A DNA stretch of 64,000 nt, taken from IMG/VR virus record IMGVR_UViG_3300037070_003613, positions 83,493-147,492 of that record. One strand, given 5' to 3'. Every line of letters starts with the position of its first letter. Within the stretch, counting starts at the first letter, position 1. The notes below the pieces were generated by a model that saw only the letters and a list, made by a program, of their open reading frames with translations, ran no database searches and was not told the origin of the DNA. This document shows, piece after piece, positions 1 through 64,000 of the stretch. The position numbers and the translations under genes are program-made. Source of the stretch: a virus.

Positions 1-181
1 CGAAGACCGCGCCCGCCGTGCCCAAGTTGAGCAGGTCGCTCGTGCCACCATCATGGTGGCGTGTGTCGTAGTAGATCACCGGCGCTGGGAGCGGCGGCAA
101 CGGCGACACGGCAACGACGGACCCTCTGCTCTTGGGCGGGTCGAACAGCGGCTTGTGCGACGACTCGCGGCGGTGCGGCAT
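1..181 (-). CDS. Partial CDS, unknown, last gene of the tail operon in the window
   Basis: The reading frame opens at an ATG whose bases overlap the TGA of the sulfotransferase gene and runs off the left edge; 60 residues are visible. The N-terminus is Arg/Pro-rich and is followed by a YYDTRHHDGGTSDL segment and GTAGAVF. Position at the end of the tail operon suggests a tail appendage or virion-associated protein. No family can be assigned from this fragment. Confidence 0.5.
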   Translation of the reverse strand, partial: MPHRRESSHKPLFDPPKSRGSVVAVSPLPPLPAPVIYYDTRHHDGGTSDLLNLGTAGAVF

Positions 182-978
182 CAGTACCCGAAGGTCTGGT
201 GGAACAGCGGCCAACGCCCCTTGATCTGCGCGGCGAGGTCATCGGGAACGAGGTCCGCATCGACGGGCCGCTGCTCGACCTGCCCGGAGCCGTCATGGGG
301 GAACTTGAAGCGATACAGAGCGTCGGCGTCGGTGGCGACCGACACGACCTTGTCGAAGTCGTAGTCGAACGGCTCAAGACCGAGATGCTTGTCGATACCA
401 CGCATCGCGACATCGGGGGCAGCGGTGAAGCCCTCGTACACGGCGAAGAACACGAACGGGATGCCGGACTGCGTGAACGGACGACGGCGGATCATGTCCT
501 CGACCGCGGCGATCGGACCGCCGATCATGCCGCCCTGGGAGAACATGACGTTCGCTTTGTCCCACAACGGTTCGTGTGGGCCGTACTCGGCGGTGGCCCG
601 ATGCTGCTTCTCGATTGAGGCGAACACGTCGCGTGGGTGGCGGACGGCGGCGACCATGCGGGCGTCGGGGTACAGGCGTTGCAACAACAGGTAGCTCCAC
701 CCCCAGCCCCGCGACTTGTCGACTACGAGGCGACCGTCGTCGGGATGCCAGTTGTTGACGATGCCCCGCAACACGGACACGTTGCGTTCACGCGCCTCGG
801 GCAGGCCGATCAGATCCGACGTGACTTCCGGCGAGTTCGTCAGGAACTCCGACATCTTGGCGAGCGCACCCGGCAGACCGGATGTCGATGAGACCGTGAC
901 GTCGTCGCGTTGGGCGAGCAGGTTGCACAGCAGCGTCGACCCGGAGCGGGGCAGACCGGCGAGCGTCGCGATCCTCAT
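181..978 (-). CDS. Sulfotransferase family protein
   Basis: A 265-residue P-loop sulfotransferase, predicted to move a sulfuryl group from PAPS to a hydroxyl or amine. The 5'-phosphosulfate-binding loop GLPRSGSTLL is at residues 8-17, and the 3'-phosphate-binding motif RHPRDVFAS at 113-121; VDKSRGW at 86-92 fits the following core strand. The length is normal for a compact bacterial or phage member. It overlaps both neighbours by 4 bases in the tail operon, so it is co-expressed with tail genes. The acceptor (tail glycan, host surface sugar or lipid) cannot be read from sequence. The family call is firm; the role is open. Confidence 0.85.
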   Translation of the reverse strand: MRIATLAGLPRSGSTLLCNLLAQRDDVTVSSTSGLPGALAKMSEFLTNSPEVTSDLIGLPEARERNVSVLRGIVNNWHPDDGRLVVDKSRGWGWSYLLLQRLYPDARMVAAVRHPRDVFASIEKQHRATAEYGPHEPLWDKANVMFSQGGMIGGPIAAVEDMIRRRPFTQSGIPFVFFAVYEGFTAAPDVAMRGIDKHLGLEPFDYDFDKVVSVATDADALYRFKFPHDGSGQVEQRPVDADLVPDDLAAQIKGRWPLFHQTFGY

Positions 979-1268
979 ACGTCCTTCGTCTCCTCCGTCC
1001 CGACATCGACCACCGATGCCGCCGCGGCGACGGCGTCGCGTTCGACTTGGATGACACGTTCGGATGCTTCGACAGCAACTTCGATGTCGACTTCCTCGAC
1101 GGTGAGCCGCGGCGGCAGTGACGGCACCCGGTCAGCGATGACAGTGATCGCACCATCTTCGTCAACGGTGAATGATGACACCGGTCCCTGGCTTTGTGTC
1201 GCGAGGCGGCGCAACGCGATCTTCTGGGTGCGCTCTGGGTCGTCGCCGGTGATGCGGAAGGTGGGCAT
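975..1268 (-). CDS. Small tail-operon protein, unknown
   Basis: 97 residues starting MPTFRITGDDPERTQ. A longer upstream start is possible, but this ATG has a strong AGGAGAACC ribosome site just ahead of it. The middle alternates hydrophobic strands with an acidic stretch, and the C-terminus is Ala/Val-rich and probably helical. It sits between the tail fibre and the sulfotransferase, overlapping the latter by 4 bases. It could be a fibre chaperone or a small virion protein; nothing specific is recognisable. Confidence 0.75.
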   Translation of the reverse strand: MPTFRITGDDPERTQKIALRRLATQSQGPVSSFTVDEDGAITVIADRVPSLPPRLTVEEVDIEVAVEASERVIQVERDAVAAAASVVDVGTEETKDV

Positions 1269-1276
1269 TGGTTCTC

Positions 1277-2419
1277 CTATGTGATCTTGACGGACACGCC
1301 GCCCGAGCGGATGTAGACGTAGCCGCCAGCGATCCACCACGCCCCGAGCGCCGGGGAGGCCGGGGCACCGTTCGTGTAGACGTGGAAGTCGTTGCCGACC
1401 TGGAACGAATCGGCGACGGCGTTCGTGCCCGGCGCGAACTGCACAGCCCCAGCGGCGGAAGCGACGATCGACTCGCCAGGCTGAGCGTCACCGAAAGCAA
1501 ACGCACCTAGCGCCGAAGCGGTGATCAAACCATTGGAACTCGTCGCGGCGACAGCATGACCACCAGCGAACGCTCCCTTGGCGGAGGCCCAGATCCGTGC
1601 CAACGCGGGCGATGCCACGTCGGCGTTGGCGTATCCGAATGCGAGTGCGCCACGCGCTTCGGCATGGACCTGCGCATACGACGTCGTATGCGTCACATCA
1701 CTCCCGGTGTAGGCGAATCCGAACGCCCAGCCCTCGGACGTCCTGACCAGCGCCCCGACACCGTACGCGGTGCCGAGCGCGGTCCCTTGCGTCGCGTAGA
1801 TGTGCCCGCCGTATGCGGCGTATCCGAAGGCGAGTCCGGCGAATCTGCCCTCGATCGACGTGATGGTCGAGCCGGTCGTCTCGTTCCAGTGGGCCACGTA
1901 GCCGCCCGCCCAGCCGTAGCTCGCATGGATACCCACGGTCGAGCCAGCGCCGGACGCGAACCCGCCACCCACAACCAGCGCAGGGCCATGCAGAGAAAGG
2001 CTGGCGTCACCGCCGTCCTCGCCGTAGATGTAGCCGCCGCAAAGTCCCAACGTGGCGGTCCCGTCTATTTGCCCGGTGGCGGCCCCATCGGTGCCTGCGT
2101 ACCCGAACACGATCCCGCCCGCGTTGTTGGCACTGCTCACGCACGCGAACTCGCCGGTCCCACCCGTCCGTCCGACGACGACGAGACCGGGCTGCACGTC
2201 GGCGTGTGTGATCTTCGTGCCGGGCGGTGTGAACGTTCCGGACGGATAGCCGAGAGAGTTGGCGACGGTCGCCCCGTCACCCACCTTGACGCCGATGCGG
2301 CCAGCGGCACCGGTCAGGCGAACCAACCCCAGTTCTCCGTCGAGCAGCGTCGGGTTGTCCGAGGCCCAGTCCGCCTGTGTGGCACGCTTGATCTGGCCGG
2401 GTCCGTTCAGGGCGGTCAC
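1277..2419 (-). CDS. Tail fibre protein with tropism-determinant-like N-terminus
   Basis: 380 residues from a GTG start. Residues 8-58 match the Mtd_N-type phage fibre domain (IKRATQADWASDNPTL, then GELGL and KVGDGA). The body, about residues 70-340, is rich in GAxAFGxA-like units resembling the repeat style of trimeric YadA-type head domains, so a trimeric beta-structured fibre is likely. The C-terminus WWIAGGYVYIRSGG may be the tip. It probably recognises the host surface. Domain identity is by pattern, not alignment. Confidence 0.8.
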   Translation of the reverse strand: MTALNGPGQIKRATQADWASDNPTLLDGELGLVRLTGAAGRIGVKVGDGATVANSLGYPSGTFTPPGTKITHADVQPGLVVVGRTGGTGEFACVSSANNAGGIVFGYAGTDGAATGQIDGTATLGLCGGYIYGEDGGDASLSLHGPALVVGGGFASGAGSTVGIHASYGWAGGYVAHWNETTGSTITSIEGRFAGLAFGYAAYGGHIYATQGTALGTAYGVGALVRTSEGWAFGFAYTGSDVTHTTSYAQVHAEARGALAFGYANADVASPALARIWASAKGAFAGGHAVAATSSNGLITASALGAFAFGDAQPGESIVASAAGAVQFAPGTNAVADSFQVGNDFHVYTNGAPASPALGAWWIAGGYVYIRSGGVSVKIT

Positions 2420-2420
2420 G

Positions 2421-2630
2421 TCAGCACACTACGTCGAAGTCGATCGTGTCCGAGCCACTCCCCGCCGACGTGCCACCATCCCACGAATCCGAACCTGATC
2501 CGGCCGACGTGCCACCATCCCAGCCGCAGAAGTCAAGTGCGACCCCGCCCGGCACGAGATCGCGCGGCGCCGCCATCCGTTTGATCTTGCCCGGGTCGAA
2601 CACCGGTGTGTGCGAGGAACGATGCCGCAT
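2421..2630 (-). CDS. Small tail-operon protein with two 13-residue repeats
   Basis: 69 residues. The C-terminal half carries two near-identical copies of WDGGTSAGSGSDS, created by a 39-bp direct repeat (the 20-bp core recurs at 2464 and 2503). It fits exactly between the fibre and the hub gene, with 1-base gaps. The Gly/Ser-rich repeats suggest a flexible linker or a glycine-rich fibre-like peptide. No known family recognised. Confidence 0.6.
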   Translation of the reverse strand: MRHRSSHTPVFDPGKIKRMAAPRDLVPGGVALDFCGWDGGTSAGSGSDSWDGGTSAGSGSDTIDFDVVC

Positions 2631-2631
2631 G

Positions 2632-4473
2632 TCAGATCTTCGTGACGCCGAGATCGCCGAGCGTGCCCATCGACTTGCCGCCGATCGAACGCAGCAACTT
2701 GCCCTGCGCCTGGTCGAGACTCAACCACGGGTGGCCGCACTCCAACGACCAGATCGCGTACCCCTTCTCGTCGGTGTTGCAGCCGATCGACAACACCTGC
2801 ACTTCCTCGGTGCCACCATCATCGGTCGGCACCGTCACATAGTCGCCGACCTCGAACCCGACGTACGGCGTGTCACCCGACCCGGCCGGTTCGATCGCGA
2901 TCCGGATCGCGACGTCAGCGTCGCGCGCCGCTCTGGCGAGTTCGATCCGGCCCTGCCGTTCGGCGTCCTCGGCGATGCCCGCCTCGGTCGACAAGGTGTC
3001 GGCAACGACCGCGCCGAACGATGCCTGTGCGGCGAGATCGTCAACCCACACAAACCCCTTCGCCCACTGCACCTTCAACCGGTTGGCGTAGACGCGGGTC
3101 GGGCCGCGCTCCATGCCGTCCTCACCGATGTTGACGCCCTCAACGAACGACACCCCGGATGACACACCGCCAGACCCCTGCGCCCAGCATTCGAGTGTCA
3201 ACGTGTCCGGCTTGAAGTGCCAGTCGATCCAACCTTCCTGGTGCAACTGTTCGAGGAGCTTGCCGCCGGTCTCACCCTGCTTCATCGCGAACCACGGCAC
3301 GAACTCCATCTCGGTGTCCGGATCCGCCGAATCCCAGTCGCCGCCGTTCGAGTCGGTGAAGTCGGTGAACGTCTCACCGGCGTGTTGCGTCATCTCGCCC
3401 CGCGCCTGGCACTCGGCGATGAACTCCTGCAAGATCTGACCAGGCGTATAGCCGGGCCATTCTTCGAGCGTCGTCGCGAAGTACGACACCCAGTCCGCGG
3501 CGTTCGACAGGAGCAGCCCGATGCCCTCGGACATCTCGACCTCGTCAGGCCAGATCGCCATGGCGATAGCGGCGAACAGAAGACCGGCCGGGTTCGATGT
3601 CAAGTCGGGGACGTACACGTTCTCGACCATCATCCCGACCAACCAGAACGCGGCGGGGAGTTCGAGCGAGATCTCTTTCCAGCCGGTCCACATCAACAAG
3701 TCGGCTTCCTCCGACAAGGCCGGGATCCCATGCAGGTGGAAGTCGAACAGGTTGTCGGCGGTGACCGTGAACTTCGTCAACTGGGTCCCGGCGAGACCGA
3801 ATCCGCCGCGGAAGAAATGCCAGCCGATCGCCGTCTCCGTTGAACCATCGGCGATCGTCCAGTACGTCGGCACGTACGTCGGGGTCGGCGAGAACCCGTC
3901 GCCGTTGTGCGGCGCCCACGGCCACGGAAACGCGAGCGGAGCGGGCACGAGGTCGTAGATCGGTTCGTCGGTGATCTCGTCGGTCGCCGACTGCACCTTG
4001 AGGACACGCGCCCCGTAGGCGACGCCGTCCTTGTACTCGTACAGTTCGGTCGGCGCACCCCAGCCCCCGGCGTTCGGGAAGTTCGGCGACGCCCACGACC
4101 AGTTCCGTGTCGACGGATCGAGGTCAGCCCCGGCGGGGACGTCGACGTCCACGATCCCGTTGTTCCACACGCACCCCCAGCCATCGCCGGTCATGACGAG
4201 CACGTTGCCGGTCTTCGGTCGCCGGGCGGTGGCGGTCCGCTTGGCGTCGATGCGGAACGTGAACCGTCGCACCCCGCCGACCTTGATCGCGATGAACCGG
4301 CCCCTCGTGCAGGCGGCACGGTCCGAGTCGTTCATCGCGATCGAGCAGTTCCCGCTCCCGAACCCGTTGTAGCCGTCGATGAAGCCCATCCCGAACGCTC
4401 CGTCGAGTGCCGTGACCAACGTCGTGGTGTCGGTGTCGTACAGGTCGGCTGAGAGCTTGAGTGGGTTGCCCAC
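2632..4473 (-). CDS. Minor tail protein, putative baseplate hub
   Basis: 613 residues from a GTG start that overlaps the upstream TAG by one base. The place in the operon (tape measure, Dit-like protein, then this gene) is that of the siphovirus tail hub. The C-terminal part (about 520-600) has the strand pattern of hub or phage_tail_S-like proteins, with VGDYVTVPTDDGGTEEVQVL and a final VLSIGCN turn. Long Trp-rich beta segments fill the N-terminus. No peptidase or lysozyme motif seen. Confidence 0.7.
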   Translation of the reverse strand: MGNPLKLSADLYDTDTTTLVTALDGAFGMGFIDGYNGFGSGNCSIAMNDSDRAACTRGRFIAIKVGGVRRFTFRIDAKRTATARRPKTGNVLVMTGDGWGCVWNNGIVDVDVPAGADLDPSTRNWSWASPNFPNAGGWGAPTELYEYKDGVAYGARVLKVQSATDEITDEPIYDLVPAPLAFPWPWAPHNGDGFSPTPTYVPTYWTIADGSTETAIGWHFFRGGFGLAGTQLTKFTVTADNLFDFHLHGIPALSEEADLLMWTGWKEISLELPAAFWLVGMMVENVYVPDLTSNPAGLLFAAIAMAIWPDEVEMSEGIGLLLSNAADWVSYFATTLEEWPGYTPGQILQEFIAECQARGEMTQHAGETFTDFTDSNGGDWDSADPDTEMEFVPWFAMKQGETGGKLLEQLHQEGWIDWHFKPDTLTLECWAQGSGGVSSGVSFVEGVNIGEDGMERGPTRVYANRLKVQWAKGFVWVDDLAAQASFGAVVADTLSTEAGIAEDAERQGRIELARAARDADVAIRIAIEPAGSGDTPYVGFEVGDYVTVPTDDGGTEEVQVLSIGCNTDEKGYAIWSLECGHPWLSLDQAQGKLLRSIGGKSMGTLGDLGVTKI

Positions 4474-4973
4474 TACGCGAAGCGTCCCTCAAGGATCGTG
4501 CCGGTCATCACGAACTCGACCAGCGACAGATCGTCAATCGGATGCGCGAGCTTGAGCGGGTCGAACTGCACGTGCGCCTGCTGCGTAGCGCCGGACGGCT
4601 TGACCAGCGTGCAAAGACGGGCACCATCACCGGTCGTGACCGGGTTGAACACACCGGCGTTGAGGAGACCGATGTTCGTTTCGAGACCGACCGTTGAATC
4701 CGCGTACGGCGTCCCGGCAGCGTTGAAGTCGCCGGTCACCCAGAACACGAGCGAGAACGGGCATTCGTCGTATTCCTTCGGGTAGCCGACACGGCCGGGA
4801 GACGAGGGGACGACACGGTTCTCACCGACGTAGCTCCGCTCGAACCACAACGTCGTGAGGTCCTGCACCATCCACCCCCACGTGTTGAGCGGGAAGTCCG
4901 GTGCATCTTCGATCGTGAGCGTGCCGTAGCAGTTGGGCGCGCAGCCGAACGGGTGATAGGCGGTGTACGTCAT
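4473..4973 (-). CDS. Distal-tail-like minor tail protein
   Basis: 166 residues, directly after the tape measure with a 4-base ATGA overlap, the usual place of the distal tail (Dit) protein in siphoviruses. The sequence is strand-rich with a YHPFGCAPNCYG N-terminus and a central FVLWVTGDFN-like core (SLVFWVTGDFN). The assignment rests on position and size; a minor tail protein of another fold is possible. Confidence 0.6.
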   Translation of the reverse strand: MTYTAYHPFGCAPNCYGTLTIEDAPDFPLNTWGWMVQDLTTLWFERSYVGENRVVPSSPGRVGYPKEYDECPFSLVFWVTGDFNAAGTPYADSTVGLETNIGLLNAGVFNPVTTGDGARLCTLVKPSGATQQAHVQFDPLKLAHPIDDLSLVEFVMTGTILEGRFA

Positions 4974-7900
4974 CGGAGCAGTCTCCGCATCTCATCGAGG
5001 AACTCGAATGCCTTGCGCCGGTTGTTGGATCCGTCGCCGAGATACAGCTTGTCGACCATCACACGATCGACGTACTCCTCCTGCGTGAGCGGGGTCCGCG
5101 TCGCCTGGATCGCCTCGATCATCGCCTGACGGACGACGCGCCCGTCGACGCCACGAGCGTCATGGCCGCGCTCGGCGAGCGCCCTGAACATGCGGTCCAG
5201 TTCGGGGAGCACGACCGGCGGCGACTCGAACACGTTGGTTTCGGATGTCACGTCGGGCATACCTCGTGGACGCACGTCGAGGTCGAGGATCTCCGCGACC
5301 TTCATGAACACGCCGAGCGCCCCGACGCGCTTGCCCATTCCGAGCGGGATGTACGCCTCGCCGCCGGTTTCGGGTTCGGCCCAGATCCGCGGGCCGCGTG
5401 CGATCTGAGCGGTGTGCGGCGCGTCCATCGTCCCGAAGCCGTGGATGCCGCCCTCGGCGAAGGCACCGCCGCCCTTCCCGAAGATGTCCTCCAACACCGA
5501 CTGCGGTGTGTTCCTGCCGGGTCGGCTCCGAGAGGGCGGCGTCACGATGGGCGCGTCGAGGTTGCCGCCGAGTGCGACGGGTATCAGATCCTTGAACTGC
5601 TCCGCGATCGCCTGCCTCTTGGCGTCATCGACGGCCACTTGCACGTTCTCGATGTTCAACTCGGCCGGAAGTTGAATCGGCGGATCTTGCGATTCGAGCA
5701 GCGTCCGAAGATCTGTCATCTCCTTGTCGATGTCGATGAACTCGGTCTTCAACTCGACAGTGTTCTTGCCGCTGGCGTTGACCTCCTCGACCTGGTCGAG
5801 GATCGCCTGGGTGGCTTCCGCGGCCAACTCCTCCGGCGTCTTGAACTGGGCGGCGACCAGCGCCGGGCCACCGAACCCTTCGAGCCGCTCGACCTGTTTC
5901 GCCTCCTCGACCTGGGCGATGCGTTCGTTGATCGTGGCCAACACTTCCTTCGCCCGGAGATCAATGATCGCCTTGTCGAGTGGAGCGACGTCGATCTCGA
6001 TCGCCGGGTGATCCGTGGCGAACGCCTTGAGATCTTCGCGTTGCTTCTCAAGGTCAGCGATCTGCACGTCGAGTTGGACGTCGGTCGGGTCGGTCTGCTG
6101 CGCGGCCTCGACATCCTCGTTGAACGCCGCGACCGCGGCCTGCGCTGCCTGTTCGGCGCCGAGCGCGACCCGGTCGGCGGGCCACACCTGGGCGATGAGT
6201 TGGTCGACGGTCGTCGGGTCGATGCCACCATCAATGAGCGACTGGCGGAACGGGGCGAGGAACGCTTCGGCTGCGCGTGCCCCGGCGAGCGGATCGGTGA
6301 GACCGATCGACGCTGCCCGGTCGAGCGCGTCCTGGACGGTGTTCACGATGCCGTCCTGGAAGAACGCTTGCGCCTCCGGTGTCGGTGCCGCCAACAGGAA
6401 GTCGAAGAACGAAAGGTTCGCCTCGGCGGCTTGCGCCGTCAACTGCTGCATCAACGTCGTCGGGACGGTCGACAGTTCCGCCATCTCGGCGCGGACGTCG
6501 GCGAGTTTCTTCAACTCGTCGTCAATCCGATCCTGAATGTCACGCTGGTCGTCGGCGACCTCGTTGGCGACACGAGCGCGGCGGGCGCGAAGCTCGGCGG
6601 CACGGTTCACGAGGCCGAGCGCGTCGGCCTGCGCGATGTCATCATCGAACGCCGACAGCTTGTCCTGACCATCGCGCACGGCCCGGGCAAGCTGCTCTTT
6701 GAGATCGCCCAGCCGGTTCTGCGACTCGTCAATGTTCTTCGTCAGACCTTCGGCTTTCTTGAGGTCATCCTCGTTGACGATGCCGGTCAACGACTTGGTG
6801 ATGTCACGGAAGTCCTGGTCGAGGTTCTGGCTGGCGACCGTCAGATCGAGCTTGGCGCCGATCGAGTCGAGCACGTCACCGAACCGCTTGAACGCGGCAG
6901 TGGCCTTGTCGGCAGCGGATTCGGCTTGCTCGCCGAGCAGCTTGGCCTGCTCGCGGAGTTCCTCCATCGTGATGCCGTCATCGAGGAGCGCCTGCTTCCA
7001 GTCGGCCAACGCCTTGTTGGCCGTGTCGACGGCGTCGGCGGTGTCATCGCCGAGACCCTTCGCGGCATCACCAGTCGCCGACATTGCGTCCCCGAGGACG
7101 AACGCCTTATCGGCAGCGGCATCGGTGCCCGCCACGATGTCCCCATACAGGGTGGGCAGTCCCTCAAGATCCTTGCGGGAATCACCGATCGCGTTGATGA
7201 CATCGTTGACCTGTTGGAGGTTGGCGGTCGGGAACTGAATGGTGAGAGCACTGAGCAGGTCGCCCTCATCCTTGATGGCGACCAGGTCTCCGAGCACTGC
7301 ATCGGAGATGCCAAGGTTCTTGACCGCATCCTTCGTCGCTGTCAGCCGGACGATAAGTCCATTCATGAACTTGCCGAACTGCTCCTCGCCTGCGAGTGCC
7401 TCTTGGCGGATGGTTTCCTTGTCGATGCCCAGCGACCGGAGCAGGGTGAACCCTTGCGGGCCGAGCGCCTCGTCCACCAGGTCGGCGAACACTCGACTGT
7501 TGATGACCCCCTTGAGATTGATGAGATCGTCGGAGAACTCGGATCGGATCTTGTCAGCGAGTGATTCGATCGACCGTTCGAGTTCCTCTGCCTCTCTCTG
7601 GCCGTCGATGAAGCCTTGAGCGATGAGACCGACCCCGACACCGATGGTGGCGAAGATGCCGCCCGGCACGCCGCCGGTGGCGAGTCCGGTCAACACGGAA
7701 CCGATCGCGCCGACCGCGCCGGTGATCCGGGTGGCCGCGTCCTCGGAGGCGAGCGCCATCCCCGAGAAGGCGCCTGCGATGGCGACACCGAAGCCCTGCG
7801 CCACGGCCCCCGACTTGGTGAGGTTGGCAACCTCGGACCGCACCGCCTGGAAACTGGACTGTCCCGCGGCTCGGAACTCCCCGAAGTCGCTGACCGCTGT

Positions 7901-10822
7901 CTTGAGGGTGCCGGACAAGCGGCCCACTGACGTGGAGATCCCGGTGATCTGTGTCTGGAAGAAACTGACGGCCTTGAACCCGAGGAACACTCCGAGCAGT
8001 GTTTGCAGGACGCCGACCGGGATGTCGCCGATCAACTCGCCGACCACGGTCAGGACCGGGATGAGCACCTCGCCCACGGCCTGAGTGACGTTGAGGAGAG
8101 TCTCGAAGGCGGGCACAAGATCGGTCGCGGCCAACACCAACTGGTTGACGACCGGCGCCGCGGCCTCGGCCACGCCGGTGACAAGCGCGATGCCCTGGGA
8201 TGCGGCACGGAACGCAGTCGGCAACGCGTCTTGGGCGAACGTGACGATGTTGTCGAGGATCGGTGTGATCTTCGGGCCGAGTTCACCGATCGAACCGAAC
8301 GCCTGTGTGAACAGTGTTTGGATCTCGGGGCCGATGTCCTTGAGCACGCCGAGCGCACGCACGACGACAGGGGCGACGCCCTGGATGCCTTCGCCGATGC
8401 CCTCGACCAGGGTGCCGCCGATCTCAAGGCCGACGTCACCCAACTCTCTGAGAGCGGGGATCAGAGCGTCGCGGATCTCGGGGGTGAGCAACGCCGCCGA
8501 CGCGGCGAACACGGTGAGCGCACCGGTCAGAGTCGTGATGCCCGGGATCAGCCTCCCGAACGGGCCGAGCACGGCGCCGAGCGCGCCGAGGCCGAGCGCG
8601 CCGAACGCGATCCCGAGCGGAGCGAGCGCCGGGCCGAGACCTTCGAGGGCGTCGATCGTCGGCTCGATCAGATCCGGGGCGTTCTCGAAGAACTGGTTGA
8701 AGGCGTCGAACACCGGACCCTCAACGAGAGCCGCCATGACCGGCTCGATCCGAGCACCCAACTGGTCGAATACGGCGGTGAACGACTTGAACCCGGCGAT
8801 CAACGTGTCCGAGATCGGCTCGATGATCTTGACGCCGAAGCGGGCGCGGGCGGCACCGAAGTTCTCGATCGACCCCGACAGGGTGTCGCCGAGCTTCTCC
8901 ATCGTGCCCGAGAAGGCGACCGTGGCGCCGTTGATCCCCTCGGTGCCGTGGAGGATGCCTTGTGTGATCGCGTCGAGAGCGAACTCGGAGGTGATCGCCC
9001 CCTCCGAGATCATCTTGCGGATCTCCTCGGTGGTCTTGCCGACTGTGTTGCCGAGGATTCGCAGCACGTCGACGCCGACGTTGCCGAACTGCCAGACGTC
9101 CTCACCATTGATCCGGCCGATCGCCTGGATCTGACCGAAGATCGTGGCGAGCGACTGGGCGAACTGGTTGGCTTGCGAGCCGCGGGTGGCGGCAGCCTCA
9201 CCGATCGCGGTGAGGAACAACGGCACCTTCTCCGCCGCGATGCCGAACGCGATCATGTTCGTCGCGGCACGCGCGAAGTCGTCCAACCGGAACGGCGTCC
9301 CACGCACGACGTTCAACACGTCGCTCAACACCTGCGCTGCTGCCGACGCCGATTGGAGAGCGACCGTCAGCGAAGCGGTCGAGTCCTGGATCGTCGTGAA
9401 CCGTTGGAAGCCTTCCGCCAGACTGGTCGCGAACACCCCGCCGATCGTGAGCGCGGCGGTCGCCAGGACCCGCTGGGTTGTCGTCGCGAACTGTCGACCG
9501 AACGCGCTCCCGGCTCGATCCCCGGCCCGCTCGAAGTCGTGCTCGGCGTCGGTCCCGAACGCCGTGACCTGAGCTTGCGCCGGGGCGAGGTTAGCGTTGA
9601 CCGGAACGACGACCGGCGGAACGTTCGGTGGCGGCGGTGGCGGTGGCGGCGGGCCGAGCACGGTCGGGATGACGACCGGCTGGAAGCTCGCGCCGCCGCT
9701 CGTGATGCGGGCGAGATCGGCGAGCAACTGTTGGGCGTCGACCACGACCGGTAGGCGCACCGGGTCGGCGTCGACAGCGGCGATGTCGGCCTGGGCCTGG
9801 TCGACGTCGGCGACGGCAGGAATGACGACCGGCGGAATGTTGGTGCCGAACGCCGTGAGATCGGCGTGGGCTTGATCATCGTCAAGACCGATCCGGACGA
9901 GGACGCCCTCCGATTGGAGTTGGGCCATCTCCGCCCGGAACCGGGCCAGCCCGGGGCTGGCCTCAATCCCGGGGCCGACCCCGGCTGCCGTGACCGGCAC
10001 TTCGAGCGGCGGAAGATCCACCTTGGCGACGGCGGGCGGCACCTCGGACACGTCGGGCAGGACGCGCAGGATGACTGGCGGAAGGCTGTCGAGGGCGGTG
10101 GTGACCTCGCGCGGCACCTCGCTGACATCAGCTTGGAACTTGACCGTGAACGGCCCCTCGGGCAACTCGCTGATCGGCGCCACGGCCGGGATGACGGGAG
10201 TGGGGGTGGGCGCCACGGCGGTCGTGACGGGCACGACGATGTCGAGCGTGGTGAGCGCGACAAGCTCGCTGATCGCCTGGTCGGTGTTGACGACGACCGG
10301 GACCTCAACGACGACGTCGAGTGTGGAGAGGGCGACGATGTCACTGAGTGCCTGCTCGACGTTGGCGAGGACCGGAAGCTCGATGATGGTTTCGCTGCCT
10401 TCGAGTCCGGCGATCTCACCTTCGGCCGCTTCGATGTTGGCGGTGACCGGGACCTCGACCACGACACCGAGCGTGGTGAGAGCGACGAGGTCGGCCAGCG
10501 CGGCGTCGGTGTCGAGCGTGACCGGCACGACAATGCCAGCGCCGATCGCGTCGAGGTTGACGATCTCTCCGAGCGCCTGCTCGGCGTCGGCGATGATCGG
10601 CACCGTGATCGGCGGGACCGCCTGGTTCAACCGGTCGAGGCCGGTGGCGATGTTCCGCAACGCGTTCTGGTCGACGGTGACAGCGACCTTGATCGCCATG
10701 TCCGCTTCGAGCCGGGTCGCCTTCGCGATCAGTTCACGACGGATCCGTTCCCAGTCGGCGTTGGCTTTGGCGTCGCTCAGTCGGATGTCGGCCGCAGCCT
10801 GAGCAACAGTCCGAATCGCCAC
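4970..10822 (-). CDS. Tail tape measure protein
   Basis: 1950 residues from a GTG start; at about 1.5 angstrom per residue this predicts a tail near 290 nm. Five tandem 25-residue repeats, e.g. VPVTLDTDAALADLVALTTL, occupy residues 74-198 and weaker copies continue to about 430, ending in a run of nine prolines. Residues about 480-690 hold a TMP-type domain (RGTPFRLDDFARAA; NGEDVWQFGNVGVDVLRILG). Hydrophobic segments near 730-780 fit membrane insertion during ejection; long Asp/Lys/Ala-rich coiled-coil helices follow to about 1700. The start lacks a Shine-Dalgarno sequence but sits 7 bases from a TAGTCT -10 element on this strand. Confidence 0.95.
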   Translation of the reverse strand: MAIRTVAQAAADIRLSDAKANADWERIRRELIAKATRLEADMAIKVAVTVDQNALRNIATGLDRLNQAVPPITVPIIADAEQALGEIVNLDAIGAGIVVPVTLDTDAALADLVALTTLGVVVEVPVTANIEAAEGEIAGLEGSETIIELPVLANVEQALSDIVALSTLDVVVEVPVVVNTDQAISELVALTTLDIVVPVTTAVAPTPTPVIPAVAPISELPEGPFTVKFQADVSEVPREVTTALDSLPPVILRVLPDVSEVPPAVAKVDLPPLEVPVTAAGVGPGIEASPGLARFRAEMAQLQSEGVLVRIGLDDDQAHADLTAFGTNIPPVVIPAVADVDQAQADIAAVDADPVRLPVVVDAQQLLADLARITSGGASFQPVVIPTVLGPPPPPPPPPNVPPVVVPVNANLAPAQAQVTAFGTDAEHDFERAGDRAGSAFGRQFATTTQRVLATAALTIGGVFATSLAEGFQRFTTIQDSTASLTVALQSASAAAQVLSDVLNVVRGTPFRLDDFARAATNMIAFGIAAEKVPLFLTAIGEAAATRGSQANQFAQSLATIFGQIQAIGRINGEDVWQFGNVGVDVLRILGNTVGKTTEEIRKMISEGAITSEFALDAITQGILHGTEGINGATVAFSGTMEKLGDTLSGSIENFGAARARFGVKIIEPISDTLIAGFKSFTAVFDQLGARIEPVMAALVEGPVFDAFNQFFENAPDLIEPTIDALEGLGPALAPLGIAFGALGLGALGAVLGPFGRLIPGITTLTGALTVFAASAALLTPEIRDALIPALRELGDVGLEIGGTLVEGIGEGIQGVAPVVVRALGVLKDIGPEIQTLFTQAFGSIGELGPKITPILDNIVTFAQDALPTAFRAASQGIALVTGVAEAAAPVVNQLVLAATDLVPAFETLLNVTQAVGEVLIPVLTVVGELIGDIPVGVLQTLLGVFLGFKAVSFFQTQITGISTSVGRLSGTLKTAVSDFGEFRAAGQSSFQAVRSEVANLTKSGAVAQGFGVAIAGAFSGMALASEDAATRITGAVGAIGSVLTGLATGGVPGGIFATIGVGVGLIAQGFIDGQREAEELERSIESLADKIRSEFSDDLINLKGVINSRVFADLVDEALGPQGFTLLRSLGIDKETIRQEALAGEEQFGKFMNGLIVRLTATKDAVKNLGISDAVLGDLVAIKDEGDLLSALTIQFPTANLQQVNDVINAIGDSRKDLEGLPTLYGDIVAGTDAAADKAFVLGDAMSATGDAAKGLGDDTADAVDTANKALADWKQALLDDGITMEELREQAKLLGEQAESAADKATAAFKRFGDVLDSIGAKLDLTVASQNLDQDFRDITKSLTGIVNEDDLKKAEGLTKNIDESQNRLGDLKEQLARAVRDGQDKLSAFDDDIAQADALGLVNRAAELRARRARVANEVADDQRDIQDRIDDELKKLADVRAEMAELSTVPTTLMQQLTAQAAEANLSFFDFLLAAPTPEAQAFFQDGIVNTVQDALDRAASIGLTDPLAGARAAEAFLAPFRQSLIDGGIDPTTVDQLIAQVWPADRVALGAEQAAQAAVAAFNEDVEAAQQTDPTDVQLDVQIADLEKQREDLKAFATDHPAIEIDVAPLDKAIIDLRAKEVLATINERIAQVEEAKQVERLEGFGGPALVAAQFKTPEELAAEATQAILDQVEEVNASGKNTVELKTEFIDIDKEMTDLRTLLESQDPPIQLPAELNIENVQVAVDDAKRQAIAEQFKDLIPVALGGNLDAPIVTPPSRSRPGRNTPQSVLEDIFGKGGGAFAEGGIHGFGTMDAPHTAQIARGPRIWAEPETGGEAYIPLGMGKRVGALGVFMKVAEILDLDVRPRGMPDVTSETNVFESPPVVLPELDRMFRALAERGHDARGVDGRVVRQAMIEAIQATRTPLTQEEYVDRVMVDKLYLGDGSNNRRKAFEFLDEMRRLLR

Positions 10823-10888
10823 GGAGGACAGACTAATGACAGCGGCGTAACCACATCGGTGTCATCTGCGAGAGTACGGTTGGCCACC
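10823..10888. promoter_or_regulatory. Divergent promoter region between the tail operons
   Basis: Only 66 bases separate the two divergent operons. On the plus strand TACGGT (10875-10880) lies 8 bases before the ATG at 10889. On the minus strand TAGTCT (10835-10830) lies 7 bases before the GTG of the tape measure gene. Neither start has a Shine-Dalgarno sequence, so both mRNAs are predicted to be leaderless. The -35 elements are weak; ACATCGGTGT (10853-10862) recurs upstream of the chaperone gene. Confidence 0.55.
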
Positions 10889-11683
10889 ATGACGTGGCAG
10901 GTGCTCGATTCGGGTGTCGAGCCGATCACCGGGTGCGCCTGGACGATCATCGACCTGTGCGACGCCAACGTCAGCTTCGCCGTGGGGGAAGCCGCCGACA
11001 AGATGGCGATCGGCGTCCTGCACGCCGCCTCGGGCCGACAGTTCGGGCTGTGCGCGCGCACCATCCGGCCGTGCATGGAGGACTGCAACACCGGGCTACA
11101 GACGTTCAACCCGGCGCAACCCCGCTACGTGTACATCGTCGGGGAACCGTTCACGACGTTCCTGCCGTGGGCACGGATCCAGTGCGGTGTCTGCCTGAGC
11201 CGCCGCTGCGCCTGCGCCCACGTCTCCCAGATCGTGCTCCCCAACCATCGCATCCGCCGCGTCCGCGAAGTGAAGATCGACGGCGTCGTGCTCGACCCAT
11301 CCGCCTACCGGCTCGCCGGGCGACGACTGATCCGGATGGACGGCGGCGCCTGGCCGCGCTGCCAAGCCGACGACGCAGCCGACGACGCGCCCGGCTCGTG
11401 GTCCGTCGACTACATCTACGGACGCCCGGTCGATGAGGGCGGTCAGATCGCGACCGGGATCTACGCCTGCGAGATCGCCAAGTCGCTGTCAGGCAACGAA
11501 TGCGAACTCCCCCAACGCGTCCAAACCGTGTCGCGCCAGGGCGTCACCATCGGCTTCGTGGACCCGATGGACTTCCTCTCCCAAGGGTTGACCGGCCTGT
11601 ACGTGGTCGACTCGTGGATCAAACAGGTCAACCCGAGCGGGCTACCCCGCCGAGCCGGAATGCTCAGAGCCGATGACTTCTAG
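10889..11683 (+). CDS. Head-to-tail adaptor / connector protein
   Basis: 264 residues. The conserved core matches actinophage head-to-tail adaptors: CARTIRPC near residue 55, the VREVKIDGVVLDPSAYRL strand-turn-strand, then WSVDYIYGRPV, the Cys-containing ACEIAK helix, RVQTVSRQGVTIGFVDPMDF and a GLYVVDSW tail. It likely forms a ring between portal and tail. Unusually Cys-rich. The frame is open far upstream, but that part is antisense to the tape measure gene; the ATG at 10889 follows the TACGGT promoter element. Confidence 0.8.
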   Translation: MTWQVLDSGVEPITGCAWTIIDLCDANVSFAVGEAADKMAIGVLHAASGRQFGLCARTIRPCMEDCNTGLQTFNPAQPRYVYIVGEPFTTFLPWARIQCGVCLSRRCACAHVSQIVLPNHRIRRVREVKIDGVVLDPSAYRLAGRRLIRMDGGAWPRCQADDAADDAPGSWSVDYIYGRPVDEGGQIATGIYACEIAKSLSGNECELPQRVQTVSRQGVTIGFVDPMDFLSQGLTGLYVVDSWIKQVNPSGLPRRAGMLRADDF

Positions 11684-11770
11684 CGTCGTAGTTACATGGT
11701 CCGCGTTTGGTGATAGCGGACGTGCAAACATGTTCGCCGTGGTACCCGCACGTAGCCGAGGAGTAACGCC
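11684..11770 (+). other. Intergenic leader of the tail protein gene
   Basis: 87 bases without a gene. It contains AGTTACATGG, similar to the element ahead of the large terminase gene, and ends in GAGGAG, a good ribosome site 8 bases before the ATG at 11771. A promoter for the abundant tail protein is plausible here but no clear -35 is visible. Confidence 0.3.
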
Positions 11771-12466
11771 ATGACGTGTTTCGACCGCCAGTACATCCGC
11801 CGTGTCACCGCGATTGCGCTGGACGACTGCGGCCGTATCGCCGCCACCCCGGCAACGGGGACGGTGATCAAGGGACTCGCCGACGCCTTGCAGAGCGTGG
11901 CGTTCACCCGCAACGTGGACGTCCCCCAGCAGACCGTCACGAAGAAGGTGAACGGGGGCACCTGCACGCAGCCGTTCCCGACGCCGACCGACCGAGGCTT
12001 CTCGACGGCGCTCACGTTCTGCGGCATCCACCCGGTGTTCGAGTCGATCACCGGCTACAAGCGGCTCGACATGAACGGCTCCACGATCACCGGGTGGGAG
12101 GACTCCAACATCACCGGCAACCCGAAGGTGGCGTTGGAGATCATCTACGAGTCGTCGGCCGACGCTTGCACCGGTGGATCCGTGCCGTGCTTCGCTCAGT
12201 TGATCCCGGCGATCGTGCAGTGGGTCCGCTCGGGCGACGAGACCTACAACGGCACCGATGTCCCGGCGCTCGTGATGACCGGCCAGGCGTTGCTGAACGG
12301 CAACCTGTTCGACAACTACACGGCCGGAACGTTGCCGCCGTGGTTGGCGCACTGGGCACCGAAGTTCAACGACATCCAGACCGGCCGTGCCTGGTCGACG
12401 TCGGCGGTCATCACCTGCCCGGCAGCGGACACCGCCGACTCCTGTGTCCTGACCACGATCACCTGA
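11771..12466 (+). CDS. Putative major tail protein
   Basis: 231 residues, behind a strong GAGGAG site and its own leader, as expected of an abundant structural protein. It lies between the adaptor and neck genes and upstream of the tail assembly chaperones, the position of tail tube proteins in siphoviruses. The sequence is strand-rich with a VTKKVNGGTCTQPFPTPTDRG loop and several Cys that could form disulfides outside the cell. Assigned by size, position and predicted fold; no signature motif. Confidence 0.6.
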   Translation: MTCFDRQYIRRVTAIALDDCGRIAATPATGTVIKGLADALQSVAFTRNVDVPQQTVTKKVNGGTCTQPFPTPTDRGFSTALTFCGIHPVFESITGYKRLDMNGSTITGWEDSNITGNPKVALEIIYESSADACTGGSVPCFAQLIPAIVQWVRSGDETYNGTDVPALVMTGQALLNGNLFDNYTAGTLPPWLAHWAPKFNDIQTGRAWSTSAVITCPAADTADSCVLTTIT

Positions 12467-12491
12467 CCCGGCCCTCGGGCACACGTAGGGT
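12463..12491 (+). promoter_or_regulatory. Candidate leaderless promoter
   Basis: CTGACC and TAGGGT are separated by 17 bases; the -10 ends 6 bases before the ATG at 12498. The next gene has no Shine-Dalgarno sequence, which fits a leaderless transcript. Overlaps the end of the preceding gene. Confidence 0.4.
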
Positions 12492-12497
12492 TCGGGC

Positions 12498-13064
12498 ATG
12501 GCGACCGTTGGCTATCCCGATCCGATCAGCGCGATCGACGCCGTCGTCGCATGTCTGCGGATCCCCAACTTCGTGGTCCACACCGGCTCGCTCAACTCGG
12601 GACTCACCATCCCGTGTTGCGCGTCCGGCTGTCAAGGCGATTGCCCGCACGGTGTGCTGCGCGTCGAGACCGGTGACACGACACCGAAGGACGGCCTCCC
12701 GGTGGCGATGATCATGAGCGGCAAGTGCGCGGCGCCGCTCGTGCAGGAGATCGTCGTCAACTATCGCGAGTGCTTCCCATCGAACCTCGGCAAGGCGGCG
12801 ACGCCGACCGCGGAACTGACCGCGGCCGGACTGTCGGTCGTGATGTCATGGTGGGCCGCGCTGCAACGGTTGTGGGCGTGCGGCACGCCGACCCAGCAAC
12901 GCCTGCGGTTCGTGCGTCGCTCCGACTCGGAACCCCTCGGCCAATGCGCCGGGTGGACGCTCGTGCTCGAATGCGACCTCGTCAACTGCCTGCCGACACC
13001 GGTCGTCGCCGGTGGCTTGTCGATCACCGTTCCACCGGCTGACCTGGGTGTGGCGCCGGTCTGA
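12498..13064 (+). CDS. Neck / tail-terminator-like protein
   Basis: 188 residues. The gene sits with the connector and tail tube genes and overlaps the next gene by TGATG. Features include IPCCASGCQGDCPHGVLRV near residue 40, a central helix with WWAALQRLW and a closing CAGWTLVLECDLVNC strand pair. These resemble small connector proteins of actinophages that close the head or terminate the tail. Which of these two roles applies is not decidable here. Confidence 0.55.
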   Translation: MATVGYPDPISAIDAVVACLRIPNFVVHTGSLNSGLTIPCCASGCQGDCPHGVLRVETGDTTPKDGLPVAMIMSGKCAAPLVQEIVVNYRECFPSNLGKAATPTAELTAAGLSVVMSWWAALQRLWACGTPTQQRLRFVRRSDSEPLGQCAGWTLVLECDLVNCLPTPVVAGGLSITVPPADLGVAPV

Positions 13065-13237
13065 TGCGGTACGTGCTGATCGTCTCCCCGTTCCTGACCG
13101 CACCGAAGGGCACCATCGTGTCCCAGGATCGGCTCGGCATGACCGACGACAAGCTGGACGAGTTCATCGAGGCGGGGTTCGCCATCGAGTGTGAGATCGA
13201 GGAAGTCGATGGCGACGGTCACGACCAACACGCGTGA
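13064..13237 (+). CDS. Small neck-region protein
   Basis: 57 residues, MRYVLIVSPF... to ...DGDGHDQHA. It starts in a TGATG overlap and its last 29 bases overlap the next gene in another frame. A central MTDDKLDEFIEAGFAIEC segment resembles small phage proteins that carry a Rho-N or head-joining helix. Not in any family I can name. Confidence 0.65.
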   Translation: MRYVLIVSPFLTAPKGTIVSQDRLGMTDDKLDEFIEAGFAIECEIEEVDGDGHDQHA

Positions 13238-13604
13238 ACTCGACGCGTTCTACAACGACGTCGCGATCCAATACTTCGATGAGATCGACCCGATCGTGCA
13301 GGCACGGTTCCGCAGCGAGGTCCCCGTCGACACCGGTCTGTTGCGTTCCCGCCATCGCCGCTTGAAGGTGATCCGCGACCGCGGCCGGTGGGTCGGGCGG
13401 TGGGTGGCGCCGACCGGCTACGACCTGTTCGTCCACGACGGCACCGGCGAACGCGCCAAGGCGTCAGCCGGACCGCAGACCATCAAGCGGTTGAACGCCC
13501 GGGTCGTGATGCGAGTCCACCCCGGCCAGCGCGCCAACCCGTGGCTGTACCGCAGTCTCGTGCGGCTGGGTTTCCCGGGCGCCGTGTGGATCAAGTCCAG
13601 ATGA
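13209..13604 (+). CDS. HK97 gp10-like tail completion protein
   Basis: 131 residues. The start at 13209 has GAGGAAG ahead of it; a longer start at 13191 is less likely. Residues 35-60 show VPVDTGLLRSRHRRLKVIR, the hallmark Val-Asp-Thr-Gly-x-Leu-Arg segment of HK97-gp10/tail completion proteins. A further GTGERAKASAGPQTI loop and a C-terminal helix-strand match the family. It should act at the head-tail junction. Confidence 0.75.
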   Translation: MATVTTNTRELDAFYNDVAIQYFDEIDPIVQARFRSEVPVDTGLLRSRHRRLKVIRDRGRWVGRWVAPTGYDLFVHDGTGERAKASAGPQTIKRLNARVVMRVHPGQRANPWLYRSLVRLGFPGAVWIKSR

Positions 13605-13632
13605 CATCGGTGTAACTCTGGACGTGTAGTGT
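13605..13632 (+). promoter_or_regulatory. Candidate promoter of the chaperone gene
   Basis: CATCGG and TAGTGT are 16 bases apart, with the -10 ending 9 bases before the ATG at 13642. ACATCGGTGT is repeated from the divergent promoter region near 10853. No ribosome site is visible before the ATG. Confidence 0.35.
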
Positions 13633-13641
13633 GTCGGGACT

Positions 13642-14211
13642 ATGGACACCCCGACCAACTCAGTGATGCGCTTCGGCGTCAGAACGCTCGGCAAAGGGAT
13701 CGAATGGGGCTACGTCGACCCCGTCACGAAAGAACTCCGAACGGTCGAGTTCCACCCCAAGGTCGGCGTCACCTTCGAGGAGATCTTGGACTTCCAAGCC
13801 GCCCGCTCCGAGTTGATCCGTGACCTGCGCGCCGAAGCTCGCCGGATGCAAGCGGCCGTCGACGCGCTCGACCCGGAGGACCCGGAGATGGCGATGAAGG
13901 CGGAGGAGATCACACGCGGCGACCCCGACGCCGAACGCGAACGGTTCGAGCGCCAGGTCGACTCGGTGCTGATGCTGATCGTGGACGACGAACGCGCGTT
14001 GATGGGTCCACTCCTGCGCGCCGGACACCCGAACGAGATCCGGGAACTGATCAACCATCTGCAAACGGTCGTGATCACCAAGACCGCGACGCGGGTGGAG
14101 GCGGTAGCGAACGTGGACCCTACGTCGCCGCCTGCGCCTGTCGACTCATCCTCGACCGAGGACTCTGGACCCGTCTCCGAATCAAAGGTGGAACCAATCT
14201 CCGAGACCTGA
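13642..14211 (+). CDS. Tail assembly chaperone (short form)
   Basis: 189 residues. Place (just before small genes preceding the tape measure module), size and a helical, acidic N-terminal domain with VTFEEILDFQAARSELI fit a gpG-type tail assembly chaperone. The last 30 residues are low-complexity Pro/Ser/Glu, typical of the region where the reading frame is switched. A -1 frame stays open through it (see the extended form). Confidence 0.65.
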   Translation: MDTPTNSVMRFGVRTLGKGIEWGYVDPVTKELRTVEFHPKVGVTFEEILDFQAARSELIRDLRAEARRMQAAVDALDPEDPEMAMKAEEITRGDPDAERERFERQVDSVLMLIVDDERALMGPLLRAGHPNEIRELINHLQTVVITKTATRVEAVANVDPTSPPAPVDSSSTEDSGPVSESKVEPISET

Positions 14212-14429
14212 GCTACGCCGACGCGGCGCTCGTCGCGTTGACGTACATGGAGATGGCGTACCCGAACGATCTGGAACGCGCCGGTGAATGGCGCAAGATG
14301 GCGGAGCGGATGCACATCCCGCTCGATGAGGATCCACAGTTGAAGGCCGATCGTCGCAAGCGGGTGCAGGCGGACCTCGAAGCAATGTTCGGTCCAATGG
14401 TGGCCCCGGGTACTACGGTGGAGGAGTAG
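13642..14429 (+). CDS. Tail assembly chaperone, putative -1 frameshift extension
   Basis: The -1 frame is open from before 14043 to the TAG at 14427-14429 and encodes a helical domain (DLSYADAALVALTYMEMAY, then ERAGEWRKMAERMHIP) with no start codon or ribosome site of its own. Two-product chaperones of the gpG/gpGT type are general in siphoviruses. The best slip site I can see is ATCAAAG at 14181-14187, which is not a perfect heptamer. The shift should fall between about 14090 and 14205. Confidence 0.55.
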
Positions 14430-14445
14430 CCCACGAGGAGGAGTC

Positions 14446-14862
14446 ATGGACGAACTGCACGAGCGAGCCAGCGAACTCGACATCAAAGGCCGCAGCAAGA
14501 TGAGCAACGAGGAACTCGAAGCTGCGATCGCTGATCACGACGCCGCTCTCGAACGCGCCGCCGAACTCAACGTCCGAGGACGGACGAAGATGACGGCCGA
14601 GGAACTACAGGACGCGATCGCCGCCGCCGAAGCCAAGCTCGGCGACCAGCCGCAGCCCGAGATCGTGCCCGGCGAGATGTACCCGCACACGCCAGCGATC
14701 CCACCGACCGGCGAAGGCGACATGGGCTACAGCCCGGCGCCCGAGAACCTGCCATCGGTCCCCTCGATCGAACTGCCGTCGAGCGTCCACGACTACTCGG
14801 GCGGCACGCACACCGTCGTGTCCGTCCCGGTCCCGATCCCCGGACCGCCCGGGGCTGGCTGA
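14446..14862 (+). CDS. Protein with two HeH/SAP-like repeats
   Basis: 138 residues with a strong GAGGAGGAG ribosome site. Two 25-residue helix-extension-helix units (ELDIKGRSKMSNEELEAAI and ELNVRGRTKMTAEELQDAI) occupy residues 6-65; such Rho-N/SAP-like units often bind nucleic acid or act as anchors in virion proteins. The C-terminal half is Pro-rich and disordered, ending VPIPGPPGAG. Probably a small virion or scaffold-associated protein; the role is unknown. Confidence 0.7.
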   Translation: MDELHERASELDIKGRSKMSNEELEAAIADHDAALERAAELNVRGRTKMTAEELQDAIAAAEAKLGDQPQPEIVPGEMYPHTPAIPPTGEGDMGYSPAPENLPSVPSIELPSSVHDYSGGTHTVVSVPVPIPGPPGAG

Positions 14863-15080
14863 TGGCTGGGTGCGGTTGCAACGGCAGCAACGTCGACGCC
14901 ATCTTGAACAACGAGCAGGTGCCGCAACCATTGGCCCGGAACTCCTCGATCGAGTACGTCGTCCGCTTCGCTGACGGCTCCTACTCGGAGGAGTTGCCGT
15001 CGATGGAGGAGGCGTTCCAGGTGGCCGCGGCCCTCGGCGGGCAAGCCCGCGCGAGAGCCAAGGTGCCAGCGACCGCCTGA
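14862..15080 (+). CDS. Small virion-region protein
   Basis: 72 residues starting MAGCGCNG, overlapping the previous stop by TGATG. The Cys/Gly N-terminus and the EYVVRFADGSYSEELPSMEE body resemble small head-decoration or connector-region proteins of actinophages. It ends one base before the convergent VWA gene, leaving no room for a terminator. Confidence 0.65.
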   Translation: MAGCGCNGSNVDAILNNEQVPQPLARNSSIEYVVRFADGSYSEELPSMEEAFQVAAALGGQARARAKVPATA

Positions 15081-15081
15081 C

Positions 15082-15774
15082 TCAGGGCAACGTCCGGGTC
15101 TTGACCTTCGGGTCCGGCGTCTCGGTGACGGTGCCGTCGTCGTCAATGTCGACCGGACCGGCGAACGCCGCGGCGACAGCGACGTCCCCGCCGCGGACGG
15201 CGCCGATCGTGTCGGACAGGTGAGCCGTGCTCACCGTCATGCCCTTCGCCGAGCCGCTCGACCGATGCACGTTCTGGCCCATCTGAGTTCCGGCGTACGC
15301 CTGCGACGCACCCCACGCTGCCGGGCCGGACGCCATGAACACGAACGTCCACCCCCACTTGTCGGTCTGCTCGTTGATCATCGCGTTGACCTGCTCTTGC
15401 GTGTACTCGCGGGAGGCGTTCTCGAAGCCGTCCGTCTGGACGACGAAGATCACCTTGCCCGGTCGCTCATCCTCGGAGAGCGCGGCGAGGCGCTCGCCGG
15501 TGACCACGATCCCCTTGCCGACTGCGTCGCGCAGCGGCGTGTTGCCGCGAGGCACGAGCTTGTACTCGACGCTGTCTTGGATCTGGCCGTCGTACACGGT
15601 GCGGAACGGGTCCTGGTCATCGAAGTCCACGAGCAGCAACGAGCACTGGTCGGGCAGCTTGCGCTGGTCATCGAGGAAGGCGTTGATCGCCCCCTCGGCA
15701 TCCGACAGGATGCTCCGCATGGAGCCGGTCCGGTCAGCGATGAGGGTGATGTGGGTAGCGTTGGGATTGGTCAT
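15082..15774 (-). CDS. VWA-domain protein
   Basis: 230 residues; the ATG at 15774 has AGGAGA ahead of it and is preferred to a start 69 bases upstream. The sequence follows the von Willebrand A fold: a first strand THITLIADRTGSM with a MIDAS-like DxTxS, SLLLVDFDDQ, the NTPLRDAVGKGI segment supplying the second MIDAS Thr, and KVIFVVQTDGFENAS with the third Asp. Such proteins bind divalent metal and partner proteins. It is a lone minus-strand gene between two plus-strand modules, head-on with 14862-15080, so it is likely controlled separately. Confidence 0.8.
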   Translation of the reverse strand: MTNPNATHITLIADRTGSMRSILSDAEGAINAFLDDQRKLPDQCSLLLVDFDDQDPFRTVYDGQIQDSVEYKLVPRGNTPLRDAVGKGIVVTGERLAALSEDERPGKVIFVVQTDGFENASREYTQEQVNAMINEQTDKWGWTFVFMASGPAAWGASQAYAGTQMGQNVHRSSGSAKGMTVSTAHLSDTIGAVRGGDVAVAAAFAGPVDIDDDGTVTETPDPKVKTRTLP

Positions 15775-15836
15775 GCGCAGTCTCCTGGTCTGGGGTTCCG
15801 TGAGCGTACACCATCCCGACGACACCTGCAACACAG

Positions 15837-15866
15837 TTGACAAACCGGGGACAACCTGCGCATAAT
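15837..15866 (+). promoter_or_regulatory. Family A promoter
   Basis: TTGACA, 18-base spacer AACCGGGGACAACCTGCG, CATAAT. The spacer is nearly the same as in other family A promoters. It drives the small-gene operon from 15911. Confidence 0.85.
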
Positions 15867-15872
15867 GTCAGT

Positions 15873-15910
15873 GGAGAGGGGGATCCTCTCCGGAAAGGGA
15901 AACCACCACC
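15873..15910 (+). promoter_or_regulatory. 5'-UTR hairpin and start-associated element
   Basis: GGAGAGG (15873-15879) pairs perfectly with CCTCTCC (15885-15891) around a 5-base loop. It is followed directly by GGAAAGGGAAACCACCACC and the ATG at 15911. The same hairpin-plus-element order recurs at 40341 and 61210 with different stem sequences, so structure rather than sequence is conserved. Confidence 0.8.
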
Positions 15911-15982
15911 ATGAACGAATGGCACGGCCGAGACGGCACGTTCATTCCGACGAAGCCACCGCCCGACCCGAAGGACGGTTGA
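15911..15982 (+). CDS. 23-residue peptide
   Basis: MNEWHGRDGTFIPTKPPP... ending KDG. Short, but it follows a complete promoter, hairpin and start-associated element, so it is very likely translated. The WHGRDGTFIP segment looks like a small fold; possibly a regulatory or host-takeover peptide. Function unknown. Confidence 0.6.
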   Translation: MNEWHGRDGTFIPTKPPPDPKDG

Positions 15983-15987
15983 TCGCG

Positions 15988-16080
15988 ATGGTATTCCTCG
16001 AAACCCTCGCCGTCCTCGTGCTGATCTTCGTCGGCACGCTCGACGTGCCCGGTCGACTTGCCGCTGTCGAAGCCCGATGA
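15988..16080 (+). CDS. 30-residue membrane peptide
   Basis: MVFLETLAVLVLIFVGTLDV is one transmembrane helix followed by a short basic tail. AAGGACGG lies at a good distance before the ATG. It overlaps the next gene by ATGA. Unknown role; small phage membrane peptides can interfere with host envelope functions. Confidence 0.55.
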   Translation: MVFLETLAVLVLIFVGTLDVPGRLAAVEAR

Positions 16081-16211
16081 ACCGCCCGACCGACACCATC
16101 GAGACACCCGAGGACGGGGAGCCGAGCGACGTGTACGACCGGCTCGCCTGGGAGTACGAGTGGATCGAGGAGAACGCCGAGGAGAACGATGAAACCACAC
16201 GACCCGAATAA
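16077..16211 (+). CDS. Small acidic peptide
   Basis: 44 residues, very acidic (Glu/Asp about 40 percent), with Trp/Tyr in the helix DRLAWEYEWIEENAEEN. Overlaps both neighbours in other frames. DNA-mimic-like in charge, but too short to assert. Confidence 0.55.
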   Translation: MNRPTDTIETPEDGEPSDVYDRLAWEYEWIEENAEENDETTRPE

Positions 16212-16293
16212 CACGACCCGCCCCACCAAGTTCGTGGGCGGCGCCGGTCATTGGGCGAAGCGTGGCTCGAAGAAACCGAAGACCAAGAAATGA
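16189..16293 (+). CDS. Small basic peptide
   Basis: 34 residues ending in a Lys-rich tail (RGSKKPKTKK). GGAG precedes the ATG. It overlaps the acidic peptide gene by 23 bases; the opposite charges of the two products suggest they might bind each other. Function unknown. Confidence 0.5.
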   Translation: MKPHDPNNTTRPTKFVGGAGHWAKRGSKKPKTKK

Positions 16294-16308
16294 AAGGAAA
16301 CCACCACA

Positions 16309-16596
16309 ATGGGACGTCATAACGCCGAAGGCTTCGCCGAGGCCGTCGCCGAAGGCACCTGCTCGCTGCGCGCCGCACTCAGTTGGCACCTGACCTCAAA
16401 CCACTTCCCGCCCGTGCCGACGAGCATGATCGAGCCGTGCCTGGAAGCCATCGAGGCGTGCAACGAGGAAGACTGGGAGCGTGAGATCGCGTTGCCTGGG
16501 GCGATCACCTTCCGGGGAGTGCGCACGGCGCCCGCCAACGCGATTGTCGAGGCTCACCACCTCGATTCGTTCCTCGGAGACGACGATGACGACTAA
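16309..16596 (+). CDS. Hypothetical protein
   Basis: 95 residues. The ATG is preceded by GAAAGGAAACCACCACA, the start-associated element without its promoter. Helical N-terminus (GFAEAVAEGTCSLRAALSWHL) and an acidic DDDDD tail. No family recognised. Confidence 0.7.
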   Translation: MGRHNAEGFAEAVAEGTCSLRAALSWHLTSNHFPPVPTSMIEPCLEAIEACNEEDWEREIALPGAITFRGVRTAPANAIVEAHHLDSFLGDDDDD

Positions 16597-16798
16597 GACC
16601 CGCATCTACCGCTACGAGCCAGTCCTGTTCGACATGTTCACCAAGCGCGCCGTCGAGATCCCTGACGGCGCCCGGCTCGTGAAGACGCAACCATTCGGCT
16701 GCCCGAAGAACGGGACGATGGGTATGTGCTACGTCGAAGACGCCGACACCGGCGGGTTCTACGGACTCGTGATGCTCAACTCGCTCGTCCGGGCGTAA
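16586..16798 (+). CDS. Hypothetical protein
   Basis: 70 residues from the ATG inside the Asp-coding tail of the previous gene (11-base overlap). Contains RYEPVLFDMFTKRAVEIP and a CPKNGTMGMCYVEDADTGGF loop with two Cys that could bind metal. No family recognised. Confidence 0.7.
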   Translation: MTTKTRIYRYEPVLFDMFTKRAVEIPDGARLVKTQPFGCPKNGTMGMCYVEDADTGGFYGLVMLNSLVRA

Positions 16799-16821
16799 CT
16801 GTCGCACCCCTCGCGTAGTCT
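16794..16821 (+). promoter_or_regulatory. Family B promoter, leaderless
   Basis: CGTAAC, 16 bases starting TGTCGC, TAGTCT. The -10 ends 7 bases before an ATG at 16829, so transcription should start at or next to that ATG. Confidence 0.55.
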
Positions 16822-16828
16822 GCAACTC

Positions 16829-16858
16829 ATGACCGCCCGTCTTGTGTGTTGCGACTAA
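16829..16858 (+). CDS. Leader peptide upstream of the HNH gene
   Basis: A nine-codon ORF, MTARLVCCD, whose TAA overlaps the HNH start codon as TAATG. Its ATG lies where the family B promoter predicts the transcript start. Translation of the nuclease is therefore probably coupled to this leader. Consecutive Cys codons could allow attenuation. Confidence 0.5.
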   Translation: MTARLVCCD

Positions 16859-17319
16859 TGCGACCGCCCGTTGCCCAGGACTTCATTGAGTCCGTTCTGC
16901 TGTCGGCTACCGATGAGTGCATCGAGTGGCCCTACGCCCTGACCCACAACGGTTACCCGCAGATGATGAGGCGCGACAATCAGCGGACGGTACGGGTGAC
17001 GATCTTCGTCTGCGAGCAGGTGCATGGTCCCCGTCCGGCGGGCCGCGTCGACGCTGCGCATAGCTGCGGGATCCGGCGATGCGTGAACCCTCGCCATCTT
17101 CGCTGGGCGACTCGACGCGAGAACGAGGCTGACAAGCTGCTCCACGGCACGCTACGAACCGGCGTACGGGCACCGCAGGCCAAGCTGACGCAATCACAGG
17201 TTGATGACGCTCGGCGTCGCTTTGCCGCGGGGACTGTTACGCAGGGTCAACTGGCAATCGAGTTCAAGATGAACCAAGCGGCGATCAGCCGCATGATCAG
17301 AGGAATGACGTACAGATGA
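16858..17319 (+). CDS. HNH endonuclease
   Basis: 153 residues. HNH_3-type core: VDAAHSCGIRRCVNPRHLRW at about residues 64-83, with the paired Cys and the catalytic His, followed by ATRRENEADK. The C-terminus TQGQLAIEFKMNQAAISRMI is a helix-turn-helix that would bind DNA. This layout is that of free-standing phage homing-type nucleases. The ATG overlaps the stop of a leader peptide. Confidence 0.85.
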   Translation: MRPPVAQDFIESVLLSATDECIEWPYALTHNGYPQMMRRDNQRTVRVTIFVCEQVHGPRPAGRVDAAHSCGIRRCVNPRHLRWATRRENEADKLLHGTLRTGVRAPQAKLTQSQVDDARRRFAAGTVTQGQLAIEFKMNQAAISRMIRGMTYR

Positions 17320-17918
17320 GCGAAGGCGCGCCCACCGTCGAGGATCAGATCGAAGCCGTCCTTTCGGGACCTGAACCGGCCTATTCGGAAACCCCCGACA
17401 AGGCGATCCCTGCCGAACAGGTGACGGCGATGTACTACCTGCGTCGCCTCCACCGTCTGCGCGCAGAGCGGGAGCGCATCGAGGCGATGTTCGACACGCT
17501 GATCGAGGAACTCAACGACCGTCGCGGCTCGCAGGTCGATCCGATCAAGGCCACCATCGACTGGTTGGAGCAGGCACTCGCACTGTGGCATCACGCCCGC
17601 ATCCAAGAGGACCCGAAGGCGCTCACCATCCAACTCCCGTCCGGCACGCTGCGCTCCTCCAAAGCCCAGCCGCGCTGGACGTACGACGACGCCGCAGCGT
17701 TCCTCGAATGGGCGAGGAAGAACGCCACCGCCGCGATCCGCACCCCGGAGGTCAAAGAGGAGATCGCCAAGAACGAGGCGAAGAAAGTCCTCGACCCGAT
17801 CATCCAGGTGGTCGACGGGCGAGCCATTGTGACAGAGACCGGCGAGAAGGTCCCCGGCTTGAAGATCGAACCCGGCGGCGACTACGACTTGGGTCGCTTC
17901 TACGCAGCGGAGGCATGA
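17316..17918 (+). CDS. Gam/Gp157-like protein
   Basis: 200 residues. The helical N-terminal half (YYLRRLHRLRAERERIEAMF) followed by IDWLEQALALWHHARI, then TIQLPSGTLRSSKAQPRW, matches the Siphovirus Gp157/Mu Gam-like host-nuclease inhibitor pattern. Such proteins bind DNA ends and protect them from exonucleases. It overlaps the HNH gene by 4 bases and is followed at once by a Sak4-like ATPase, a standard phage recombination pair. Confidence 0.75.
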   Translation: MSEGAPTVEDQIEAVLSGPEPAYSETPDKAIPAEQVTAMYYLRRLHRLRAERERIEAMFDTLIEELNDRRGSQVDPIKATIDWLEQALALWHHARIQEDPKALTIQLPSGTLRSSKAQPRWTYDDAAAFLEWARKNATAAIRTPEVKEEIAKNEAKKVLDPIIQVVDGRAIVTETGEKVPGLKIEPGGDYDLGRFYAAEA

Positions 17919-17920
17919 CC

Positions 17921-19141
17921 ATGACCGACACCCCCCACCCGGCCGAAACCGCGCAACCACCGCGCGGCTTCGCGCCCGCAGTGCGCGAACGCCACCATGC
18001 GCGCGTCGCCGTCGAGGGACCGAAAGGCGCAGGCAAGTCGCGGCTCGCGTTGCAGTGGGCGCGGATCCTCGCCGGTGACAACCCGATCGCGGCAATCGAC
18101 ACCGAGCACCGTCGTCTCGCCGCCTACGCTCCCGGGCCGGGTGAGCAGGTCAGCGAGAACCCGAACATGCCGCCGTGGGACTTCTGGCATCACGGCTGGG
18201 CCGGTCCATTCGACCCGGTCGCGCTCGTGCGGAAAGCCGAGGCAGCCGCCGACGCGGTCGGCCCGAGCGGTGTCGTGCTGATCGACTCGCTGACGCCGTT
18301 CTGGTCCGGGCGTGGCGGCATCCAGGACATTGTCGACTCGTCACCATCGGGCTGGAAGGTCGGCTCGCCGGTGCATCGCGACATGCTCGACTCGCTGTCG
18401 CGGCTGCCGTGCCACTTGATCGTGACGATCCGCTCCAAGACCGAGTACGCGATCGAGGAGAAGGATGTCGGCGGGCGTGTCGTGCCCACCATGCGCCGGA
18501 TCGGCGGCGCCCCCGATCAACGGTTGGGGATCGACTTCGAGTTCGAGGTGATCGTGACCGTCGACCCCGACCACCGGTTCTCGGTGACCGCGTCGTCGTG
18601 CCCGGACAACCTCACTCTCGCCAGTGCCGAGCCGGGCTACAGCGGCGACGTCGCGCAGGTCTACGCGCAGTGGATCGAGGGCGGCATCGAACGGATCGCC
18701 CGCCGCGACGTGAACGCGATCCTCGGCCAGTTCGATCTGGTTGATGACCCGCCCGAGCGGACGAAGATGAAGACCGACTTCGTCGCCGCGTTCGGCCCGC
18801 CGGACGATCTGCTCGCCGACGACGCCGCCGCAGCGTTCGAGTGGGTCAAGGAACGTGTCGACGCCTGGCTGGCGCCACCGGAGATCCGGCCCACCATCAC
18901 CGAGCCGACCGGCCCGGCCGAGCAGCCGACGCTGCCCGACGCCGAAGCGCCAACGGATGAGGAGGTCCCGTTCGTCGGCGACGGACTCGAAGGACGCGAC
19001 AAGGTGGATCTGCTCCACATCGCACGCACGCTCGGCGTCGAGGTCGACGGCCGTTGGGGCGTCTCGCGGATCGCCGCCGCCATCCGCGAGAACCTCCCCG
19101 CCGAAGCCGCCGCAGAGGCCGAGGAACCCAGCGTCGCGTAG
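17921..19141 (+). CDS. Sak4-like RecA-fold ATPase
   Basis: 406 residues. Of two in-frame ATGs (17915, 17921) the second has GGAGG at correct spacing; the first is only one base from it. Walker A GPKGAGKS is at residues 33-40 and Walker B VVLIDS near 118. The order and size of the N-terminal 250 residues fit Sak4-type single-strand-annealing recombinases; the C-terminal part is Pro/Glu-rich with a closing helix-extension-helix (DGRWGVSRIAAAIRENL) that may bind DNA. Works with the Gam-like protein in recombination or replication restart. Confidence 0.85.
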   Translation: MTDTPHPAETAQPPRGFAPAVRERHHARVAVEGPKGAGKSRLALQWARILAGDNPIAAIDTEHRRLAAYAPGPGEQVSENPNMPPWDFWHHGWAGPFDPVALVRKAEAAADAVGPSGVVLIDSLTPFWSGRGGIQDIVDSSPSGWKVGSPVHRDMLDSLSRLPCHLIVTIRSKTEYAIEEKDVGGRVVPTMRRIGGAPDQRLGIDFEFEVIVTVDPDHRFSVTASSCPDNLTLASAEPGYSGDVAQVYAQWIEGGIERIARRDVNAILGQFDLVDDPPERTKMKTDFVAAFGPPDDLLADDAAAAFEWVKERVDAWLAPPEIRPTITEPTGPAEQPTLPDAEAPTDEEVPFVGDGLEGRDKVDLLHIARTLGVEVDGRWGVSRIAAAIRENLPAEAAAEAEEPSVA

Positions 19142-19157
19142 TAGCGTTCGGCGTCAG

Positions 19158-19586
19158 ATGAAGCGCAGCGGCCTACCCAAGCGACGCACCCCGCTTCCCC
19201 GAGCAACGGCCCCGTTGAAGTCCCACAAGCCGTGGCCCGACCCGACCAAACCGCGCCGCCCGATCAAACGTCAATCCGACAAGCGACGGGCGGAGCAGCC
19301 CGAGCGTGATCGGGTGCGCGAGGAGACGTTGCGTCGCGCCGGGTACCGCTGCGAACTGGCCGACATCGTCCCGGAGGTCAAGTGCTGGCATCCGGACGGA
19401 CGCTTCGCGCTCGATGTCGATGAGAAGGCCGGACGTGGCGTGGCCCCCGGCTCGCATCTCGATGTCACCATCACGCAAGCGGTGTGCCGTGCGCATCACG
19501 ATTGGAAGCAGATCAACCGCGACGAGGCCGAAGCTCGTGGCGTTCGGATGTCAGGAGCCGAGTATGAGCGACGACGCACAGCATGA
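19158..19586 (+). CDS. HNH-like nuclease
   Basis: 142 residues with a very basic N-terminus (KRSGLPKRRTPLPR). The core has YRCELAD, an aspartate-bearing FALDVDEKAGRG where HNH proteins have DHxxPRxxGG, and VCRAHHDWKQINRDEAEARG, the usual ending of phage HNH enzymes. The metal-binding His of the first motif is replaced by Asp, so activity may differ. A role in recombination intermediates is suggested by the neighbours. Confidence 0.6.
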   Translation: MKRSGLPKRRTPLPRATAPLKSHKPWPDPTKPRRPIKRQSDKRRAEQPERDRVREETLRRAGYRCELADIVPEVKCWHPDGRFALDVDEKAGRGVAPGSHLDVTITQAVCRAHHDWKQINRDEAEARGVRMSGAEYERRRTA

Positions 19587-19764
19587 CGAACTGGTGCAAG
19601 TCATACGACAGGTGTACGTGTCGGACGACTACCCGGCGCTGGCTTCACTCGCGACCGGCGCAGGCCGGTTCCCGCACATGCAAGCCATCAACGAGGCAGC
19701 GCGGGCGTTGAACGAGATCGCCGGTCTCCGCGAGGATCTGGCAGCGGCGCGACGCCATGAGTGA
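19564..19764 (+). CDS. Small helical protein
   Basis: 66 residues, overlapping its neighbours by 23 and 8 bases. Mostly helical (DELVQVIRQVYVSDDYPALA; LNEIAGLREDLAAARRHE). No family recognised. Confidence 0.65.
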   Translation: MSDDAQHDELVQVIRQVYVSDDYPALASLATGAGRFPHMQAINEAARALNEIAGLREDLAAARRHE

Positions 19765-20185
19765 CGCGCCGCGTGATCCGATTGCTGAACAGGACGAAGC
19801 CGCCCGGGTGTTCCTCGAACGCACCGGCCGCAAGTCGACCGACCCGGCGCCGCCCGGCATCCTCCACATGCGGATCACCCCGACCGCCGTGTTCGGCCGC
19901 TTCCCCGGCGGCACCGACCCTCGCGCCGCTGTCCATGCCGTGTTCTCCGAGATGTTCGAGGGCACGTTCGAGGAGGTCCCCGCCAGCGGCTACGCCCGCA
20001 AGGGCCAGAGCAAGTACCCGGACGCCATCGAGGCTGACGTGATTGAAGACGACACTGACTCGGAAGAATCGGGTCGCTGGCGGACGGAGGACGCGCCTCC
20101 CGATGGGAAGTGGACCGTGTCCTACGAGATCTGCGCGGAGGATGACCCAGGACCGGATGACCGCGGTGTAACTTCACCCGGGTAA
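19757..20185 (+). CDS. Hypothetical protein
   Basis: 142 residues. Contains FPGGTDPRAAVHAVFSEMF and a Glu/Asp-rich C-terminal third. A few Trp and Tyr near the end suggest a small folded domain. No family recognised. Confidence 0.65.
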   Translation: MSDAPRDPIAEQDEAARVFLERTGRKSTDPAPPGILHMRITPTAVFGRFPGGTDPRAAVHAVFSEMFEGTFEEVPASGYARKGQSKYPDAIEADVIEDDTDSEESGRWRTEDAPPDGKWTVSYEICAEDDPGPDDRGVTSPG

Positions 20186-20235
20186 CTCGGATCCATCTCT
20201 ACCCGGCTGACAACGGCGCCTGCGGAAACCTGCGG

Positions 20236-21285
20236 ATGCGCTGGCCCGGCGAACTCGCGCGAGCCGCCGGATACGACGTGACGGTGTTCGAGCCGGGGCC
20301 GATGAACTCGATGCCGGTGATGGTCGGCCTCGACCATCGAGGAGTCCCGCAGGCGAAGCTGACCGGCGAGATCGACTTCGACGTGGTCGTGTTCCAACGT
20401 CCGCTGGCGTGGCGCAACGTGTTCGCCATCCAACTCCTGCAACGCAACGGGGTGCGCTGCGTGGTCGAACTCGATGACGACCTGGCCTCGGTCCACGCCC
20501 AACATGACGCGTTCGCCTATCTCAACCCGGCCACCCACCCGGAAGCCAACTCGCAGCACCTCGCGCGTTGCTGTATGCACGCCGACGCCGTGGTGGTCAC
20601 CACACCGGCCCTGGCGCGTGCCTACGGGCAGAAACGGGCCGTGGTGGTCGAGAACCACATCCCACGCCGCTACCTCGCCGTAGAGGCCGACAGGGATCCG
20701 GATCTGGTCAGGATCGGTTGGACCGGCAAGATCGGCTCGCACGCCGGTGACCTCAACGTCCTGCAAGGCGCTATGTCGACGGTGCTGCGTTCGGAACCAT
20801 CAGCGCGTCTGTGCGTGCTGGGCGACAACACCGGCGTCGACCGGGTGCTCGGCCTGCCGGATCCGCCTGAGCTTGTCGTCGGTGTCGGCATGGACCGCTA
20901 CCCGTACGAGGTCGCCCGCTTCGACATCGGCATCGCACCATTGGCCGACACGATGTTCAACCGCTCGAAGTCGTGGCTCAAACCGCTCGACTACGCCGCC
21001 ACCGGCGTCCCGTTCGTGTGCTCCGGAACCGACGAGTACAAACGCTTCACCGCGCAGGGTTGCGGCAACATCGCCGAACGCTCCCGACAATGGGTCAGCG
21101 CGCTGCGCCGCCTCATCCAGTCACCATCGCTGCGCGCCGAGCAAGCCGAAGCGGGACGCGAAGTCGCGGCCCGGTGGGTGATGGAAGACCACGTCGACCG
21201 CTACGTCGAGGCGTGGGCCGGAACTTGTGTCGCCGGGACGCGCGATACTGCTGCACCGATGGCAACGACAGAGAGGACACCATGA
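20236..21285 (+). CDS. Glycosyltransferase, GT-B fold
   Basis: 349 residues from the first ATG. The C-terminal half has the GT-B donor domain: IGWTGKIGSHAGDL, a VLGD strand, FDIGIAPLADTMFNRSKSWL and KPLDYAATGVPFVCS with the acidic residue replaced by Asp. The N-terminal Rossmann half includes RWPGELARAAGYDVTVFEP. In related phage enzymes the protein begins about 15 residues earlier with an IHLYPAD strand; that strand is encoded here upstream (from 20191) but with no ATG, GTG or TTG in frame before a stop at 20158. The substrate (DNA base, virion protein or host glycan) is unknown. Confidence 0.8.
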   Translation: MRWPGELARAAGYDVTVFEPGPMNSMPVMVGLDHRGVPQAKLTGEIDFDVVVFQRPLAWRNVFAIQLLQRNGVRCVVELDDDLASVHAQHDAFAYLNPATHPEANSQHLARCCMHADAVVVTTPALARAYGQKRAVVVENHIPRRYLAVEADRDPDLVRIGWTGKIGSHAGDLNVLQGAMSTVLRSEPSARLCVLGDNTGVDRVLGLPDPPELVVGVGMDRYPYEVARFDIGIAPLADTMFNRSKSWLKPLDYAATGVPFVCSGTDEYKRFTAQGCGNIAERSRQWVSALRRLIQSPSLRAEQAEAGREVAARWVMEDHVDRYVEAWAGTCVAGTRDTAAPMATTERTP

Positions 21286-21686
21286 CAGACGAACTGCAAC
21301 CACCCGAGGAGGAGTCCGCGTTCATCCGCTGGCTCCGCGAGCACCTCGACGGCGAGATGCTGGCCGAACTCGATGACGGCATCAAAGAGATCGCCGCCGC
21401 CACCGCGATCAGCGGACGCAAGACGTCGATGACGCTCGACATTGGCATCGACCAGAAGGGTCGGACGTTGGTCGTCAAGGCTGATGTCAAGGTGAAGATC
21501 CCGCCGCCCCCACGCGACCCTGACATCTTCTACGCCGACCGCGACGGCGGTCTGTTCCGTGAGGATCCGACGCGACCGAAGCTCGACTTCTCGAACGTCG
21601 TCCAACTTGCCGAGGAGCCACGCCGGATCGACACCGAGACCGGCGAGATCAAGACCATCAACGACCAGACCGGAGATCCGCAATGA
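21282..21686 (+). CDS. Hypothetical protein paired with DUF2303
   Basis: 134 residues. N-terminal helices (SAFIRWLREHLDGEMLAEL; GIKEIAAATAISGRK) then an SMTLDIGIDQKGRTLVVKAD sheet and an acidic tail. A protein of this look commonly precedes DUF2303 in actinophages, and here it overlaps that gene by 4 bases. Single-strand DNA-binding or recombination accessory role is possible. Confidence 0.65.
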   Translation: MTDELQPPEEESAFIRWLREHLDGEMLAELDDGIKEIAAATAISGRKTSMTLDIGIDQKGRTLVVKADVKVKIPPPPRDPDIFYADRDGGLFREDPTRPKLDFSNVVQLAEEPRRIDTETGEIKTINDQTGDPQ

Positions 21687-22519
21687 GCGGCGAAGTACAG
21701 GCACTCATCAACGCACTCGCCCAGGACGCGGCGGTCGACACACGGCTGCGCGAGCCGGGCGAACTGTCGGAGCGGGCGATCCCGCCCGGCTGGCAGGTGC
21801 TCTACACCGACAACGAGCGGCTGCTCGACAACCCGCGCCGCGCCCTCGGTGAGGTCAAGGTCCGCTCCGCCAAGGGCTTCATCGACGCCGTCAAGCAACG
21901 CTGGCCTGCGGGCACCCCGGATGATCCGGCGAAGACGGTCACGATCTACGCCGACGACGCCCACCAGACATTGATCGCGATCCTCAACGACGATCTCGGT
22001 TCGACGGCCGGATGGCGTGACCATCGCGTCGCGCTCGACGTGTCCAAGACCGAGGAGTGGAAGCACTGGATGTCACACCAGGGGATGAAGTCGCAGGAAG
22101 CATTCGCGGAGGCGATCGAGTTGGGCCAGTTGGAGATCACCGACCCATCCCCGGCGCTGATGCTGCGCATCGCCGAGACGTTCGAGGCGACGGTCGGCGT
22201 GACGTTCAAGAAAGGCGCCCAGGTCCGCGACGGCGCCCAGCAGTACGTGTACGAGGAGACCATCGACGCCAAGGCTGCCGGTGGCACCGTTGAAGTCCCG
22301 GAGGGCTTCACGATCACCGTGGCGCCGTACATCGGTAGCCCCCGCTACGTCGTCAAGGCCCGACTCAAGACCCGGCTCGTGTCCGGCAAGTTCACCATCG
22401 GCTACGTGTTGGAGCGCCCCGAGGAAGTCGAACGGGCAGCGTTCCGTGACATCGCCACTCAGGTCGCGACCGATCTCAACCTGACAGCGATCGAAGGGGT
22501 CGCTCCACCCCCGCGGTGA
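21683..22519 (+). CDS. DUF2303 (YfdQ-like) protein
   Basis: 278 residues. The central segment with ALDVSKTEEWKHWMSHQGM, then FAEAIELGQLEITDPSP and VTFKKGAQVRDG, matches the DUF2303 pattern: an N-terminal beta domain, a helical centre and a C-terminal sheet (FTIGYVLERPEEVERAAFRD). Members sit in phage recombination or replication cassettes; the biochemical role is not established. Confidence 0.75.
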   Translation: MSGEVQALINALAQDAAVDTRLREPGELSERAIPPGWQVLYTDNERLLDNPRRALGEVKVRSAKGFIDAVKQRWPAGTPDDPAKTVTIYADDAHQTLIAILNDDLGSTAGWRDHRVALDVSKTEEWKHWMSHQGMKSQEAFAEAIELGQLEITDPSPALMLRIAETFEATVGVTFKKGAQVRDGAQQYVYEETIDAKAAGGTVEVPEGFTITVAPYIGSPRYVVKARLKTRLVSGKFTIGYVLERPEEVERAAFRDIATQVATDLNLTAIEGVAPPPR

Positions 22520-22522
22520 ATC

Positions 22523-22840
22523 ATGTCGCTGCCTCACCTGCGGGTCTACGACCTCATCACCGAGGCCGACTTCCAACGAGCCACAGTCGAGCGCGCCACG
22601 CTCTACGGATGGTGGGTGTGGCACGACAACGACTCGCGACGTAACGACTCGGGTCTGCCGGATCTCATCATGGTCCGACCGCCCCGGGTTGTGTTCGCCG
22701 AACTCAAGACCGAGAAGGGTCGCGTGTCGGTCGTGCAACGCGCCGTGATCGCGATGCTCAAGGGCTGCCCCGGTGTCGAGGCGTACCTTTGGCGACCATC
22801 CGACGAACGGGCACTCGACGCCGCGCTCCGACCGGAGTAG
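22523..22840 (+). CDS. VRR-NUC domain nuclease
   Basis: 105 residues. VRR-NUC core of the PD-(D/E)xK superfamily: RNDSGLPDLIMVRPPRVVFA with the catalytic Asp, AELKTEKGRVS with ExK, then VVQRAVIAMLKG. The stand-alone form is common in phages and may resolve branched DNA. It closes the recombination module. Confidence 0.85.
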   Translation: MSLPHLRVYDLITEADFQRATVERATLYGWWVWHDNDSRRNDSGLPDLIMVRPPRVVFAELKTEKGRVSVVQRAVIAMLKGCPGVEAYLWRPSDERALDAALRPE

Positions 22841-22857
22841 CGTCCAGAGTTCCGTAC

Positions 22858-22920
22858 ATGTAAGACCCCCGGCGATCCGCATCAACGCTGCCCTGCAATC
22901 TGCGGACCCCCGGGGGTCGG
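22858..22920 (+). promoter_or_regulatory. Structured leader with start-stop and hairpins
   Basis: ATGTAA at 22858-22863 is a start codon followed at once by a stop. GACCCCCGG (22864-22872) can pair with CCGGGGGTC (22910-22918), and TCCGC (22876-22880) with GCGGA (22902-22906). The 3' arm is also part of a perfect palindrome GACCCCCGGGGGTC (22905-22918), so two exclusive folds are possible. It may be a terminator of the recombination operon or an attenuator of the next gene; no U-run follows. Confidence 0.5.
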
Positions 22921-22941
22921 TTATCCCTGTTGAAGGATGAG

Positions 22942-22986
22942 ATGAACGATAACAGCAAACGACACGCGTGTCACTTGGCGCCATGA
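22942..22986 (+). CDS. Leader peptide overlapping the replication gene
   Basis: 14 codons, MNDNSKRHACHLAP, with AAGGA before the ATG. Its TGA overlaps the ATG at 22983 as ATGA. A GTG at 22968 in the frame of the downstream gene is an alternative start for that gene. The arrangement implies translational coupling. Confidence 0.45.
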   Translation: MNDNSKRHACHLAP

Positions 22987-23729
22987 AGATCCGCCGCACC
23001 GAGTTCGCGATGGTCCCGACGTGGGTGATTCTGCACGAGGAGATGCGCGGGCACGGCACGAGGATCGCGACGTACGTCGCGCTCAGGGTGATCGCGTTCG
23101 AGTTCCCCGACTACGAGTGGACGTCGGAGCGAGAGATCGCAGAGTCAGCGGCCCGCGTCGCCGGATGCGGCTCCGAAGCGTGTCGCAAACACATGCGTGC
23201 GATGCGTGCCGCCGGGATCGTGACCGGCGACCACGGCGAGATCGTCCTCCCGCACGACCCGCCTGACCAGGTTGGGGACGCCGGTGGGGACACAGGTCCC
23301 CACGTGGGGACACAGGTACCCAATCGTGGGGACACACGTCCCCAGACACCTCTTATAGAAGACGCGTTAGAAAACCCTCCTCCTACAGAGGAGTCGTTGG
23401 GTACGGCGGGGGCCGATCCGAAGGCCGACGCGAGAGCCGCGGCAACAGGGTTCTTCGACCGCGTCAAGCACGACACCGGCAAGTCGCCGGTCGGGATCAA
23501 GTTCATGGCGCTCGCCAAACTCATCGAACCGTTCCTGCGCGCCGGGTACACCATGCCCGAGGTCAAACGCGCGGTGTGGACCGTGTACACCGAACGGCGA
23601 CCGTGGTCGCTCGCGGTGATCGAGCAACACCTCGACGGCCGCATCGCGCCCGGCGCCCGGATCGGCAAGCAACTCGACGCGCTACAGGCCGCGATCAACG
23701 CCGAGAACTGTCGCCTCGATAGTGCATGA
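22983..23729 (+). CDS. Winged-helix replication initiator-like protein
   Basis: 248 residues. Residues 1-85 form a winged helix of the phage replication-initiator type: FAMVPTWVILHEEM, TYVALRVIAFEF, ASEREIAE-like WTSEREIAESAARV, then HMRAMRAAGIV. A hydrophilic linker with short GDTxxxVGTQV repeats follows, then a C-terminal helical domain (GYTMPEVKRAVWTVYTERRP). It is followed by a helicase-loader-like gene, so origin binding is the likely job. No origin iterons are obvious in the gene beyond the Gly-Asp-Thr repeats. Confidence 0.7.
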   Translation: MKIRRTEFAMVPTWVILHEEMRGHGTRIATYVALRVIAFEFPDYEWTSEREIAESAARVAGCGSEACRKHMRAMRAAGIVTGDHGEIVLPHDPPDQVGDAGGDTGPHVGTQVPNRGDTRPQTPLIEDALENPPPTEESLGTAGADPKADARAAATGFFDRVKHDTGKSPVGIKFMALAKLIEPFLRAGYTMPEVKRAVWTVYTERRPWSLAVIEQHLDGRIAPGARIGKQLDALQAAINAENCRLDSA

Positions 23730-24088
23730 TGGGCGACATGCGGACTGTGGTCACCATCGAGATCCCGATCGAGCACCGCTTCGCCGTGGGCGATCTGATC
23801 TACCGGATGGAGAAGCCGGTCGGCGACGAGATCCCGCCCGCGGAGCAGTTCTCACTGTGGCGCGTGATCGAAGTCGGTTGCTCGCAGCCTCACCATCAGC
23901 AAGGCGTGTACGCGTTGTGGGACGGACCGTGGTACCGGATGGAGCCGGTCAACGAGTTCGCCAAGCTGATCGCGATGGAAGCGCACGGCCGGGTGGCAAA
24001 GGCATCGACCCCGCTCATCGAGTTGATGGGACCGGTGACCGAACGTGTCCGCACGGTCGACAGGCAGTGTGAACGTCATGTCCGGTGA
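23726..24088 (+). CDS. Hypothetical protein
   Basis: 120 residues. An SH3-like or beta-barrel look: FAVGDLIYRMEKPVGDEIPP, LWRVIEVGCSQPHHQQGVYA. No ribosome site; the start overlaps the previous stop by ATGA and in-frame ATGs occur 3 and 12 bases later. No family recognised. Confidence 0.65.
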   Translation: MMGDMRTVVTIEIPIEHRFAVGDLIYRMEKPVGDEIPPAEQFSLWRVIEVGCSQPHHQQGVYALWDGPWYRMEPVNEFAKLIAMEAHGRVAKASTPLIELMGPVTERVRTVDRQCERHVR

Positions 24089-24506
24089 TACCCCCCCCGA
24101 CATGCGGCCACTCGAACGTCTCCTCGCGTCCCGCGATTACGCGCTCTACCATGCCCGCCGCAGCTACCGGCCGAACCTGATGTTCAGCGGCTCGACGCTG
24201 TCGTTCCGCCCGGACATGATGCGCCGTGTCGCCGCCGAAGCACCGATCCTGACCGAGATCGACCGGTTGAAGCGATGGCAGATCCGGGTCCCCGAGCACT
24301 CGTACCAGACCGACTGCGAGGTGACGTTCGCTCTCGACTTCACGTGGATCTCCGAGACGTGGAACGACGGGCTGGCATGGTCGTTCTTCAACGAGTTCCC
24401 GATGTACGTGCAATGCACCCTCGACCATCTGCTCGATGACAACCCGTTCTTCGTGCGGCCGTCGATCATCATGTTCCCGCGGCTGATCGACATGACCGTC
24501 TCGTGA
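24078..24506 (+). CDS. Hypothetical protein
   Basis: 142 residues from the ATG at 24078, which overlaps the previous gene by 11 bases. Aromatic-rich centre (FALDFTWISETWNDGLAWSF). No known domain. Overlaps the loader-like gene by 4 bases. Confidence 0.65.
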   Translation: MSGDTPPDMRPLERLLASRDYALYHARRSYRPNLMFSGSTLSFRPDMMRRVAAEAPILTEIDRLKRWQIRVPEHSYQTDCEVTFALDFTWISETWNDGLAWSFFNEFPMYVQCTLDHLLDDNPFFVRPSIIMFPRLIDMTVS

Positions 24507-25036
24507 ACAAGGTCGACGCGCTCAAGCTGATCGGCGCCGCGCAGATGCTCTGGCCGTCGTGGCGCGACGCACCATCGACGCAACGCGACGTGGCGTTGAT
24601 GGCCGACGTGTGGCTGACCGTCCTCGAAGACGTCCCCGCCGACCTCGCGTACGCGGCGTTGACGGTGCTCGCCGCCGAGGGCCGCGAGTTCATACCCCCA
24701 CCCGGTGTGATCCGCCGCCACGCGATCCTGCTCCGCGCCCGAGCGTCCGGCGATCTCCCGCCCGGCGTCGATGAGGCGTGGCGCGAGGTCCAGACCCGGG
24801 TCCGCAAAGAGGGCCGTCACGGCTGGAACGACGACTGGTCGCATCCGTGTATTGACGAGACCGTGCAAACGATGGGGTGGTGGCAACTCTGCGACGGCGC
24901 CAACCAGGACTCGCTGCGCGCCCACTTCCGCCAGTTCTACACCGAGGCCACGACCCGCCACGAACGCGACCTGGTGCTCTCGGACTCGATGCTCGACGTG
25001 ATCACGACCGCCTCACTGCGTGCCCTCGCGGAATGA
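24503..25036 (+). CDS. Helicase loader-like replication protein
   Basis: 177 residues. DVALMADVWLTVLEDVPADL, AYAALTVLAAEGREFIPPPG and IRRHAILL follow the pattern of the G39P-type helicase loader/inhibitor family: a helical N-domain in which each helix ends at a conserved Pro. The place after a winged-helix initiator supports it. No helicase is in the window, so it may load the host DnaB. Confidence 0.7.
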   Translation: MNKVDALKLIGAAQMLWPSWRDAPSTQRDVALMADVWLTVLEDVPADLAYAALTVLAAEGREFIPPPGVIRRHAILLRARASGDLPPGVDEAWREVQTRVRKEGRHGWNDDWSHPCIDETVQTMGWWQLCDGANQDSLRAHFRQFYTEATTRHERDLVLSDSMLDVITTASLRALAE

Positions 25037-25055
25037 CGCCACCATCGCGTACTGT
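25028..25055 (+). promoter_or_regulatory. Family B-like leaderless promoter
   Basis: TACTGT at 25050-25055 ends 6 bases before the ATG at 25062; the spacer TGACGCCACCATCGCG parallels the TGTCGCC spacer of family B. The -35 is poor. No Shine-Dalgarno precedes the gene. Confidence 0.45.
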
Positions 25056-25061
25056 TCTCAC

Positions 25062-25445
25062 ATGATCCAACGTTTCCACGCAGAGAACTGGCTCCACGAC
25101 GAGATCCCGTGGGGTGGCGTCGTCAAGCTGATCACCGCCCACCCGACCGACAAAGCCCAGTCCGGCACCCTCGGCGAGTACGCGCTGAACAACCCGGCGC
25201 TGTACATCCGTTGGCAGGAAGGCCCGCTCGTCGCCCCTGACGGATCCCGCTACGAGGCGAACGGCTGCTTCGTGGAGACCGTGATCGAGGCCGCGCTGCA
25301 ACGCATGGAGTTCTACCAGGAGACCCGGTTCGCGTGCGAGGAGAACCAGGAGATCATCGACCATCTGCGCAAGGCGATCGCCTGGTGTCAGGAACGAACC
25401 GCGCGCCGCGAGGCCCGCCAAGTGGAAGGAACCAGCCAGGTATGA
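25062..25445 (+). CDS. Hypothetical protein
   Basis: 127 residues. Beta-rich N-terminus (WGGVVKLITAHPTDKAQ; PALYIRWQEGPLVAPDG), C-terminal helix that is basic (ERTARREARQVE). First gene after a leaderless-type promoter. No family recognised. Confidence 0.7.
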   Translation: MIQRFHAENWLHDEIPWGGVVKLITAHPTDKAQSGTLGEYALNNPALYIRWQEGPLVAPDGSRYEANGCFVETVIEAALQRMEFYQETRFACEENQEIIDHLRKAIAWCQERTARREARQVEGTSQV

Positions 25446-25852
25446 AAGTTCATATCTTTCGACACGTCGCCCCCGACAAGATCGACATCGGCGACGTCGT
25501 GTTGTGGGACAACGACGACCCGATCGAAGTCGAGTCGATCACCCGCACCAAGGACGGCTACGACCTGACGGGCCACTCGCGCCACAAGCCGGGCCTCCGG
25601 GCGGTCACCATGAAGCCGCGGGACTCACTCATCCGTGTGATCCCGAACCGGAGCGAGGCCGAGAAGATCTTGGCGGAACTCAAGAAAGCTGTCACGGACA
25701 GCGACCCGGCGACGTGGAACGTCGAACTGATCAACGATCTCAAGCCGCTCGTCATCCGCGGCAAGGCGAGCGAGTTGGCCAAGGTCACGACGGCCACCAC
25801 GGGCGAGAAGGTCACGGTCGGCGATCCCGTCAACGATGCCCCTGTTTCGTAG
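25442..25852 (+). CDS. Hypothetical protein
   Basis: 136 residues. A KIDIGDVVLWDNDDPIEVES barrel-like start, then SEAEKILAELKKAV helix. The segment from 25836 overlaps the next gene in another frame. No family recognised. Confidence 0.65.
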   Translation: MKVHIFRHVAPDKIDIGDVVLWDNDDPIEVESITRTKDGYDLTGHSRHKPGLRAVTMKPRDSLIRVIPNRSEAEKILAELKKAVTDSDPATWNVELINDLKPLVIRGKASELAKVTTATTGEKVTVGDPVNDAPVS

Positions 25853-26153
25853 GCGCCCGACCACCATCGAGGCCCGCCAGTTCACCGGCGGTGCCGAGTC
25901 GGCGACACCGATCATCGACTGGGTGCTCGCCGGTGGCGGCACGGCGACATGGATGGAGGCACACCAGGTCGGGATCGCCCCGTACCGACCCGACGACATC
26001 AACGAGATCGTCGTGATGGAACGGATCTCGCTGCGCACCCTCGAAGGCACGATCTACGTGTCGGTCGGCGACTGGGTGATCAAGGGGACCGCAGGCGAGT
26101 TCTATCCGTGCAAACCCGAGATCTTCGCTGACGTCTACGAGCCACTCGAATGA
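25836..26153 (+). CDS. Conserved phage protein (ARQFTG family)
   Basis: 105 residues. EARQFTGG at the start, IIDWVLAGGGTATW, then LRTLEGTIYVSVGDWVIKGT and AGEFYPCKPEIFADVYEPL at the end are the signature of a small protein widespread in phages of many hosts; its role is not known. It overlaps both neighbours. Confidence 0.8.
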   Translation: MPLFRRRPTTIEARQFTGGAESATPIIDWVLAGGGTATWMEAHQVGIAPYRPDDINEIVVMERISLRTLEGTIYVSVGDWVIKGTAGEFYPCKPEIFADVYEPLE

Positions 26154-26779
26154 GCCACATCCGCGCCATCGGCAACCCGCCACGCCGAGGCAACGCCGAG
26201 TTGATCGCGGATCTCGCCCAACTCGGCTACCTGCCGGAGCCGGTGATCGACGTGACGTACGGCAAGGGCCGCTTCTGGAAGCTGTACCGGCCCGAGAAGC
26301 TCGTCACGAACGACTTGGATCCGATCTCGGACTCCATGCTCCACCATGACTTCACGAACTTCCCGGCGCCTGACAGACTGTTCGCGACGGTCGTGTTTGA
26401 CCCGCCGTACAAGCTGAACGGCACCGCCTCCCAGGGAGGCCCGGCCACCTCGGACGACGACTACGGCGTGGGCGGCGACTACCGCACCCCGGCCGAACGT
26501 CACGATCTGATGCGGCGCGGCATGACCGAAGCCGCCCGGATGGCGCGCGAGTTCGTGATCGTGAAGTGCATGGACCAGGTCGTGTCCGGCCGCATCCACT
26601 GGCAGACCGACATGATGACCGAGCACGGCCGCACCATCGGCCTCAACAAGATCGACACCCTCCACGTCTACGGTTACCGGACGCAACCAGCAGGCCGACG
26701 CCAAGTCCACGCCCACCGCGACTACTCGACGGCACTCGTGTTCGCCGTCCTCCCCGAACCCCCGCCGCAACTCATTTGA
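26150..26779 (+). CDS. DNA methyltransferase (DPPY)
   Basis: 209 residues. The catalytic motif FDPPYKLNG is near residue 84, as in N6-adenine or N4-cytosine methyltransferases; VIDVTYGKGRFWKLYRP near residue 35 is a diverged SAM-binding motif, with VTNDLDPISDS after it. GYRTQPAGRRQVHAHRDYST is likely the C-terminal substrate part. No restriction partner nearby, so it may shield phage DNA from host restriction. Confidence 0.8.
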   Translation: MSHIRAIGNPPRRGNAELIADLAQLGYLPEPVIDVTYGKGRFWKLYRPEKLVTNDLDPISDSMLHHDFTNFPAPDRLFATVVFDPPYKLNGTASQGGPATSDDDYGVGGDYRTPAERHDLMRRGMTEAARMAREFVIVKCMDQVVSGRIHWQTDMMTEHGRTIGLNKIDTLHVYGYRTQPAGRRQVHAHRDYSTALVFAVLPEPPPQLI

Positions 26780-26805
26780 CAAACCGTAGTCGGAGCGAGT
26801 AGTGT
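26776..26805 (+). promoter_or_regulatory. Family A promoter, leaderless
   Basis: TTGACA, 18-base spacer starting AACCGTAG, TAGTGT. The -10 ends 7 bases before the ATG at 26813, and codons 2-5 encode EATT from GGAAGCCACC, a copy of the start-associated element inside the gene. Confidence 0.75.
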
Positions 26806-26812
26806 TGAGGTC

Positions 26813-27198
26813 ATGGAAGCCACCACGCCGTATCCAGAGTCCGAGAAGATGCACGCCGTCCACGAGACATCGCAAGTGATCGGCGAGTTCATCGAGTGGC
26901 TGCCAACACGCGGCAAGTTCATCGGCACGTGGCGCACCCTCGTGGACTGCCCGGGCGGCGGAGCGTTCTCGAACTGGACGTGCGAGAGTGGCGTCAAGGT
27001 CCATGATCGCACCGGCGAGGACGGCGGCACTGCCCGGTCTGCGACGGCAAGGGCGTGGTCGAGGCCACGAATCCCATCCCCGAAGTGGACTACGTCGACA
27101 TCAACAAGCTGCTCGCCGAGTTCTTCAACATCGACCTGGCGAAGATCGACACCGAACGCCGAGCCATGCTCGACGCGATGCGGGCGGCGAACCCGTGA
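26813..27198 (+). pseudogene. Zinc-finger phage protein interrupted by a -1 frameshift
   Basis: The first frame encodes PESEKMHAVHETSQVIGEFI, DCPGGGAF and VHDRTGEDGG; at 27028 the frame must step back one base to continue as HCPVCDGKGVVEATNP and then INKLLAEFFNIDLAKIDTER up to the TGA at 27196. The two halves match the start and end of a single phage family (PExEK, GEFLEWL, then LLAxFFxIDLxKID). A one-base deletion, a sequencing error, or recoding at GGCGGCA would all explain it. The second half has no start of its own. Confidence 0.7.
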
Positions 27199-27362
27199 CC
27201 AGCAAGCGCGACAGCGTCGGCCGGGTCGCCGTGTGGGTCACAGACATGCTCGTGCTCAACGCCATCGAGGAGATCGAGCAGGTCGACAACGGATCGGTGG
27301 CGTTCGTGTTCGACGGGCGCCCGATGCGGATCGACATCCGCTGCACCCGGGAGACATCGTGA
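27195..27362 (+). CDS. Small hypothetical protein
   Basis: 55 residues from a GTG overlapping the previous TGA. DSVGRVAVWVTDMLVLNAIE and VAFVFDGRPMRIDIRC suggest a small sheet-helix fold. An ORF that extends this frame upstream is an artefact of the overlapping gene. Confidence 0.65.
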   Translation: MTSKRDSVGRVAVWVTDMLVLNAIEEIEQVDNGSVAFVFDGRPMRIDIRCTRETS

Positions 27363-27607
27363 GCACCATGACGAAACTTCGGGTCGTGGCTGACGTGTGG
27401 TACGACGGCGCGCACTTCGTTCGCCGCGACTGCGACACCGGTGAGGAGATCGAGGAGGGCCGCTGGTGCGCGTCGATCGAAACACCTGACGGCGAGATCA
27501 CCTGGACCGCCAAGTCGCCGGGCGCGGTCGTCAACACCGCTGACCGTTGGGGCGCCGGGCGCGGCCTCCACGTCGAGATCCACTTCCTCACCCCGGTCGG
27601 TGGCTGA
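27359..27607 (+). CDS. Small hypothetical protein
   Basis: 82 residues from GTG (ATG at 27368 is an alternative). Strand-rich: KLRVVADVWYDGAHFVRRDC, then GLHVEIHFLTPVGG. It overlaps its neighbours by 4 and 1 bases. No family recognised. Confidence 0.65.
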   Translation: MSTMTKLRVVADVWYDGAHFVRRDCDTGEEIEEGRWCASIETPDGEITWTAKSPGAVVNTADRWGAGRGLHVEIHFLTPVGG

Positions 27608-27978
27608 TGGACCAGCCGACACATGACAGCATCCGCGCCAAGCTGAGTCGCGCCGTGCATCCGGGCTTCTCGTACTGCCTGCGTTGCGGGTTTCCGTGGG
27701 CGGTGGTCGAGGGCCATCACACCTCGTACGGCGCGAAGCTGATCGAGTCGTACCGGGCGCTCGACGCCGACGTGCGGGCGATGGTCAACTCAGGTCAGGT
27801 GTCGCTGCTCGGCGACGGCGCGTGTTTCCCGCTGTGCGAGAAGTGCTGGGCGAAGCTGACCGTCGAGGAACGCGAGCCGTACTACTGGAAGTTGCTGCGT
27901 CTGTGGGACACGCCCGACTATCCGCTGTCGGAGGAAGTCGCGCACCAGGTGATTGCCGCCTGCCGGGAGGGACTGTGA
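27607..27978 (+). CDS. Conserved phage zinc-binding protein
   Basis: 123 residues. SYCLRCGFPWAVVEGHHTSY (CxxC and HH) and CFPLCEKCWAKLTVEERE (CxxxCxxC) suggest one zinc site; the YYWKLLRLW segment follows. This pattern is familiar from actinophage proteins of unknown role. Confidence 0.75.
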   Translation: MDQPTHDSIRAKLSRAVHPGFSYCLRCGFPWAVVEGHHTSYGAKLIESYRALDADVRAMVNSGQVSLLGDGACFPLCEKCWAKLTVEEREPYYWKLLRLWDTPDYPLSEEVAHQVIAACREGL

Positions 27979-28232
27979 CGATCGTCGCCAAGATCCACGC
28001 CCGGCCCGGCCGGATCGACTGGGAGACGCTCCAACGCGAGGAGACCGACCAGATCGACTCGATCCCCTGCGACCCGGAGTTGGGTGTGATGTTCGAGCTT
28101 CGCCTGACCCGCCCACCATCGTTGGAGGGGCGCCGGGCGGTGCTCGTGATCCCACCCGAGCATCTCGGCGGCGTTCTGAAAGCTGTCAAGGCGGCGATGA
28201 TCGCGCAACGCTCGAAGGCGATGACACCATGA
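27975..28232 (+). CDS. Small hypothetical protein
   Basis: 85 residues, GTG start overlapping the previous TGA. Two-strand N-terminus, IPPEHLGGVLKAVKAAMIAQ helix at the end. No family recognised. Confidence 0.65.
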   Translation: MTIVAKIHARPGRIDWETLQREETDQIDSIPCDPELGVMFELRLTRPPSLEGRRAVLVIPPEHLGGVLKAVKAAMIAQRSKAMTP

Positions 28233-28789
28233 GCCACCAGCGCGCCGAGTTCCCGCGGATCGTGGATCGGTGGACGGAGATCTCCGAGGCCCGCATCGCC
28301 GACAAGTCGTTGCGGCCGGACTGCTGCGTGCTCGCCTCGAAGGTGCTGCTCGTGGCGTTCACCGAGGCCGGGTTCGAGGCCAGCGCCGAACCGACGTACA
28401 CGGTCGCCACGAACCGGGCGTCATGGCAGTGGCAGGGACGCCCGATCAAAGAGTGGCCACCGGAGGCGTGGTCGGTCGGGGTCGAACCCGGGCAGCGGAT
28501 CGACACCGGCTCGTACCCGGGGCATCTGGTCGTGGTCGTCAAAGTCGACGGCGAACTGTGGATGGTCGACGGTTCGTCCGGTCAGTTGTCGCGCCCGGCG
28601 AAACAGATGACGATCCCCCGTGTGCTCGCGTTCCCGATCGCCAACTGGCCGGACCGGGTGTGGGTCCGCAACTTCGACTGGGCAATCCAGTACACGCCCG
28701 CACCATTGGGCAAGCTGCATCGGGTCGGGAACGACTGGACGAAGAACTGGCGGAAGTACGCCGAACAGATGAGGGAGTGCAACGCATGA
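28229..28789 (+). CDS. Putative papain-fold (transglutaminase-like) protein
   Basis: 186 residues. CC at residues 32-33 starts a helix (DCCVLASKVLLVAFTEAGFE), His99 lies in PGHLVVVVKVDG and Asp114 in WMVDGSSG. Cys-helix, His-strand, Asp-strand in this order is the catalytic layout of papain-like transglutaminase-type enzymes. The C-terminus has RVWVRNFDWAIQYTP. It may be a peptidase, amidase or acyltransferase; the motif reading is mine and unaligned. Confidence 0.5.
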   Translation: MSHQRAEFPRIVDRWTEISEARIADKSLRPDCCVLASKVLLVAFTEAGFEASAEPTYTVATNRASWQWQGRPIKEWPPEAWSVGVEPGQRIDTGSYPGHLVVVVKVDGELWMVDGSSGQLSRPAKQMTIPRVLAFPIANWPDRVWVRNFDWAIQYTPAPLGKLHRVGNDWTKNWRKYAEQMRECNA

Positions 28790-28959
28790 CACCGTGGCCC
28801 GAGCAGTGGCTCCTCGTGTACCCGGAGGGACGCGGCGTCGTCTACAACCGGCCGGTCGGGATTGATGAGCAACCGTGGGCGGTCGGCGTCGTCCACATCC
28901 ACCCAGACGGCACCGCCACCACCATCCAGTTCGCCCGCCCAGGAAAGCAGGAGTCATGA
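28786..28959 (+). CDS. Small hypothetical protein
   Basis: 57 residues, MTPWPEQWLLVYPEGRGVVY. A beta-hairpin-rich peptide ending in a basic tail. Overlaps both neighbours by 4 bases. Confidence 0.6.
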   Translation: MTPWPEQWLLVYPEGRGVVYNRPVGIDEQPWAVGVVHIHPDGTATTIQFARPGKQES

Positions 28960-29390
28960 ACGAGGCCCACGACGAGACCGGCCGGTTCGTTCCGGATCCC
29001 CGCCTCGAACGTGTCGGGGATATCTTCGAGAGCTTCGACCGGATGATCGACCACATGGCCGCCCTACTGGTGAAGGGCCGCGCGTTGATCGCGTTCCATC
29101 AGCGGATGGAGGACCACCTCATGGATTCGCTGATCGAGATCGCCTCGCTCGGCGGACCGGCCGGGGAGGTCGCCGCGGAGGCGCTGATTGTCGCCTGGCC
29201 CGAGGCCGGTTGGGACGACAACATCAACGTGATGTTGACCGACTACGCCCGCAAGATCACACCGGCCGAGTGGCGGCGCCGCAAGCTGGCCGGGGATCTC
29301 AACTGGCCGCATCAGCACCAGGGACTCGACGGCTGGATGGCGTCCTGCGACCAGGACCACGTCGAGTTCGAGGTCCGCCATGACGACTGA
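28956..29390 (+). CDS. Hypothetical helical protein
   Basis: 144 residues, mostly helical: RLERVGDIFESFDRMIDHMA, LLVKGRALIAFHQRMEDHLM, MLTDYARKITPAEWRRRKL. No domain recognised. AGGAG lies before the ATG. Confidence 0.7.
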   Translation: MNEAHDETGRFVPDPRLERVGDIFESFDRMIDHMAALLVKGRALIAFHQRMEDHLMDSLIEIASLGGPAGEVAAEALIVAWPEAGWDDNINVMLTDYARKITPAEWRRRKLAGDLNWPHQHQGLDGWMASCDQDHVEFEVRHDD

Positions 29391-29589
29391 CATGTGGGTG
29401 GTCTGCAAGTTCAAGTCGGGTGGCGGCACCCAACTTGACCGGTACCCCAACCAGTTCCACGACGTCTCGTTCCACGACAACGAACTCGACGCGCTCCGTG
29501 CCGCCAACACGACAGGCGGCAAGGCCATCAAGATCGTCCCCGGCGAGAAGCTGGACGACCTGTACTTCGCGTCGTACGGGAATAGCTGA
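29380..29589 (+). CDS. Small hypothetical protein
   Basis: 69 residues. MWVVCKFKSGGGTQLDRYPN then FHDNELDALRAANTTGGKAI. Overlaps the previous gene by 11 bases. No family recognised. Confidence 0.65.
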   Translation: MTTDMWVVCKFKSGGGTQLDRYPNQFHDVSFHDNELDALRAANTTGGKAIKIVPGEKLDDLYFASYGNS

Positions 29590-29649
29590 CCGCCGTCCAC
29601 GGTTCTCATCGAGTTCTACCCAAACCCCATAGACAGGAAACCACCCACC
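29590..29649 (+). promoter_or_regulatory. Leader of the SPFH operon with start-associated element
   Basis: 60 bases without a gene. CAGGAAACCACCCACC directly precedes the ATG at 29650, a variant of the start-associated element. No family A promoter is present; CCATAGAC at 29628-29635 is the only -10-like string and has no good -35. Confidence 0.5.
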
Positions 29650-31008
29650 ATGCCTAGATTCCGCATCTTCACCGTTGTCGCCGGTATCGGCGCAGCGTTC
29701 ATCCTCCTCCTGCTGATAATCGGGGTGGCCACCATGTCCCGACAGCGCACCGCCGCCAACGAATGGGGCTGCTCGTTCGGCAGCGGACCGGTCGAGCGGA
29801 CCCGGCAACTCAAGAACCGGCTCGCCCCCGGCGAATCGGGCGGCTACTCGAATGACACGTTGAAGACCGGCCCGGCCGACATCCGCTTCTACTTCATCGA
29901 CACCAACCCGCAGACCGCCGACTTCGGCGCCACCCCGATCGTCGTGCCCGCCAAGGGTTCATCGACCTCTGGTGTCGGCGTCGTCCAAACCTCAACCGAG
30001 GTCCAGGTGCGGTTCGTGATCAACGAGAACTTCTGCGACTTCTACGTCAACCACCTCAAGCGCGTCGAGTCCACAGTGGATCTCAACTACAACGCCAAGC
30101 AAGGCGAGGAGTCGGGGTGGGCGTCGGTGCTCAACCAGACCATGAACCAGAAGTTGATCGAGGCGACCCGCCCGGTGCTGCGCGACGTCGACTACATCAC
30201 GTTGTACACCAACGGCGCGATCGAGGGCGGCTCCGCCTATGACGTGCTCGCCCGGGAACTGTCAACCAACCTGACCCGCGAGTTGAACGCCGACCTCGGC
30301 AAGGAATACTTCTGCGGCCCGAGCTACAAGTTCGACGGCACCATCGACGGCGAGTTCGACAACGGCTGCCCGCCGCTCGAAGTCACCGTCAAGTCGATCA
30401 CCCCCGTCAACCCGGATCTGATCACGAACCTGCAAGCCATCGTGAACAACGAGGAGCAGCAACGCAAGATCGAATCCGACACCCGCCTCGCCCAGGAGCA
30501 GACCCGAGCCGAGCAGGAACGGGCGATCGCCGTCGCGCAGGCCAACCAGGAGAAGGCCGTCGCGCAGGCCGCAGCCGACCAGGCGACACAGGTCGCGCAG
30601 GCGGCAGCCAATCAGGAAATCCAGGTCGCCCAGGCGACAGCCGACCAGAACATCAAGGTCGCCCAGGCCAGGGCCGACCAGCAGATCAAGGTCCAGCAGG
30701 CTGAATCCGAGCGTGCGGTCCAGACAGCGCAGAACGAGACTCGACGGGCGAACGAACAGTTCAACGCCGAGACCGATCTGCTCGTCGCTCAGGCTCGTGG
30801 CCCGGTGGCGACCCAGTTGGCGGCGAACAAGACGGCCGACCTCGTGGCGCAGGCCCAATACTGCGTGACTCTGGCAGCGTCCGGGATCCGCTGCGATCTG
30901 CTGGCAGCCGCCGAAGCTGGCACCGTGATCGTGCCCACCGTCAACCTGTCGGGCACCGCTGACGGCGGCTCGGCGGGAACGACGGTCGTACTGGACGCCC
31001 GACCATGA
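29650..31008 (+). CDS. Membrane-anchored SPFH/Band 7-like protein
   Basis: 452 residues. One N-terminal transmembrane helix (FTVVAGIGAAFILLLLIIGV, residues 7-28) and then an SPFH-like domain (STEVQVRFVINENFCDFYVN; a helix with ATRPVLRDVDYITLYTNG). From about 275 to 385 runs an Ala/Gln-rich coiled coil of 11-residue units such as VAQAAADQATQ, as in flotillins and prohibitins. Such proteins form membrane rings or scaffolds. It heads an operon with a lipoprotein and a membrane protein; an envelope role such as exclusion of other phages is an inference. Confidence 0.75.
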   Translation: MPRFRIFTVVAGIGAAFILLLLIIGVATMSRQRTAANEWGCSFGSGPVERTRQLKNRLAPGESGGYSNDTLKTGPADIRFYFIDTNPQTADFGATPIVVPAKGSSTSGVGVVQTSTEVQVRFVINENFCDFYVNHLKRVESTVDLNYNAKQGEESGWASVLNQTMNQKLIEATRPVLRDVDYITLYTNGAIEGGSAYDVLARELSTNLTRELNADLGKEYFCGPSYKFDGTIDGEFDNGCPPLEVTVKSITPVNPDLITNLQAIVNNEEQQRKIESDTRLAQEQTRAEQERAIAVAQANQEKAVAQAAADQATQVAQAAANQEIQVAQATADQNIKVAQARADQQIKVQQAESERAVQTAQNETRRANEQFNAETDLLVAQARGPVATQLAANKTADLVAQAQYCVTLAASGIRCDLLAAAEAGTVIVPTVNLSGTADGGSAGTTVVLDARP

Positions 31009-31244
31009 GGAAGTTCGTGGGGGTGGCCGCGGCGGCGGTCACCCTCATCCTCGTCTCGTGCGGCGACGACGACGACTTCGATCAACCAACCTCGGTCAAC
31101 GTCGGCGAGCAGCAACGCCAGACGTGCGTCGATTCAGGCAAGATCGCGGTCGTGGAGGATGACATGGTGATCGGCTGCGTGACCGTCGAACAGTACGGCG
31201 ACATCCTCGAACTCACACCGACCCCGGCGGGAACGTCACCATGA
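31005..31244 (+). CDS. Small lipoprotein
   Basis: 79 residues. MRKFVGVAAAAVTLILVSCG is a signal peptide with the lipobox LVSC, so Cys19 should be lipidated. An acidic DDDD stretch follows and there are two further Cys that may form a disulfide. It overlaps the SPFH gene by 4 bases. Similar to lysis or superinfection-exclusion lipoproteins in layout only. Confidence 0.7.
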   Translation: MRKFVGVAAAAVTLILVSCGDDDDFDQPTSVNVGEQQRQTCVDSGKIAVVEDDMVIGCVTVEQYGDILELTPTPAGTSP

Positions 31245-31483
31245 GACTGATCCTGCCCGTCGTGTTCGCGGTCGGGATCTTCTACGGCGGGTTCGCGCTC
31301 GGCTACTACCGCAGGCCCACGGACCCGCGGATAGTGGCCCTACGCGAGCACGCCCGCCTGTTGGAGCGCGCCGGGAAAGCATCCCGACGCGGCCAGCACG
31401 GGCTGGCCGAGATCTACGAACGCGGCGCGCAGGAGGCGCTCGAACTGGCTGACGCCGAACCACGGAAGGAACTCGGACCGTAA
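31241..31483 (+). CDS. Small single-pass membrane protein
   Basis: 80 residues. One N-terminal transmembrane helix (LILPVVFAVGIFYGGFALGY) then a cytoplasmic amphipathic helix (REHARLLERAGKASRRGQHG). Third gene of the SPFH-lipoprotein operon. Confidence 0.7.
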   Translation: MRLILPVVFAVGIFYGGFALGYYRRPTDPRIVALREHARLLERAGKASRRGQHGLAEIYERGAQEALELADAEPRKELGP

Positions 31484-31668
31484 TGCCGAACGTCATGTTC
31501 TACGTGATCCGCTGCCTCGTCTGCGATGAGGCCGCTGGACAGCCGCTCGACATGCCGTTCGGCTCGGCCCGGGAGCGGGGTCAGTGGGCGACGGCGCACA
31601 CGAAGGCGACCGGCCATGAACGTTGGTTGGTGGTCGATGTGCCCGGCTACAGGTCCCCGGAACCATGA
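31483..31668 (+). CDS. Small zinc-binding-like protein
   Basis: 61 residues. YVIRCLVCDEAAGQPLDMPF (CxxC) and AHTKATGHERW (two His) could form a Cys2His2 site. ATG overlaps the previous TAA by one base. Common small-protein type in this genome. Confidence 0.65.
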   Translation: MPNVMFYVIRCLVCDEAAGQPLDMPFGSARERGQWATAHTKATGHERWLVVDVPGYRSPEP

Positions 31669-31925
31669 ACTCGATCGAGGCCCGCACCCTGAACTCGTTG
31701 CGGCTGATTGCTACGGGCCGCGTGTCATGGAACGCACGCAGTCTTCGGATCCGCTTCGAGTACGGAGCGATGCTCGAACCTGACCATCAGTACCTCGACG
31801 GCCTCGTGTTGAGCGAGGACTACTACGTCCGGGAACACATGGCGACGTCGGATCGTGGGTCGGTGACGTTGACGTCGAGGGGACGGCAACTGCTCGCCGA
31901 ACTCGAAGCGGAAGCCGCGCGGTGA
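31665..31925 (+). CDS. Small winged-helix-like protein
   Basis: 86 residues from the ATG at 31665. EARTLNSLRLIATGRVSWNA, then SVTLTSRGRQLLAELEAEAA, which resembles the closing wing and helix of MarR/PadR-type winged helices (LTxxGRxLL). May be a transcription regulator; the N-terminal recognition helix is not clear. Confidence 0.55.
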   Translation: MNSIEARTLNSLRLIATGRVSWNARSLRIRFEYGAMLEPDHQYLDGLVLSEDYYVREHMATSDRGSVTLTSRGRQLLAELEAEAAR

Positions 31926-32797
31926 GCGAGTCCGCCGAGGCGATCGCGAAGGTCGTCGGTGATCTGCGTGCGGGCCTGATCTGGGACATCTACGACGCCG
32001 GGCTGTATTCGACGGAGATCAACGAGTTCGAGGACGCTGTCGTGGTCGACGCCACCCCGGTCTACCGCGACCTGTTGAAACGCACCGGTGTCCGCTTGTA
32101 CGAGGATCATCGCATCGCGCCGGTGTGGCCGAACGCGCTGATCTGCTACCGCAACGAGCACGGCAACGGCATCGTCACCCACGTCACCGCAGCCCCGCTC
32201 GAAGTGTGGGACGCGACCGGCGACCGGTGGGAAACGAACCTCGAACACACCATCGACTGGGACCGGGTGCGCTGGGTGTGCCTGTTCACGATCTTCTCCG
32301 GGAACCGCGCCAAGAACAACACCGTCCCGGTGCCAACCGCCGGACCGCTCCACATGTGGCGCGCCGCCGTCTACGAGGACGGCGAGATCGCCGATCTCCG
32401 CTGGGTCGCGGTGTCGGGCGAACCGGGCCTGAACGAACGCTGGGACATGGCCCAGTTGGTGACGCTCGGAGCGATCAACCTCGGGAACTGCGTCAACGTC
32501 GAACTGCGTGAACCGAAACGGCAACGCCACGCACAACGCCGCCTCGACCGCACCGGCGTCCGCGTCTCAGAGCTACACGTCCGACCGACCTCGAAGTCGT
32601 ACACCGCCGAACGGCTCGCGACCCTCACGTCGGCGTCGATCCCGATCCATTCGGTCCGAGGCCACTTCGCCGAGTACGGCGTGAACGGCCGCGGCCTCTT
32701 GTTCGGCAAGCTGTCGGGCCGCTATTGGATCCCGGCCCACGCCCGAGGCAACCCGGAACACGGCCACGTCGAGCAGAGCTACACAGTGGAACCATGA
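31922..32797 (+). CDS. Conserved actinophage protein, unknown
   Basis: 291 residues. The C-terminal block IHSVRGHFAEYGVNG, LLFGKLSGRYWIPAHARGNP and HGHVEQSYTV is a conserved ending seen in large actinophage hypothetical proteins. The product of 52244-53224 ends with a related HWR...KGP block, so the two are probably distant paralogues. No enzymatic motif identified. Confidence 0.7.
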   Translation: MSESAEAIAKVVGDLRAGLIWDIYDAGLYSTEINEFEDAVVVDATPVYRDLLKRTGVRLYEDHRIAPVWPNALICYRNEHGNGIVTHVTAAPLEVWDATGDRWETNLEHTIDWDRVRWVCLFTIFSGNRAKNNTVPVPTAGPLHMWRAAVYEDGEIADLRWVAVSGEPGLNERWDMAQLVTLGAINLGNCVNVELREPKRQRHAQRRLDRTGVRVSELHVRPTSKSYTAERLATLTSASIPIHSVRGHFAEYGVNGRGLLFGKLSGRYWIPAHARGNPEHGHVEQSYTVEP

Positions 32798-32982
32798 GCC
32801 TCCTCCCGAACTTCAAGTCGCATCCGACGACCGAAGATCTCGCCTACTACGTCGACCGTGGCCTGCGCGGTGGCGAGACGACCCCCAAGGTGACCCGGGT
32901 GGCCAACCATGTGAAACGCTGCGTGATCTGCGCACGGCTGACGAACGAGATCACCGCCGAGTGGGACGAGGGCGACGAATGA
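32794..32982 (+). CDS. Anti-sigma-like zinc peptide (ZAS motif)
   Basis: 62 residues. His39-x3-Cys43-x2-Cys46 in ANHVKRCVICARL is the zinc motif of ZAS-type anti-sigma factors, preceded by HPTTEDLAYYVDRGL, which parallels their first helix. The peptide lacks a membrane segment. If it binds a host sigma factor, it could redirect transcription. The match is to a short motif only. Confidence 0.5.
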   Translation: MSLLPNFKSHPTTEDLAYYVDRGLRGGETTPKVTRVANHVKRCVICARLTNEITAEWDEGDE

Positions 32983-33278
32983 GCGAGCACCTCGACGGCA
33001 AGCCGATCTCGACGTACTCGTATCGGATCCTCGGCTGCCGCTGCCCGGACTGCACCGCTCTCGCCACCGCCGAGCACCGCCGCACCTACCAGGCCCGAGG
33101 CCGCGCTCTCGGCAAGGTCCAGAACCGCACCCAGAACAAAGCGGTCGCCTGGGTCCGCGCGAACTGCCCAGTCCTGTGGGAACAGTTCCTCGCCGAGTCG
33201 TACGAGGAACTCGGCATCGAACGCCGCAAGCCCGGCCAGCGTGACCGATCCGCGCCCGACCAGAGTTCCGAGGCGTAG
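32979..33278 (+). CDS. Small basic protein with CxC-xx-C
   Basis: 99 residues. YRILGCRCPDCTALATAEHR (C-x-C-x2-C, then His) may bind zinc; a basic helical stretch (RRTYQARGRALGKVQNRTQN) follows. Typical of small phage nucleic-acid-binding proteins, but no family named. Confidence 0.65.
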   Translation: MSEHLDGKPISTYSYRILGCRCPDCTALATAEHRRTYQARGRALGKVQNRTQNKAVAWVRANCPVLWEQFLAESYEELGIERRKPGQRDRSAPDQSSEA

Positions 33279-33287
33279 GCTTCGACC

Positions 33288-33479
33288 ATGACCGCCGACG
33301 ACGCAGCCGAACCACCTGAGCCGTCCGACGACGAAGCGACCGCCCGCGCCTGGGTGATGCTGCTCATCTCCGACATGTCATGGCTCGTCGGCAACGTCGA
33401 AGGCGGAGGCTCCACCGTCCCCGACCGCATCACCGACGACCTCCGAGACGCACTCTCCTGGCTGGCAGGCACACCATGA
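33288..33479 (+). CDS. Small acidic protein
   Basis: 63 residues. Acidic N-terminus (DDAAEPPEPSDDEA) and a helix WVMLLISDMSWLVGNVEGGG. TAGGCT lies 6 bases before the ATG, a possible leaderless -10. No family recognised. Confidence 0.6.
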   Translation: MTADDAAEPPEPSDDEATARAWVMLLISDMSWLVGNVEGGGSTVPDRITDDLRDALSWLAGTP

Positions 33480-33805
33480 TCACGCTCCCCCGTCTGCCGT
33501 GGCATTGGCGCCTGCGCCGCTGGCTCGGCTTCGACTCGCTTCGCCGCGGGATCCTGTTCATCCCCAACGAACTCCACTTCCGCGAGCCTGACGCGAGTGA
33601 CACCGACCGGTTCCTGAACGAACTGATCCGGGTCATGACCGAACCGATCCGGGTCATGACCGAACCGATCGGGGGCCGACCATCGCGCTGGTGGCGGTTC
33701 CGCCGCTGGGCCGGTTTCGACTCCGTACGCCACACCAAGTCGACCCGCGACGCCCGCACCCTGGTCCCGATCATCCTCCGCGGCCCAGCTTCGGCGGCAC
33801 CATGA
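33476..33805 (+). CDS. Basic protein with internal repeats
   Basis: 109 residues. Two related Trp/Arg blocks, WRLRRWLGFDSLRRG (residues about 11-25) and WRFRRWAGFDSVRHT (about 72-86), indicate an internal duplication. Between them RVMTEPI is exactly doubled by a perfect 21-bp tandem repeat at 33625-33666. Unknown function; possibly RNA- or membrane-binding. Confidence 0.65.
   Translation: MITLPRLPWHWRLRRWLGFDSLRRGILFIPNELHFREPDASDTDRFLNELIRVMTEPIRVMTEPIGGRPSRWWRFRRWAGFDSVRHTKSTRDARTLVPIILRGPASAAP
33625..33666 (+). repeat. Perfect 21-bp tandem repeat
   Basis: GATCCGGGTCATGACCGAAC plus one C, two copies head to tail. It adds exactly seven codons in frame. Same unit length as the repeats at 44716 and 62011. 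Confidence 0.95.
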
Positions 33806-33957
33806 GCGACGCCAAGATGCACCGCGTGGCCCGACTCGGACGCTTCAAGCTGTACTACGCCAACCGCCACGTCTTCATCCACCCCGGCTTCCACCTGTGG
33901 ACCGGGCACCGCCACATCCGACTGCTGCCGATCCCCAAGATGGGAGCACACCCATGA
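33802..33957 (+). CDS. Small His-rich basic peptide
   Basis: 51 residues. KLYYANRHVFIHPGFHLWTG with several His. Overlaps neighbours by 4 bases. No family recognised. Confidence 0.6.
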   Translation: MSDAKMHRVARLGRFKLYYANRHVFIHPGFHLWTGHRHIRLLPIPKMGAHP

Positions 33958-34520
33958 ACGCCAACCCTGACCCGCACGACCCGTGGGACCGCCGCCCCGG
34001 CGAATCCCCGAAGGCATACGCGGCGTTCCTCAAGTACCGAGACATGGGTCCCTACAAACGCTCTCTGCGCGCACTCGGCGCGCGCGAAAGTAGTACAGAA
34101 GTAGTACATATCGCCCTCGCAGCCCGCTGGTCCCGCGAGAACGACTGGGTCGACCGAGCCGGATCCTGGGACGACTACCTCGCCTACCAGGCCCAAGTCG
34201 CCCAGGTCGAAGAAGTCCACGCGATGCGCCGCCGCCACGCCGCACTCGGCTTCACCCTGATCGACACCGTGATCGAACGAGCCAAGCTGATCAACATCGA
34301 GAAGCTCACCGTGCGTGACATGCTCGCAATGGCGCAACTCGCCGTCCAGATCGAACGCCAAGCCCGCGGCGAAGTCACCGCCATCATCGAAACCCGCACC
34401 GAGGAAGAAGCCCAAGGCCCGACCGGCGCCGACATCCTGACGGCGTTGCGCACCCACAAGGAACTCCTCGTCCTCGCCGAAGAACTCGACCGAGTCATGC
34501 TCGAAGGGAACGACCAATGA
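33954..34520 (+). CDS. Terminase small subunit
   Basis: 188 residues. PWDRRPGESPKAYAAFLKYR, DMGPYKRSLRALGAR, then AARWSRENDWVDRAGSWDDY is the N-terminal helix-turn-helix pattern of actinophage small terminases, which bind the packaging site. A long central coiled coil (VAQVEEVHAMRRRHAALGF) fits oligomerisation. The large subunit follows after one small gene. Confidence 0.75.
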   Translation: MNANPDPHDPWDRRPGESPKAYAAFLKYRDMGPYKRSLRALGARESSTEVVHIALAARWSRENDWVDRAGSWDDYLAYQAQVAQVEEVHAMRRRHAALGFTLIDTVIERAKLINIEKLTVRDMLAMAQLAVQIERQARGEVTAIIETRTEEEAQGPTGADILTALRTHKELLVLAEELDRVMLEGNDQ

Positions 34521-34675
34521 CCCTGTTCGACCGATCCGTCAGCGTGTTCGACGCCCTCGAACAGAACGACATCCACCCGATCAACCACCGCTCCCGCATC
34601 ACACTGTTCGCGGTCGGCCTCGGTATCGGCGCCGCATTGTGGGCGGCTCTCGCCATCGCTGACGCGCTCGTGTGA
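34517..34675 (+). CDS. Small membrane peptide
   Basis: 52 residues. A polar N-terminus, then one transmembrane helix (TLFAVGLGIGAALWAALAIA). Lies between the terminase subunits, where a small gene is not expected. Function unknown. Confidence 0.55.
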   Translation: MTLFDRSVSVFDALEQNDIHPINHRSRITLFAVGLGIGAALWAALAIADALV

Positions 34676-34702
34676 TCGCGCCCAGATAAGGTTCCCGCCA
34701 AC

Positions 34703-34795
34703 CCCCGGCGTCTTCCTCTCGATCGTTGCCAAACAGCCACCGGGGCGCACGTGACGGCCCCTCCGTTTGCCGCCCGCTTCCGGAGGGGCCGTCAC
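34703..34795. repeat. Inverted repeats between terminase genes
   Basis: GTGACGGCCCCTCCG (34751-34765) and CGGAGGGGCCGTCAC (34781-34795) form a perfect 15-bp stem with a 15-base loop. A shorter CCCCGG/CCGGGG pair (34703-34708, 34740-34745) lies just upstream. GTGACGGCC recurs once more at 34825. With no U-run, it is an odd terminator; a packaging or terminase-binding site is an alternative. No gene in 34676-34849. Confidence 0.6.
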
Positions 34796-34849
34796 CGCGT
34801 CCCCACCATCGACAACTCTGGATGGTGACGGCCGAGTTACATTGATGTG

Positions 34850-36409
34850 ATGCCGACCGCCGGTGTCGTCCTCGCCGAGGACCTTGCAGAGCACGGCTGG
34901 CGGCTGGCCCCGGACCGCCTCGCCGCCCACATCACCCGCTTCGAGCCGGTGACCGAAGGCTTCGGCGGCGAGTTCCAGATGTCCGGCCCCTACCAGCGGC
35001 CACGCCACGTCCGCAAGATCGGCGCCGTGCTCGCTGACACCATCAGCGAAGGCAACGGCCGACTGATCGTCAACCAGCCCCCGCAAACCGGCAAGTCGAT
35101 GCTGATCTCGCGGTGGACACCGACGTGGGCGCACCATCTCACCGAAGGCAAGGTCCGCGTCCTGCTCGGCTCCTACCAGGCCCGCTACGCCGCGTCGTGG
35201 GGCAAGGCGACGAAAGACACCGTCGAGAAGTTCGGCGACGAACTCCTCCTCGAACTCTCACCATTCGCGCACGCCCGCGACGTGTGGGAAACGACCGCCG
35301 GGGGCGGGATGCGCACGAGCGGCATCGAAGGCTCGATGACCGGCCTCCCCGGGGACATCATCATCGTGGACGACCCGTTCCGCTCGTTCAAGGAAGCCCA
35401 CTCACCGACAGTCCGCCAGGATGTGTGGGACTGGTTCTGGGCTGTCCCGATGACCCGCCTCCAACCCGGCTCGACCGTGATCGTGGTTCAAACCCGTTGG
35501 CATGAGGACGACCTCACCGGGCGCCTCATGTCGTCGGAGGGCGCGCACCGCTGGACGCAGCTACGCATCCCCGCCCTGTGCGACGACCCCGCCACCGACT
35601 TCCTCGGCCGCAAGCTCGGCGAGTCGATCTGGCCCGAACGGTTCTCCGAGGAGCACTACAGCGATCTCAAGATCGACTCCGGTGCCTACAAGTGGGCCGG
35701 GATGTACCAGCAACTCCCGGCACCATTGGAAGGGGAGATCTTCAAGCGGGCGAAGTGGGTCAAGGTCGACGCCGCCCCGATCGGCCGCATGACGCACCTC
35801 GTGCGCCGCTGGGACCTCGCGAGCACCCAGGACGACGGCGACTACACCGCCGGTGTGTTGATGGGCCGCACCGACCGCTCCGAGTTCTTCATCCTCGACA
35901 TCCAACACGAACGTCTTTCTTCGCTCGGCGTCGAGGAGTTGATCAAGGACACCGCCCGCCGCGACCACAAGGACTACGGCGGCAAGGTGCTGATCCGCCT
36001 CGAACAGGAACCCGGCGCGACCGGCAAACGAACCGCCGAGGACTACGTCAAGCGTCTCCTGTCCGGATACCCGGCCAAGGCGTTGCGCACCGACAACAAG
36101 AAAGAACTCAAGGCGCAGCCGTTCGCAGCGCAACAGGAAGCCGAGAACGTGATGCTCGTGCGCCACCTCGACAAGATCACCGGCCAGTTCGTCACACCGA
36201 CGTGGTGGGAGGAGTTCATCGAGGAAGCCGCCGTGTTCCCGTCCGGCACCCACGATGACATGGTCGACGCCGCCTCCGAAGCGTTCAACGATCTCCGCGA
36301 GTTGGAGATGAAGCGAGTCAAGGCCAAGACCCGCACCATGGCCGGGGAACGAATCGGCGTCCCCCCGCAGACCGGACAGCCCCGAGGCCAGACCCGCCCA
36401 CCCGGCTGA
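34850..36409 (+). CDS. Terminase large subunit
   Basis: 519 residues from ATG; a GTG one codon earlier is possible. ATPase: NQPPQTGKSMLIS (Walker A, about residues 74-86), IIIVDDPFRS (Walker B, about 170-179), and VVQTRWHEDDLTG (coupling motif). Nuclease: RRWDLASTQDDGDYTA (about 319), then HDDMVDAASEAF (about 468) with the final acidic residues. It cuts and packages DNA into the head. The start has no ribosome site but a TTACAT element lies just upstream, suggesting a leaderless mRNA. Confidence 0.97.
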   Translation: MPTAGVVLAEDLAEHGWRLAPDRLAAHITRFEPVTEGFGGEFQMSGPYQRPRHVRKIGAVLADTISEGNGRLIVNQPPQTGKSMLISRWTPTWAHHLTEGKVRVLLGSYQARYAASWGKATKDTVEKFGDELLLELSPFAHARDVWETTAGGGMRTSGIEGSMTGLPGDIIIVDDPFRSFKEAHSPTVRQDVWDWFWAVPMTRLQPGSTVIVVQTRWHEDDLTGRLMSSEGAHRWTQLRIPALCDDPATDFLGRKLGESIWPERFSEEHYSDLKIDSGAYKWAGMYQQLPAPLEGEIFKRAKWVKVDAAPIGRMTHLVRRWDLASTQDDGDYTAGVLMGRTDRSEFFILDIQHERLSSLGVEELIKDTARRDHKDYGGKVLIRLEQEPGATGKRTAEDYVKRLLSGYPAKALRTDNKKELKAQPFAAQQEAENVMLVRHLDKITGQFVTPTWWEEFIEEAAVFPSGTHDDMVDAASEAFNDLRELEMKRVKAKTRTMAGERIGVPPQTGQPRGQTRPPG

Positions 36410-36433
36410 AATGTCGCCACCCAGGACTACGGT
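36406..36433 (+). promoter_or_regulatory. Family B promoter, leaderless
   Basis: CTGAAA, 16 bases beginning TGTCGCC, TACGGT; the -10 ends 7 bases before the ATG at 36441. It overlaps the end of the large terminase gene. Confidence 0.65.
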
Positions 36434-36440
36434 TGCGGCG

Positions 36441-36653
36441 ATGGCCACCGTTGTCGAAGCGATCGCATCCACCATCGGCTACTCGCCCGGGATCGACGGG
36501 CTGCTCGGTTCTGGCCTGTCGAAGATGCTCGCCTTCCAACAGGCCACTGACATCTGCAAGGCGCTCGGGCTGCCAAGCGACGTCGATGTCGACGTGGTCC
36601 GCCGGTGGGGCAGCGGCGAAGTCATCCACCTCGGCCCGGAGCACCTCGCATGA
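36441..36653 (+). CDS. Small hypothetical protein
   Basis: 70 residues. Helical GIDGLLGSGLSKMLAFQQAT then DVDVDVVRRWGSGEV. First gene of the operon behind a family B promoter. No family recognised. Confidence 0.7.
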   Translation: MATVVEAIASTIGYSPGIDGLLGSGLSKMLAFQQATDICKALGLPSDVDVDVVRRWGSGEVIHLGPEHLA

Positions 36654-36853
36654 GCGAGACCCTGTACGAGTTGGTCGTGAGCGGTGAACGCAAACTGTTC
36701 CCGCTCTGGCGTGCCGCTGCCGTCTACGACAACGGCTGGATCGACGTACGGTTCGGCACCATCGTCCACGAGAACGACCAGACCCGCCCGATGACCGACG
36801 CCGACCGCCGACTGGTCGCCGACGCCGCCGACGAGTACAGCGCGAGCAAGTGA
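36650..36853 (+). CDS. Small hypothetical protein
   Basis: 67 residues. Strand-rich (LYELVVSGERKLFPLWRAAA; IDVRFGTIVHEND), then a DADRRLVADAADEY helix. 4-base overlap upstream, 1-base overlap downstream. Confidence 0.65.
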   Translation: MSETLYELVVSGERKLFPLWRAAAVYDNGWIDVRFGTIVHENDQTRPMTDADRRLVADAADEYSASK

Positions 36854-36948
36854 TGACCCGCCAAGAGTTGTTCTGGATCCTGATCATCAAGATCTCCGTC
36901 ACCGGATTCTTCGCTACCGCGCTCTGGCTGAACTGGGGCCGCAAGTGA
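36853..36948 (+). CDS. 31-residue membrane peptide
   Basis: MTRQELFWILIIKISVTGFF continuing ATALWLNWGRK is one transmembrane helix with a basic end. TGATG and GTGA overlaps on both sides make it a genuine link of the operon. Confidence 0.6.
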   Translation: MTRQELFWILIIKISVTGFFATALWLNWGRK

Positions 36949-37160
36949 CCGACTGGCTCCCCGGCGACCTGCGCGTCCAGATCCACCCGTCCGGGCTATC
37001 GGTGACATGCCGGTACTGCGGCCGGTGCGGTGCCATCATCCCGCTCACGTTGAAGGAACTCCACGACGACTTCCACGGCCGCGCCCCGTTCGACCCGGCA
37101 GGCGAACCGATGCACGGCCACCCACCCGCCGACATGCCCCCGGAGGTGTCCTGCTCATGA
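36945..37160 (+). CDS. Small zinc-binding-like protein
   Basis: 71 residues from GTG. SVTCRYCGRCGAIIPL (C-x2-C-x2-C) and later His residues (ELHDDFHGRA; MHGHPPADM) suggest a metal site. No family recognised. Confidence 0.65.
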   Translation: MTDWLPGDLRVQIHPSGLSVTCRYCGRCGAIIPLTLKELHDDFHGRAPFDPAGEPMHGHPPADMPPEVSCS

Positions 37161-37570
37161 GCGACATGCCGAACGAGGACGAGTTGGACCAGGCGCTCCT
37201 CGACGCCGCCCGGCGCGGGTTCGTGGAGTTCTCCACCATCGAGGAGTTGCCGCACGTCCTCGAACACCTCGGCCCCGTGTCCGGCGGCGACATCCTCATC
37301 TTCCGTGACCTCGATGACCAGACCCGGGAGGACGCAACCCAAGCGGTGATGGACTACTACGTCGAGGTCGCCCGCGCCCAGAACCGGGTCGAGGTCCGCA
37401 GCGTCAGCGCCGACGTCAAGTACACGGCCGACCGGCTCCCGGTAGCGGCAGCAGCGGTCGTGCCGCTGCTCGTGTTCCTCCCGAGCGGGATCGGGATCGA
37501 GCACCTGACCGAGTCCGACATGGTCCGCGCCGGATGGCAACGGATCACCAACCCAGAGGAGACCCCGTGA
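37157..37570 (+). CDS. Hypothetical protein
   Basis: 137 residues. DELDQALLDAARRGFVEFST, then DILIFRDLDDQTREDATQAV and VPLLVFLPSGIGIEHLTESD. Alternating helix and strand with no signature motif. Confidence 0.65.
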   Translation: MSDMPNEDELDQALLDAARRGFVEFSTIEELPHVLEHLGPVSGGDILIFRDLDDQTREDATQAVMDYYVEVARAQNRVEVRSVSADVKYTADRLPVAAAAVVPLLVFLPSGIGIEHLTESDMVRAGWQRITNPEETP

Positions 37571-37809
37571 GCGCAGACGGACCGATCTATCACAAGTACG
37601 ACGTAACTCGTACTGACGGGGCGGAGGCCGACCCGGAGTCCAAGCACTTCGGCGGTTGCTTCCTGTTCGTGCTCGACATCGACCACGACCCGTTCGCAGC
37701 GAAGGCACTGTCGGCCTACGCCGAAGCGTGCCACCGCACGCACCCGGAGTTGGCGTCCGCTCTCCGCGGTGCGCTTATCGAGCGCGACCTCCCCCGACCC
37801 CATGAGTAA
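37567..37809 (+). CDS. Small hypothetical protein
   Basis: 80 residues from GTG. CFLFVLDIDHDPFAAKALSA and helix AYAEACHRTHPELASALRGA. No family recognised. Overlaps the next gene by 8 bases. Confidence 0.65.
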   Translation: MSADGPIYHKYDVTRTDGAEADPESKHFGGCFLFVLDIDHDPFAAKALSAYAEACHRTHPELASALRGALIERDLPRPHE

Positions 37810-38017
37810 GTCGACGTGGCACGTCACTGTCGAGATGGACGACGGCGAGGTGTGGGCAACCGAACTACTCCACGTCACCGGCGGCATGAAGGAAGCGTCG
37901 TTCCGGGCCGCGAAGATCATCGAGGGCCGCTACGGCACCGGCGAGACCGGGATCAAGACGTTGTTCGTCGGGATCACCCTGCCCGAAGGCGCGCTCGACC
38001 TGGGCGTCAAGCCATGA
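37802..38017 (+). CDS. Small hypothetical protein
   Basis: 71 residues. TWHVTVEMDDGEVWATELLH then FRAAKIIEGRYGTGETGIKT. A beta-beta-alpha type fold is likely. No family recognised. Confidence 0.65.
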   Translation: MSKSTWHVTVEMDDGEVWATELLHVTGGMKEASFRAAKIIEGRYGTGETGIKTLFVGITLPEGALDLGVKP

Positions 38018-38307
38018 GTGAGCGTCCACTGCCACGCGACTCCGACCCGGTCGCCGGTCTCTGGTTGCGCTGGGAGATCGTCGGCGGCGAACCGGTGTTG
38101 AAGATCGACCAGGACGTGACGGGCGGGATGACGCTGTACACAGCGGAGGCGCTCGCTCACGCCATCCTGTACCAGACTGCTCTGCTCAAGGCGAACGTCG
38201 ACGCCCCGTTCGACTGGGGACGCTTCGAGCCGCCGTGGGAATGTCCCGTTCCAGGCTGCTCCGAACCGACCGGCCAACGGCACAAGCACATGGGGGTGGT
38301 GCGATGA
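38014..38307 (+). CDS. Small protein with C-terminal zinc site
   Basis: 97 residues. WECPVPGCSEPTGQRHKHMG (C-x4-C, H-x-H) is a short zinc-finger-like end. N-terminal part AGLWLRWEIVGGEPVLKID is strand-rich. The CPVPGCS string recurs in the zinc-finger protein at 43920. Confidence 0.65.
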   Translation: MSERPLPRDSDPVAGLWLRWEIVGGEPVLKIDQDVTGGMTLYTAEALAHAILYQTALLKANVDAPFDWGRFEPPWECPVPGCSEPTGQRHKHMGVVR

Positions 38308-38525
38308 CACCAGGCCAGATCCAAGGTTCGATTGACGAGATCTGCGAAGGACTCGACGCTCAACGCGCGGCGTACATCTCGGCCCGCGGTTCGGACCACA
38401 CGCAGCAACCGTTCACCATCACGTTCGACCCGGACGTCACGAACTACGAGGAGATGACCCGCATCCTCGAAACGGTCCGCGCCCGCTACCCGCAGTGGCG
38501 CATCAAGGGAGAGTGGAAGACATGA
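38304..38525 (+). CDS. Small hypothetical protein
   Basis: 73 residues. QIQGSIDEICEGLDAQRAAY helix, PFTITFDPDVTNYEEMTRIL. Probably a small alpha-beta fold. Unknown. Confidence 0.65.
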   Translation: MTPGQIQGSIDEICEGLDAQRAAYISARGSDHTQQPFTITFDPDVTNYEEMTRILETVRARYPQWRIKGEWKT

Positions 38526-38761
38526 GCCTCGACTACACCCACTTCAACACCAAGCTCTGCGAGGTGCTCGGCCTCGACGTGACCAAGGTCGCGAGCCTCA
38601 TGATCGTCGCCACCGGCGAGGAGACCACCATCAACGTCGAATGGGTCGCGCTCGATGATCACGGCGAACTCGATAACTGGCACCAGAAGTACCGGATCGT
38701 CCCCCTCGACCCGCACGATGCCCGCGGGGTCTACGACCGTGGCGTGATCGCCGATGAGTAA
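38522..38761 (+). CDS. Small hypothetical protein
   Basis: 79 residues. TKLCEVLGLDVTKVASLMIV, TTINVEWVALDDHGEL, YRIVPLDP. The pattern (helix then antiparallel strands) resembles small phage proteins without known function. Confidence 0.65.
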   Translation: MSLDYTHFNTKLCEVLGLDVTKVASLMIVATGEETTINVEWVALDDHGELDNWHQKYRIVPLDPHDARGVYDRGVIADE

Positions 38762-38879
38762 CTGGTGGGTCGGATACGTGGTCGGCGTGTCGGTCGGTGT
38801 GGCAGGGATGCTGTTCGGCGCGTACGTCTGGGGCTACATAGAGGGACTCCGCGACGGACGACGGGAGCGTCATGAGTGA
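38754..38879 (+). CDS. 41-residue membrane peptide
   Basis: MSNWWVGYVVGVSVGVAGML opens one transmembrane helix, with a strongly basic end (RDGRRERHE) predicted to be cytoplasmic. Overlaps neighbours by 8 bases at each side. Unknown role. Confidence 0.6.
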   Translation: MSNWWVGYVVGVSVGVAGMLFGAYVWGYIEGLRDGRRERHE

Positions 38880-39168
38880 CGATCTGAACCCGACCGAGTC
38901 CGAGGCGTCCGAGGACGTCCACTGGTGGTTCGGTCTGAGCTACTCGTCTTACCTGTGCTGCAACCGGTCCCTGTTGCAGTCGATGCCCGACGAATGGCAG
39001 GCCCGGTTCGTGCAGTGCATGATCGAACTCCGCGACCACTTCCCGAACATCAACGAACCGCAGTACACCGTCTACGCCCGCTCCGCTGACGGCCGGTTCA
39101 TCAAGGATCCGATCCCCAACTACAACCGGGGCCGCACCTTCATCGCCTCGACCGATCATCACGGTTGA
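38872..39168 (+). CDS. Hypothetical protein
   Basis: 98 residues. VHWWFGLSYSSYLCCNRSLL, then MPDEWQARFVQCMIELRDHF. Resembles small conserved phage proteins with a WFGLSYxxYLVLPR-like segment. Function unknown. Confidence 0.65.
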   Translation: MSDDLNPTESEASEDVHWWFGLSYSSYLCCNRSLLQSMPDEWQARFVQCMIELRDHFPNINEPQYTVYARSADGRFIKDPIPNYNRGRTFIASTDHHG

Positions 39169-39191
39169 CGGTCACCCGAAAGGGGTACGGT
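39165..39191 (+). promoter_or_regulatory. Leaderless-type promoter
   Basis: TTGACG, 15 bases, TACGGT; the -10 ends 5 bases before the ATG at 39197. No Shine-Dalgarno precedes that gene. Confidence 0.5.
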
Positions 39192-39196
39192 CGACC

Positions 39197-39376
39197 ATGC
39201 TCGCAGACATCATGTCGAAGCCCGATCTCGCGGAGGCGTGCTTCCTCGTCGCCGTGATCGTGTTCGCGGCGGGGTTGCTCATCAGCCTCTCCAAGACCTC
39301 GCCGCTCAAGGCGTACGACCGGGTGATCGAGTACACCGGCCTCGCGATCCTGGCGTTCGGCTTCCTCGCCCTGTAA
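39197..39376 (+). CDS. Two-helix membrane protein
   Basis: 59 residues. Two transmembrane helices: LAEACFLVAVIVFAAGLLIS and a C-terminal YTGLAILAFGFLAL, joined by a short loop with Lys. This hairpin layout is that of small holins, but the endolysin gene is 6 kb away. It has its own leaderless-type promoter. Confidence 0.65.
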   Translation: MLADIMSKPDLAEACFLVAVIVFAAGLLISLSKTSPLKAYDRVIEYTGLAILAFGFLAL

Positions 39377-39387
39377 CGTCCGCTCCC

Positions 39388-39480
39388 ATGAGCGACGCAC
39401 CTGACGCACCCGACACCGAGGAAGCCCCGGACGGCGACGAGACGCCGGACACCGAGGAGACCGCGCCCGACGACGAGTGA
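39388..39480 (+). CDS. 30-residue acidic peptide
   Basis: Only Asp, Glu, Pro, Thr, Ala, Ser and Gly: MSDAPDAPDTEEAPDGDE and similar. Net charge about -13. Weak start region (CGTCCGCTCCC ahead). It could be a DNA mimic or a disordered tag; coding status is uncertain. Confidence 0.4.
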   Translation: MSDAPDAPDTEEAPDGDETPDTEETAPDDE

Positions 39481-39499
39481 TCGCCGGGGAGATCCCCCG

Positions 39500-39724
39500 A
39501 TGCCAGCCAAGCTCGTCAAGTTCTCCGTGCCCGACGCGGTGTACGACCACCTCGCGGCGCGTGCCGCCGCGCACGAGCAGACCGTCAACGAGTACGTCCG
39601 CGCCCGACTGATGGCGTCACTCACCGCCAAGCAACCGGCCGACTCCGGGACCCTGCGACCATCGCGTCCGCGGACCGTCGAGCCACGCTGGAAGCAGAAG
39701 GACATGCCCAAAGCCAAGGCGTGA
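39500..39724 (+). CDS. Ribbon-helix-helix-type regulator
   Basis: 74 residues. KLVKFSVPDAVYDHLAARAA then EQTVNEYVRARLMASL is the strand-helix-helix pattern of CopG/Arc-like DNA-binding proteins (residues 4-42). The C-terminus is basic and unstructured. It lies just before a family A promoter, so it may regulate it. Confidence 0.6.
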   Translation: MPAKLVKFSVPDAVYDHLAARAAAHEQTVNEYVRARLMASLTAKQPADSGTLRPSRPRTVEPRWKQKDMPKAKA

Positions 39725-39730
39725 ACTCTG

Positions 39731-39760
39731 TTGACAAACCGGGGACAACCTGTGCATAAT
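39731..39760 (+). promoter_or_regulatory. Family A promoter
   Basis: TTGACA, 18-base spacer AACCGGGGACAACCTGTG, CATAAT, only one base different from the spacer at 15837. The -10 ends 8 bases before the ATG at 39769, whose next codons come from GGAACCACCACG. Confidence 0.85.
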
Positions 39761-39768
39761 AATGGTGC

Positions 39769-39966
39769 ATGGGAACCACCACGACGAACGTGTACGCCAA
39801 GGACTTCAAGCGCGGTGACCGGCTCGCGTCCGGCTCCACCATCCTCGGCTACCTGAGACTCGCCAAGGGCGGCATCGCCTACATGGTCGAGACCCCCGGC
39901 GGCGCCCGCCGCGAACTCGTCTTCGACGGCCGTCGCAAGTACGCCATCGTCATCGAGACCGACTGA
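39769..39966 (+). CDS. Small hypothetical protein
   Basis: 65 residues. MGTTTTNVYAKDFKRGDRLA then a strand-rich body (YMVETPGGARRELVFDGRRK). The GTTTT start encodes the ACCACC element. No family recognised. Confidence 0.7.
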   Translation: MGTTTTNVYAKDFKRGDRLASGSTILGYLRLAKGGIAYMVETPGGARRELVFDGRRKYAIVIETD

Positions 39967-39980
39967 AAGGAAACCACCAC

Positions 39981-40295
39981 ATGGTCAAACCCAAGACATT
40001 CATCGTGACTCTGCGAGGCACCGAGATCACCGACTTCGGGTTCCGCCTCCGGATCGACCTGACCGGCAAGCTCCCCGGCCCCACCAAGTTCGAGACCACG
40101 ATCACGACCCCCGACGAACTCGACGCAGCGATCGACGCCATCGTCGCCGCCGCCGACCGCCCGGAAGGCACCGAAACCTTCCCGGTCAACGGGTTCTACA
40201 TCTCGGTCGACCCGAAGGCCGGTCGCTGGCCCGCCGGGTTCAAGGCCCGCTTCGACAAGTCCCTGACCCGGCGCTTCGAGACCATCGCCGCCTAG
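39981..40295 (+). CDS. Hypothetical protein
   Basis: 104 residues; the start-associated element GAAAGGAAACCACCAC directly precedes its ATG. TFIVTLRGTEITDFGFRLRI and TPDELDAAIDAIVAAADRPE. Alternating strands and a helix; unknown. Confidence 0.7.
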   Translation: MVKPKTFIVTLRGTEITDFGFRLRIDLTGKLPGPTKFETTITTPDELDAAIDAIVAAADRPEGTETFPVNGFYISVDPKAGRWPAGFKARFDKSLTRRFETIAA

Positions 40296-40304
40296 TCAAG
40301 ACTG

Positions 40305-40334
40305 TTGACAAACCGCAGACAACCTGCGCATAAT
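40305..40334 (+). promoter_or_regulatory. Family A promoter
   Basis: TTGACA, 18-base spacer AACCGCAGACAACCTGCG, CATAAT. It drives the gene cluster from 40378. Confidence 0.85.
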
Positions 40335-40340
40335 ACTGGT

Positions 40341-40377
40341 GTGAGGAAGGGTCCTCACAGGAAAGGAAACCACCACC
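40341..40377 (+). promoter_or_regulatory. 5'-UTR hairpin and start-associated element
   Basis: GTGAGGA (40341-40347) pairs with TCCTCAC (40352-40358) around a 4-base loop, then AGGAAAGGAAACCACCACC and ATG at 40378. Stem sequence differs from that at 15873 while the architecture is the same. Confidence 0.8.
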
Positions 40378-40563
40378 ATGTTGTTCACCGTTGGCTCCCG
40401 CTGGCGGGAGCGGTCGGGCAACGAGTTCGTCGTTGTCGGCAGGCTCGACAACGGCGCCCTCAAGGTCCGGTTCGACGGCGGCTGGACCCTGTTGCTGGCA
40501 CCGTCCGAGCGGTTGAAGTGGACGGCGGTCGTCACCAACGACGAGTTCGCGGTGGCGGCATGA
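40378..40563 (+). CDS. Small hypothetical protein
   Basis: 61 residues. FTVGSRWRERSGNEFVVVGR then LDNGALKVRFDGGWTLLLAP: a small SH3-like barrel. It follows promoter, hairpin and start-associated element. Confidence 0.7.
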   Translation: MLFTVGSRWRERSGNEFVVVGRLDNGALKVRFDGGWTLLLAPSERLKWTAVVTNDEFAVAA

Positions 40564-40637
40564 GCGTGGACGAACTCTGGATGCTCGTGCTCGCACGACG
40601 CGCCGAAACCCCGACACCCACCGAGGAGGATGAATGA
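40560..40637 (+). CDS. 25-residue peptide
   Basis: MSVDELWMLVLARRAETPTP plus an acidic end. 4-base overlaps on both sides support it. Function unknown. Confidence 0.5.
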   Translation: MSVDELWMLVLARRAETPTPTEEDE

Positions 40638-40831
40638 CCGTGTACGGCCTCTACCGAGGCAACCCGAACGAGATCGGCATGATCGCCCCGAGCAAGGCTG
40701 CCGCCGCCACCATGCGAGCGATGTTCGGCCCCGCCTGGAAGGCCCGCAAGCTGACCGCCGCCGAGGCCAACGACCCGTGGGTCCTGGCCGAGATCGCAAC
40801 GCTGACCGCCGAGGGAGTGTGGAACGCATGA
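40634..40831 (+). CDS. Small hypothetical protein
   Basis: 65 residues. MTVYGLYRGNPNEIGMIAPS, a helical middle (KAAAATMRAMFGPAWKARKL) and a short acidic helix. No family recognised. Confidence 0.65.
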   Translation: MTVYGLYRGNPNEIGMIAPSKAAAATMRAMFGPAWKARKLTAAEANDPWVLAEIATLTAEGVWNA

Positions 40832-41028
40832 ACCGGGCCACCTACAACCGGGTGAGCGTCGGCGGCGACAACTCCAATGCCGATCTCATGAACGCCGCCC
40901 GCTACGCCATCCTCGCCAACCTCAAGACCGCCAAGGCCCGCTGGGTGATCGGCACGGCGCTCGACCTGTTCAGCCCCGAGAACGTCTACATGGACGGCGA
41001 ACTGTTCTCCTACGGGAGCGAACGATGA
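40828..41028 (+). CDS. Small hypothetical protein
   Basis: 66 residues. ADLMNAARYAILANLKTAKA, RWVIGTALDLFSPENVYMDG. 4-base overlaps to both neighbours. Unknown. Confidence 0.65.
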   Translation: MNRATYNRVSVGGDNSNADLMNAARYAILANLKTAKARWVIGTALDLFSPENVYMDGELFSYGSER

Positions 41029-41261
41029 GAGCACCGATCCCCCGCTACCACGACGGCTGGGACAACGGTGTCGCCTGGGTGCGCTCCGAACTCGGCAAGC
41101 GTGACCGGCCCGGCCGCTGGGCGCGAGCCGCACTCGCCAAGCTGCGGGCGGCGACGCCGTCCGGTTTGCGCGACGACTTCGGTTGGGGCTTCAAGGACGG
41201 CGCCGCGACCACGCTCGCCAACCACCTCTACACCATCGACAACCTGGAAGGAACCGAATGA
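41025..41261 (+). CDS. Small hypothetical protein
   Basis: 78 residues. YHDGWDNGVAWVRSELGKRD and a basic helix RWARAALAKLRAATPSGLRD. Possibly nucleic-acid-binding from charge; unknown. Confidence 0.65.
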   Translation: MRAPIPRYHDGWDNGVAWVRSELGKRDRPGRWARAALAKLRAATPSGLRDDFGWGFKDGAATTLANHLYTIDNLEGTE

Positions 41262-41491
41262 CCACCCGAGAAAGCAAGACCCCACCGAGGGTCGCCACCG
41301 TCACCGCCCGCGCCAAAGACGTCGAAGTCAGCGGCACCGACCGGGCGCCGATCGTGATACCCGCCACCGCCGACAAGAAACACCCCGAACGTCTCGCCGC
41401 CGCGCTGCGAGGCTTCCTCGCTGACGCTTTCGTCGCCGGGTACGACAGGGCGAACGCCGACATGGCGATGATGGACGGGAACGACGAATGA
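41258..41491 (+). CDS. Small hypothetical protein
   Basis: 77 residues. PPRVATVTARAKDVEVSGTD, then PERLAAALRGFLADAFVAGY helix. Unknown. Confidence 0.65.
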   Translation: MTTRESKTPPRVATVTARAKDVEVSGTDRAPIVIPATADKKHPERLAAALRGFLADAFVAGYDRANADMAMMDGNDE

Positions 41492-41715
41492 ACGTCAAGA
41501 TCGAGTTCAACGTCGAGCCGACCGATCGGACACGGCTCGCCATCGCCCGGCTCACCGGCCGACGCGCCGAAGGGCTGGCGTCACGTGACACCGTCAAGCT
41601 GTTCTTCAAGACGTACGGGCTGAACGGCTACGAGTTGATCGCCGAGGAGATCGGCCGCATCAACGAGGAAGCTGCCCGGATCGCCAAGTCTCTCGCCACG
41701 GAAGGGGCATCATGA
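41488..41715 (+). CDS. Small hypothetical protein
   Basis: 75 residues. RTRLAIARLTGRRAEGLASR and helix NGYELIAEEIGRINEEAARI. Possibly a small helix-turn-helix; not enough to assign. Confidence 0.65.
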   Translation: MNVKIEFNVEPTDRTRLAIARLTGRRAEGLASRDTVKLFFKTYGLNGYELIAEEIGRINEEAARIAKSLATEGAS

Positions 41716-42038
41716 CAACCACCACCCGCACCCGAGTCACCAAGCGCGAGGCCGAGCGCACGCTCAACGCCGTGAAGCGCATGTTCCGGGCGTACATCTC
41801 CGAGGGCTACGGTCCCGAACTTCGCAAGGACTGGGACTGGGGCTGGACCACCGAGGCCCATTACGACTGGGCGATCGTCTGGGAAGACGGCTCGCCCTAC
41901 GACTGGACGTACCTGTTCCCCGGCGGCGGCATAGACGAGGAGTTCGGCTTCCGCCACACCGAGGTCGAACTGCCCGAGGGTGTCTGGACCGAGGCGATCA
42001 CCGGTTGGGCGCTCGCCATCTACCCGAAGGACTGGTGA
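41712..42038 (+). CDS. Hypothetical protein
   Basis: 108 residues. TTTTRTRVTKREAERTLNAV then a Trp-rich acidic core (LRKDWDWGWTTEAHYDWAIV; YDWTYLFPGGGIDEEFGF). Similar compact Trp-rich proteins occur in actinophages; unknown role. Confidence 0.7.
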   Translation: MTTTTRTRVTKREAERTLNAVKRMFRAYISEGYGPELRKDWDWGWTTEAHYDWAIVWEDGSPYDWTYLFPGGGIDEEFGFRHTEVELPEGVWTEAITGWALAIYPKDW

Positions 42039-42041
42039 CCG

Positions 42042-42221
42042 ATGAACGCTGAACTCCGCTCCCTCATCCGGCTCCGCGACGCTGCGTTGCGGGATCTCGA
42101 CCGGGCCGACCGGATCGACAAGGGGAGCCGCTGGCTCACGCACCCGGACGAGATGCGCAGCCTGTCAGCCCGCTTCCACGAACTCGACGCCCGGGTCGAG
42201 GCGATGGGCGAGTCACCATGA
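42042..42221 (+). CDS. Small helical protein
   Basis: 59 residues, MNAELRSLIRLRDAALRDLD and LSARFHELDARVEAMGESP. A short coiled coil or helical hairpin. ATGA overlap downstream. Confidence 0.55.
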   Translation: MNAELRSLIRLRDAALRDLDRADRIDKGSRWLTHPDEMRSLSARFHELDARVEAMGESP

Positions 42222-42307
42222 TCCTGTTCGGCTGGATCGTGGAAGCACTCACGATCGACTTCCTCATCTTCGATCTCATCCACCACCTACGAAAGGCACA
42301 CCACTGA
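42218..42307 (+). CDS. 29-residue membrane peptide
   Basis: MILFGWIVEALTIDFLIFDL then IHHLRKAHH: one hydrophobic helix and a basic/His tail. Linked by ATGA upstream and a one-base TGATG overlap downstream. Confidence 0.5.
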   Translation: MILFGWIVEALTIDFLIFDLIHHLRKAHH

Positions 42308-42510
42308 TGGACCCAGAGGCAACACTTGCGATCGTCAACGACGAAGCCGCCACATCGGATGAGCGTGACTTCGCTGCGCTCGACCTGCTGGTCTGGCTCG
42401 CCAAGGGTGGCGTCCTGCCCCCGATGGAGGGGCTGCGCCCCAAGGCTGATCTGATCGAACGCTGCGAGAGTCGAGTGATCGGCGCCATCGAGGGCTACGA
42501 GGAACGCTGA
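42307..42510 (+). CDS. Small helical protein
   Basis: 67 residues. PEATLAIVNDEAATSDERDF, AALDLLVWLAKGGVLPP, ERCESRVIGAIEGYEER. Starts in a TGATG overlap. Unknown. Confidence 0.65.
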   Translation: MDPEATLAIVNDEAATSDERDFAALDLLVWLAKGGVLPPMEGLRPKADLIERCESRVIGAIEGYEER

Positions 42511-42719
42511 TGCCCGAGCATGACCTGCCACCCGCCTGGGACATGGAACACGAGTTGTACCTCCGAGCCTGCGAAGGCGTCGACTGGAACTACTCGGAGA
42601 CCTTCACCGACCCGTGGGTCGACTACTGCGACTACTGCGAACGCGAGGGCCACACCTTCCGCTCCTGCCCCGCCCGCGACGACGACCCCGACTACTCCGA
42701 GGAGGATCCCGATGCCTGA
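42510..42719 (+). CDS. Acidic protein with CCHC zinc knuckle
   Basis: 69 residues. Cys40-x2-Cys43-x4-His48-x4-Cys53 in CDYCEREGHTFRSC is an exact zinc knuckle of the kind in retroviral nucleocapsid and single-strand nucleic-acid-binding proteins. The rest is highly acidic, which argues against simple non-specific binding. Rare in phages; function unknown. Confidence 0.65.
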   Translation: MPEHDLPPAWDMEHELYLRACEGVDWNYSETFTDPWVDYCDYCEREGHTFRSCPARDDDPDYSEEDPDA

Positions 42720-42906
42720 CCGAACCGCCAACGATCGCCGGATGACCATGAACGACCTGTGCGACGAGATCTTCAACTCGCGCCTGCCCGGCTACCAGAC
42801 CTGCCCGCCGTTCCCCGGCATGTTCCGCGAGCCGCCATGCGAATGCCACGAGTGCGGCGCCCCGCTCGAATCCGGTGACGAGACCCACTGCGAGGACTGC
42901 TCGTGA
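42712..42906 (+). CDS. Small zinc-ribbon protein
   Basis: 64 residues. PPCECHECGAPLESGDETHC then EDCS: two CxxC pairs (C-x2-C and C-x2-C) 12 residues apart form a likely zinc ribbon at the C-terminus. Overlaps the knuckle gene by 8 bases. Confidence 0.65.
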   Translation: MPDRTANDRRMTMNDLCDEIFNSRLPGYQTCPPFPGMFREPPCECHECGAPLESGDETHCEDCS

Positions 42907-43097
42907 CGACTGAGCCGAAGGTCAACCGAGTCATGCGCAACACCGGCAAGGTGAAGGGGGCCATCGAGTGGCCGATCGCCTGGGCCGAATGGGACGCTCT
43001 CCCAGCGACCGTGCGCGAGCGAGTCCGCGACCTGCTGGACGAGGCCGTCGATCTCGTCACCGCGTACGCTGCCGACCCCGCCGGGTGGCGGCGATGA
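42903..43097 (+). CDS. Small hypothetical protein
   Basis: 64 residues. IEWPIAWAEWDALPATVRER then VRDLLDEAVDLVTAYAADPA. Helical, no family recognised. Confidence 0.65.
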   Translation: MTTEPKVNRVMRNTGKVKGAIEWPIAWAEWDALPATVRERVRDLLDEAVDLVTAYAADPAGWRR

Positions 43098-43279
43098 GCG
43101 ACTACGTCGAACTCACCGGCGACGACCTGCCGTACCATTTGCGCCCCGACGCGCCCCCACTCGCGACCTGCGACCGTTGTGGCCGGGCCACGTGGTCCGA
43201 CGAGGTCCTCGACGGCGACTTCGATCTGATGACCCAACCTGACGGGATGGCGTGCGGGGGCCGGTTTCGCCGTGGGTAA
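43094..43279 (+). CDS. Small zinc-binding-like protein
   Basis: 61 residues. LATCDRCGRATWSDE (CxxC) and a later MACGGRFRRG give three Cys; with the HLR His a metal site is possible. Unknown. Confidence 0.6.
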   Translation: MSDYVELTGDDLPYHLRPDAPPLATCDRCGRATWSDEVLDGDFDLMTQPDGMACGGRFRRG

Positions 43280-43541
43280 GCGCGTCACGCAACGCAAGCT
43301 CTTGCGCGCCTCGATGGCCATGAACGCGCTGGCGGAGTGCGAGGACGCCGACGAGGTGTTCTGGCGGTACCACGACGCGGTCGTGCCGAAGTGGGACAAG
43401 GACGGCTACCAGCAGTCCACGATCATGCTGCTCGAACGTGACCTGCCATCGACGCGGCTGCTCGTGCTCATGGGCAACCACCTGGCAGTGATGGCCGTCC
43501 CTGACGGCGATGTCCCTGGTTACGAGCCGCCGCCGACCTGA
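43272..43541 (+). CDS. Small hypothetical protein
   Basis: 89 residues from GTG. Basic start KRVTQRKLLRASMAMNALAE, then VFWRYHDAVVPKWDKDGYQQ. Overlaps the previous gene by 8 bases. No family recognised. Confidence 0.65.
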   Translation: MGKRVTQRKLLRASMAMNALAECEDADEVFWRYHDAVVPKWDKDGYQQSTIMLLERDLPSTRLLVLMGNHLAVMAVPDGDVPGYEPPPT

Positions 43542-43565
43542 ACTGTCGCCGCGCTCAACTACAGT
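43538..43565 (+). promoter_or_regulatory. Family B promoter
   Basis: CTGAAC, spacer TGTCGCCGCGCTCAAC (16), TACAGT. Here the next gene starts 25 bases further with a strong GAGGAGG site, so the mRNA has a short leader. Confidence 0.7.
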
Positions 43566-43590
43566 CGACCTGTCCAGTTGAGGAGGGCAC

Positions 43591-43923
43591 TTGAGCATCA
43601 ACCGAAACCTGCGAGCCGTCAGCGACGAAGTCCGAGAACTCTGCCACTACCGGCACATGTGGGACCGCGTCGACTCGAACCATTGGACAGCCACCCGCGG
43701 CGACCCGCTGACGCTGCGCTGCATGAGATGCGGCACCGAGTTCCGCGCCCAGATCACACCGGGAGGCCAGTACGCCGGTCACCCCCGCTACGTGTACCCG
43801 CGCGGCTACCTGTACGACCGCACCGAGCACCGCCTCACACACGCCGAACGACGAGCGTTGATCGTGCGCCAAGCGATCTTCACGGCCCGCAAGAACCGAA
43901 CCACCACGAGGAGAGCATCGTGA
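43591..43923 (+). CDS. Protein with CxxC near its centre
   Basis: 110 residues from TTG, supported by GAGGAGG 8 bases before it. HYRHMWDRVDSNHWTATRGD, then TLRCMRCGTEFRAQITPGGQ (CxxC) and YPRGYLYDRTEHRLTHAERR. A zinc-ribbon-like fold is likely; conserved type in actinophages. Confidence 0.7.
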   Translation: MSINRNLRAVSDEVRELCHYRHMWDRVDSNHWTATRGDPLTLRCMRCGTEFRAQITPGGQYAGHPRYVYPRGYLYDRTEHRLTHAERRALIVRQAIFTARKNRTTTRRAS

Positions 43924-44369
43924 CCATGACTGATTTCCCACCCTCTGCCGACTGGGACGCGGGGCTGCCGCCGCCCCTCGACATCACCGCCCCGCTCACA
44001 CCGGACGGCAAGGTCCCATGCCCGGTCCCGGGCTGTAGCGACCGGGTGACGAAGAACGCGCTCGGCCCGCACTTGAAGATGCACCGCAACCGTCAGGACC
44101 CGGGCACCCCGCCACCGAAGTACAAGTCGAAGGCCAAAGCCGCCGCCGCCGCCGCCGCGAAGGTCAACGACGCGCCAGTGAAGCGTGCGTACACGCCGCG
44201 CGCGAAGCCGAAGCTGACCCCGGCCGACGTGGTCGACGGCGTGCTCACCATCCTGTTCCCGGTGAGCATCCCCACCGGCATGGCGCGCGAGGTGGCAGCC
44301 TGGATCGCAGACACCGAACGGCTCGCCGCCGCCGCGTTGGCCGACCAGGCTGAACCCGAGTCACCATGA
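43920..44369 (+). CDS. C2H2 zinc-finger protein
   Basis: 149 residues from GTG with GAGGAG upstream. CPVPGCSDRVTKNALGPHLK and MH give C-x4-C ... H-x3-H, a classical C2H2 finger (about residues 34-57). A basic Ala/Lys linker follows, then a helical C-terminal domain (IPTGMAREVAAWIADTERLA). It may bind DNA; target unknown. Confidence 0.7.
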   Translation: MTMTDFPPSADWDAGLPPPLDITAPLTPDGKVPCPVPGCSDRVTKNALGPHLKMHRNRQDPGTPPPKYKSKAKAAAAAAAKVNDAPVKRAYTPRAKPKLTPADVVDGVLTILFPVSIPTGMAREVAAWIADTERLAAAALADQAEPESP

Positions 44370-44788
44370 GCTACGACACCCTGTTCGGACTCCGCGAGCG
44401 AGTCGCCGCGAACCTCGACCGGGCCGTCGCCACCGTCACCATCGGCGAGGAACGCTTCCTGTGGGAGATCTCGTTCCCGCTGCAACCCCAGATCCAACAA
44501 GCCCCGAACGGGCAACTGGCGATGGCCGTCACACTCGGCGGCTGGGTGATTCTCAACTGCCCGTCACCGATCCTCGGTGACGCGTCGATCACGTCCGGCG
44601 CCCTGTTCGATCTCCGCCGCCTCGCCGACGACGAACAGACCGCCACTGAGGTGGTCCGCCAACTCGCCACCAATCTCCGCGAGGCCGTCGCCCAGAAGAT
44701 CGCGCTCGACAACCCACCCGACCTACGGATGCCACCACCCGACCTACGGATGCCACCCCTCCCACCGGGTTGGTCGAGGCACGGATGA
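44366..44788 (+). CDS. Hypothetical protein with tandem heptapeptide
   Basis: 140 residues. ATVTIGEERFLWEISFPLQP and LRRLADDEQTATEVVRQLAT; the C-terminus carries PPDLRMP twice, from a perfect 21-bp tandem repeat at 44716-44757. No family recognised. Confidence 0.65.
   Translation: MSYDTLFGLRERVAANLDRAVATVTIGEERFLWEISFPLQPQIQQAPNGQLAMAVTLGGWVILNCPSPILGDASITSGALFDLRRLADDEQTATEVVRQLATNLREAVAQKIALDNPPDLRMPPPDLRMPPLPPGWSRHG
44716..44757 (+). repeat. Perfect 21-bp tandem repeat
   Basis: ACCCGACCTACGGATGCCAC plus one C, two copies. Adds seven codons in frame near the end of the gene. Confidence 0.95.
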
Positions 44789-45138
44789 GCACCGACGATT
44801 GGAGAAACGACATGCTCGAAACGATCCCGTCCCCCGACATGGACAAGCCTGACCTGCCGCGCTCGATCATCGCGCTGCGCGACGGCACCGCCCCGCCACC
44901 ACCGAACGCCGGGGTCGCGCGCGCCGCCCGGATGGACAAGATGGCAGCCGATGACGTCAAGCTGACCGACTTCCTCGCCGACCTCGCCCGCTACATCGAC
45001 CATGCCGACAAGGCCGAACTCGTCGGCGAGGACTGCGGCCCGCACATGGCGAAGCTCATCCGCGCCGAACGCGACCGGCTCGCCGCCAAGCAGGTCAAGC
45101 TGCGCGAGGAACTCGCCTACCTGCGGAGCATCTCGTGA
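44785..45138 (+). CDS. Hypothetical protein
   Basis: 117 residues. Disordered start, then KLTDFLADLARYIDHADKAE and AKLIRAERDRLAAKQVKLRE, a long helix. No family recognised. Confidence 0.65.
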   Translation: MSTDDWRNDMLETIPSPDMDKPDLPRSIIALRDGTAPPPPNAGVARAARMDKMAADDVKLTDFLADLARYIDHADKAELVGEDCGPHMAKLIRAERDRLAAKQVKLREELAYLRSIS

Positions 45139-45425
45139 GCCTCGGCGGCGCCGACCCGACCAAGAGCTACCACATCCAGTTCGACTACCGCGGTGTGCTC
45201 GTCGCCATCGAGAACGAAGGGGACCCCGGCCGGACGTTCGGCCCTGACGCCTGGATCCTCGTCAACGCCCACGAATGGGCACGTGCGCAACGATCGGTCG
45301 CGTTCCTGCAAGCCATCCACGAACGAGCCAACGAGATCCCGAACGCGCCCGCCGCCACCAAACCGTCTCGCACGTATCGGGCGCCCGTCAAGCGTCCGGC
45401 CAAGCCGAAGGCGGCGAAGTCATGA
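45135..45425 (+). CDS. Hypothetical protein with basic tail
   Basis: 96 residues from GTG. YHIQFDYRGVLVAIENEGDP and AWILVNAHEWARAQRSVAFL, then a Lys/Pro/Arg-rich tail (RPAKPKAAKS). It immediately precedes the endolysin gene with a 4-base overlap. Confidence 0.65.
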   Translation: MSLGGADPTKSYHIQFDYRGVLVAIENEGDPGRTFGPDAWILVNAHEWARAQRSVAFLQAIHERANEIPNAPAATKPSRTYRAPVKRPAKPKAAKS

Positions 45426-46063
45426 GACGCCTCGTCGTACTGTTCGCGCTGCTGCTCACCCTCCTCCCCGGTCACGCGTTCGCGGACGTGGAACGCGGTG
45501 ACCGGGGATCTGAGGTGACCGAAGTTCAGACCATCCTCAAGGGCTACGGGTATACCGTCGTGGTCGACGGCACGTTCGGCCCCCAAACCGAGAAGGCGGT
45601 GCGCTCATGGCAGAAGTCGAATGGTCTAGTGGTGGATGGAATCGTCGGACCCGCGACCCTGGCCTCTCTCCGCGGTGCCGTGCGCGTCGGCAACGCCCAG
45701 GTCGTTACTGGCCTCAATGGGCTGCCGTTCGCACCCGCTGGGTTGAGTCCCTGTGACGAGATGTCGTTCTACCGGCAGCAAGCCGGGCTGCCCGACGTGT
45801 TCGACGCGCTCGGCTGGCGCGAGTCGAACTGCAACAACCGCGAGGGCGCCAAGTACAACACCTGGTGCTGCTACGGCTACTGGCAGAACTTCATCTCGTC
45901 GCATCTGTCACGCCATAGCGCCTACCGCGTCCCGATCATCGAGAAGTGTCAGGTCACCGGCGTCGAAGACATCAACTCGGACGTGCCGCTCGACAAGCAG
46001 AAGCAGGCGTGCGTCACCTTCATCCTGTACTCGATCTCCGGACTGACCCCCTGGCACACATGA
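45422..46063 (+). CDS. Endolysin with signal peptide and peptidoglycan-binding domain
   Basis: 213 residues. A Sec signal (MRRLVVLFALLLTLLPGHAF, cleavage after about 21) suggests export without a pore. Residues 26-85 are a PG_binding_1 domain (VTEVQTILKGYGYTVVVDGT; FGPQTEKAVRSWQKSNGL). The C-terminal domain has LGWRESNCNNREG and WCCYGYWQNFISSH, the glutamate and Gly-Tyr-Trp-Gln pattern of lysozyme-like transglycosylases; six Cys may form disulfides outside the cell. Confidence 0.85.
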   Translation: MRRLVVLFALLLTLLPGHAFADVERGDRGSEVTEVQTILKGYGYTVVVDGTFGPQTEKAVRSWQKSNGLVVDGIVGPATLASLRGAVRVGNAQVVTGLNGLPFAPAGLSPCDEMSFYRQQAGLPDVFDALGWRESNCNNREGAKYNTWCCYGYWQNFISSHLSRHSAYRVPIIEKCQVTGVEDINSDVPLDKQKQACVTFILYSISGLTPWHT

Positions 46064-46161
46064 CCCGAGATGACCGGACCGAAGCGATCGCCCGCTGGGC
46101 GTTCACCGCGTTCGTCACCATCGTCGTGATCGGCTGGATCCTCTGGGGGTGGCTGACGTGA
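46060..46161 (+). CDS. Small membrane protein, candidate holin
   Basis: 33 residues: a charged MTRDDRTEAIARW start then one transmembrane helix (FTAFVTIVVIGWILWGWLT). It overlaps the endolysin gene by 4 bases. Size and location suggest a pinholin or holin helper. Confidence 0.55.
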   Translation: MTRDDRTEAIARWAFTAFVTIVVIGWILWGWLT

Positions 46162-46409
46162 CGACTCGTTTCCGCGACGAATACGAACAGACCTGGACGC
46201 CGCCGCCGACCCCGGCGCCCGGCCAGATCTGGGAGCGTGCCGGGCACCCAAGGTTCCAGGCGTTGCGGGTCGAGGCATTCGTCCCTGAGACCAGTCTCGG
46301 CCAACTCGTCGTGTTCACGTGGTGCGCCGTCACCGGGGGCCACGCCAACGTCGAACACGTCGAGGTCTTCCTGCGCCGCTCGACGTACCTCCACGGCGGA
46401 CCATCGTGA
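46158..46409 (+). CDS. Small hypothetical protein
   Basis: 83 residues from the GTG at 46158 (GTGA overlap); an in-frame GTG 9 bases earlier is also possible. Strand-rich: GQIWERAGHPRFQALRVEAF, LGQLVVFTWCAVTGGHANVE. No family recognised. Confidence 0.65.
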   Translation: MTTRFRDEYEQTWTPPPTPAPGQIWERAGHPRFQALRVEAFVPETSLGQLVVFTWCAVTGGHANVEHVEVFLRRSTYLHGGPS

Positions 46410-46621
46410 TCGCCGAAGCCCTGCCGACCGCCACCAAGATCCTGTTCGGCCTCGTCGCGATCGGACTCGTCGCCCCGGCGCTCTACAACGTGTTCAAGGC
46501 GACACCGGTCCGCGACCGGCACTACGACCGCAACCGGTACCGGCACAACAAGCCCGTCGACGTGAAGCGGTACCGCAACCTGTGGGTGGTCGACAGAGAG
46601 GACACCGATGACGATCAATGA
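46406..46621 (+). CDS. Small single-pass membrane protein
   Basis: 71 residues from GTG. One helix (ATKILFGLVAIGLVAPALYN), then a basic cytoplasmic part (RDRHYDRNRYRHNKPVDVKR). A lysis-associated role is possible from location, two genes after the endolysin. Confidence 0.6.
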   Translation: MIAEALPTATKILFGLVAIGLVAPALYNVFKATPVRDRHYDRNRYRHNKPVDVKRYRNLWVVDREDTDDDQ

Positions 46622-46934
46622 GATGCCCACCTGCTACATCGTGACGTTGCTGCCGCTCGACAACCCGAACTGCTCGATCTGGTCGTTCAACGTCGAGTGG
46701 TGCGGCAAAGCATGGAACGGCGACCCGAGGTACGCCGACCGGCAGTGGGCGGTGCGCCGCATGGGCGCCTGCCTGTCACGCGGCGGCAAGATGACCTACG
46801 AGCCGCAGCCGTCATCGCGGACCGCCGGGTTCTACAAGAACCATCGCTTCACGCTCGATGAGGCGCTCGCCGCCGCCCGAAAGCACGTCGGCAAGATCGT
46901 CGTCAACGGCATGACCGCCGCCGACGTCGCATGA
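46608..46934 (+). CDS. Hypothetical protein
   Basis: 108 residues. CYIVTLLPLDNPNCSIWSFN, then WCGKAWNGDPRYADRQWAVR and helix TLDEALAAARKHVGKIVVNG. No family recognised. Overlaps the previous gene by 14 bases. Confidence 0.65.
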   Translation: MTINEMPTCYIVTLLPLDNPNCSIWSFNVEWCGKAWNGDPRYADRQWAVRRMGACLSRGGKMTYEPQPSSRTAGFYKNHRFTLDEALAAARKHVGKIVVNGMTAADVA

Positions 46935-47242
46935 GGAAGCACACCATCGAGGAGAAACGCGAGGCGATGCGCCAATCGGCGAACTCGTCGCGGGCGACCG
47001 CCGACGAGATGGCCGCGATGTATGGCGGCTGCGACGACCCGCTGCACCCGTTCATGCGCTTCGACCCGCAACCATTCCGGGACTGGATCGACTTCCACGA
47101 CCGTGTCATTGTCCCGCTCGCCACGAGCGACATCGACACGGTCGTCCAGGAAGCGATGCGGCTGTACCGGCAAGCCAACCCGCACTTCATCGCCGCCTGC
47201 TTCTACCTCGCCGCCCGCTCCAACCCGAGCCTGGTCGACTGA
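46931..47242 (+). CDS. Hypothetical helical protein
   Basis: 103 residues. TIEEKREAMRQSANSSRATA, FRDWIDFHDRVIVPLATSDI, AMRLYRQANPHFIAACFYLA. All helical; no family recognised. Confidence 0.65.
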   Translation: MRKHTIEEKREAMRQSANSSRATADEMAAMYGGCDDPLHPFMRFDPQPFRDWIDFHDRVIVPLATSDIDTVVQEAMRLYRQANPHFIAACFYLAARSNPSLVD

Positions 47243-47266
47243 ACTGTCGCCGCTCTCAACTACAGT
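47239..47266 (+). promoter_or_regulatory. Family B promoter
   Basis: CTGAAC, spacer TGTCGCCGCTCTCAAC (16), TACAGT, almost identical to the promoter at 43538. Serves the surface protein gene, whose ATG is 36 bases further behind GGAGAGG. Confidence 0.7.
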
Positions 47267-47302
47267 CACCACAACCCACGACACCCGGAGAGGTTCAACA
47301 AC

Positions 47303-47998
47303 ATGAAGCGTCTGCTGGCGGCGATCGGAATCACGATCGGTGCAACACTCATCTCAGCGGGGACGGCCTCGGCTCACACCCCGAACGTCCACGACGAATG
47401 CGACGGCCTGTATGTCGTGCTCACCAACTACGAGTCGACCGCCGGTGACGCGTTCAACAACAAGGTCACCATCACAATCGACGGCGTCGCCACCGACTAC
47501 GAGTTCGACGCCTCGTTCTCCCGGACCGACTCGTGGACCCAGTTCGCTCCGCACACCTGGTCAGTCGTGATCGACGCCAACCGCAACAACGGCAACACCA
47601 CGCAGTACGACGTCAGCTACCAGGGGACCCAGACCCCGTGCCAGCCGACCACCACGGCGAGCACGACCACGACCACGACCACCACGACGACGCTGGCGCC
47701 GACGACGACGACCACCGAGCCGACGACCACGACGACATGCCCCGACTGCGTGATCAACACCGTCGTGATCACCGAACCGACCACCACGACGACCGAGACA
47801 CCGACCACGACGATCATCGTGAGCACCGACGAGCCTCCGCTCCCAACGACCACGACGACCACCACCACGCTGGCGCCGGTCACGACCCCCGGCGCGCTGC
47901 CGCCGACCGGTGGAGGTAACTCGAACGTCGCGATCGTCGCCGCCATCGCGGTCATCCTCGGCGTCGGATCGCTCGTCCTCGCACGGCACCGCTCATGA
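47303..47998 (+). CDS. Sortase-type surface protein (LPPTG)
   Basis: 231 residues. Signal peptide MKRLLAAIGITIGATLISAG to about residue 24 (SAGTASA). A beta domain with two Cys (ECDGLYVVLTNYESTAGDAF; WTQFAPHTWSVVIDANRNNG) extends to 112. A long Thr-rich linker (TTTTT blocks broken by CPDC) spans about 113-195. It ends with LPPTG near 199, a hydrophobic helix and a final RHRS, the full cell-wall sorting signal. So the phage probably displays it on infected cells. Confidence 0.85.
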   Translation: MKRLLAAIGITIGATLISAGTASAHTPNVHDECDGLYVVLTNYESTAGDAFNNKVTITIDGVATDYEFDASFSRTDSWTQFAPHTWSVVIDANRNNGNTTQYDVSYQGTQTPCQPTTTASTTTTTTTTTTLAPTTTTTEPTTTTTCPDCVINTVVITEPTTTTTETPTTTIIVSTDEPPLPTTTTTTTTLAPVTTPGALPPTGGGNSNVAIVAAIAVILGVGSLVLARHRS

Positions 47999-48264
47999 GC
48001 AGCTACAAGACCGACATCGTGCTCGGCGACCGCTACGTCGATGAGCAGACCGGCTATGACGGTGTCGCGTCCGCGGTCACCTTCTACCAACACGCCTGCG
48101 AACGCGTCGTGTTGGAGTCGTACGACGCGTCACGTCGCGAGGTCAAAGAGGTCGTGTTCGACGCCCCTCGGCTGACGTCAATCGAGACCCGAGAGACGGC
48201 GACGAGCGCCCGCCCCGGCGGTGATCGGCCCGACACCTCACGACCTGCTGACGGGCGCCGATGA
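47995..48264 (+). CDS. Conserved phage protein
   Basis: 89 residues. DIVLGDRYVDEQTGYDGVAS then FYQHACERVVLESYDASRRE and VFDAPRL. This GDRYxDxxTGxxG...FYQHACERV pattern is a small beta-barrel protein common in phages; function unknown. Confidence 0.75.
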   Translation: MSSYKTDIVLGDRYVDEQTGYDGVASAVTFYQHACERVVLESYDASRREVKEVVFDAPRLTSIETRETATSARPGGDRPDTSRPADGRR

Positions 48265-48572
48265 GCGACACGTTCTCCGTGTACCCTCCCGGGACCACCC
48301 GGGAGGAGATGGACAAGGCCAGCGGCTACGTCGCCAACGAGTTCGAGTGGGCAGCGACCCAACTCAATAAGGGCGACCAGTGCTGGTTCCGCAAACGCAA
48401 CGGCCGCTTCGGCACGGGCGAGGAACTCGGCCCGTGGAAGTGGGGCACGTACCTGTCGAGCTACTTCTACGACGGCATGATCGCCCGCGTTGCCGAGGCC
48501 GACCCGGACGATCTGATCGAGCACTCGCTGTTCCTCGACCTCGGCGACCAGATCTCGGCGACGCGACCTTGA
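48261..48572 (+). CDS. Hypothetical protein
   Basis: 103 residues. YVANEFEWAATQLNKGDQCW, RFGTGEELGPWKWGTYLSSY. No family recognised. Confidence 0.65.
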   Translation: MSDTFSVYPPGTTREEMDKASGYVANEFEWAATQLNKGDQCWFRKRNGRFGTGEELGPWKWGTYLSSYFYDGMIARVAEADPDDLIEHSLFLDLGDQISATRP

Positions 48573-48967
48573 GCGATTGCGTGTTCTGCGACATCGTGAA
48601 GGGTGACGCCCCCGCCGAGATCCTTTACAGGTTCAAGCGTCCATCCCGGGGGGCTGGACGGCCCGAGGAGCCGATCTGCATCGCCGTCACACCGCTCAAC
48701 CCGGTCGTGCCGGGGCACGTGCTGATCATCCCCGTCGAACATGTCGCCGACTTCACCGAAAGTATCCGCGTGACAGCCGATGCGATGGTGTGCGCAGCGA
48801 AGTACGCCCGCCATCACCGCATCGAGAACTGCAACTTGATCACCTCGCGCGGCGCGGCAGCGACGCAGACCGTGTTCCACCTCCACGTCCACCTCGTGCC
48901 CCGCACCTACGGCGACAACCTGCATCTGCCGTGGACCGTGCTCCGTGAAAGCGTGACCATCGAATGA
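48569..48967 (+). CDS. HIT-family protein
   Basis: 132 residues from TTG that overlaps the previous stop. CVFCDIVKGDAPAEILYRF (zinc-type CxxC start), VTPLNPVVPGHVLIIPVEH, and the histidine triad VFHLHVHLVPR near residue 110. HIT enzymes cleave nucleoside phosphate bonds (AMP-type or dinucleoside polyphosphates). Possible role in nucleotide signalling or decapping-like reactions; unknown in phages. Confidence 0.85.
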   Translation: MSDCVFCDIVKGDAPAEILYRFKRPSRGAGRPEEPICIAVTPLNPVVPGHVLIIPVEHVADFTESIRVTADAMVCAAKYARHHRIENCNLITSRGAAATQTVFHLHVHLVPRTYGDNLHLPWTVLRESVTIE

Positions 48968-49212
48968 ATCCGACCTGCGGCAACTGCGCGTTCTCGGCCC
49001 GCCCACCAGACCAACGGCCCCCGTACCGGATCGTGTACCAAGGCGCGCTCGAATGTCACCGCTACCCGCCGATCGTCGCCGGGCACACACTGATGGAGCA
49101 TCCGATGTCGAACGTGCTGCCCGGCATCATGTTCCCCCAAGTCGACCCGACCGACTGGTGCGCCGAGCACCAACTGGCCCGAGGCCGCAACAGGAAGATC
49201 CCCCTCGATTGA
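48964..49212 (+). CDS. Small Cys-rich protein
   Basis: 82 residues. NPTCGNCAFSARPPD (CxxC), ALECHRYPPIV, DPTDWCAEHQ: four Cys in the order of small phage zinc-binding proteins (CGxCxFW...CHRxPP...WCGEh). Role unknown. Confidence 0.7.
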   Translation: MNPTCGNCAFSARPPDQRPPYRIVYQGALECHRYPPIVAGHTLMEHPMSNVLPGIMFPQVDPTDWCAEHQLARGRNRKIPLD

Positions 49213-49385
49213 GACGCCTCGACATCCCCCGGGCGCGCCGCTACCCGCGGCGACCAATCCGCCGACCGATCGCCGAGTTCTGGACGATGACATTCCCGAC
49301 CCCCGGCACGTGGAGCACGACAGCCTGGATCGAGGCCAAGATCCCGCCACCATCGAACGAACAGTTCATGCTGGTCAACGGGTGA
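49209..49385 (+). CDS. Small basic protein
   Basis: 58 residues from TTG overlapping the previous TGA. Very basic start RRLDIPRARRYPRRPIRRPI, then AEFWTMTFPTPGTW. Weak evidence beyond the operon fit. Confidence 0.45.
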   Translation: MRRLDIPRARRYPRRPIRRPIAEFWTMTFPTPGTWSTTAWIEAKIPPPSNEQFMLVNG

Positions 49386-49582
49386 ACGACATCGAGGTGA
49401 TGATCGGCGACGTCCCGTCGTGCCCGACCTGCGGTCACTTCGCGTGCGTCTGCACGATCAACGCCCAACACGACGAGGACTGCAAGTTCCGGCGCGCCGC
49501 CGCCGGGAACGTCGCCATCGAATGCGACCACGGCCACGATGTCTGCCCGATCTGCGATCCCTGCACCTGCGAAAGTCGTTGA
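49382..49582 (+). CDS. Small Cys-rich protein
   Basis: 66 residues from GTG. SCPTCGHFACVC and DHGHDVCPICDPCTCESR: nine Cys in CxxC and CxC pairs, enough for two zinc sites. No family recognised. Confidence 0.65.
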   Translation: MNDIEVMIGDVPSCPTCGHFACVCTINAQHDEDCKFRRAAAGNVAIECDHGHDVCPICDPCTCESR

Positions 49583-49615
49583 ACTTTGGACCGATCCGGA
49601 TGCGACGATTGAGCG

Positions 49616-50104
49616 GTGAGCAAGGTCGTCAGCCAGTGTGTGTACTGCGGTGCTCCTCTCACCGCGGAGACGCTCACGGTCGACCACGTGATCCCGCGCT
49701 GCCGTGGCGGCAGCAACGAAGCCGCCAACAAGGCACCGGCCTGCGCCGACTGCAACCAGGAGAAGGGACCGTTGACGGCCCGCGAGTACCTGTCAGCGCG
49801 TGGCAACAAAGGCGAACTCAAGGCGATGATCCGGCAGGCCAGCCGCGAGTTGATCTCCACGATGGACTTCGCCCTGGCGACCGTCGCCGCCAAGAAACGC
49901 CCCAAGATGCTGTCGAGCGCGGACGCTCTGCGGTTGCGCGCCGAAGCCGCCCGCCGCTTCGAGGAACACCGCGAGCACGAGAAGGTCAGATGGGCCGTCG
50001 AGCAGCGAGCACGGGAACGTAGCCGCGTGTTCCAAGAACTGGCGGAGGCCGCTGAACAGGCACGCGCGCGAGCCAGGGCCGAAGGCCGGGCGGCAGGCAC
50101 GTGA
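49616..50104 (+). CDS. HNH endonuclease
   Basis: 162 residues from GTG. QCVYCGAPL (CxxC), TVDHVIPRCRGGSNEAAN and ACADCNQEKG make a complete HNH with both zinc pairs and DH. The C-terminal half is a long, charged helix (ERSRVFQELAEAAEQARARA). A TTGAAC with a poor -10 (49585-49612) lies upstream. Smaller than homing HNH enzymes; may act in packaging, but the terminase is far away. Confidence 0.85.
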   Translation: MSKVVSQCVYCGAPLTAETLTVDHVIPRCRGGSNEAANKAPACADCNQEKGPLTAREYLSARGNKGELKAMIRQASRELISTMDFALATVAAKKRPKMLSSADALRLRAEAARRFEEHREHEKVRWAVEQRARERSRVFQELAEAAEQARARARAEGRAAGT

Positions 50105-50625
50105 TGAAGATCACCGATAGCCCGCATCGGCCCGGCACCCCCGAGCACGACCAGTGGGTGCGTCGCGTGTTCATCCCGACCGTCGCGCCCGAGCGGATGA
50201 TCACGGACGGAGCGAAGTACGGGGCCGAGTCGCTCGGCGTTAAGCGAATCAACGGCTACAACGCCGACCTGTACGACCGGCTGGTCGCCCAGGCGAAAGC
50301 GATCGGCTCCGCGTTCCGCGCTCTCGGCGACGCCGCCCACGACGCGGCCCAATCGTTCCACGCGACCGTGACGGTCCACTTCCCGGACTGGCTGCGCGAC
50401 TACCTCGGCGACGACGAACTGCAACGGATCTGCCGCGAGGACCATCTCGAAGACGCCCACGCCTGGTCCTACTATCAACTGACGAAGACACCGAGCCGGG
50501 CCGTGCGACGCGACCGCCAGCTTGATCACAAGCCACTCTTGACGCCGCAACCCGAGTGCCCGCGCCACGGAGGCCCGGCCTACAAGTGCCGCCCGTGTCT
50601 GAGGAGCAGCCATGCCCGGCGATGA
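50104..50625 (+). CDS. Hypothetical protein
   Basis: 173 residues from ATG; a GTG one codon earlier overlaps the previous stop. GTPEHDQWVRRVFIPTVAPE, then helix LVAQAKAIGSAFRALGDAAH, and a C-terminal Cys/His end (CPRHGGPAYKCRPC) that could bind zinc. No family recognised. Confidence 0.65.
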   Translation: MKITDSPHRPGTPEHDQWVRRVFIPTVAPERMITDGAKYGAESLGVKRINGYNADLYDRLVAQAKAIGSAFRALGDAAHDAAQSFHATVTVHFPDWLRDYLGDDELQRICREDHLEDAHAWSYYQLTKTPSRAVRRDRQLDHKPLLTPQPECPRHGGPAYKCRPCLRSSHARR

Positions 50626-50824
50626 CGGCCCTCCGAACTGGGACGACCCGAACTTCTGCGCCTACCACATGGCGGTCGAGGAGCCTGGCACCATCCGTTG
50701 CGGCGAATGCTGGCACCAGTGGCCCGACGAAGCCGCCGTCGAACGCGACGTGCTCGAACTCTGGGGCGACACCATGACGTGGGATCAGATCTTCTCGTGC
50801 CCGTGGTGTTCTCACGACTTCTAG
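50612..50824 (+). CDS. Small zinc-binding-like protein
   Basis: 70 residues. NFCAYHMAVEE, IRCGECWHQWPDE and FSCPWCSHDF: two CxxC pairs as in zinc ribbons. Overlaps the previous gene by 14 bases. Confidence 0.65.
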   Translation: MPGDDGPPNWDDPNFCAYHMAVEEPGTIRCGECWHQWPDEAAVERDVLELWGDTMTWDQIFSCPWCSHDF

Positions 50825-50837
50825 TCTGCGAACTATG

Positions 50838-50867
50838 TTGACAACCCTGGACGGACGGTCGTAGAAT
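50838..50867 (+). promoter_or_regulatory. Family A-like promoter
   Basis: TTGACA, 18-base spacer, TAGAAT. The spacer begins ACCCTGG and is the most diverged of the family, yet the spacing is the same. It drives the HTH gene. Confidence 0.7.
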
Positions 50868-50892
50868 CCTCTTGTAACCACCACACAAGAGG
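50868..50892 (+). repeat. Inverted repeat with ACCACC in its loop
   Basis: CCTCTTGT (50868-50875) and ACAAGAGG (50885-50892), with the loop AACCACCAC. The 3' arm supplies the GAGG ribosome site, so folding would hide it. Just after comes GAGACCACC. Confidence 0.75.
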
Positions 50893-50900
50893 AGACCACC

Positions 50901-51203
50901 ATCGACGGGCTATTCGATGCCCTGCTCCCGGTACCGCCGCTCCCGAGGCGACACATGCCGTTGGGGCCGCTACTGCGCAGGTTCGGCGACAACACCGACG
51001 CGCTCGCCAAGGCCGCAGGCGTCTCGCAACGCACCGTGCAACGCTGGTGCCGCGAGGGTCTGCCGTACATCAAAGCCGACCGTGTCTGTTGCAAGGTGAA
51101 CGAGATCCCACCCCACGTCTGGCTCGACTGGGACCTCAATGACGCTGAGATCGCCGCCGCCGCGGCGTTCGTCATCCGCCTCCTCGTCGTGCAACTCTCT
51201 TGA
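50901..51203 (+). CDS. HTH regulator, apparent ATC start
   Basis: With the start at 50901 the product has 100 residues; from the first ATG (50955) it has 82. GAGGAGACCACC precedes ATC at 50901, exactly where other genes have ATG, and the frame is open. Helix-turn-helix at LAKAAGVSQRTVQRWCREGL (residues about 35-54 of the long form), followed by YIKADRVCCKVNEIPPHVWL, matching small actinophage repressor/Cro-type proteins. It lies between two family A promoters and may act on that family. Confidence 0.75.
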   Translation: MDGLFDALLPVPPLPRRHMPLGPLLRRFGDNTDALAKAAGVSQRTVQRWCREGLPYIKADRVCCKVNEIPPHVWLDWDLNDAEIAAAAAFVIRLLVVQLS

Positions 51204-51229
51204 CAAACCGTGGACCATGTGCGCATAAT
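51200..51229 (+). promoter_or_regulatory. Family A promoter
   Basis: TTGACA, 18-base spacer AACCGTGGACCATGTGCG, CATAAT. Overlaps the stop codon of the HTH gene. Confidence 0.85.
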
Positions 51230-51239
51230 GATGGTGGAC

Positions 51240-51260
51240 ATGGAGACCACCGGACTGTGA
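51240..51260 (+). CDS. Six-codon leader peptide METTGL
   Basis: ATG 10 bases after the -10, codons 2-4 from the ACCACC element, and a TGA overlapping the GTG at 51257. It appears to be a relic or coupling leader of the start-associated element. Confidence 0.4.
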   Translation: METTGL

Positions 51261-51514
51261 AGCTCAAGCGGATGTCGACCTCGACGTACGAGACCGCCGA
51301 GTACGAGGGCTTCTACGAGGGGCGTCGAGTGCGGATCACCCGGCTCACCGACCCCAACGATGACGGCGGCTCCCCCGAGACCCGCTGGGACGGCTTCGTG
51401 TGGGACGAGGCAGGCAGAGGCCACTGGTCGCTCGTCGCCGAGTGCTATCGCACGATGACCGAAGCGGTGTACGAGACGCAACGCTGGATCAAGAAAGCGG
51501 TCGGGCTGACATGA
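51257..51514 (+). CDS. Small hypothetical protein
   Basis: 85 residues from GTG (ATG at 51272 is an alternative). FYEGRRVRITRLTDPNDDGG then TRWDGFVWDEAGRGHWSLVA: a small barrel. No family recognised. Confidence 0.6.
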   Translation: MKLKRMSTSTYETAEYEGFYEGRRVRITRLTDPNDDGGSPETRWDGFVWDEAGRGHWSLVAECYRTMTEAVYETQRWIKKAVGLT

Positions 51515-51744
51515 TGCTCGGCGAACGCGAGCGGCTCGTCCGCAAGGCCCGCACCGCCCACGTCTGCGACTTGGGCCACGAGTGCGTGATCGCCCCCGGC
51601 GACTCGTACTTCATCGGCGTCACCCTGCCCGGCTCGGCGAGCTACGCCGAGGGCGACGGGAACTACGAGATCATCGACTGGCCGTTCACCGTGATGAAAG
51701 CCTGCGTCGAGCACTACAACATGGCAATGGCAGGACAACTGTGA
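51511..51744 (+). CDS. Conserved phage protein
   Basis: 77 residues. RTAHVCDLGHECVIAPGDSY then FIGVTLPGSASYAEG. The HxC...C.I.PGDxY pattern is a recurring zinc-binding phage protein that resembles host-acquired motifs; function unknown. Confidence 0.7.
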   Translation: MMLGERERLVRKARTAHVCDLGHECVIAPGDSYFIGVTLPGSASYAEGDGNYEIIDWPFTVMKACVEHYNMAMAGQL

Positions 51745-52247
51745 CCCACGATCTCGGATCTATGACACCCTCCGAGGCGAAGGCCACCGGCCTGCTGGTC
51801 GACTGGAAGGCGCTCAACGCCAAGCCACCCCCGCCCGGCCCGATGCACGACGAGGAAGGAAACCCATTGGAAACCACCACCCCCTGGCGCGAGATCGACG
51901 GCAAGCTGCTTGCCGCCGGACTCCACGAAGCGTTCGGCACGACCGGCGAGGTCGAGACCACCGACATCAACCCGGAGTTCGTAGAGACCCTCGCCGAGTA
52001 CCTCGATGAGGCCGATCTCATGTGCGACCATTCGGTCGGGATCTGTTGCTGCTCGGCGCGCTACACCCTCGAAGCACTCAACCTGTGGCTCGCCGGTCGT
52101 GTGTTCTGCTCGGCCTGCGGCGGCGAGGGGATCGGCGACATGCGCGAGGAACACATCGTGGATGAGGCGCTCGGGATCGACTTCACCGATCACATCGTGC
52201 TGCCGTGCTCCACGTGCGAGGGCAAGGGCACGGTGCCGTCACCATGA
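51741..52247 (+). CDS. Protein with DnaJ-type CxxCxGxG repeats
   Basis: 168 residues from GTG. An internal GGAAACCACCACC encodes LETTTPW, an embedded copy of the start-associated element. Later VFCSACGGEGIGD and LPCSTCEGKGTVP are two CxxCxGxG units as in DnaJ zinc-binding domains, and MCDHSVGICCCSARY adds more Cys. Likely zinc-binding; unknown role. Confidence 0.65.
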   Translation: MTHDLGSMTPSEAKATGLLVDWKALNAKPPPPGPMHDEEGNPLETTTPWREIDGKLLAAGLHEAFGTTGEVETTDINPEFVETLAEYLDEADLMCDHSVGICCCSARYTLEALNLWLAGRVFCSACGGEGIGDMREEHIVDEALGIDFTDHIVLPCSTCEGKGTVPSP

Positions 52248-53224
52248 GCCGCTTGCCGATCACGGCGCTCGACACTCAACTCGATCTGTTGCGCCACTAC
52301 ACGAAGAACGAGTACGGCCGTCTCTACGCCGACTCGGTGGTCGACGCCGCCCTGTACGGCGGCGGCTCCCCCGGCCAGTTCACCGAACGGGCGGGGGTCA
52401 TCCATCGCGAGGAGATCGGCTACTACGTTCACCGGGCGATCCTGACCGGCGACACGTACGCGATCACGAGCGACATTGTCGACGTGCTCGAACAGATGTC
52501 ACCATCGCTGCCGCGGTTCATCCTCCACGAGGACGACCTGCCGACCCCCCACGGGTTCGTGTGGCTCGAACAGTCAATCGTCGTCCCTGACGTCAAGGGC
52601 AGGAACCTCGTCGTGCGAGCGTTCGGGTGGAACACCGCTGACGTCACCTTCACCGACCCGACGTCACCCGACGAAGGCGAACGTGACCGCGCGGCGCTGA
52701 TGCTCGCCTGGACCGATCCCCGCGATCCCCGCGACCACGCCTACACCGACTGGAAGGGCACCGCCGACGACCCGGACCGGTCGATCCTCGAAGCACCATC
52801 GGGTCTGCTGTCGATGTTGTGCGGGGTGTGGCCGCTGAACAAGGAATGGGATCGTGACGCAAACGCCGCCGGGATCGGCCCGTTCTGGCTGACGTTCCTG
52901 CGGTTCCTCGCGACGCCGTGGATCGCGACGGATCCGTACACACCGGAACGCCACCAGGGCAAGCGGGCGCTGCGCCAACTCGAACACGTCCCGAAGATCA
53001 ACGTCGTCCAACTCCGCCGCCGCCGCGAGACCCCGGCGTCGTCGGAGCCGGGCACGATCGGCAACGTCGACTGGTCACACCGCTGGATCGTCAGCCCGCA
53101 CTGGCGTGACCAGTGGTACCCGTCGCTGAACTGCCACAAGCCGATCCTCATCGCCGAGTACATCAAGGGTCCCGAGCATCTGCCGCTGGTCGTCAACGAC
53201 CGGGTGTTCTCGGTCGAACGATGA
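52244..53224 (+). CDS. Conserved actinophage protein, unknown
   Basis: 326 residues. Helical and strand segments (LRHYTKNEYGRLYADSVVDA; SIVVPDVKGRNLVVRAFGWN), a GPFWLTFLRFLATPWIATD centre and a conserved C-terminus HRWIVSPHWRDQWYPSLN then ILIAEYIKGPEHLPLVVNDR. The same ending, weaker, occurs in 31922-32797. Such proteins are frequent in actinophages near the replication or early region; no catalytic motif seen. Confidence 0.7.
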   Translation: MSRLPITALDTQLDLLRHYTKNEYGRLYADSVVDAALYGGGSPGQFTERAGVIHREEIGYYVHRAILTGDTYAITSDIVDVLEQMSPSLPRFILHEDDLPTPHGFVWLEQSIVVPDVKGRNLVVRAFGWNTADVTFTDPTSPDEGERDRAALMLAWTDPRDPRDHAYTDWKGTADDPDRSILEAPSGLLSMLCGVWPLNKEWDRDANAAGIGPFWLTFLRFLATPWIATDPYTPERHQGKRALRQLEHVPKINVVQLRRRRETPASSEPGTIGNVDWSHRWIVSPHWRDQWYPSLNCHKPILIAEYIKGPEHLPLVVNDRVFSVER

Positions 53225-53439
53225 CGCAGATCGAGCGACCGGGACAAGACAAACCCAAACGGAAACGGCTGGTCGAGGAACCCGTCGACGTGCCATTCGG
53301 TCTCCTCGCGTTCATGGTCGGCGGCTCGGTCGGCGGCTTCCTGCAATGGGCCGGGTTCGGTCTCATCGGGTCGCTGGTGCGCATCGCCGGGTTCGCATCG
53401 CTCGCCTGGTACGTCTACATCAAAGTTCAGAAAGATTAG
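53221..53439 (+). CDS. Small membrane protein
   Basis: 72 residues. Basic N-terminus (GQDKPKRKRLVEEP), then two hydrophobic helices (FGLLAFMVGGSVGGFLQWAG; LVRIAGFASLAWYVYI). Holin-like layout; no lysis gene nearby. Confidence 0.65.
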   Translation: MTQIERPGQDKPKRKRLVEEPVDVPFGLLAFMVGGSVGGFLQWAGFGLIGSLVRIAGFASLAWYVYIKVQKD

Positions 53440-53441
53440 GG

Positions 53442-53470
53442 TTGCGTTTCGCCGCGAGGAGGAGTAGCTT
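53442..53470 (+). promoter_or_regulatory. Promoter of a candidate small RNA
   Basis: TTGCGT, 17 bases, TAGCTT, starting 3 bases after the preceding stop codon. Predicted transcript start near 53477. Confidence 0.5.
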
Positions 53471-53476
53471 CACAAC

Positions 53477-53576
53477 TCCCAAGCGGACACCAGGTCCCGA
53501 GTCAGACCCCTTCGGGGGCGAGACAGAGGAACGAGGACTGTGCGGGAGATCGGACCCGGCTTCGGCCGGGTCCTTT
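53477..53576 (+). ncRNA. Candidate small regulatory RNA
   Basis: About 100 bases between a promoter and a terminator with no convincing ORF. It has a CCCC-TTCG-GGGG hairpin (53507-53518), extendable through GTC/GAC (53501-53503 with 53522-53524), a single-stranded purine-rich middle (AGGAACGAGGACTG), and the terminator stem. It does not fold as a tRNA. Its target is unknown. Confidence 0.5.
53552..53576 (+). terminator. Intrinsic terminator
   Basis: GGACCCGGC, loop TTCG, GCCGGGTCC: a perfect 9-bp stem with a UUCG loop, followed by TTT. It is the best terminator in the window. Confidence 0.8.
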
Positions 53577-53586
53577 CGCGTTCCGG

Positions 53587-53614
53587 CTTGAATGTCGCCG
53601 CCTCGGACTACGGT
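53587..53614 (+). promoter_or_regulatory. Family B promoter, leaderless
   Basis: CTTGAA, spacer TGTCGCCGCCTCGGAC (16), TACGGT; the -10 ends 6 bases before the ATG at 53621. Confidence 0.7.
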
Positions 53615-53620
53615 TACGCC

Positions 53621-53908
53621 ATGACTGTGAGCGTCACTGTCCGCATGTCCACACCGCCGACCCCGAGCCGTCTCTGCCAAGCACAGACGTTCATGACGGG
53701 CGTGAACGCGTGGGGTGATCGCCCCGCCATCGAGGCGCACCACGCGCCGTGTCGGGCCGGGGCGAGCGCCTGGGTCACCGAGGTCGACTACTGCTGGGGT
53801 CACATGCCTGCCGAATGGCGGATCGTCGCCGAGCGACGCCACGAACTGTGGGCCGAGCACGCCCCCCAACTGTGGGCCGAGATCTGCATCGAGATCCCCG
53901 GGCCATGA
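53621..53908 (+). CDS. Small hypothetical protein
   Basis: 95 residues from the ATG at 53621. A GTG 81 bases upstream in frame would lie within the terminator and is rejected. PSRLCQAQTFMTGVNAWGDR, APCRAGASAWVTEVDYCWGH, then a Glu/His/Trp helix with ELWAEHA and QLWAEI. Unknown; may bind metal through Cys and His. Confidence 0.7.
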   Translation: MTVSVTVRMSTPPTPSRLCQAQTFMTGVNAWGDRPAIEAHHAPCRAGASAWVTEVDYCWGHMPAEWRIVAERRHELWAEHAPQLWAEICIEIPGP

Positions 53909-54228
53909 ACGAACTCGTCAACGACCGCCTGGAAACGGTCCGCCGCTACGAGGTGCGCACGACCTGCGACCGCTGCAAGGCGGTGATCCAGCCCCCGAGA
54001 TCGGGCGACTTCGACACGACCACCATCGTCAACGAGTCCGGCTCCTCGTACGAGGACTTCTACGACTCCCAGTTGGAGGGCGTCGACTGCTGCGTCGACT
54101 GCTGGGAGTTGGTCCGCGCCGCGCTCGTGGAACTCGGCTTCACCATCCGCGCTTGGGAGCACGATCGCGAGACCCGCGCCACGTACAGCGTCGACGGTCG
54201 ACCGCACACGTTCGAGGCTGTCGAGTGA
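53905..54228 (+). CDS. Zinc-binding-like protein
   Basis: 107 residues. VRTTCDRCKAVIQPPRSGDF (CxxC) and GVDCCVDCWELVRAALVELG (CxxC) flank a central loop, a likely zinc ribbon of the kind frequent in phages. Role unknown. Confidence 0.7.
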   Translation: MNELVNDRLETVRRYEVRTTCDRCKAVIQPPRSGDFDTTTIVNESGSSYEDFYDSQLEGVDCCVDCWELVRAALVELGFTIRAWEHDRETRATYSVDGRPHTFEAVE

Positions 54229-54593
54229 TCGACATCGAGGCGCTCGCCGCCGAGCCGCCGTTGCTCGATGAGATCGAGTTCACGAAGCTCTGCGAGGAAG
54301 CCCTCACCGCATTCCGCTCCGACCGCTCCTGGCCGACCGACGTCCCGTACCCGGGCTGCCACACCATAATCCTCGGCCCCGCCGGTGTGTACGGCTTCCC
54401 AGTGTGGTCTGAGGGCCGCTACAGCGACCTGTCGTTACGCGAGGCCCGGATGATGGCCCGCATCCTCCACGAGCGCCTGGGACTCATCTACGACCCACAG
54501 AGCCGTGATCCCGGGTGGGCAGAGGTCGCCACCGGCCGCTTCCTGGTCAACTCGGTCAACGCCGAGGTCGTCCCCTGCCCGTACCCACGATGA
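54225..54593 (+). CDS. Hypothetical protein
   Basis: 122 residues from GTG. DEIEFTKLCEEALTAFRSDR, TIILGPAGVYGFPVWSEGRY, LREARMMARILHERLGLIYD. Mixed fold with no recognised family. Confidence 0.65.
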   Translation: MIDIEALAAEPPLLDEIEFTKLCEEALTAFRSDRSWPTDVPYPGCHTIILGPAGVYGFPVWSEGRYSDLSLREARMMARILHERLGLIYDPQSRDPGWAEVATGRFLVNSVNAEVVPCPYPR

Positions 54594-54847
54594 CTGAGTC
54601 GAAGTGGATCACCATCGAGCACCGAGGAACCTCGGCGTCCGGCAAGACCGACGTGTGGACCGTGCGCCCCAACGAGGCCGACGAAGTGATCGGCGTGATC
54701 TCGTGGTTCGGCCGCTGGCGCCGCTACGCGTTCTTCCCGGCCAACAACACCGTGTTCGAGCAGGACTGCCTGCGCGACATCGCCAACTTCTGCGAGCACG
54801 CAACCAAGGCCAGAATGTCACCCCCTCCTGTCAAGATGACCACATGA
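54590..54847 (+). CDS. Small hypothetical protein
   Basis: 85 residues. KTDVWTVRPNEADEVIGVIS then WFGRWRRYAFFPANNTVFEQ: resembles the conserved small phage fold with LGxIxWxxxWRxYxFxP. Function unknown. Confidence 0.7.
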   Translation: MTESKWITIEHRGTSASGKTDVWTVRPNEADEVIGVISWFGRWRRYAFFPANNTVFEQDCLRDIANFCEHATKARMSPPPVKMTT

Positions 54848-55074
54848 TCGAGTTCGACGCCGACCCCGTGATGCTGTCCACCATCGTCATCGGCGAGATC
54901 GGGCAACGCCTCGACCACGCCGACACCCCGTCGCTCTGGGTGCTCGTGCCATCAGGATCCGCCGTGGCGCACGTGCTCCTGATCCGCGAGTTGCTCCCCA
55001 AGCTGGGCTTCAAGGTGAACGTCGGCTACCACGACGACGGAGTGCCGAAGGTCTACGTGGTAGCCGATGGGTGA
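54844..55074 (+). CDS. Small hypothetical protein
   Basis: 76 residues. IVIGEIGQRLDHADTPSLWV then VAHVLLIRELLPKLGFKVNV. Alternating helix and strand. Unknown. Confidence 0.65.
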   Translation: MIEFDADPVMLSTIVIGEIGQRLDHADTPSLWVLVPSGSAVAHVLLIRELLPKLGFKVNVGYHDDGVPKVYVVADG

Positions 55075-55822
55075 CAAGACGAAGATCGAATGGAGCGACG
55101 CGACTTGGAACCCGACGAGTGGCTGCGACCGGGTGTCGGAGGGCTGCGACCATTGCTACGCGATGACCCAAGCCGTCCGCTTGAAAGCGATGGGATCCGC
55201 CAACTACCAGAACGACGGCGACCCACGCACCTCGGGTCCCGGCTTCCGCCTCACCGAACACCCGCACATGCTCGGCCTGCCGCTGCACTGGAAACGGCCA
55301 CGCCGGATCTTCGTCAACTCGATGTCGGACCTGTTCCACCCGGACGTCTCCAACCAGTTCATCGGCGAGGTGTGGCGCACCATGTCGACCGCGCAGCAAC
55401 ACATCTTCCAGATCCTCACGAAACGCCCGCGGCGGATGGCGCGCTGGGTCAACGCTTGGTACGACGGCCACCCGCCATTGCCGAACGTGTGGTTGGGCAC
55501 GTCGATCGAACTCGACAAGTACAGCTTCCGCACGACGTGGCTGCGCGCCGCCCCGGCGGCAGTCCGCTTCATCTCCGCCGAGCCGCTGCTCGGCCCACTC
55601 CCATCGCTCGACCTGACCGGCATCGACTGGCTGATCGTCGGCGCCGAGAGCGGCCACGGTGCCCGACGCATGTCCGACGAATGGGCGCGCGACCTGCGCG
55701 GCATGTGCGAGCGGGCGGGGACGGCGTTCTTCGTGAAGCAACTGTCCGGGGTCGCCCCACACGCCGTCAAGGACATCGACCTGTTCCCCGGCGACCTGCG
55801 CGTCCGCGAGTACCCGTCGTGA
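55067..55822 (+). CDS. DUF5131 (Gp37/Gp68) protein
   Basis: 251 residues. KIEWSDATWNPTSGCDRVSE then GCDHCYAM (Cys spacing x6, x2) opens the conserved Gp37/Gp68 family; FVNSMSDLFHPDV, LTKRPRRMARWV, NVWLGTSIE, RFISAEPLLGPL and WLIVGAESG follow in order. The three Cys and barrel-like strand pattern suggest a radical-SAM-like iron-sulfur protein. Widely spread in phages; the reaction is not known. Confidence 0.85.
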   Translation: MGDKTKIEWSDATWNPTSGCDRVSEGCDHCYAMTQAVRLKAMGSANYQNDGDPRTSGPGFRLTEHPHMLGLPLHWKRPRRIFVNSMSDLFHPDVSNQFIGEVWRTMSTAQQHIFQILTKRPRRMARWVNAWYDGHPPLPNVWLGTSIELDKYSFRTTWLRAAPAAVRFISAEPLLGPLPSLDLTGIDWLIVGAESGHGARRMSDEWARDLRGMCERAGTAFFVKQLSGVAPHAVKDIDLFPGDLRVREYPS

Positions 55823-55989
55823 CGTTCCGGGCCGGGATGCTCGTGCTCGTCTGCGCCATCGTGCTCGTGCTCGTCGCCGTGCGCTCGGCGTGGGAGGGCT
55901 ACCTCGTGACTGCTGTCGTGCTGGTCGGCATCGCGCTCGCCGCCGCGGTATCCGTCGCCGTGACCGTGCTGAAAGGGAGAGATTGGTGA
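55819..55989 (+). CDS. Small membrane protein
   Basis: 56 residues from GTG. Two hydrophobic helices (AGMLVLVCAIVLVLVAVRSA; VTAVVLVGIALAAAVSVAVT). Overlaps neighbours by 4 bases. Unknown. Confidence 0.6.
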   Translation: MTFRAGMLVLVCAIVLVLVAVRSAWEGYLVTAVVLVGIALAAAVSVAVTVLKGRDW

Positions 55990-56414
55990 ACGCACCCGTA
56001 CACATCCGATGGACCGGCCGCATCGCGGGATACCTCTGCGACTTCAACCATCCGATCGAACACGGCGACCGCGTGATCACGTGGCCGCACACACACGACG
56101 ACTACGCGACGTTCCGCCACGAAGCTCGTGGCCGAATCTCGATCGGCGCCCACCCGTCGCTCAGGCTCCCCTGGAACGAAGCGGTCGTCCACTACGACCG
56201 CCTGCCGACCCTGGCCCGCCACATCCAGATCGGCGAGGACCAGTTCGGCATCTGGATCGCCGGGCGCGTCAACCTGTGGAACTGGATGTGGCACTACCAC
56301 TTCAAGCAACCCGACCTGTCCCCCGACTGGCGACAACTCGGAGGCCACCTCGATCTCGTCGCGATCCTCGCCATCGCCAAACCCAAGCCCGTGTTCGCAG
56401 GGAGCCACCGATGA
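55986..56414 (+). CDS. Hypothetical protein
   Basis: 142 residues from GTG. VHIRWTGRIAGYLCDFNHPI, AVVHYDRLPTLARHIQIGED, RVNLWNWMWHYHFKQPDLSP. Possibly a beta-rich fold with many His and Trp. No family recognised. Confidence 0.65.
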   Translation: MNAPVHIRWTGRIAGYLCDFNHPIEHGDRVITWPHTHDDYATFRHEARGRISIGAHPSLRLPWNEAVVHYDRLPTLARHIQIGEDQFGIWIAGRVNLWNWMWHYHFKQPDLSPDWRQLGGHLDLVAILAIAKPKPVFAGSHR

Positions 56415-56572
56415 ACCTTGTCGATGTCCGGTGGCGTCTGTGGCGCCCGTTCTGCTGGCATCCGCTGCGGCGGCAGATCTCGATCAACTTCGAGGGCGCG
56501 CGCTCGACCGGCTGCCAACGATGCGGCCTGTGGCTACGCCGCGACGGCACATGGGCAGAGACTGACCGATGA
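56411..56572 (+). CDS. Small CxxC protein
   Basis: 53 residues. WRPFCWHPLRRQ, then TGCQRCGLWLRRDGTW: Cys-His and CxxC could hold one zinc. Unknown. Confidence 0.6.
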   Translation: MNLVDVRWRLWRPFCWHPLRRQISINFEGARSTGCQRCGLWLRRDGTWAETDR

Positions 56573-57105
56573 ACATGCTCGTGATCCGCGACGCCGATGG
56601 GATCGACCATCGACGCGACCCGCACAGTGTCAGCGGCTACAACTCGTGGCGGTTCCCCGAGATCATCAACGAGTTGGACAAGCTCTACGGCCGCAAGATC
56701 ATGTCGGCGCGCATGGACGGCCAGGACCCGTTCTGGACCCGGCCCGAGAACATGGACGCCAAGATCGAGGCGATGCTGCGCTACCAGTTCGAGAAGGAAC
56801 GCCTCGACCGGGTGGTCGCCGCCCTGCCCGAGCTACAGGCCCGCTGCGCCCTGTGGCGCACCGACAAGGACAAGGCGTCATGGGTGCCGCCCACCTCGAT
56901 CAACGTCGCCTACAAAGCCTGGGAGGAGAGCGGCGAGTTCGGGCGCGCCGTGCTCGCCATCGAAGAACACCGCGAGGGCCGCGGCGACCCGTTCCAAGAG
57001 GCCGCGCAAACCGTGCTTGTGCTGCTCACCTGGTTCGGGATCCACCATCCCGACCGCGACCTGTTGACCGAAGTCCTCAACGAGATGGAAAGGTGCGGAG
57101 CATGA
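56569..57105 (+). CDS. Hypothetical protein
   Basis: 178 residues. LVIRDADGIDHRRDPHSVSG, AMLRYQFEKERLDRVVAALP and AAQTVLVLLTWFGIHHPDRD. Mostly helical. No domain recognised. Confidence 0.65.
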   Translation: MNMLVIRDADGIDHRRDPHSVSGYNSWRFPEIINELDKLYGRKIMSARMDGQDPFWTRPENMDAKIEAMLRYQFEKERLDRVVAALPELQARCALWRTDKDKASWVPPTSINVAYKAWEESGEFGRAVLAIEEHREGRGDPFQEAAQTVLVLLTWFGIHHPDRDLLTEVLNEMERCGA

Positions 57106-57503
57106 GCAGCCGGTCCGACCGACAATCGTTACTGCGCGACGGCGAGCGGCTGATGCGCTGGAAGATGGAAGCGATGGAGGTACTCGGCCGCTGGGAGCTA
57201 GTCGCCGCCAAAGTCCCCAAGGACTACATCCGGCTCGGCGAGAACAAGTCCGAAGGAACCGGCCGATACATCGAGCACCTCGAAGCCCGCATCGCCGAGT
57301 TGGAAGCGATCCCGCCGCACCCCGCGTTCCTGGCGTACGTGATCACCGACCCGTCCAAGGGTGGAGGAGTCATCGTCAAGACCGAGACCGGCTGGGTTCA
57401 CGTCGGCCCCGAACCGCCCGTCCCGATCGACGCCAAGTGGGGCGACAAAGCATGGGAGCACTTCCGTGACATCGGCCCCCTCGGTCAGAGCGAGACACCA
57501 TGA
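57102..57503 (+). CDS. Hypothetical protein
   Basis: 133 residues. Helix-rich start (RLMRWKMEAMEVLGRWELVA), a coiled segment YIEHLEARIAELEAIPPHPA, then a strand-rich end (FLAYVITDPSKGGGVIVKTE). Unknown. Confidence 0.65.
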   Translation: MSSRSDRQSLLRDGERLMRWKMEAMEVLGRWELVAAKVPKDYIRLGENKSEGTGRYIEHLEARIAELEAIPPHPAFLAYVITDPSKGGGVIVKTETGWVHVGPEPPVPIDAKWGDKAWEHFRDIGPLGQSETP

Positions 57504-57913
57504 GTGCACGCGACGACTACCCGCTGCTCGCCGCCCGCGAGACCGTCATCCGGTTCGGCATGGAGCAGACCGCCGAACAGTTGACCAGGGCGCTCGATGA
57601 GATCGACCGGCTCCGCGCCGAGTGCGCTGCGTGGATGAACGGTGTCGCCGACGCCGTCGAACCGATCGGCTACAACCGCGAAGCCGCGTGCGGTCCCTCC
57701 GACCTACTCCCCGGGCTGCAAGATCTGACTAGGTCCCCGTACCACGAACGCAAGACGTTCGACCGGTTCAAGTACGCCGAGGAACTCGTCCACTACACCC
57801 TCGACCAACAGGATGTCACCGAGTGGCGGATCTCCCGCGACCCGGACGAGACCTACGAGGAGGACGGCGAAACCTACACCCGTCCGGTGTACGTCGTGGA
57901 GTGGACTCGGTAG
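57500..57913 (+). CDS. Hypothetical protein
   Basis: 137 residues. Coiled-coil start (MEQTAEQLTRALDEIDRLRA), then ADAVEPIGYNREAACGPSDL, and an acidic Tyr-rich end (ETYEEDGETYTRPVYVVEW). Stops one base before the phosphoesterase. Unknown. Confidence 0.65.
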   Translation: MSARDDYPLLAARETVIRFGMEQTAEQLTRALDEIDRLRAECAAWMNGVADAVEPIGYNREAACGPSDLLPGLQDLTRSPYHERKTFDRFKYAEELVHYTLDQQDVTEWRISRDPDETYEEDGETYTRPVYVVEWTR

Positions 57914-58540
57914 ATGATCTGGTTCACCTCCGACTGGCATCTCGGCCACGGTCGTATCTGCGAACTCGCCAACCGGCCGTTCGATGACACGCGCACCATG
58001 AACCACTGGCTGATCGAATCAGCGAACCGCGACACACACCCGCTGGACACGCTCATCTTCCTCGGTGACGCGGCGATGGGCACGATGGCCGAGACCCTCC
58101 CGTTGTTCAAGCAGGTCCACTGCCGCCTGGTGTTGAAGCCCGGCAACCATGACCGCTGCTCACCGCTGTACGAGGGCTACACCGGCAAACCCCCGGAGAA
58201 GGTCGCCGCGCTCGTCGCCGAGTGGACCGCCCGCTACGAGGAAGTCGGCTTCGAGGTCACCGACCACAACTCGTTCTCGAACAACGACTACGACGTGTGG
58301 ATGTCACACTTCCCGTACGAAGGCGACAGGACTGCGGAGGATCGGTTCGTCGCGGCGCGCCCGAAGGACAAGGGCGAGTGGTTGCTGCACGGCCACACTC
58401 ACGGCCTGTGGCGCCAACGCGGCAAGCAGATCGACGTCGGTGTCGACGCCTGGGCCGGACGGCTCGTCTCACAGAACATGATCGCCGGAATGATCCACGC
58501 CGGTCCCGGCCTCCTCGACGCGCTCCCGTGGGCAGCATGA
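57914..58540 (+). CDS. Calcineurin-like metallophosphoesterase
   Basis: 208 residues. All signature motifs in order: FTSDWHLGHG (residues 4-13), FLGDAAMG, KPGNHDRC (about 77-84), MSHFPYEG and LLHGHTHGLW (about 158-167). This two-metal phosphoesterase fold cleaves phosphodiesters or monoesters. Similar short forms are frequent in phages, with substrates mostly unproved. Confidence 0.9.
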   Translation: MIWFTSDWHLGHGRICELANRPFDDTRTMNHWLIESANRDTHPLDTLIFLGDAAMGTMAETLPLFKQVHCRLVLKPGNHDRCSPLYEGYTGKPPEKVAALVAEWTARYEEVGFEVTDHNSFSNNDYDVWMSHFPYEGDRTAEDRFVAARPKDKGEWLLHGHTHGLWRQRGKQIDVGVDAWAGRLVSQNMIAGMIHAGPGLLDALPWAA

Positions 58541-58863
58541 ACCGCGGCCAAGTCGTGCTGCGCGTCGACGTGGGCGGTCCCCCGATCGAATACTTCGCCG
58601 ACCAGGTCACTCGGGTCGTCGCCTACAACCCGTCGAGTCTCGACGCGTTCGAGTTCGTCAAGGACCCGGACGAGTACGTCTGGACGTTCGAGTCGGATGG
58701 TCGCGACATCTTCGTGGAGGAAGTCCTCGTCTACATCGACGGCACCGACCTGTTCACCCGCCACCCGGTGAACACCGAGTTCAACGCCCGGCTCACCATC
58801 GACCTGCGCACCCAAGGCGTCCACAAGGGCACGTCGCCCCGAGTCGATCGGATCAAGGGATGA
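58537..58863 (+). CDS. Hypothetical protein
   Basis: 108 residues. VVLRVDVGGPPIEYFADQVT, VWTFESDGRDIFVEEVLVYI, RLTIDLRTQGVH: an all-beta fold is likely. Unknown. Confidence 0.65.
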   Translation: MNRGQVVLRVDVGGPPIEYFADQVTRVVAYNPSSLDAFEFVKDPDEYVWTFESDGRDIFVEEVLVYIDGTDLFTRHPVNTEFNARLTIDLRTQGVHKGTSPRVDRIKG

Positions 58864-59126
58864 TCGAACGCATCAAGGTCGACGCCCTGCGCACAGTCCA
58901 CCCGGGCGGACGCATCGAGATCACCCCGATCATCTTCGACGCGGACGGCGCAGCCGAGTGCTACGAACCGGCCACCGGCGGACCGCCATACGACCTCGGA
59001 TACCTGGACTACCTCATCAAGCTCAACCGCGACTGGGCCGACGCCCCGCCGTACACCGCCGACACCATCGCCTGGATGGAAGCATTGAGAGCGATGGTCG
59101 TGGATCACCAAGCTGGTCGACTGTGA
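58860..59126 (+). CDS. Hypothetical protein
   Basis: 88 residues. GRIEITPIIFDADGAAECYE then TIAWMEALRAMVVDHQAGRL. Unknown. Overlaps the next gene by 4 bases. Confidence 0.65.
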   Translation: MIERIKVDALRTVHPGGRIEITPIIFDADGAAECYEPATGGPPYDLGYLDYLIKLNRDWADAPPYTADTIAWMEALRAMVVDHQAGRL

Positions 59127-59395
59127 AGATCCGACTGACGTGGCCCGCCGAGCCACACACCCGCTACGCCCAGTCCGCATTCGACGCGCAGGTCGGCAAA
59201 CTCATCAAGCTCAACGTCGAAGGCATCGACACACCGTTCCCCGCCATACTGCGAGCGGCGACTGTCGGCGAGAACGGCCACGCCGCCGAGTTCGAGTTCG
59301 AGATCGAAGACCCGGCCGCGTGCGTCGTGCTGTCCGCCTACGTCGCCACCGGCGCAGTCAACAACCTCTCCATCGTGAACGATCAAGATAGTTGA
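59123..59395 (+). CDS. Small hypothetical protein
   Basis: 90 residues from GTG. QVGKLIKLNVEGIDTPFPAI, AAEFEFEIEDPAACVVLSAY. A beta sandwich or barrel is likely; the last bases overlap a family A promoter. Confidence 0.65.
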   Translation: MKIRLTWPAEPHTRYAQSAFDAQVGKLIKLNVEGIDTPFPAILRAATVGENGHAAEFEFEIEDPAACVVLSAYVATGAVNNLSIVNDQDS

Positions 59396-59420
59396 CAAAC
59401 CGTAGACCAGATGAGACAAT
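59392..59420 (+). promoter_or_regulatory. Family A promoter, leaderless
   Basis: TTGACA, 17 bases starting AACCGTAGACCAG, GACAAT (spacer 18 with ACAATC). The -10 ends 6 bases before the ATG at 59427. Confidence 0.75.
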
Positions 59421-59426
59421 CAAGGC

Positions 59427-59813
59427 ATGGAAACCACCACGTACGAAACCTGGACGAAGGAAGGTCGTAGCTTCGTCCTCGTCCCTGTCGACATGGCTGC
59501 GCGAGAGGCCGCGTTTCTCGCTGAACTGAGCGACGAAGACGCCGCCATGTGGGAGCCGTGGTACCCGGACTTCCCGGGTGAGCGTGCCCCTGTCGCCTAC
59601 GAACTCCACGACGAGGCCGGTGAGGTCGCCTGGGAGCGCACCATCCGCCCGCTCGATCCGTGGTCGGCGTACGACGCAGTGTCGGACGTCCTGCTCCGCG
59701 AGGGCTTCACCCCGCCGCCCGGCCCCGACCGCGGCTTCTGCGAACACGGCATGTCAGCCGATCTGTGCGAAGGCCCGAACCACTACGGCTACGACGACGA
59801 GGATCGGTTCTAG
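59427..59813 (+). CDS. Hypothetical protein
   Basis: 128 residues. Starts METTTYETW from GGAAACCACCAC, so the start-associated element is inside the gene. LVPVDMAAREAAFLAELSDE, CEHGMSADLCEGPNHYGYDD at the C-terminus has Cys and His for a metal site. Unknown. Confidence 0.7.
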   Translation: METTTYETWTKEGRSFVLVPVDMAAREAAFLAELSDEDAAMWEPWYPDFPGERAPVAYELHDEAGEVAWERTIRPLDPWSAYDAVSDVLLREGFTPPPGPDRGFCEHGMSADLCEGPNHYGYDDEDRF

Positions 59814-60038
59814 ATGACCGGCGATCTCATCACACTCCCCGTCGCCCCGGCGTACGAGGCGATCATGAACGCCCTCACCGAGGAGGAACTGTTCGCGCTG
59901 GTCGAAGCACTCTCGCTCGTCTCAACCGCGTCGGCTGAGAACGATCGGATGCGCACCGCCATCATCCGCGAACTCTCGATCCGAGAGGCATACATCCGCG
60001 GCGCCAAGCGCCGCCATCCGAGCGGAGGCTCCACCTGA
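59814..60038 (+). CDS. Small helical protein
   Basis: 74 residues. AYEAIMNALTEEELFALVEA then NDRMRTAIIRELSIREAYIR. The ATG follows the previous stop at once. Unknown. Confidence 0.65.
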   Translation: MTGDLITLPVAPAYEAIMNALTEEELFALVEALSLVSTASAENDRMRTAIIRELSIREAYIRGAKRRHPSGGST

Positions 60039-60409
60039 TGCAAGAGAAGATCGCCAAGATCACCGGCACGTTCCTCGGGTGGGAGGACCACGGGATCCTG
60101 ACCGCCATGCTCGACCTCGACTACGGCGGCGGAGGCTGCCAGTCGACGCCCGGTCATTTCCTCGACCGCTCAACGGGCCACGACGGCGACTACCTGTTCA
60201 GCCGTGAGGGCACCGCCTACGGGATGACGTTCGTCGCCCGACTGATCAAGGCGTGCGGCGTGCGACGGTGGGAGGACATCAAGGGCCGCACCATCATCGC
60301 TCTCATCGAGGATGACCGTGTCGTCGGGATCAAGCCGCTCCCAACCGAACGCGGCGAGCCGTTCATGTTCGCCGACCTGCGCGCCAGGTTCGAGGCGGAG
60401 GCCCGATGA
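60038..60409 (+). CDS. Conserved phage protein
   Basis: 123 residues. KITGTFLGWEDHGILTAMLD then LDYGGGGCQSTPGHFLDRST and MTFVARLIKACGVRRWEDIK. This TxLGxEDHGIxTxxLxLDYGG pattern marks a protein found in many phages, of unknown role. Confidence 0.8.
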   Translation: MQEKIAKITGTFLGWEDHGILTAMLDLDYGGGGCQSTPGHFLDRSTGHDGDYLFSREGTAYGMTFVARLIKACGVRRWEDIKGRTIIALIEDDRVVGIKPLPTERGEPFMFADLRARFEAEAR

Positions 60410-60714
60410 CCCACGGCATCTGGGGCATGGCGTGCTTCAACGGCCTGTCGGCCGATCAGCAACGATTCGTGGTCGAGGAGGGCTACCTGCCGTTCGGCTA
60501 CAAGCCCGAAGGCACCTGCAAGCGCGGCGCCGAGATCGGCATCGAAACCTGGGACGACACCAAGCCCGGCCCCCGCTTCTACTGCCGACCATGCGCGATC
60601 GCGTTCCTCGAAGCCGGACGCTGCGACTGCCACGTCGGCTCAGGCGAAGGCGCCTGGCGCGAGACCCACGACTACGACTGCGCGACGCTGCGCACACTGA
60701 GGAGCTTCGCATGA
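60406..60714 (+). CDS. Cys-rich hypothetical protein
   Basis: 102 residues. LPFGYKPEGTCKRGAEIGIE, PRFYCRPCAIAFLEAGRCDC (C-x2-C, C-x-C). A zinc-binding site is likely. Unknown. Confidence 0.65.
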   Translation: MTHGIWGMACFNGLSADQQRFVVEEGYLPFGYKPEGTCKRGAEIGIETWDDTKPGPRFYCRPCAIAFLEAGRCDCHVGSGEGAWRETHDYDCATLRTLRSFA

Positions 60715-61175
60715 TCACACTCACCACCTCGAAGCCGACATACCGATCGAAGGTCGTCGCCGAAGTCGACTTCCCCGTGCTCGCCTACCTTGAGCACGAG
60801 ACCGCCGACCGACGCCGCTTGCGCCGCCACAAGGGCGACATAGCGGTGCGGCTCCCGGCCCCGATCATGACCGACTACGGCCGAGGCCCGAAGCGTCCCG
60901 GTGTCTCCGAGATCGGCAAGTACCGGATGATCGGCGCGCTGCTCACCGTCACCATCGGCGAGGACTCGATGACCGGCACCGGCGTCCTCTACAAGACGCT
61001 CCCCGAGGTCGTCCACTTCTGGCCCGCCATCGACCTCGACCGGACCACGGTCAAGGGCTACAAGAACGGCCGCTCCGACATCCTCGACTGGACGCTCGTC
61101 GCGGTCACGCTGCACGACTACCCCCCGGCCTGGCCCGACATCCCACGCGCCCGCATCACCCGGCAAATGAGTTGA
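60711..61175 (+). CDS. Hypothetical protein
   Basis: 154 residues. SKVVAEVDFPVLAYLEHETA, IGALLTVTIGEDSMTGTGVL, LPEVVHFWPAIDLDRTTVKG. Beta-rich. Its end overlaps a family A promoter. No family recognised. Confidence 0.65.
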   Translation: MITLTTSKPTYRSKVVAEVDFPVLAYLEHETADRRRLRRHKGDIAVRLPAPIMTDYGRGPKRPGVSEIGKYRMIGALLTVTIGEDSMTGTGVLYKTLPEVVHFWPAIDLDRTTVKGYKNGRSDILDWTLVAVTLHDYPPAWPDIPRARITRQMS

Positions 61176-61201
61176 CAGACCGGCGACGGGCGGTGTAAAG
61201 T
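61172..61201 (+). promoter_or_regulatory. Family A promoter
   Basis: TTGACA, 18-base spacer GACCGGCGACGGGCGGTG, TAAAGT. The spacer keeps ACCGGCGAC at the same place as other members. Confidence 0.75.
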
Positions 61202-61209
61202 TAAGACGT

Positions 61210-61241
61210 GAGGGGGAGGACCCCTCGGAAAGGAAACCACC
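61210..61241 (+). promoter_or_regulatory. 5'-UTR hairpin and start-associated element
   Basis: GAGGGG (61210-61215) pairs with CCCCTC (61221-61226) around a 5-base loop, then GGAAAGGAAACCACC and ATG at 61242. Confidence 0.8.
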
Positions 61242-61622
61242 ATGACAGATGCCGAAATGGCCGAGATGGATGCCTTCGTGGCCGATCTCGGATACCGCAA
61301 CGAGGTGCGAGCAGCGATGCTCGCCCACATCGGCCGGATCAACATCCTGTCGATCTCCGGTGGCCGCATCGAGTGGCTCGATGACTTCACCGTCAAGCTG
61401 CCGATCAGTAACGGCTACGCAGTCGAGGTCGAGTACGACCGAGGCTGGGACCTGTACACCGTGCGCCGGACCTTCACCCGCCGCCCGAAGTGGACGGTCG
61501 ACAACCCGAACCCGGAGCCGGTCCGCAAGGTCAAGGGCGAAGTCACGATGGTGTACGCCGAGGATCTCGGCGAGACCGCCTGGCGGGCACACGCCTTCCG
61601 CAGCTACGAGTTCGGCGAGTGA
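61242..61622 (+). CDS. Hypothetical protein
   Basis: 126 residues. AEMDAFVADLGYRNEVRAAM helix, then YAVEVEYDRGWDLYTVRRTF, a strand-rich segment. Follows a complete promoter-hairpin-start element unit. Unknown. Confidence 0.7.
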   Translation: MTDAEMAEMDAFVADLGYRNEVRAAMLAHIGRINILSISGGRIEWLDDFTVKLPISNGYAVEVEYDRGWDLYTVRRTFTRRPKWTVDNPNPEPVRKVKGEVTMVYAEDLGETAWRAHAFRSYEFGE

Positions 61623-61828
61623 TCGTGGGCCAGTTCTTCGTTGCCGTCATCGAGGATTACACCGAGGAACTGGTCGACCGCCACGGGCCGTTCAAGACCC
61701 GGTACGAGGCCGAACGCCGCGCTGACGCACTCCTCGAACACTACGTCGAGAAGCTGACACGCTCCGTCGCTGTCGAGGTCCAGGATGAGACCGGGAACCC
61801 GGTCGAGAGCGAATGGCCACCGCAGTAG
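61619..61828 (+). CDS. Small hypothetical protein
   Basis: 69 residues from GTG. FFVAVIEDYTEELVDRHGPF then KTRYEAERRADALLEHYVEK. Unknown. Overlaps the next gene by 16 bases. Confidence 0.65.
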   Translation: MIVGQFFVAVIEDYTEELVDRHGPFKTRYEAERRADALLEHYVEKLTRSVAVEVQDETGNPVESEWPPQ

Positions 61829-62142
61829 TGGCGCGCGTCCGCAACTTCGGCTGGTGGTGCCACCAGGAAGTCTCCGCCGTCATCGACGCTTGGACCGTCA
61901 AAGGCCCGAAGCCGAAGATCCACGACGACGCTGTCGCCCGGCTCCGCAAGGACTGGCCGCGGCTCGCCGACACACTCGACGCGCTCGACGCCGCCGAGGC
62001 GAGGGGCTGCCCGCAATGCCCGGCCGAGTTCCCGCAATGCCCGGCCGAGTTCCTCGAATGCCACCTGCCGTTCGGACACGACGGGCCGCACCGTCACGAA
62101 TACGACGACCGCGGCACGCTCGAATGGGAGCGCCAGCGGTGA
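61813..62142 (+). CDS. Cys-rich protein with tandem heptapeptide
   Basis: 109 residues. PQCPAEF occurs twice in tandem (perfect 21-bp repeat, 62011-62052), followed by LECHLPFGHDGPHRHEYDDR. The Cys and His cluster resembles the CxLxxGHxGPH zinc pattern of small phage proteins; the repeat adds extra Cys. Unknown. Confidence 0.7.
   Translation: MATAVVARVRNFGWWCHQEVSAVIDAWTVKGPKPKIHDDAVARLRKDWPRLADTLDALDAAEARGCPQCPAEFPQCPAEFLECHLPFGHDGPHRHEYDDRGTLEWERQR
62011..62052 (+). repeat. Perfect 21-bp tandem repeat
   Basis: CCGCAATGCCCGGCCGAGTT plus one C, two copies. Adds seven codons in frame in a Cys-rich segment. Confidence 0.95.
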
Positions 62143-62300
62143 ACGACTGGCCCGACGAACTCGAAGCCGCGGCCACCGCGCATTGCGCAGTGATCCGTGA
62201 ACGGCTGATCGCCGTGCATCGCTCGATGGACGATTGGGCGGTCGACTTCCTCGCCGCTCTCGACGCCCACACCCTTGGAAAGAGTGTTGACAAACCGTAG
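62139..62300 (+). CDS. Small helical protein
   Basis: 53 residues from GTG. ELEAAATAHCAVIRERLIAV. Its last codons (SVDKP) are the TTGACAAACCG of a promoter, so the end of the protein is dictated by the regulatory site. Confidence 0.6.
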   Translation: MNDWPDELEAAATAHCAVIRERLIAVHRSMDDWAVDFLAALDAHTLGKSVDKP

Positions 62301-62316
62301 ACAATCTGCGCATACT
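62287..62316 (+). promoter_or_regulatory. Family A promoter
   Basis: TTGACA, 18-base spacer AACCGTAGACAATCTGCG, CATACT. ATGs at 62321 and 62327 follow; the transcript probably starts near the first. Confidence 0.8.
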
Positions 62317-62326
62317 GTAGATGGAC

Positions 62327-62536
62327 ATGGAAACCACCACCGCGACCCTCGGATTCGTACTGGATGCCTTCGCCAGCCGTCACCTGCGTGACTGGTTCTG
62401 GCTCGGGATGTGCCCCAACGACTGGGATTACGAGGATCTCGAAGCCTTCGAGGCGTGGGTCGCCGAGAACGCCGACGATCTCTACGACGACATGGGCTGG
62501 ACCGCTCTGGTCCGGCTCTACGAGGCGACACGATGA
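62327..62536 (+). CDS. Small acidic protein
   Basis: 69 residues from 62327 (71 from 62321). METTTATLGFVLDAFASRHL then DWDYEDLEAFEAWVAENADD. Starts with the METTT of the start-associated element. Resembles short acidic DNA-mimic-like proteins but is unassigned. Confidence 0.65.
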   Translation: METTTATLGFVLDAFASRHLRDWFWLGMCPNDWDYEDLEAFEAWVAENADDLYDDMGWTALVRLYEATR

Positions 62537-62766
62537 GCTACTACCGGGAGACCCGCAACCGGATGACCGGCACGACCATCGTCACCGGCCGCGGCGACGA
62601 CTACCGGATCGACCTGTCGGTCGACGGCGACGGCCCCTGGTTCAACATCTGCGCCGACCACGGCGCCATCATCTCGCACACGACGCTCGCCCTCGCCCGC
62701 TACTTCGCTCCCGCACCCGACAACTGGTGCGACGACTGCCGCGACCTACTGGAAGGAAAGCCATGA
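62533..62766 (+). CDS. Small hypothetical protein
   Basis: 77 residues. SYYRETRNRMTGTTIVTGRG, FNICADHGAIISHTTLALAR, WCDDCRDLLEG: His and three Cys in a zinc-like C-terminus (CADHG...CDDC). Pattern known from actinophage proteins; unknown role. Confidence 0.7.
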   Translation: MSYYRETRNRMTGTTIVTGRGDDYRIDLSVDGDGPWFNICADHGAIISHTTLALARYFAPAPDNWCDDCRDLLEGKP

Positions 62767-63041
62767 CCGCCCCTCTCGACACCTGGTGCTTCACCGCACT
62801 CACGCCGCTCTGCGACAACTGCGGCGAACGCCACCTCGACGCCCGCGTCGATCTCAACGACCCGGACGATTGCGACCCGGGCTGCGATTGGGACATGCTC
62901 GCCGGGACCGCCCCGATGCGCTGCCCCTCCTGCTCGAACCTCAACCCGCACTGCGGCGACGAGTTCCACGAGCCACGCCATCCGGCCGACAACCCCCGCT
63001 TTCTCACGTCCGACCGGATCGGATTCTCCGTTCCCGCCTGA
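62763..63041 (+). CDS. Cys-rich hypothetical protein
   Basis: 92 residues. LCDNCGERHLDARVDLNDPD, MRCPSCSNLNPHCGDEFHEP: two CxxC pairs and extra Cys/His. Likely zinc-binding. Ends next to the start-associated element of the next gene. Confidence 0.65.
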   Translation: MTAPLDTWCFTALTPLCDNCGERHLDARVDLNDPDDCDPGCDWDMLAGTAPMRCPSCSNLNPHCGDEFHEPRHPADNPRFLTSDRIGFSVPA

Positions 63042-63053
63042 AAGGAAACCACC

Positions 63054-63347
63054 ATGCCCGCCTACCGGATCTCCACCAACACGGTCCGCCCGCTCGAAGA
63101 CGCCCCCCGGGGCAGCTACGAATGGCTCCCGTTCGAGGACGACAAGAACGTCCTGACCGTCACCATCACCTCGGCCGCTGACCTGCGCGCGAAGATCGCC
63201 GCCGCCGTCCTCGTCCACTTCGACCTGTTCCCCGACGCCACCGCCTGCAAGCCGTTCGCCGACAAGCTGCGCGGCGAGCGTCACGTGTCGGGCGGCAAGG
63301 CTGCCTGCAACGCCTCGATGGTCCTGCGGGAGACTGTCTCTGCATGA
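63054..63347 (+). CDS. Hypothetical protein
   Basis: 97 residues; GAAAGGAAACCACC directly precedes the ATG. YRISTNTVRPLEDAPRGSYE then KIAAAVLVHFDLFPDATACK. No family recognised. Confidence 0.7.
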   Translation: MPAYRISTNTVRPLEDAPRGSYEWLPFEDDKNVLTVTITSAADLRAKIAAAVLVHFDLFPDATACKPFADKLRGERHVSGGKAACNASMVLRETVSA

Positions 63348-63583
63348 TCCCCGATGACGTGCTGGCGTGCGAGTCGATCGTCCAGAGCCTCCGGAACGGC
63401 GACCTGCGCGCGGCACGTCGCGGGATGTTGGTGACCTCCCGCTTCGGGACACGCTCCCGGGTCGAGGTCGCCCACCTCGCGCTCGAAGTCGCCGCCGCCA
63501 TGATCCGATCCGGCAGCGACCCGTACATCAGCCTGAGAACGGTCCAGGCCGCGCTCAAGCCCGAGGAACCGGACCCGGCATGA
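63344..63583 (+). CDS. Small hypothetical protein
   Basis: 79 residues. DDVLACESIVQSLRNGDLRA then RFGTRSRVEVAHLALEVAAA. Helical; unknown. Confidence 0.65.
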   Translation: MIPDDVLACESIVQSLRNGDLRAARRGMLVTSRFGTRSRVEVAHLALEVAAAMIRSGSDPYISLRTVQAALKPEEPDPA

Positions 63584-64000
63584 TCGACCATCCCGACTCG
63601 ACCGGCGTCGCCGTCCGGGACCAACTCCTGTTCGACGTGTTCTGCGCCGCTGTGCCGGAAGGGATCAGCCTGTGGGCGCACGGCTACCGCCGCGCCGTCG
63701 ACAAGTACCACTTCGGCGCCCACATCGTGGACCTCGACCTGCGTCACCATCGCATCACCCGCACCACGATGGTCCACGGCATGAACGCCGCCGCCTACAC
63801 GTGGCGCACCAAGATCCCGTGGTCGACCGAGTACCCGCCGACCCTGTTCCAGAGCGAAGCAGGCTGGGAGTTCGACGCCGCCGACGCCGACCTCGTCGTC
63901 CAACTCGGCCTGTTCCACGACCTGCCCTACTCGACCGATAACCTGCTCCGCCGCGGCGTCATCCGACGTGGCAAGATACTTGACAGACTCCCGACAGGAC
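63580..64000 (+). CDS. Hypothetical protein, partial at the right edge
   Basis: 140 residues are visible and no stop occurs before the edge. DQLLFDVFCAAVPEGISLWA, DKYHFGAHIVDLDLRHHRIT, AAAYTWRTKIPWSTEYPPTL. The end overlaps a TTGACA element, so the gene probably stops soon after the edge. Unknown. Confidence 0.6.
   Translation, partial: MIDHPDSTGVAVRDQLLFDVFCAAVPEGISLWAHGYRRAVDKYHFGAHIVDLDLRHHRITRTTMVHGMNAAAYTWRTKIPWSTEYPPTLFQSEAGWEFDAADADLVVQLGLFHDLPYSTDNLLRRGVIRRGKILDRLPTG
63980..64000 (+). promoter_or_regulatory. Possible family A promoter cut by the window edge
   Basis: TTGACA at 63980-63985 followed by GACTCCCGACAGGAC. The GAC at spacer position 8 matches the family; the -10 lies outside. 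Confidence 0.45.

Follow-up and report, generated by a model that had tools for sequence, protein, structure and literature searches.

A putative sortase-anchored surface protein of a virus and its uncatalogued family in actinophages

Introduction

Phage proteins displayed by the host cell have been described mostly from prophages. Ltp of the S. thermophilus phage TP-J34 is a superinfection-exclusion lipoprotein for which exclusion was shown (PMC3952083), and an exclusion role was proposed for the Ltp-like gp41 of C. acnes phages (PMC11480721). LAXTG is the motif of class E sortases, found in soil and freshwater Actinobacteria (PMC5148588).

Here, we analyzed a gene for a 231-aa protein encoded in a 64,000-nucleotide stretch of viral DNA (the window), which comprises bases 83493–147492 of the 147,492-base IMG/VR record IMGVR_UViG_3300037070_003613; positions are those of the window unless stated otherwise. 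Like Ltp and gp41, this protein is phage-encoded and, as predicted from its sequence, exported and host-surface-located. However, Ltp is lipid-anchored, has HTH repeats, and belongs to temperate phages, whereas the window protein has an all-beta domain and a sortase signal. An Ltp-type lipoprotein was considered and rejected: the predicted cut (ASA/HTP) has no lipobox Cys, and the model is all-beta, without HTH repeat domains. In the literature covered, which was partial, we found no description of the AHTP family reported below as sortase substrates.

Results

Gene Structure and Sorting Signal

The features of the locus are listed in Table 1. A signal peptide, a two-Cys domain, a Thr-rich stalk, LPPTG, a membrane helix, and a basic end had been recognized in the preliminary description; all of them were confirmed with exact coordinates. 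The frame was called as a gene by codon-usage scoring (score 94). The N-terminal signal peptide was evident from the sequence as a hydrophobic stretch, with MKRLLAAIGITIGATLISAGTASA preceding the cut and H following it. The middle of the stalk contained a CPDC motif (residues 146–149, window 47738–47749). No viral relatives of the downstream gene were found in the search.

Table 1. Features of the surface-protein locus (window positions).
Feature	Position	Strand	Remarks
Family B element	47240–47269	+	TGAACTGTCGCCGCTCTCAACTACAGTCAC; TGTCGCC, -10-like TACAGT; begins at the stop codon of gene 46931–47242
Ribosome-binding site (SD)	47287–47293	+	GGAGAGG, read from sequence
Predicted wall-anchored surface protein gene	47303–47998	+	231 aa; ATG 47303, stop 47996–47998
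Signal peptide, residues 1–24	47303–47374	+	predicted cut ASA/HTP (A24/H25)
Ig/FN3-like beta domain, residues 25–113	47375–47641	+	Cys33 and Cys113; profile match, AlphaFold2 model
Thr-rich stalk, residues 114–198	47642–47896	+	53% Thr
Sorting motif LPPTG, residues 199–203	47897–47911	+	sequence
Membrane helix (about 209–226) and basic end ARHRS	47927–47995	+	hydrophobic stretch, sequence
Downstream gene	47995–48264	+	89 aa, phrog_16275; 4-base ATGA overlap with 47303–47998

The LPPTG motif at residue 199 was followed by the hydrophobic helix and the basic end ARHRS. When all six frames of the record (147,492 bases) were scanned, L[PA]x[TS]G, a hydrophobic segment, and a basic end occurred together in this ORF alone, and the same C-terminal architecture was absent from 40 codon-shuffled records. 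Pfam Gram_pos_anchor (PF00746) and the NCBIfam model TIGR01167 matched at the right place with 16.6 and 14.0 bits, respectively, below their cut-offs of 20 and 15.9; the LAxTG relatives of the protein likewise scored below cut-off with these models. A sortase was not found in the virus record. The protein had been regarded as a full sortase substrate, and this view is supported by the presence of all sorting elements and by the conservation of the signal among relatives. With a signal so complete and conserved, the 231-aa protein is very probably displayed on the infected cell via the host’s sortase.

Relatives of the Protein

Searches with the 231-aa protein itself gave no significant sequence relatives, no close relative of the exact protein was found, and no phage match was obtained by tblastn with the mature domain. 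The full-protein search against phages yielded only two matches, Microbacterium phage Leaf and its near-twin Dewdrop, both at E=1, which resembled noise until the architecture was read: Leaf gp123 has the same plan, consisting of a signal peptide, AHTP, Cys, a beta domain, Cys, LAQTG, a helix, and a basic end. The Leaf domain as a query retrieved 87 public phage records (86 Microbacterium and 1 Curtobacterium). The Leaf, L028, and L026 queries were natural sequences; a query with a made-up consensus was excluded from the evidence. The relatives included Leaf gp123, FuzzBuster gp74, Krampus gp58, Rie18 gp58, KaiHaiDragon gp82, Terij gp78, Mercedes gp37, and Elener gp44.

Besides the window protein, 18 phage members were read (14 named phages and 4 IMG/VR contigs). 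AHTP after the signal peptide, both Cys, and L[AP]xTG were present in the window protein and in 18/18 of the others, the stalks of which were T/P/E-rich. Two contigs end before the helix of the family member, and the SM23 member as deposited is without a helix after LATTG; its gene (L014 1849–3786) also has an over-long N-terminus, which points to a possible frameshift and a likely wrong start.

A profile was built from ten Microbacterium-phage domains, with the window protein left out and the long loop insert removed from the alignments by hand. When run against the six-frame ORFs of the whole record, it matched the window ORF at E=8.4e-8; its score on the window domain was 46.2 bits, compared with 12.8 bits for the highest-scoring of 2,000 shuffles. 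The domain is not covered by any family of Pfam, NCBIfam, or PHROGs. As judged from these sequence comparisons, the window protein belongs to a real family, the actinophage AHTP surface proteins, and what is encoded here is a real gene of a real and uncatalogued family. The family was found in the named genera Rogerhendrixvirus, Krampusvirus, Mementomorivirus, Quhwahvirus, Metamorphoovirus, and Neferthenavirus, as well as in the unclassified FuzzBuster, SM23, and Curtobacterium phage Elener. Quhwah gp85, Paschalis gp81, and Potty gp57 belong to the family but carry the names glycosyltransferase or DnaE polymerase, which have probably been shifted.

Among the cellular genomes searched, in which Actinomycetota were not covered by profile, the only relative was encoded in one Chloroflexi MAG, in a chromosomal-looking context, and had a T/P-rich stalk and a C-terminal helix. 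Cellular matches amounted to 1/84,980 species with patterns of the Microbacterium-phage type, which would miss relatives of the window protein’s type, and to 1/201 genomes of the phylum Chloroflexi; in 72,556 plasmids no family relatives were found. The surface-protein gene was not present in 31 viral loci located via the HIT-domain neighbor. The contig of a sister virus (L011), the terminase of which is 89% identical, ends before the surface-protein gene.

Domain Fold and Conserved Residues

The AlphaFold2 model of the domain (pLDDT 87.5, pTM 0.80) was all-beta with seven strands. Among the matches listed from the viral structure library, the top query TM-scores belonged to FuzzBuster gp74 (0.73) and a Cressida protein (0.71), both aligned across the insert. 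Fold neighbors in the PDB (Foldseek) were Ig/FN3-like sandwiches, the first being the beta-1,3-glucan-binding CBM56 (E=5e-3, TM 0.52); these matches were weak, none of them was significant, and many unrelated Ig/FN3 folds score like CBM56 against the model. No significant PDB sequence match to the domain was found.

Residues A24, H25, P27, C33, Y43, N53, F68, and C113 were invariant in 17 aligned domains; the His after the predicted cut (window 47375–47377) was retained in 17/17, the Chloroflexi one included. The strand order of the model (topology, not model coordinates) would place both Cys next to the stalk and HTP, Tyr43, Asn53, Phe68, and the insert-bearing loop at the far tip, which would suit a tip binding something outside the wall. 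A copper histidine brace formed by the mature N-terminal His and the His at position 84 was also considered and rejected, since L024 and Elener have Asn in place of the second His and the strand order sets the two His at opposite ends.

Promoter-like Elements

The record contained four exact copies of TGTCGCC-N8-CTACnGT (family B), all on the + strand (window 36412, 43544, 47245, and 53593) and each directly 3′ of the upstream gene’s stop codon; the reversed control contained 0 copies. With up to 2 mismatches, 12 sites were found vs. 2.0 ± 1.4 in shuffles, and 0/100 shuffles reached 12. The sister virus L011 keeps the family B core after its terminase gene (L011 11566) with a different spacer. 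We failed to find the strict pattern in viral contigs, the sister copy differing upstream of the core. The standard sigma-70 scan did not call the family B site, and sigma-70 region 4 was not found in the record. Family B reads like a real promoter class. A promoter dedicated to the surface-protein gene had been proposed; such an element exists and is promoter-like, but it is not reserved for this gene, because the coding region that follows begins at 47995, within the stop codon of the surface-protein gene, and the element heads a run of overlapping genes.

Two variants of family B were seen. The copies at 36407 and 53588 and that of L011 have TACGGT with an ATG 6–7 bases later, as in leaderless messages, and those at 43539 and 47240 have TACAGT and then a leader with a ribosome-binding site. 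Family A (TTGACAAACC..TGCGCATAAT) is distinct from family B and commoner, comprising strong sigma-70-like promoters with 10 strict + copies in the record (window 15837, 39731, 40305, 51200, and 62287, and elsewhere); it often precedes an ATGG(A/G)AACCACCAC start. The 18-bp repeat described for the upstream regions of cluster EC genes was not found upstream of the EC family member gene.

Genomic Neighborhood and Lifestyle

Family genes are located among non-structural genes of replication and regulation, encoding helicase, DNA polymerase, sigma factor, and methyltransferase. Downstream of the family gene, Quhwahvirus and Metamorphoovirus have a ParB-like gene as well as genes for a glycosyltransferase and a UDP-glucose dehydrogenase, the latter two within about 2 kb.

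In the window, an exported peptidoglycan-binding protein (45422–46063; PG_binding_1, E=4e-20) is encoded 1.2 kb upstream of the surface-protein gene; it has an uncharacterized C-terminal domain and a 46% identical relative in L013. A separate gene at record positions 79017–79787 looks like the lysis endolysin. A sulfotransferase gene (181–978, − strand; PF13469, E=8e-12) adjoins tail genes, and a weak glycosyltransferase match was found at 20236–21285.

Matches to tyrosine integrase (PF00589) and serine recombinase/resolvase (PF00239) were absent from the record, which may be incomplete. For the clusters EC, EF, and EI, which carry the family, an obligately lytic lifestyle and the lack of integrase and repressor have been described (PMC7302621, PMC9224216), and KaiHaiDragon, one of the carriers, uses a carbohydrate receptor (PMC9224216). 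Since these carriers are described as lytic and the record is without integrase and recombinase, the protein, if it acts, would act within one lytic cycle on an already infected cell.

Discussion

Putative Function

The gene, the homology of its domain, the family, the conserved sorting signal, and the promoter-like element are shown by the present data; in the explanation that we prefer, export, anchoring, timing, and exclusion are the parts that we infer. The 231-aa protein would be made during infection and exported by Sec; the host’s own sortase would then cleave LPPTG and link the protein to peptidoglycan, and the beta-sandwich tip with its N-terminal HTP would be held outward on the Thr-rich stalk. 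The tip may cover or occupy glycans of the wall, or receptor-binding proteins on arriving particles, and thereby keep further phages from adsorbing until the cell lyses; this would be superinfection exclusion through surface display during a lytic infection. As a whole, a host-sortase-anchored surface protein blocking further adsorption is the best explanation, held tentatively and with a little under even confidence; the blocking of adsorption by itself is our best guess for the function, putative and slightly less secure. Receptor masking or superinfection exclusion is plausible, and the covering of the wall glycan or the catching of incoming receptor-binding proteins would fit best. A wider proposal, that obligately lytic actinophages of many genera carry an unrecognized class of proteins hijacking the host sortase to display an Ig-like tip on the wall of the infected cell as a lytic-phase receptor cap or decoy, with the invariant mature N-terminal His in its binding site, is rather doubtful.

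Receptor covering, a change in adhesion, and other roles all predict identical sequence features. The protein could alter the behavior of the infected cell (adhesion, clumping, dispersal, or shielding of the wall until the cell lyses) rather than access to receptors; we consider this unlikely, yet the most probable of the alternatives. Bacterial adhesins likewise combine a stalk with an Ig-like tip, and the gene of the peptidoglycan-binding protein (45422–46063) places other wall-acting functions close by; however, the latent period of KaiHaiDragon is about 90 min (PMC9224216), and in a lytic infection of this kind it is less apparent what adhesion would bring; no match to known adhesin families was found. 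The chromosomal-looking relative in the Chloroflexi MAG, together with the lack of a close relative of the exact window protein among the searches, would suit a moron that came from a cell, was retained by chance, and is without a phage role. This is improbable given the presence of the family in at least six named genera of phages, in which the sorting signal is conserved, and the rarity of cellular relatives in the surveyed species, Chloroflexi genomes, and plasmids.

Expression from a prophage as a host fitness factor, suggested in the preliminary description, has a precedent in SasX, a phage-carried LPXTG protein benefiting the lysogen (PMC5088179). It is not supported here and seems very improbable: a SasX-like carriage by a temperate phage was not seen, as neither PF00589 nor PF00239 matched in the record (the completeness of which is not proven) and the EC, EF, and EI carriers are described as lytic. 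Ig-like domains are common on virions, which would suit a head or tail decoration. This reading is the least probable of all, as the signal peptide, LPPTG, helix, and basic end are all present and the neighborhood is non-structural in unrelated phages. A structural role had already been thought unlikely, and the non-structural surroundings here and in relatives, with the wall-sorting signal kept in the relatives read, bear this out.

With a single exception, the complete members read had an intact wall-sorting signal. Such a family, kept across many lytic actinophages, would mean that lytic phages too remodel the Gram-positive surface through the host’s sortase. It also puts a name to a gene that some 87 genome records list as “membrane protein” or “hypothetical protein”.

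Comparison with Known Systems

SasX and SesI of phiSPbeta-like staphylococcal prophages (PMC5088179) resemble the window protein as phage-carried LPXTG surface proteins. They are, however, a prophage trait tied to host colonization, whereas carriers of the window protein’s family are described as lytic, and no homology is shown.

The closest likeness is to the Microbacterium and Curtobacterium phage family, the members of which share with the window protein the signal peptide, AHTP, the two-Cys beta domain, a T/P/E-rich stalk, the C-terminal sorting signal, and the non-structural gene position. In the members read, the loop behind strand 2 carries a long insert, with NPDYVPA-type repeats in several, whereas the window protein is without an insert. 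These members are 425–645 aa in length as annotated and carry LAxTG, while the window protein has 231 aa, LPPTG, and a poly-Thr stalk.

The substrates of class E sortases (PMC5148588) have an actinobacterial-type sorting signal, which is also used by the Microbacterium-phage members, the isolated ones having LAxTG. Class E substrates are, however, cellular genes, whereas the window protein is phage-borne with LPPTG; as LPPTG differs from the LAxTG of the isolated Microbacterium members, the host of the virus probably differs as well.
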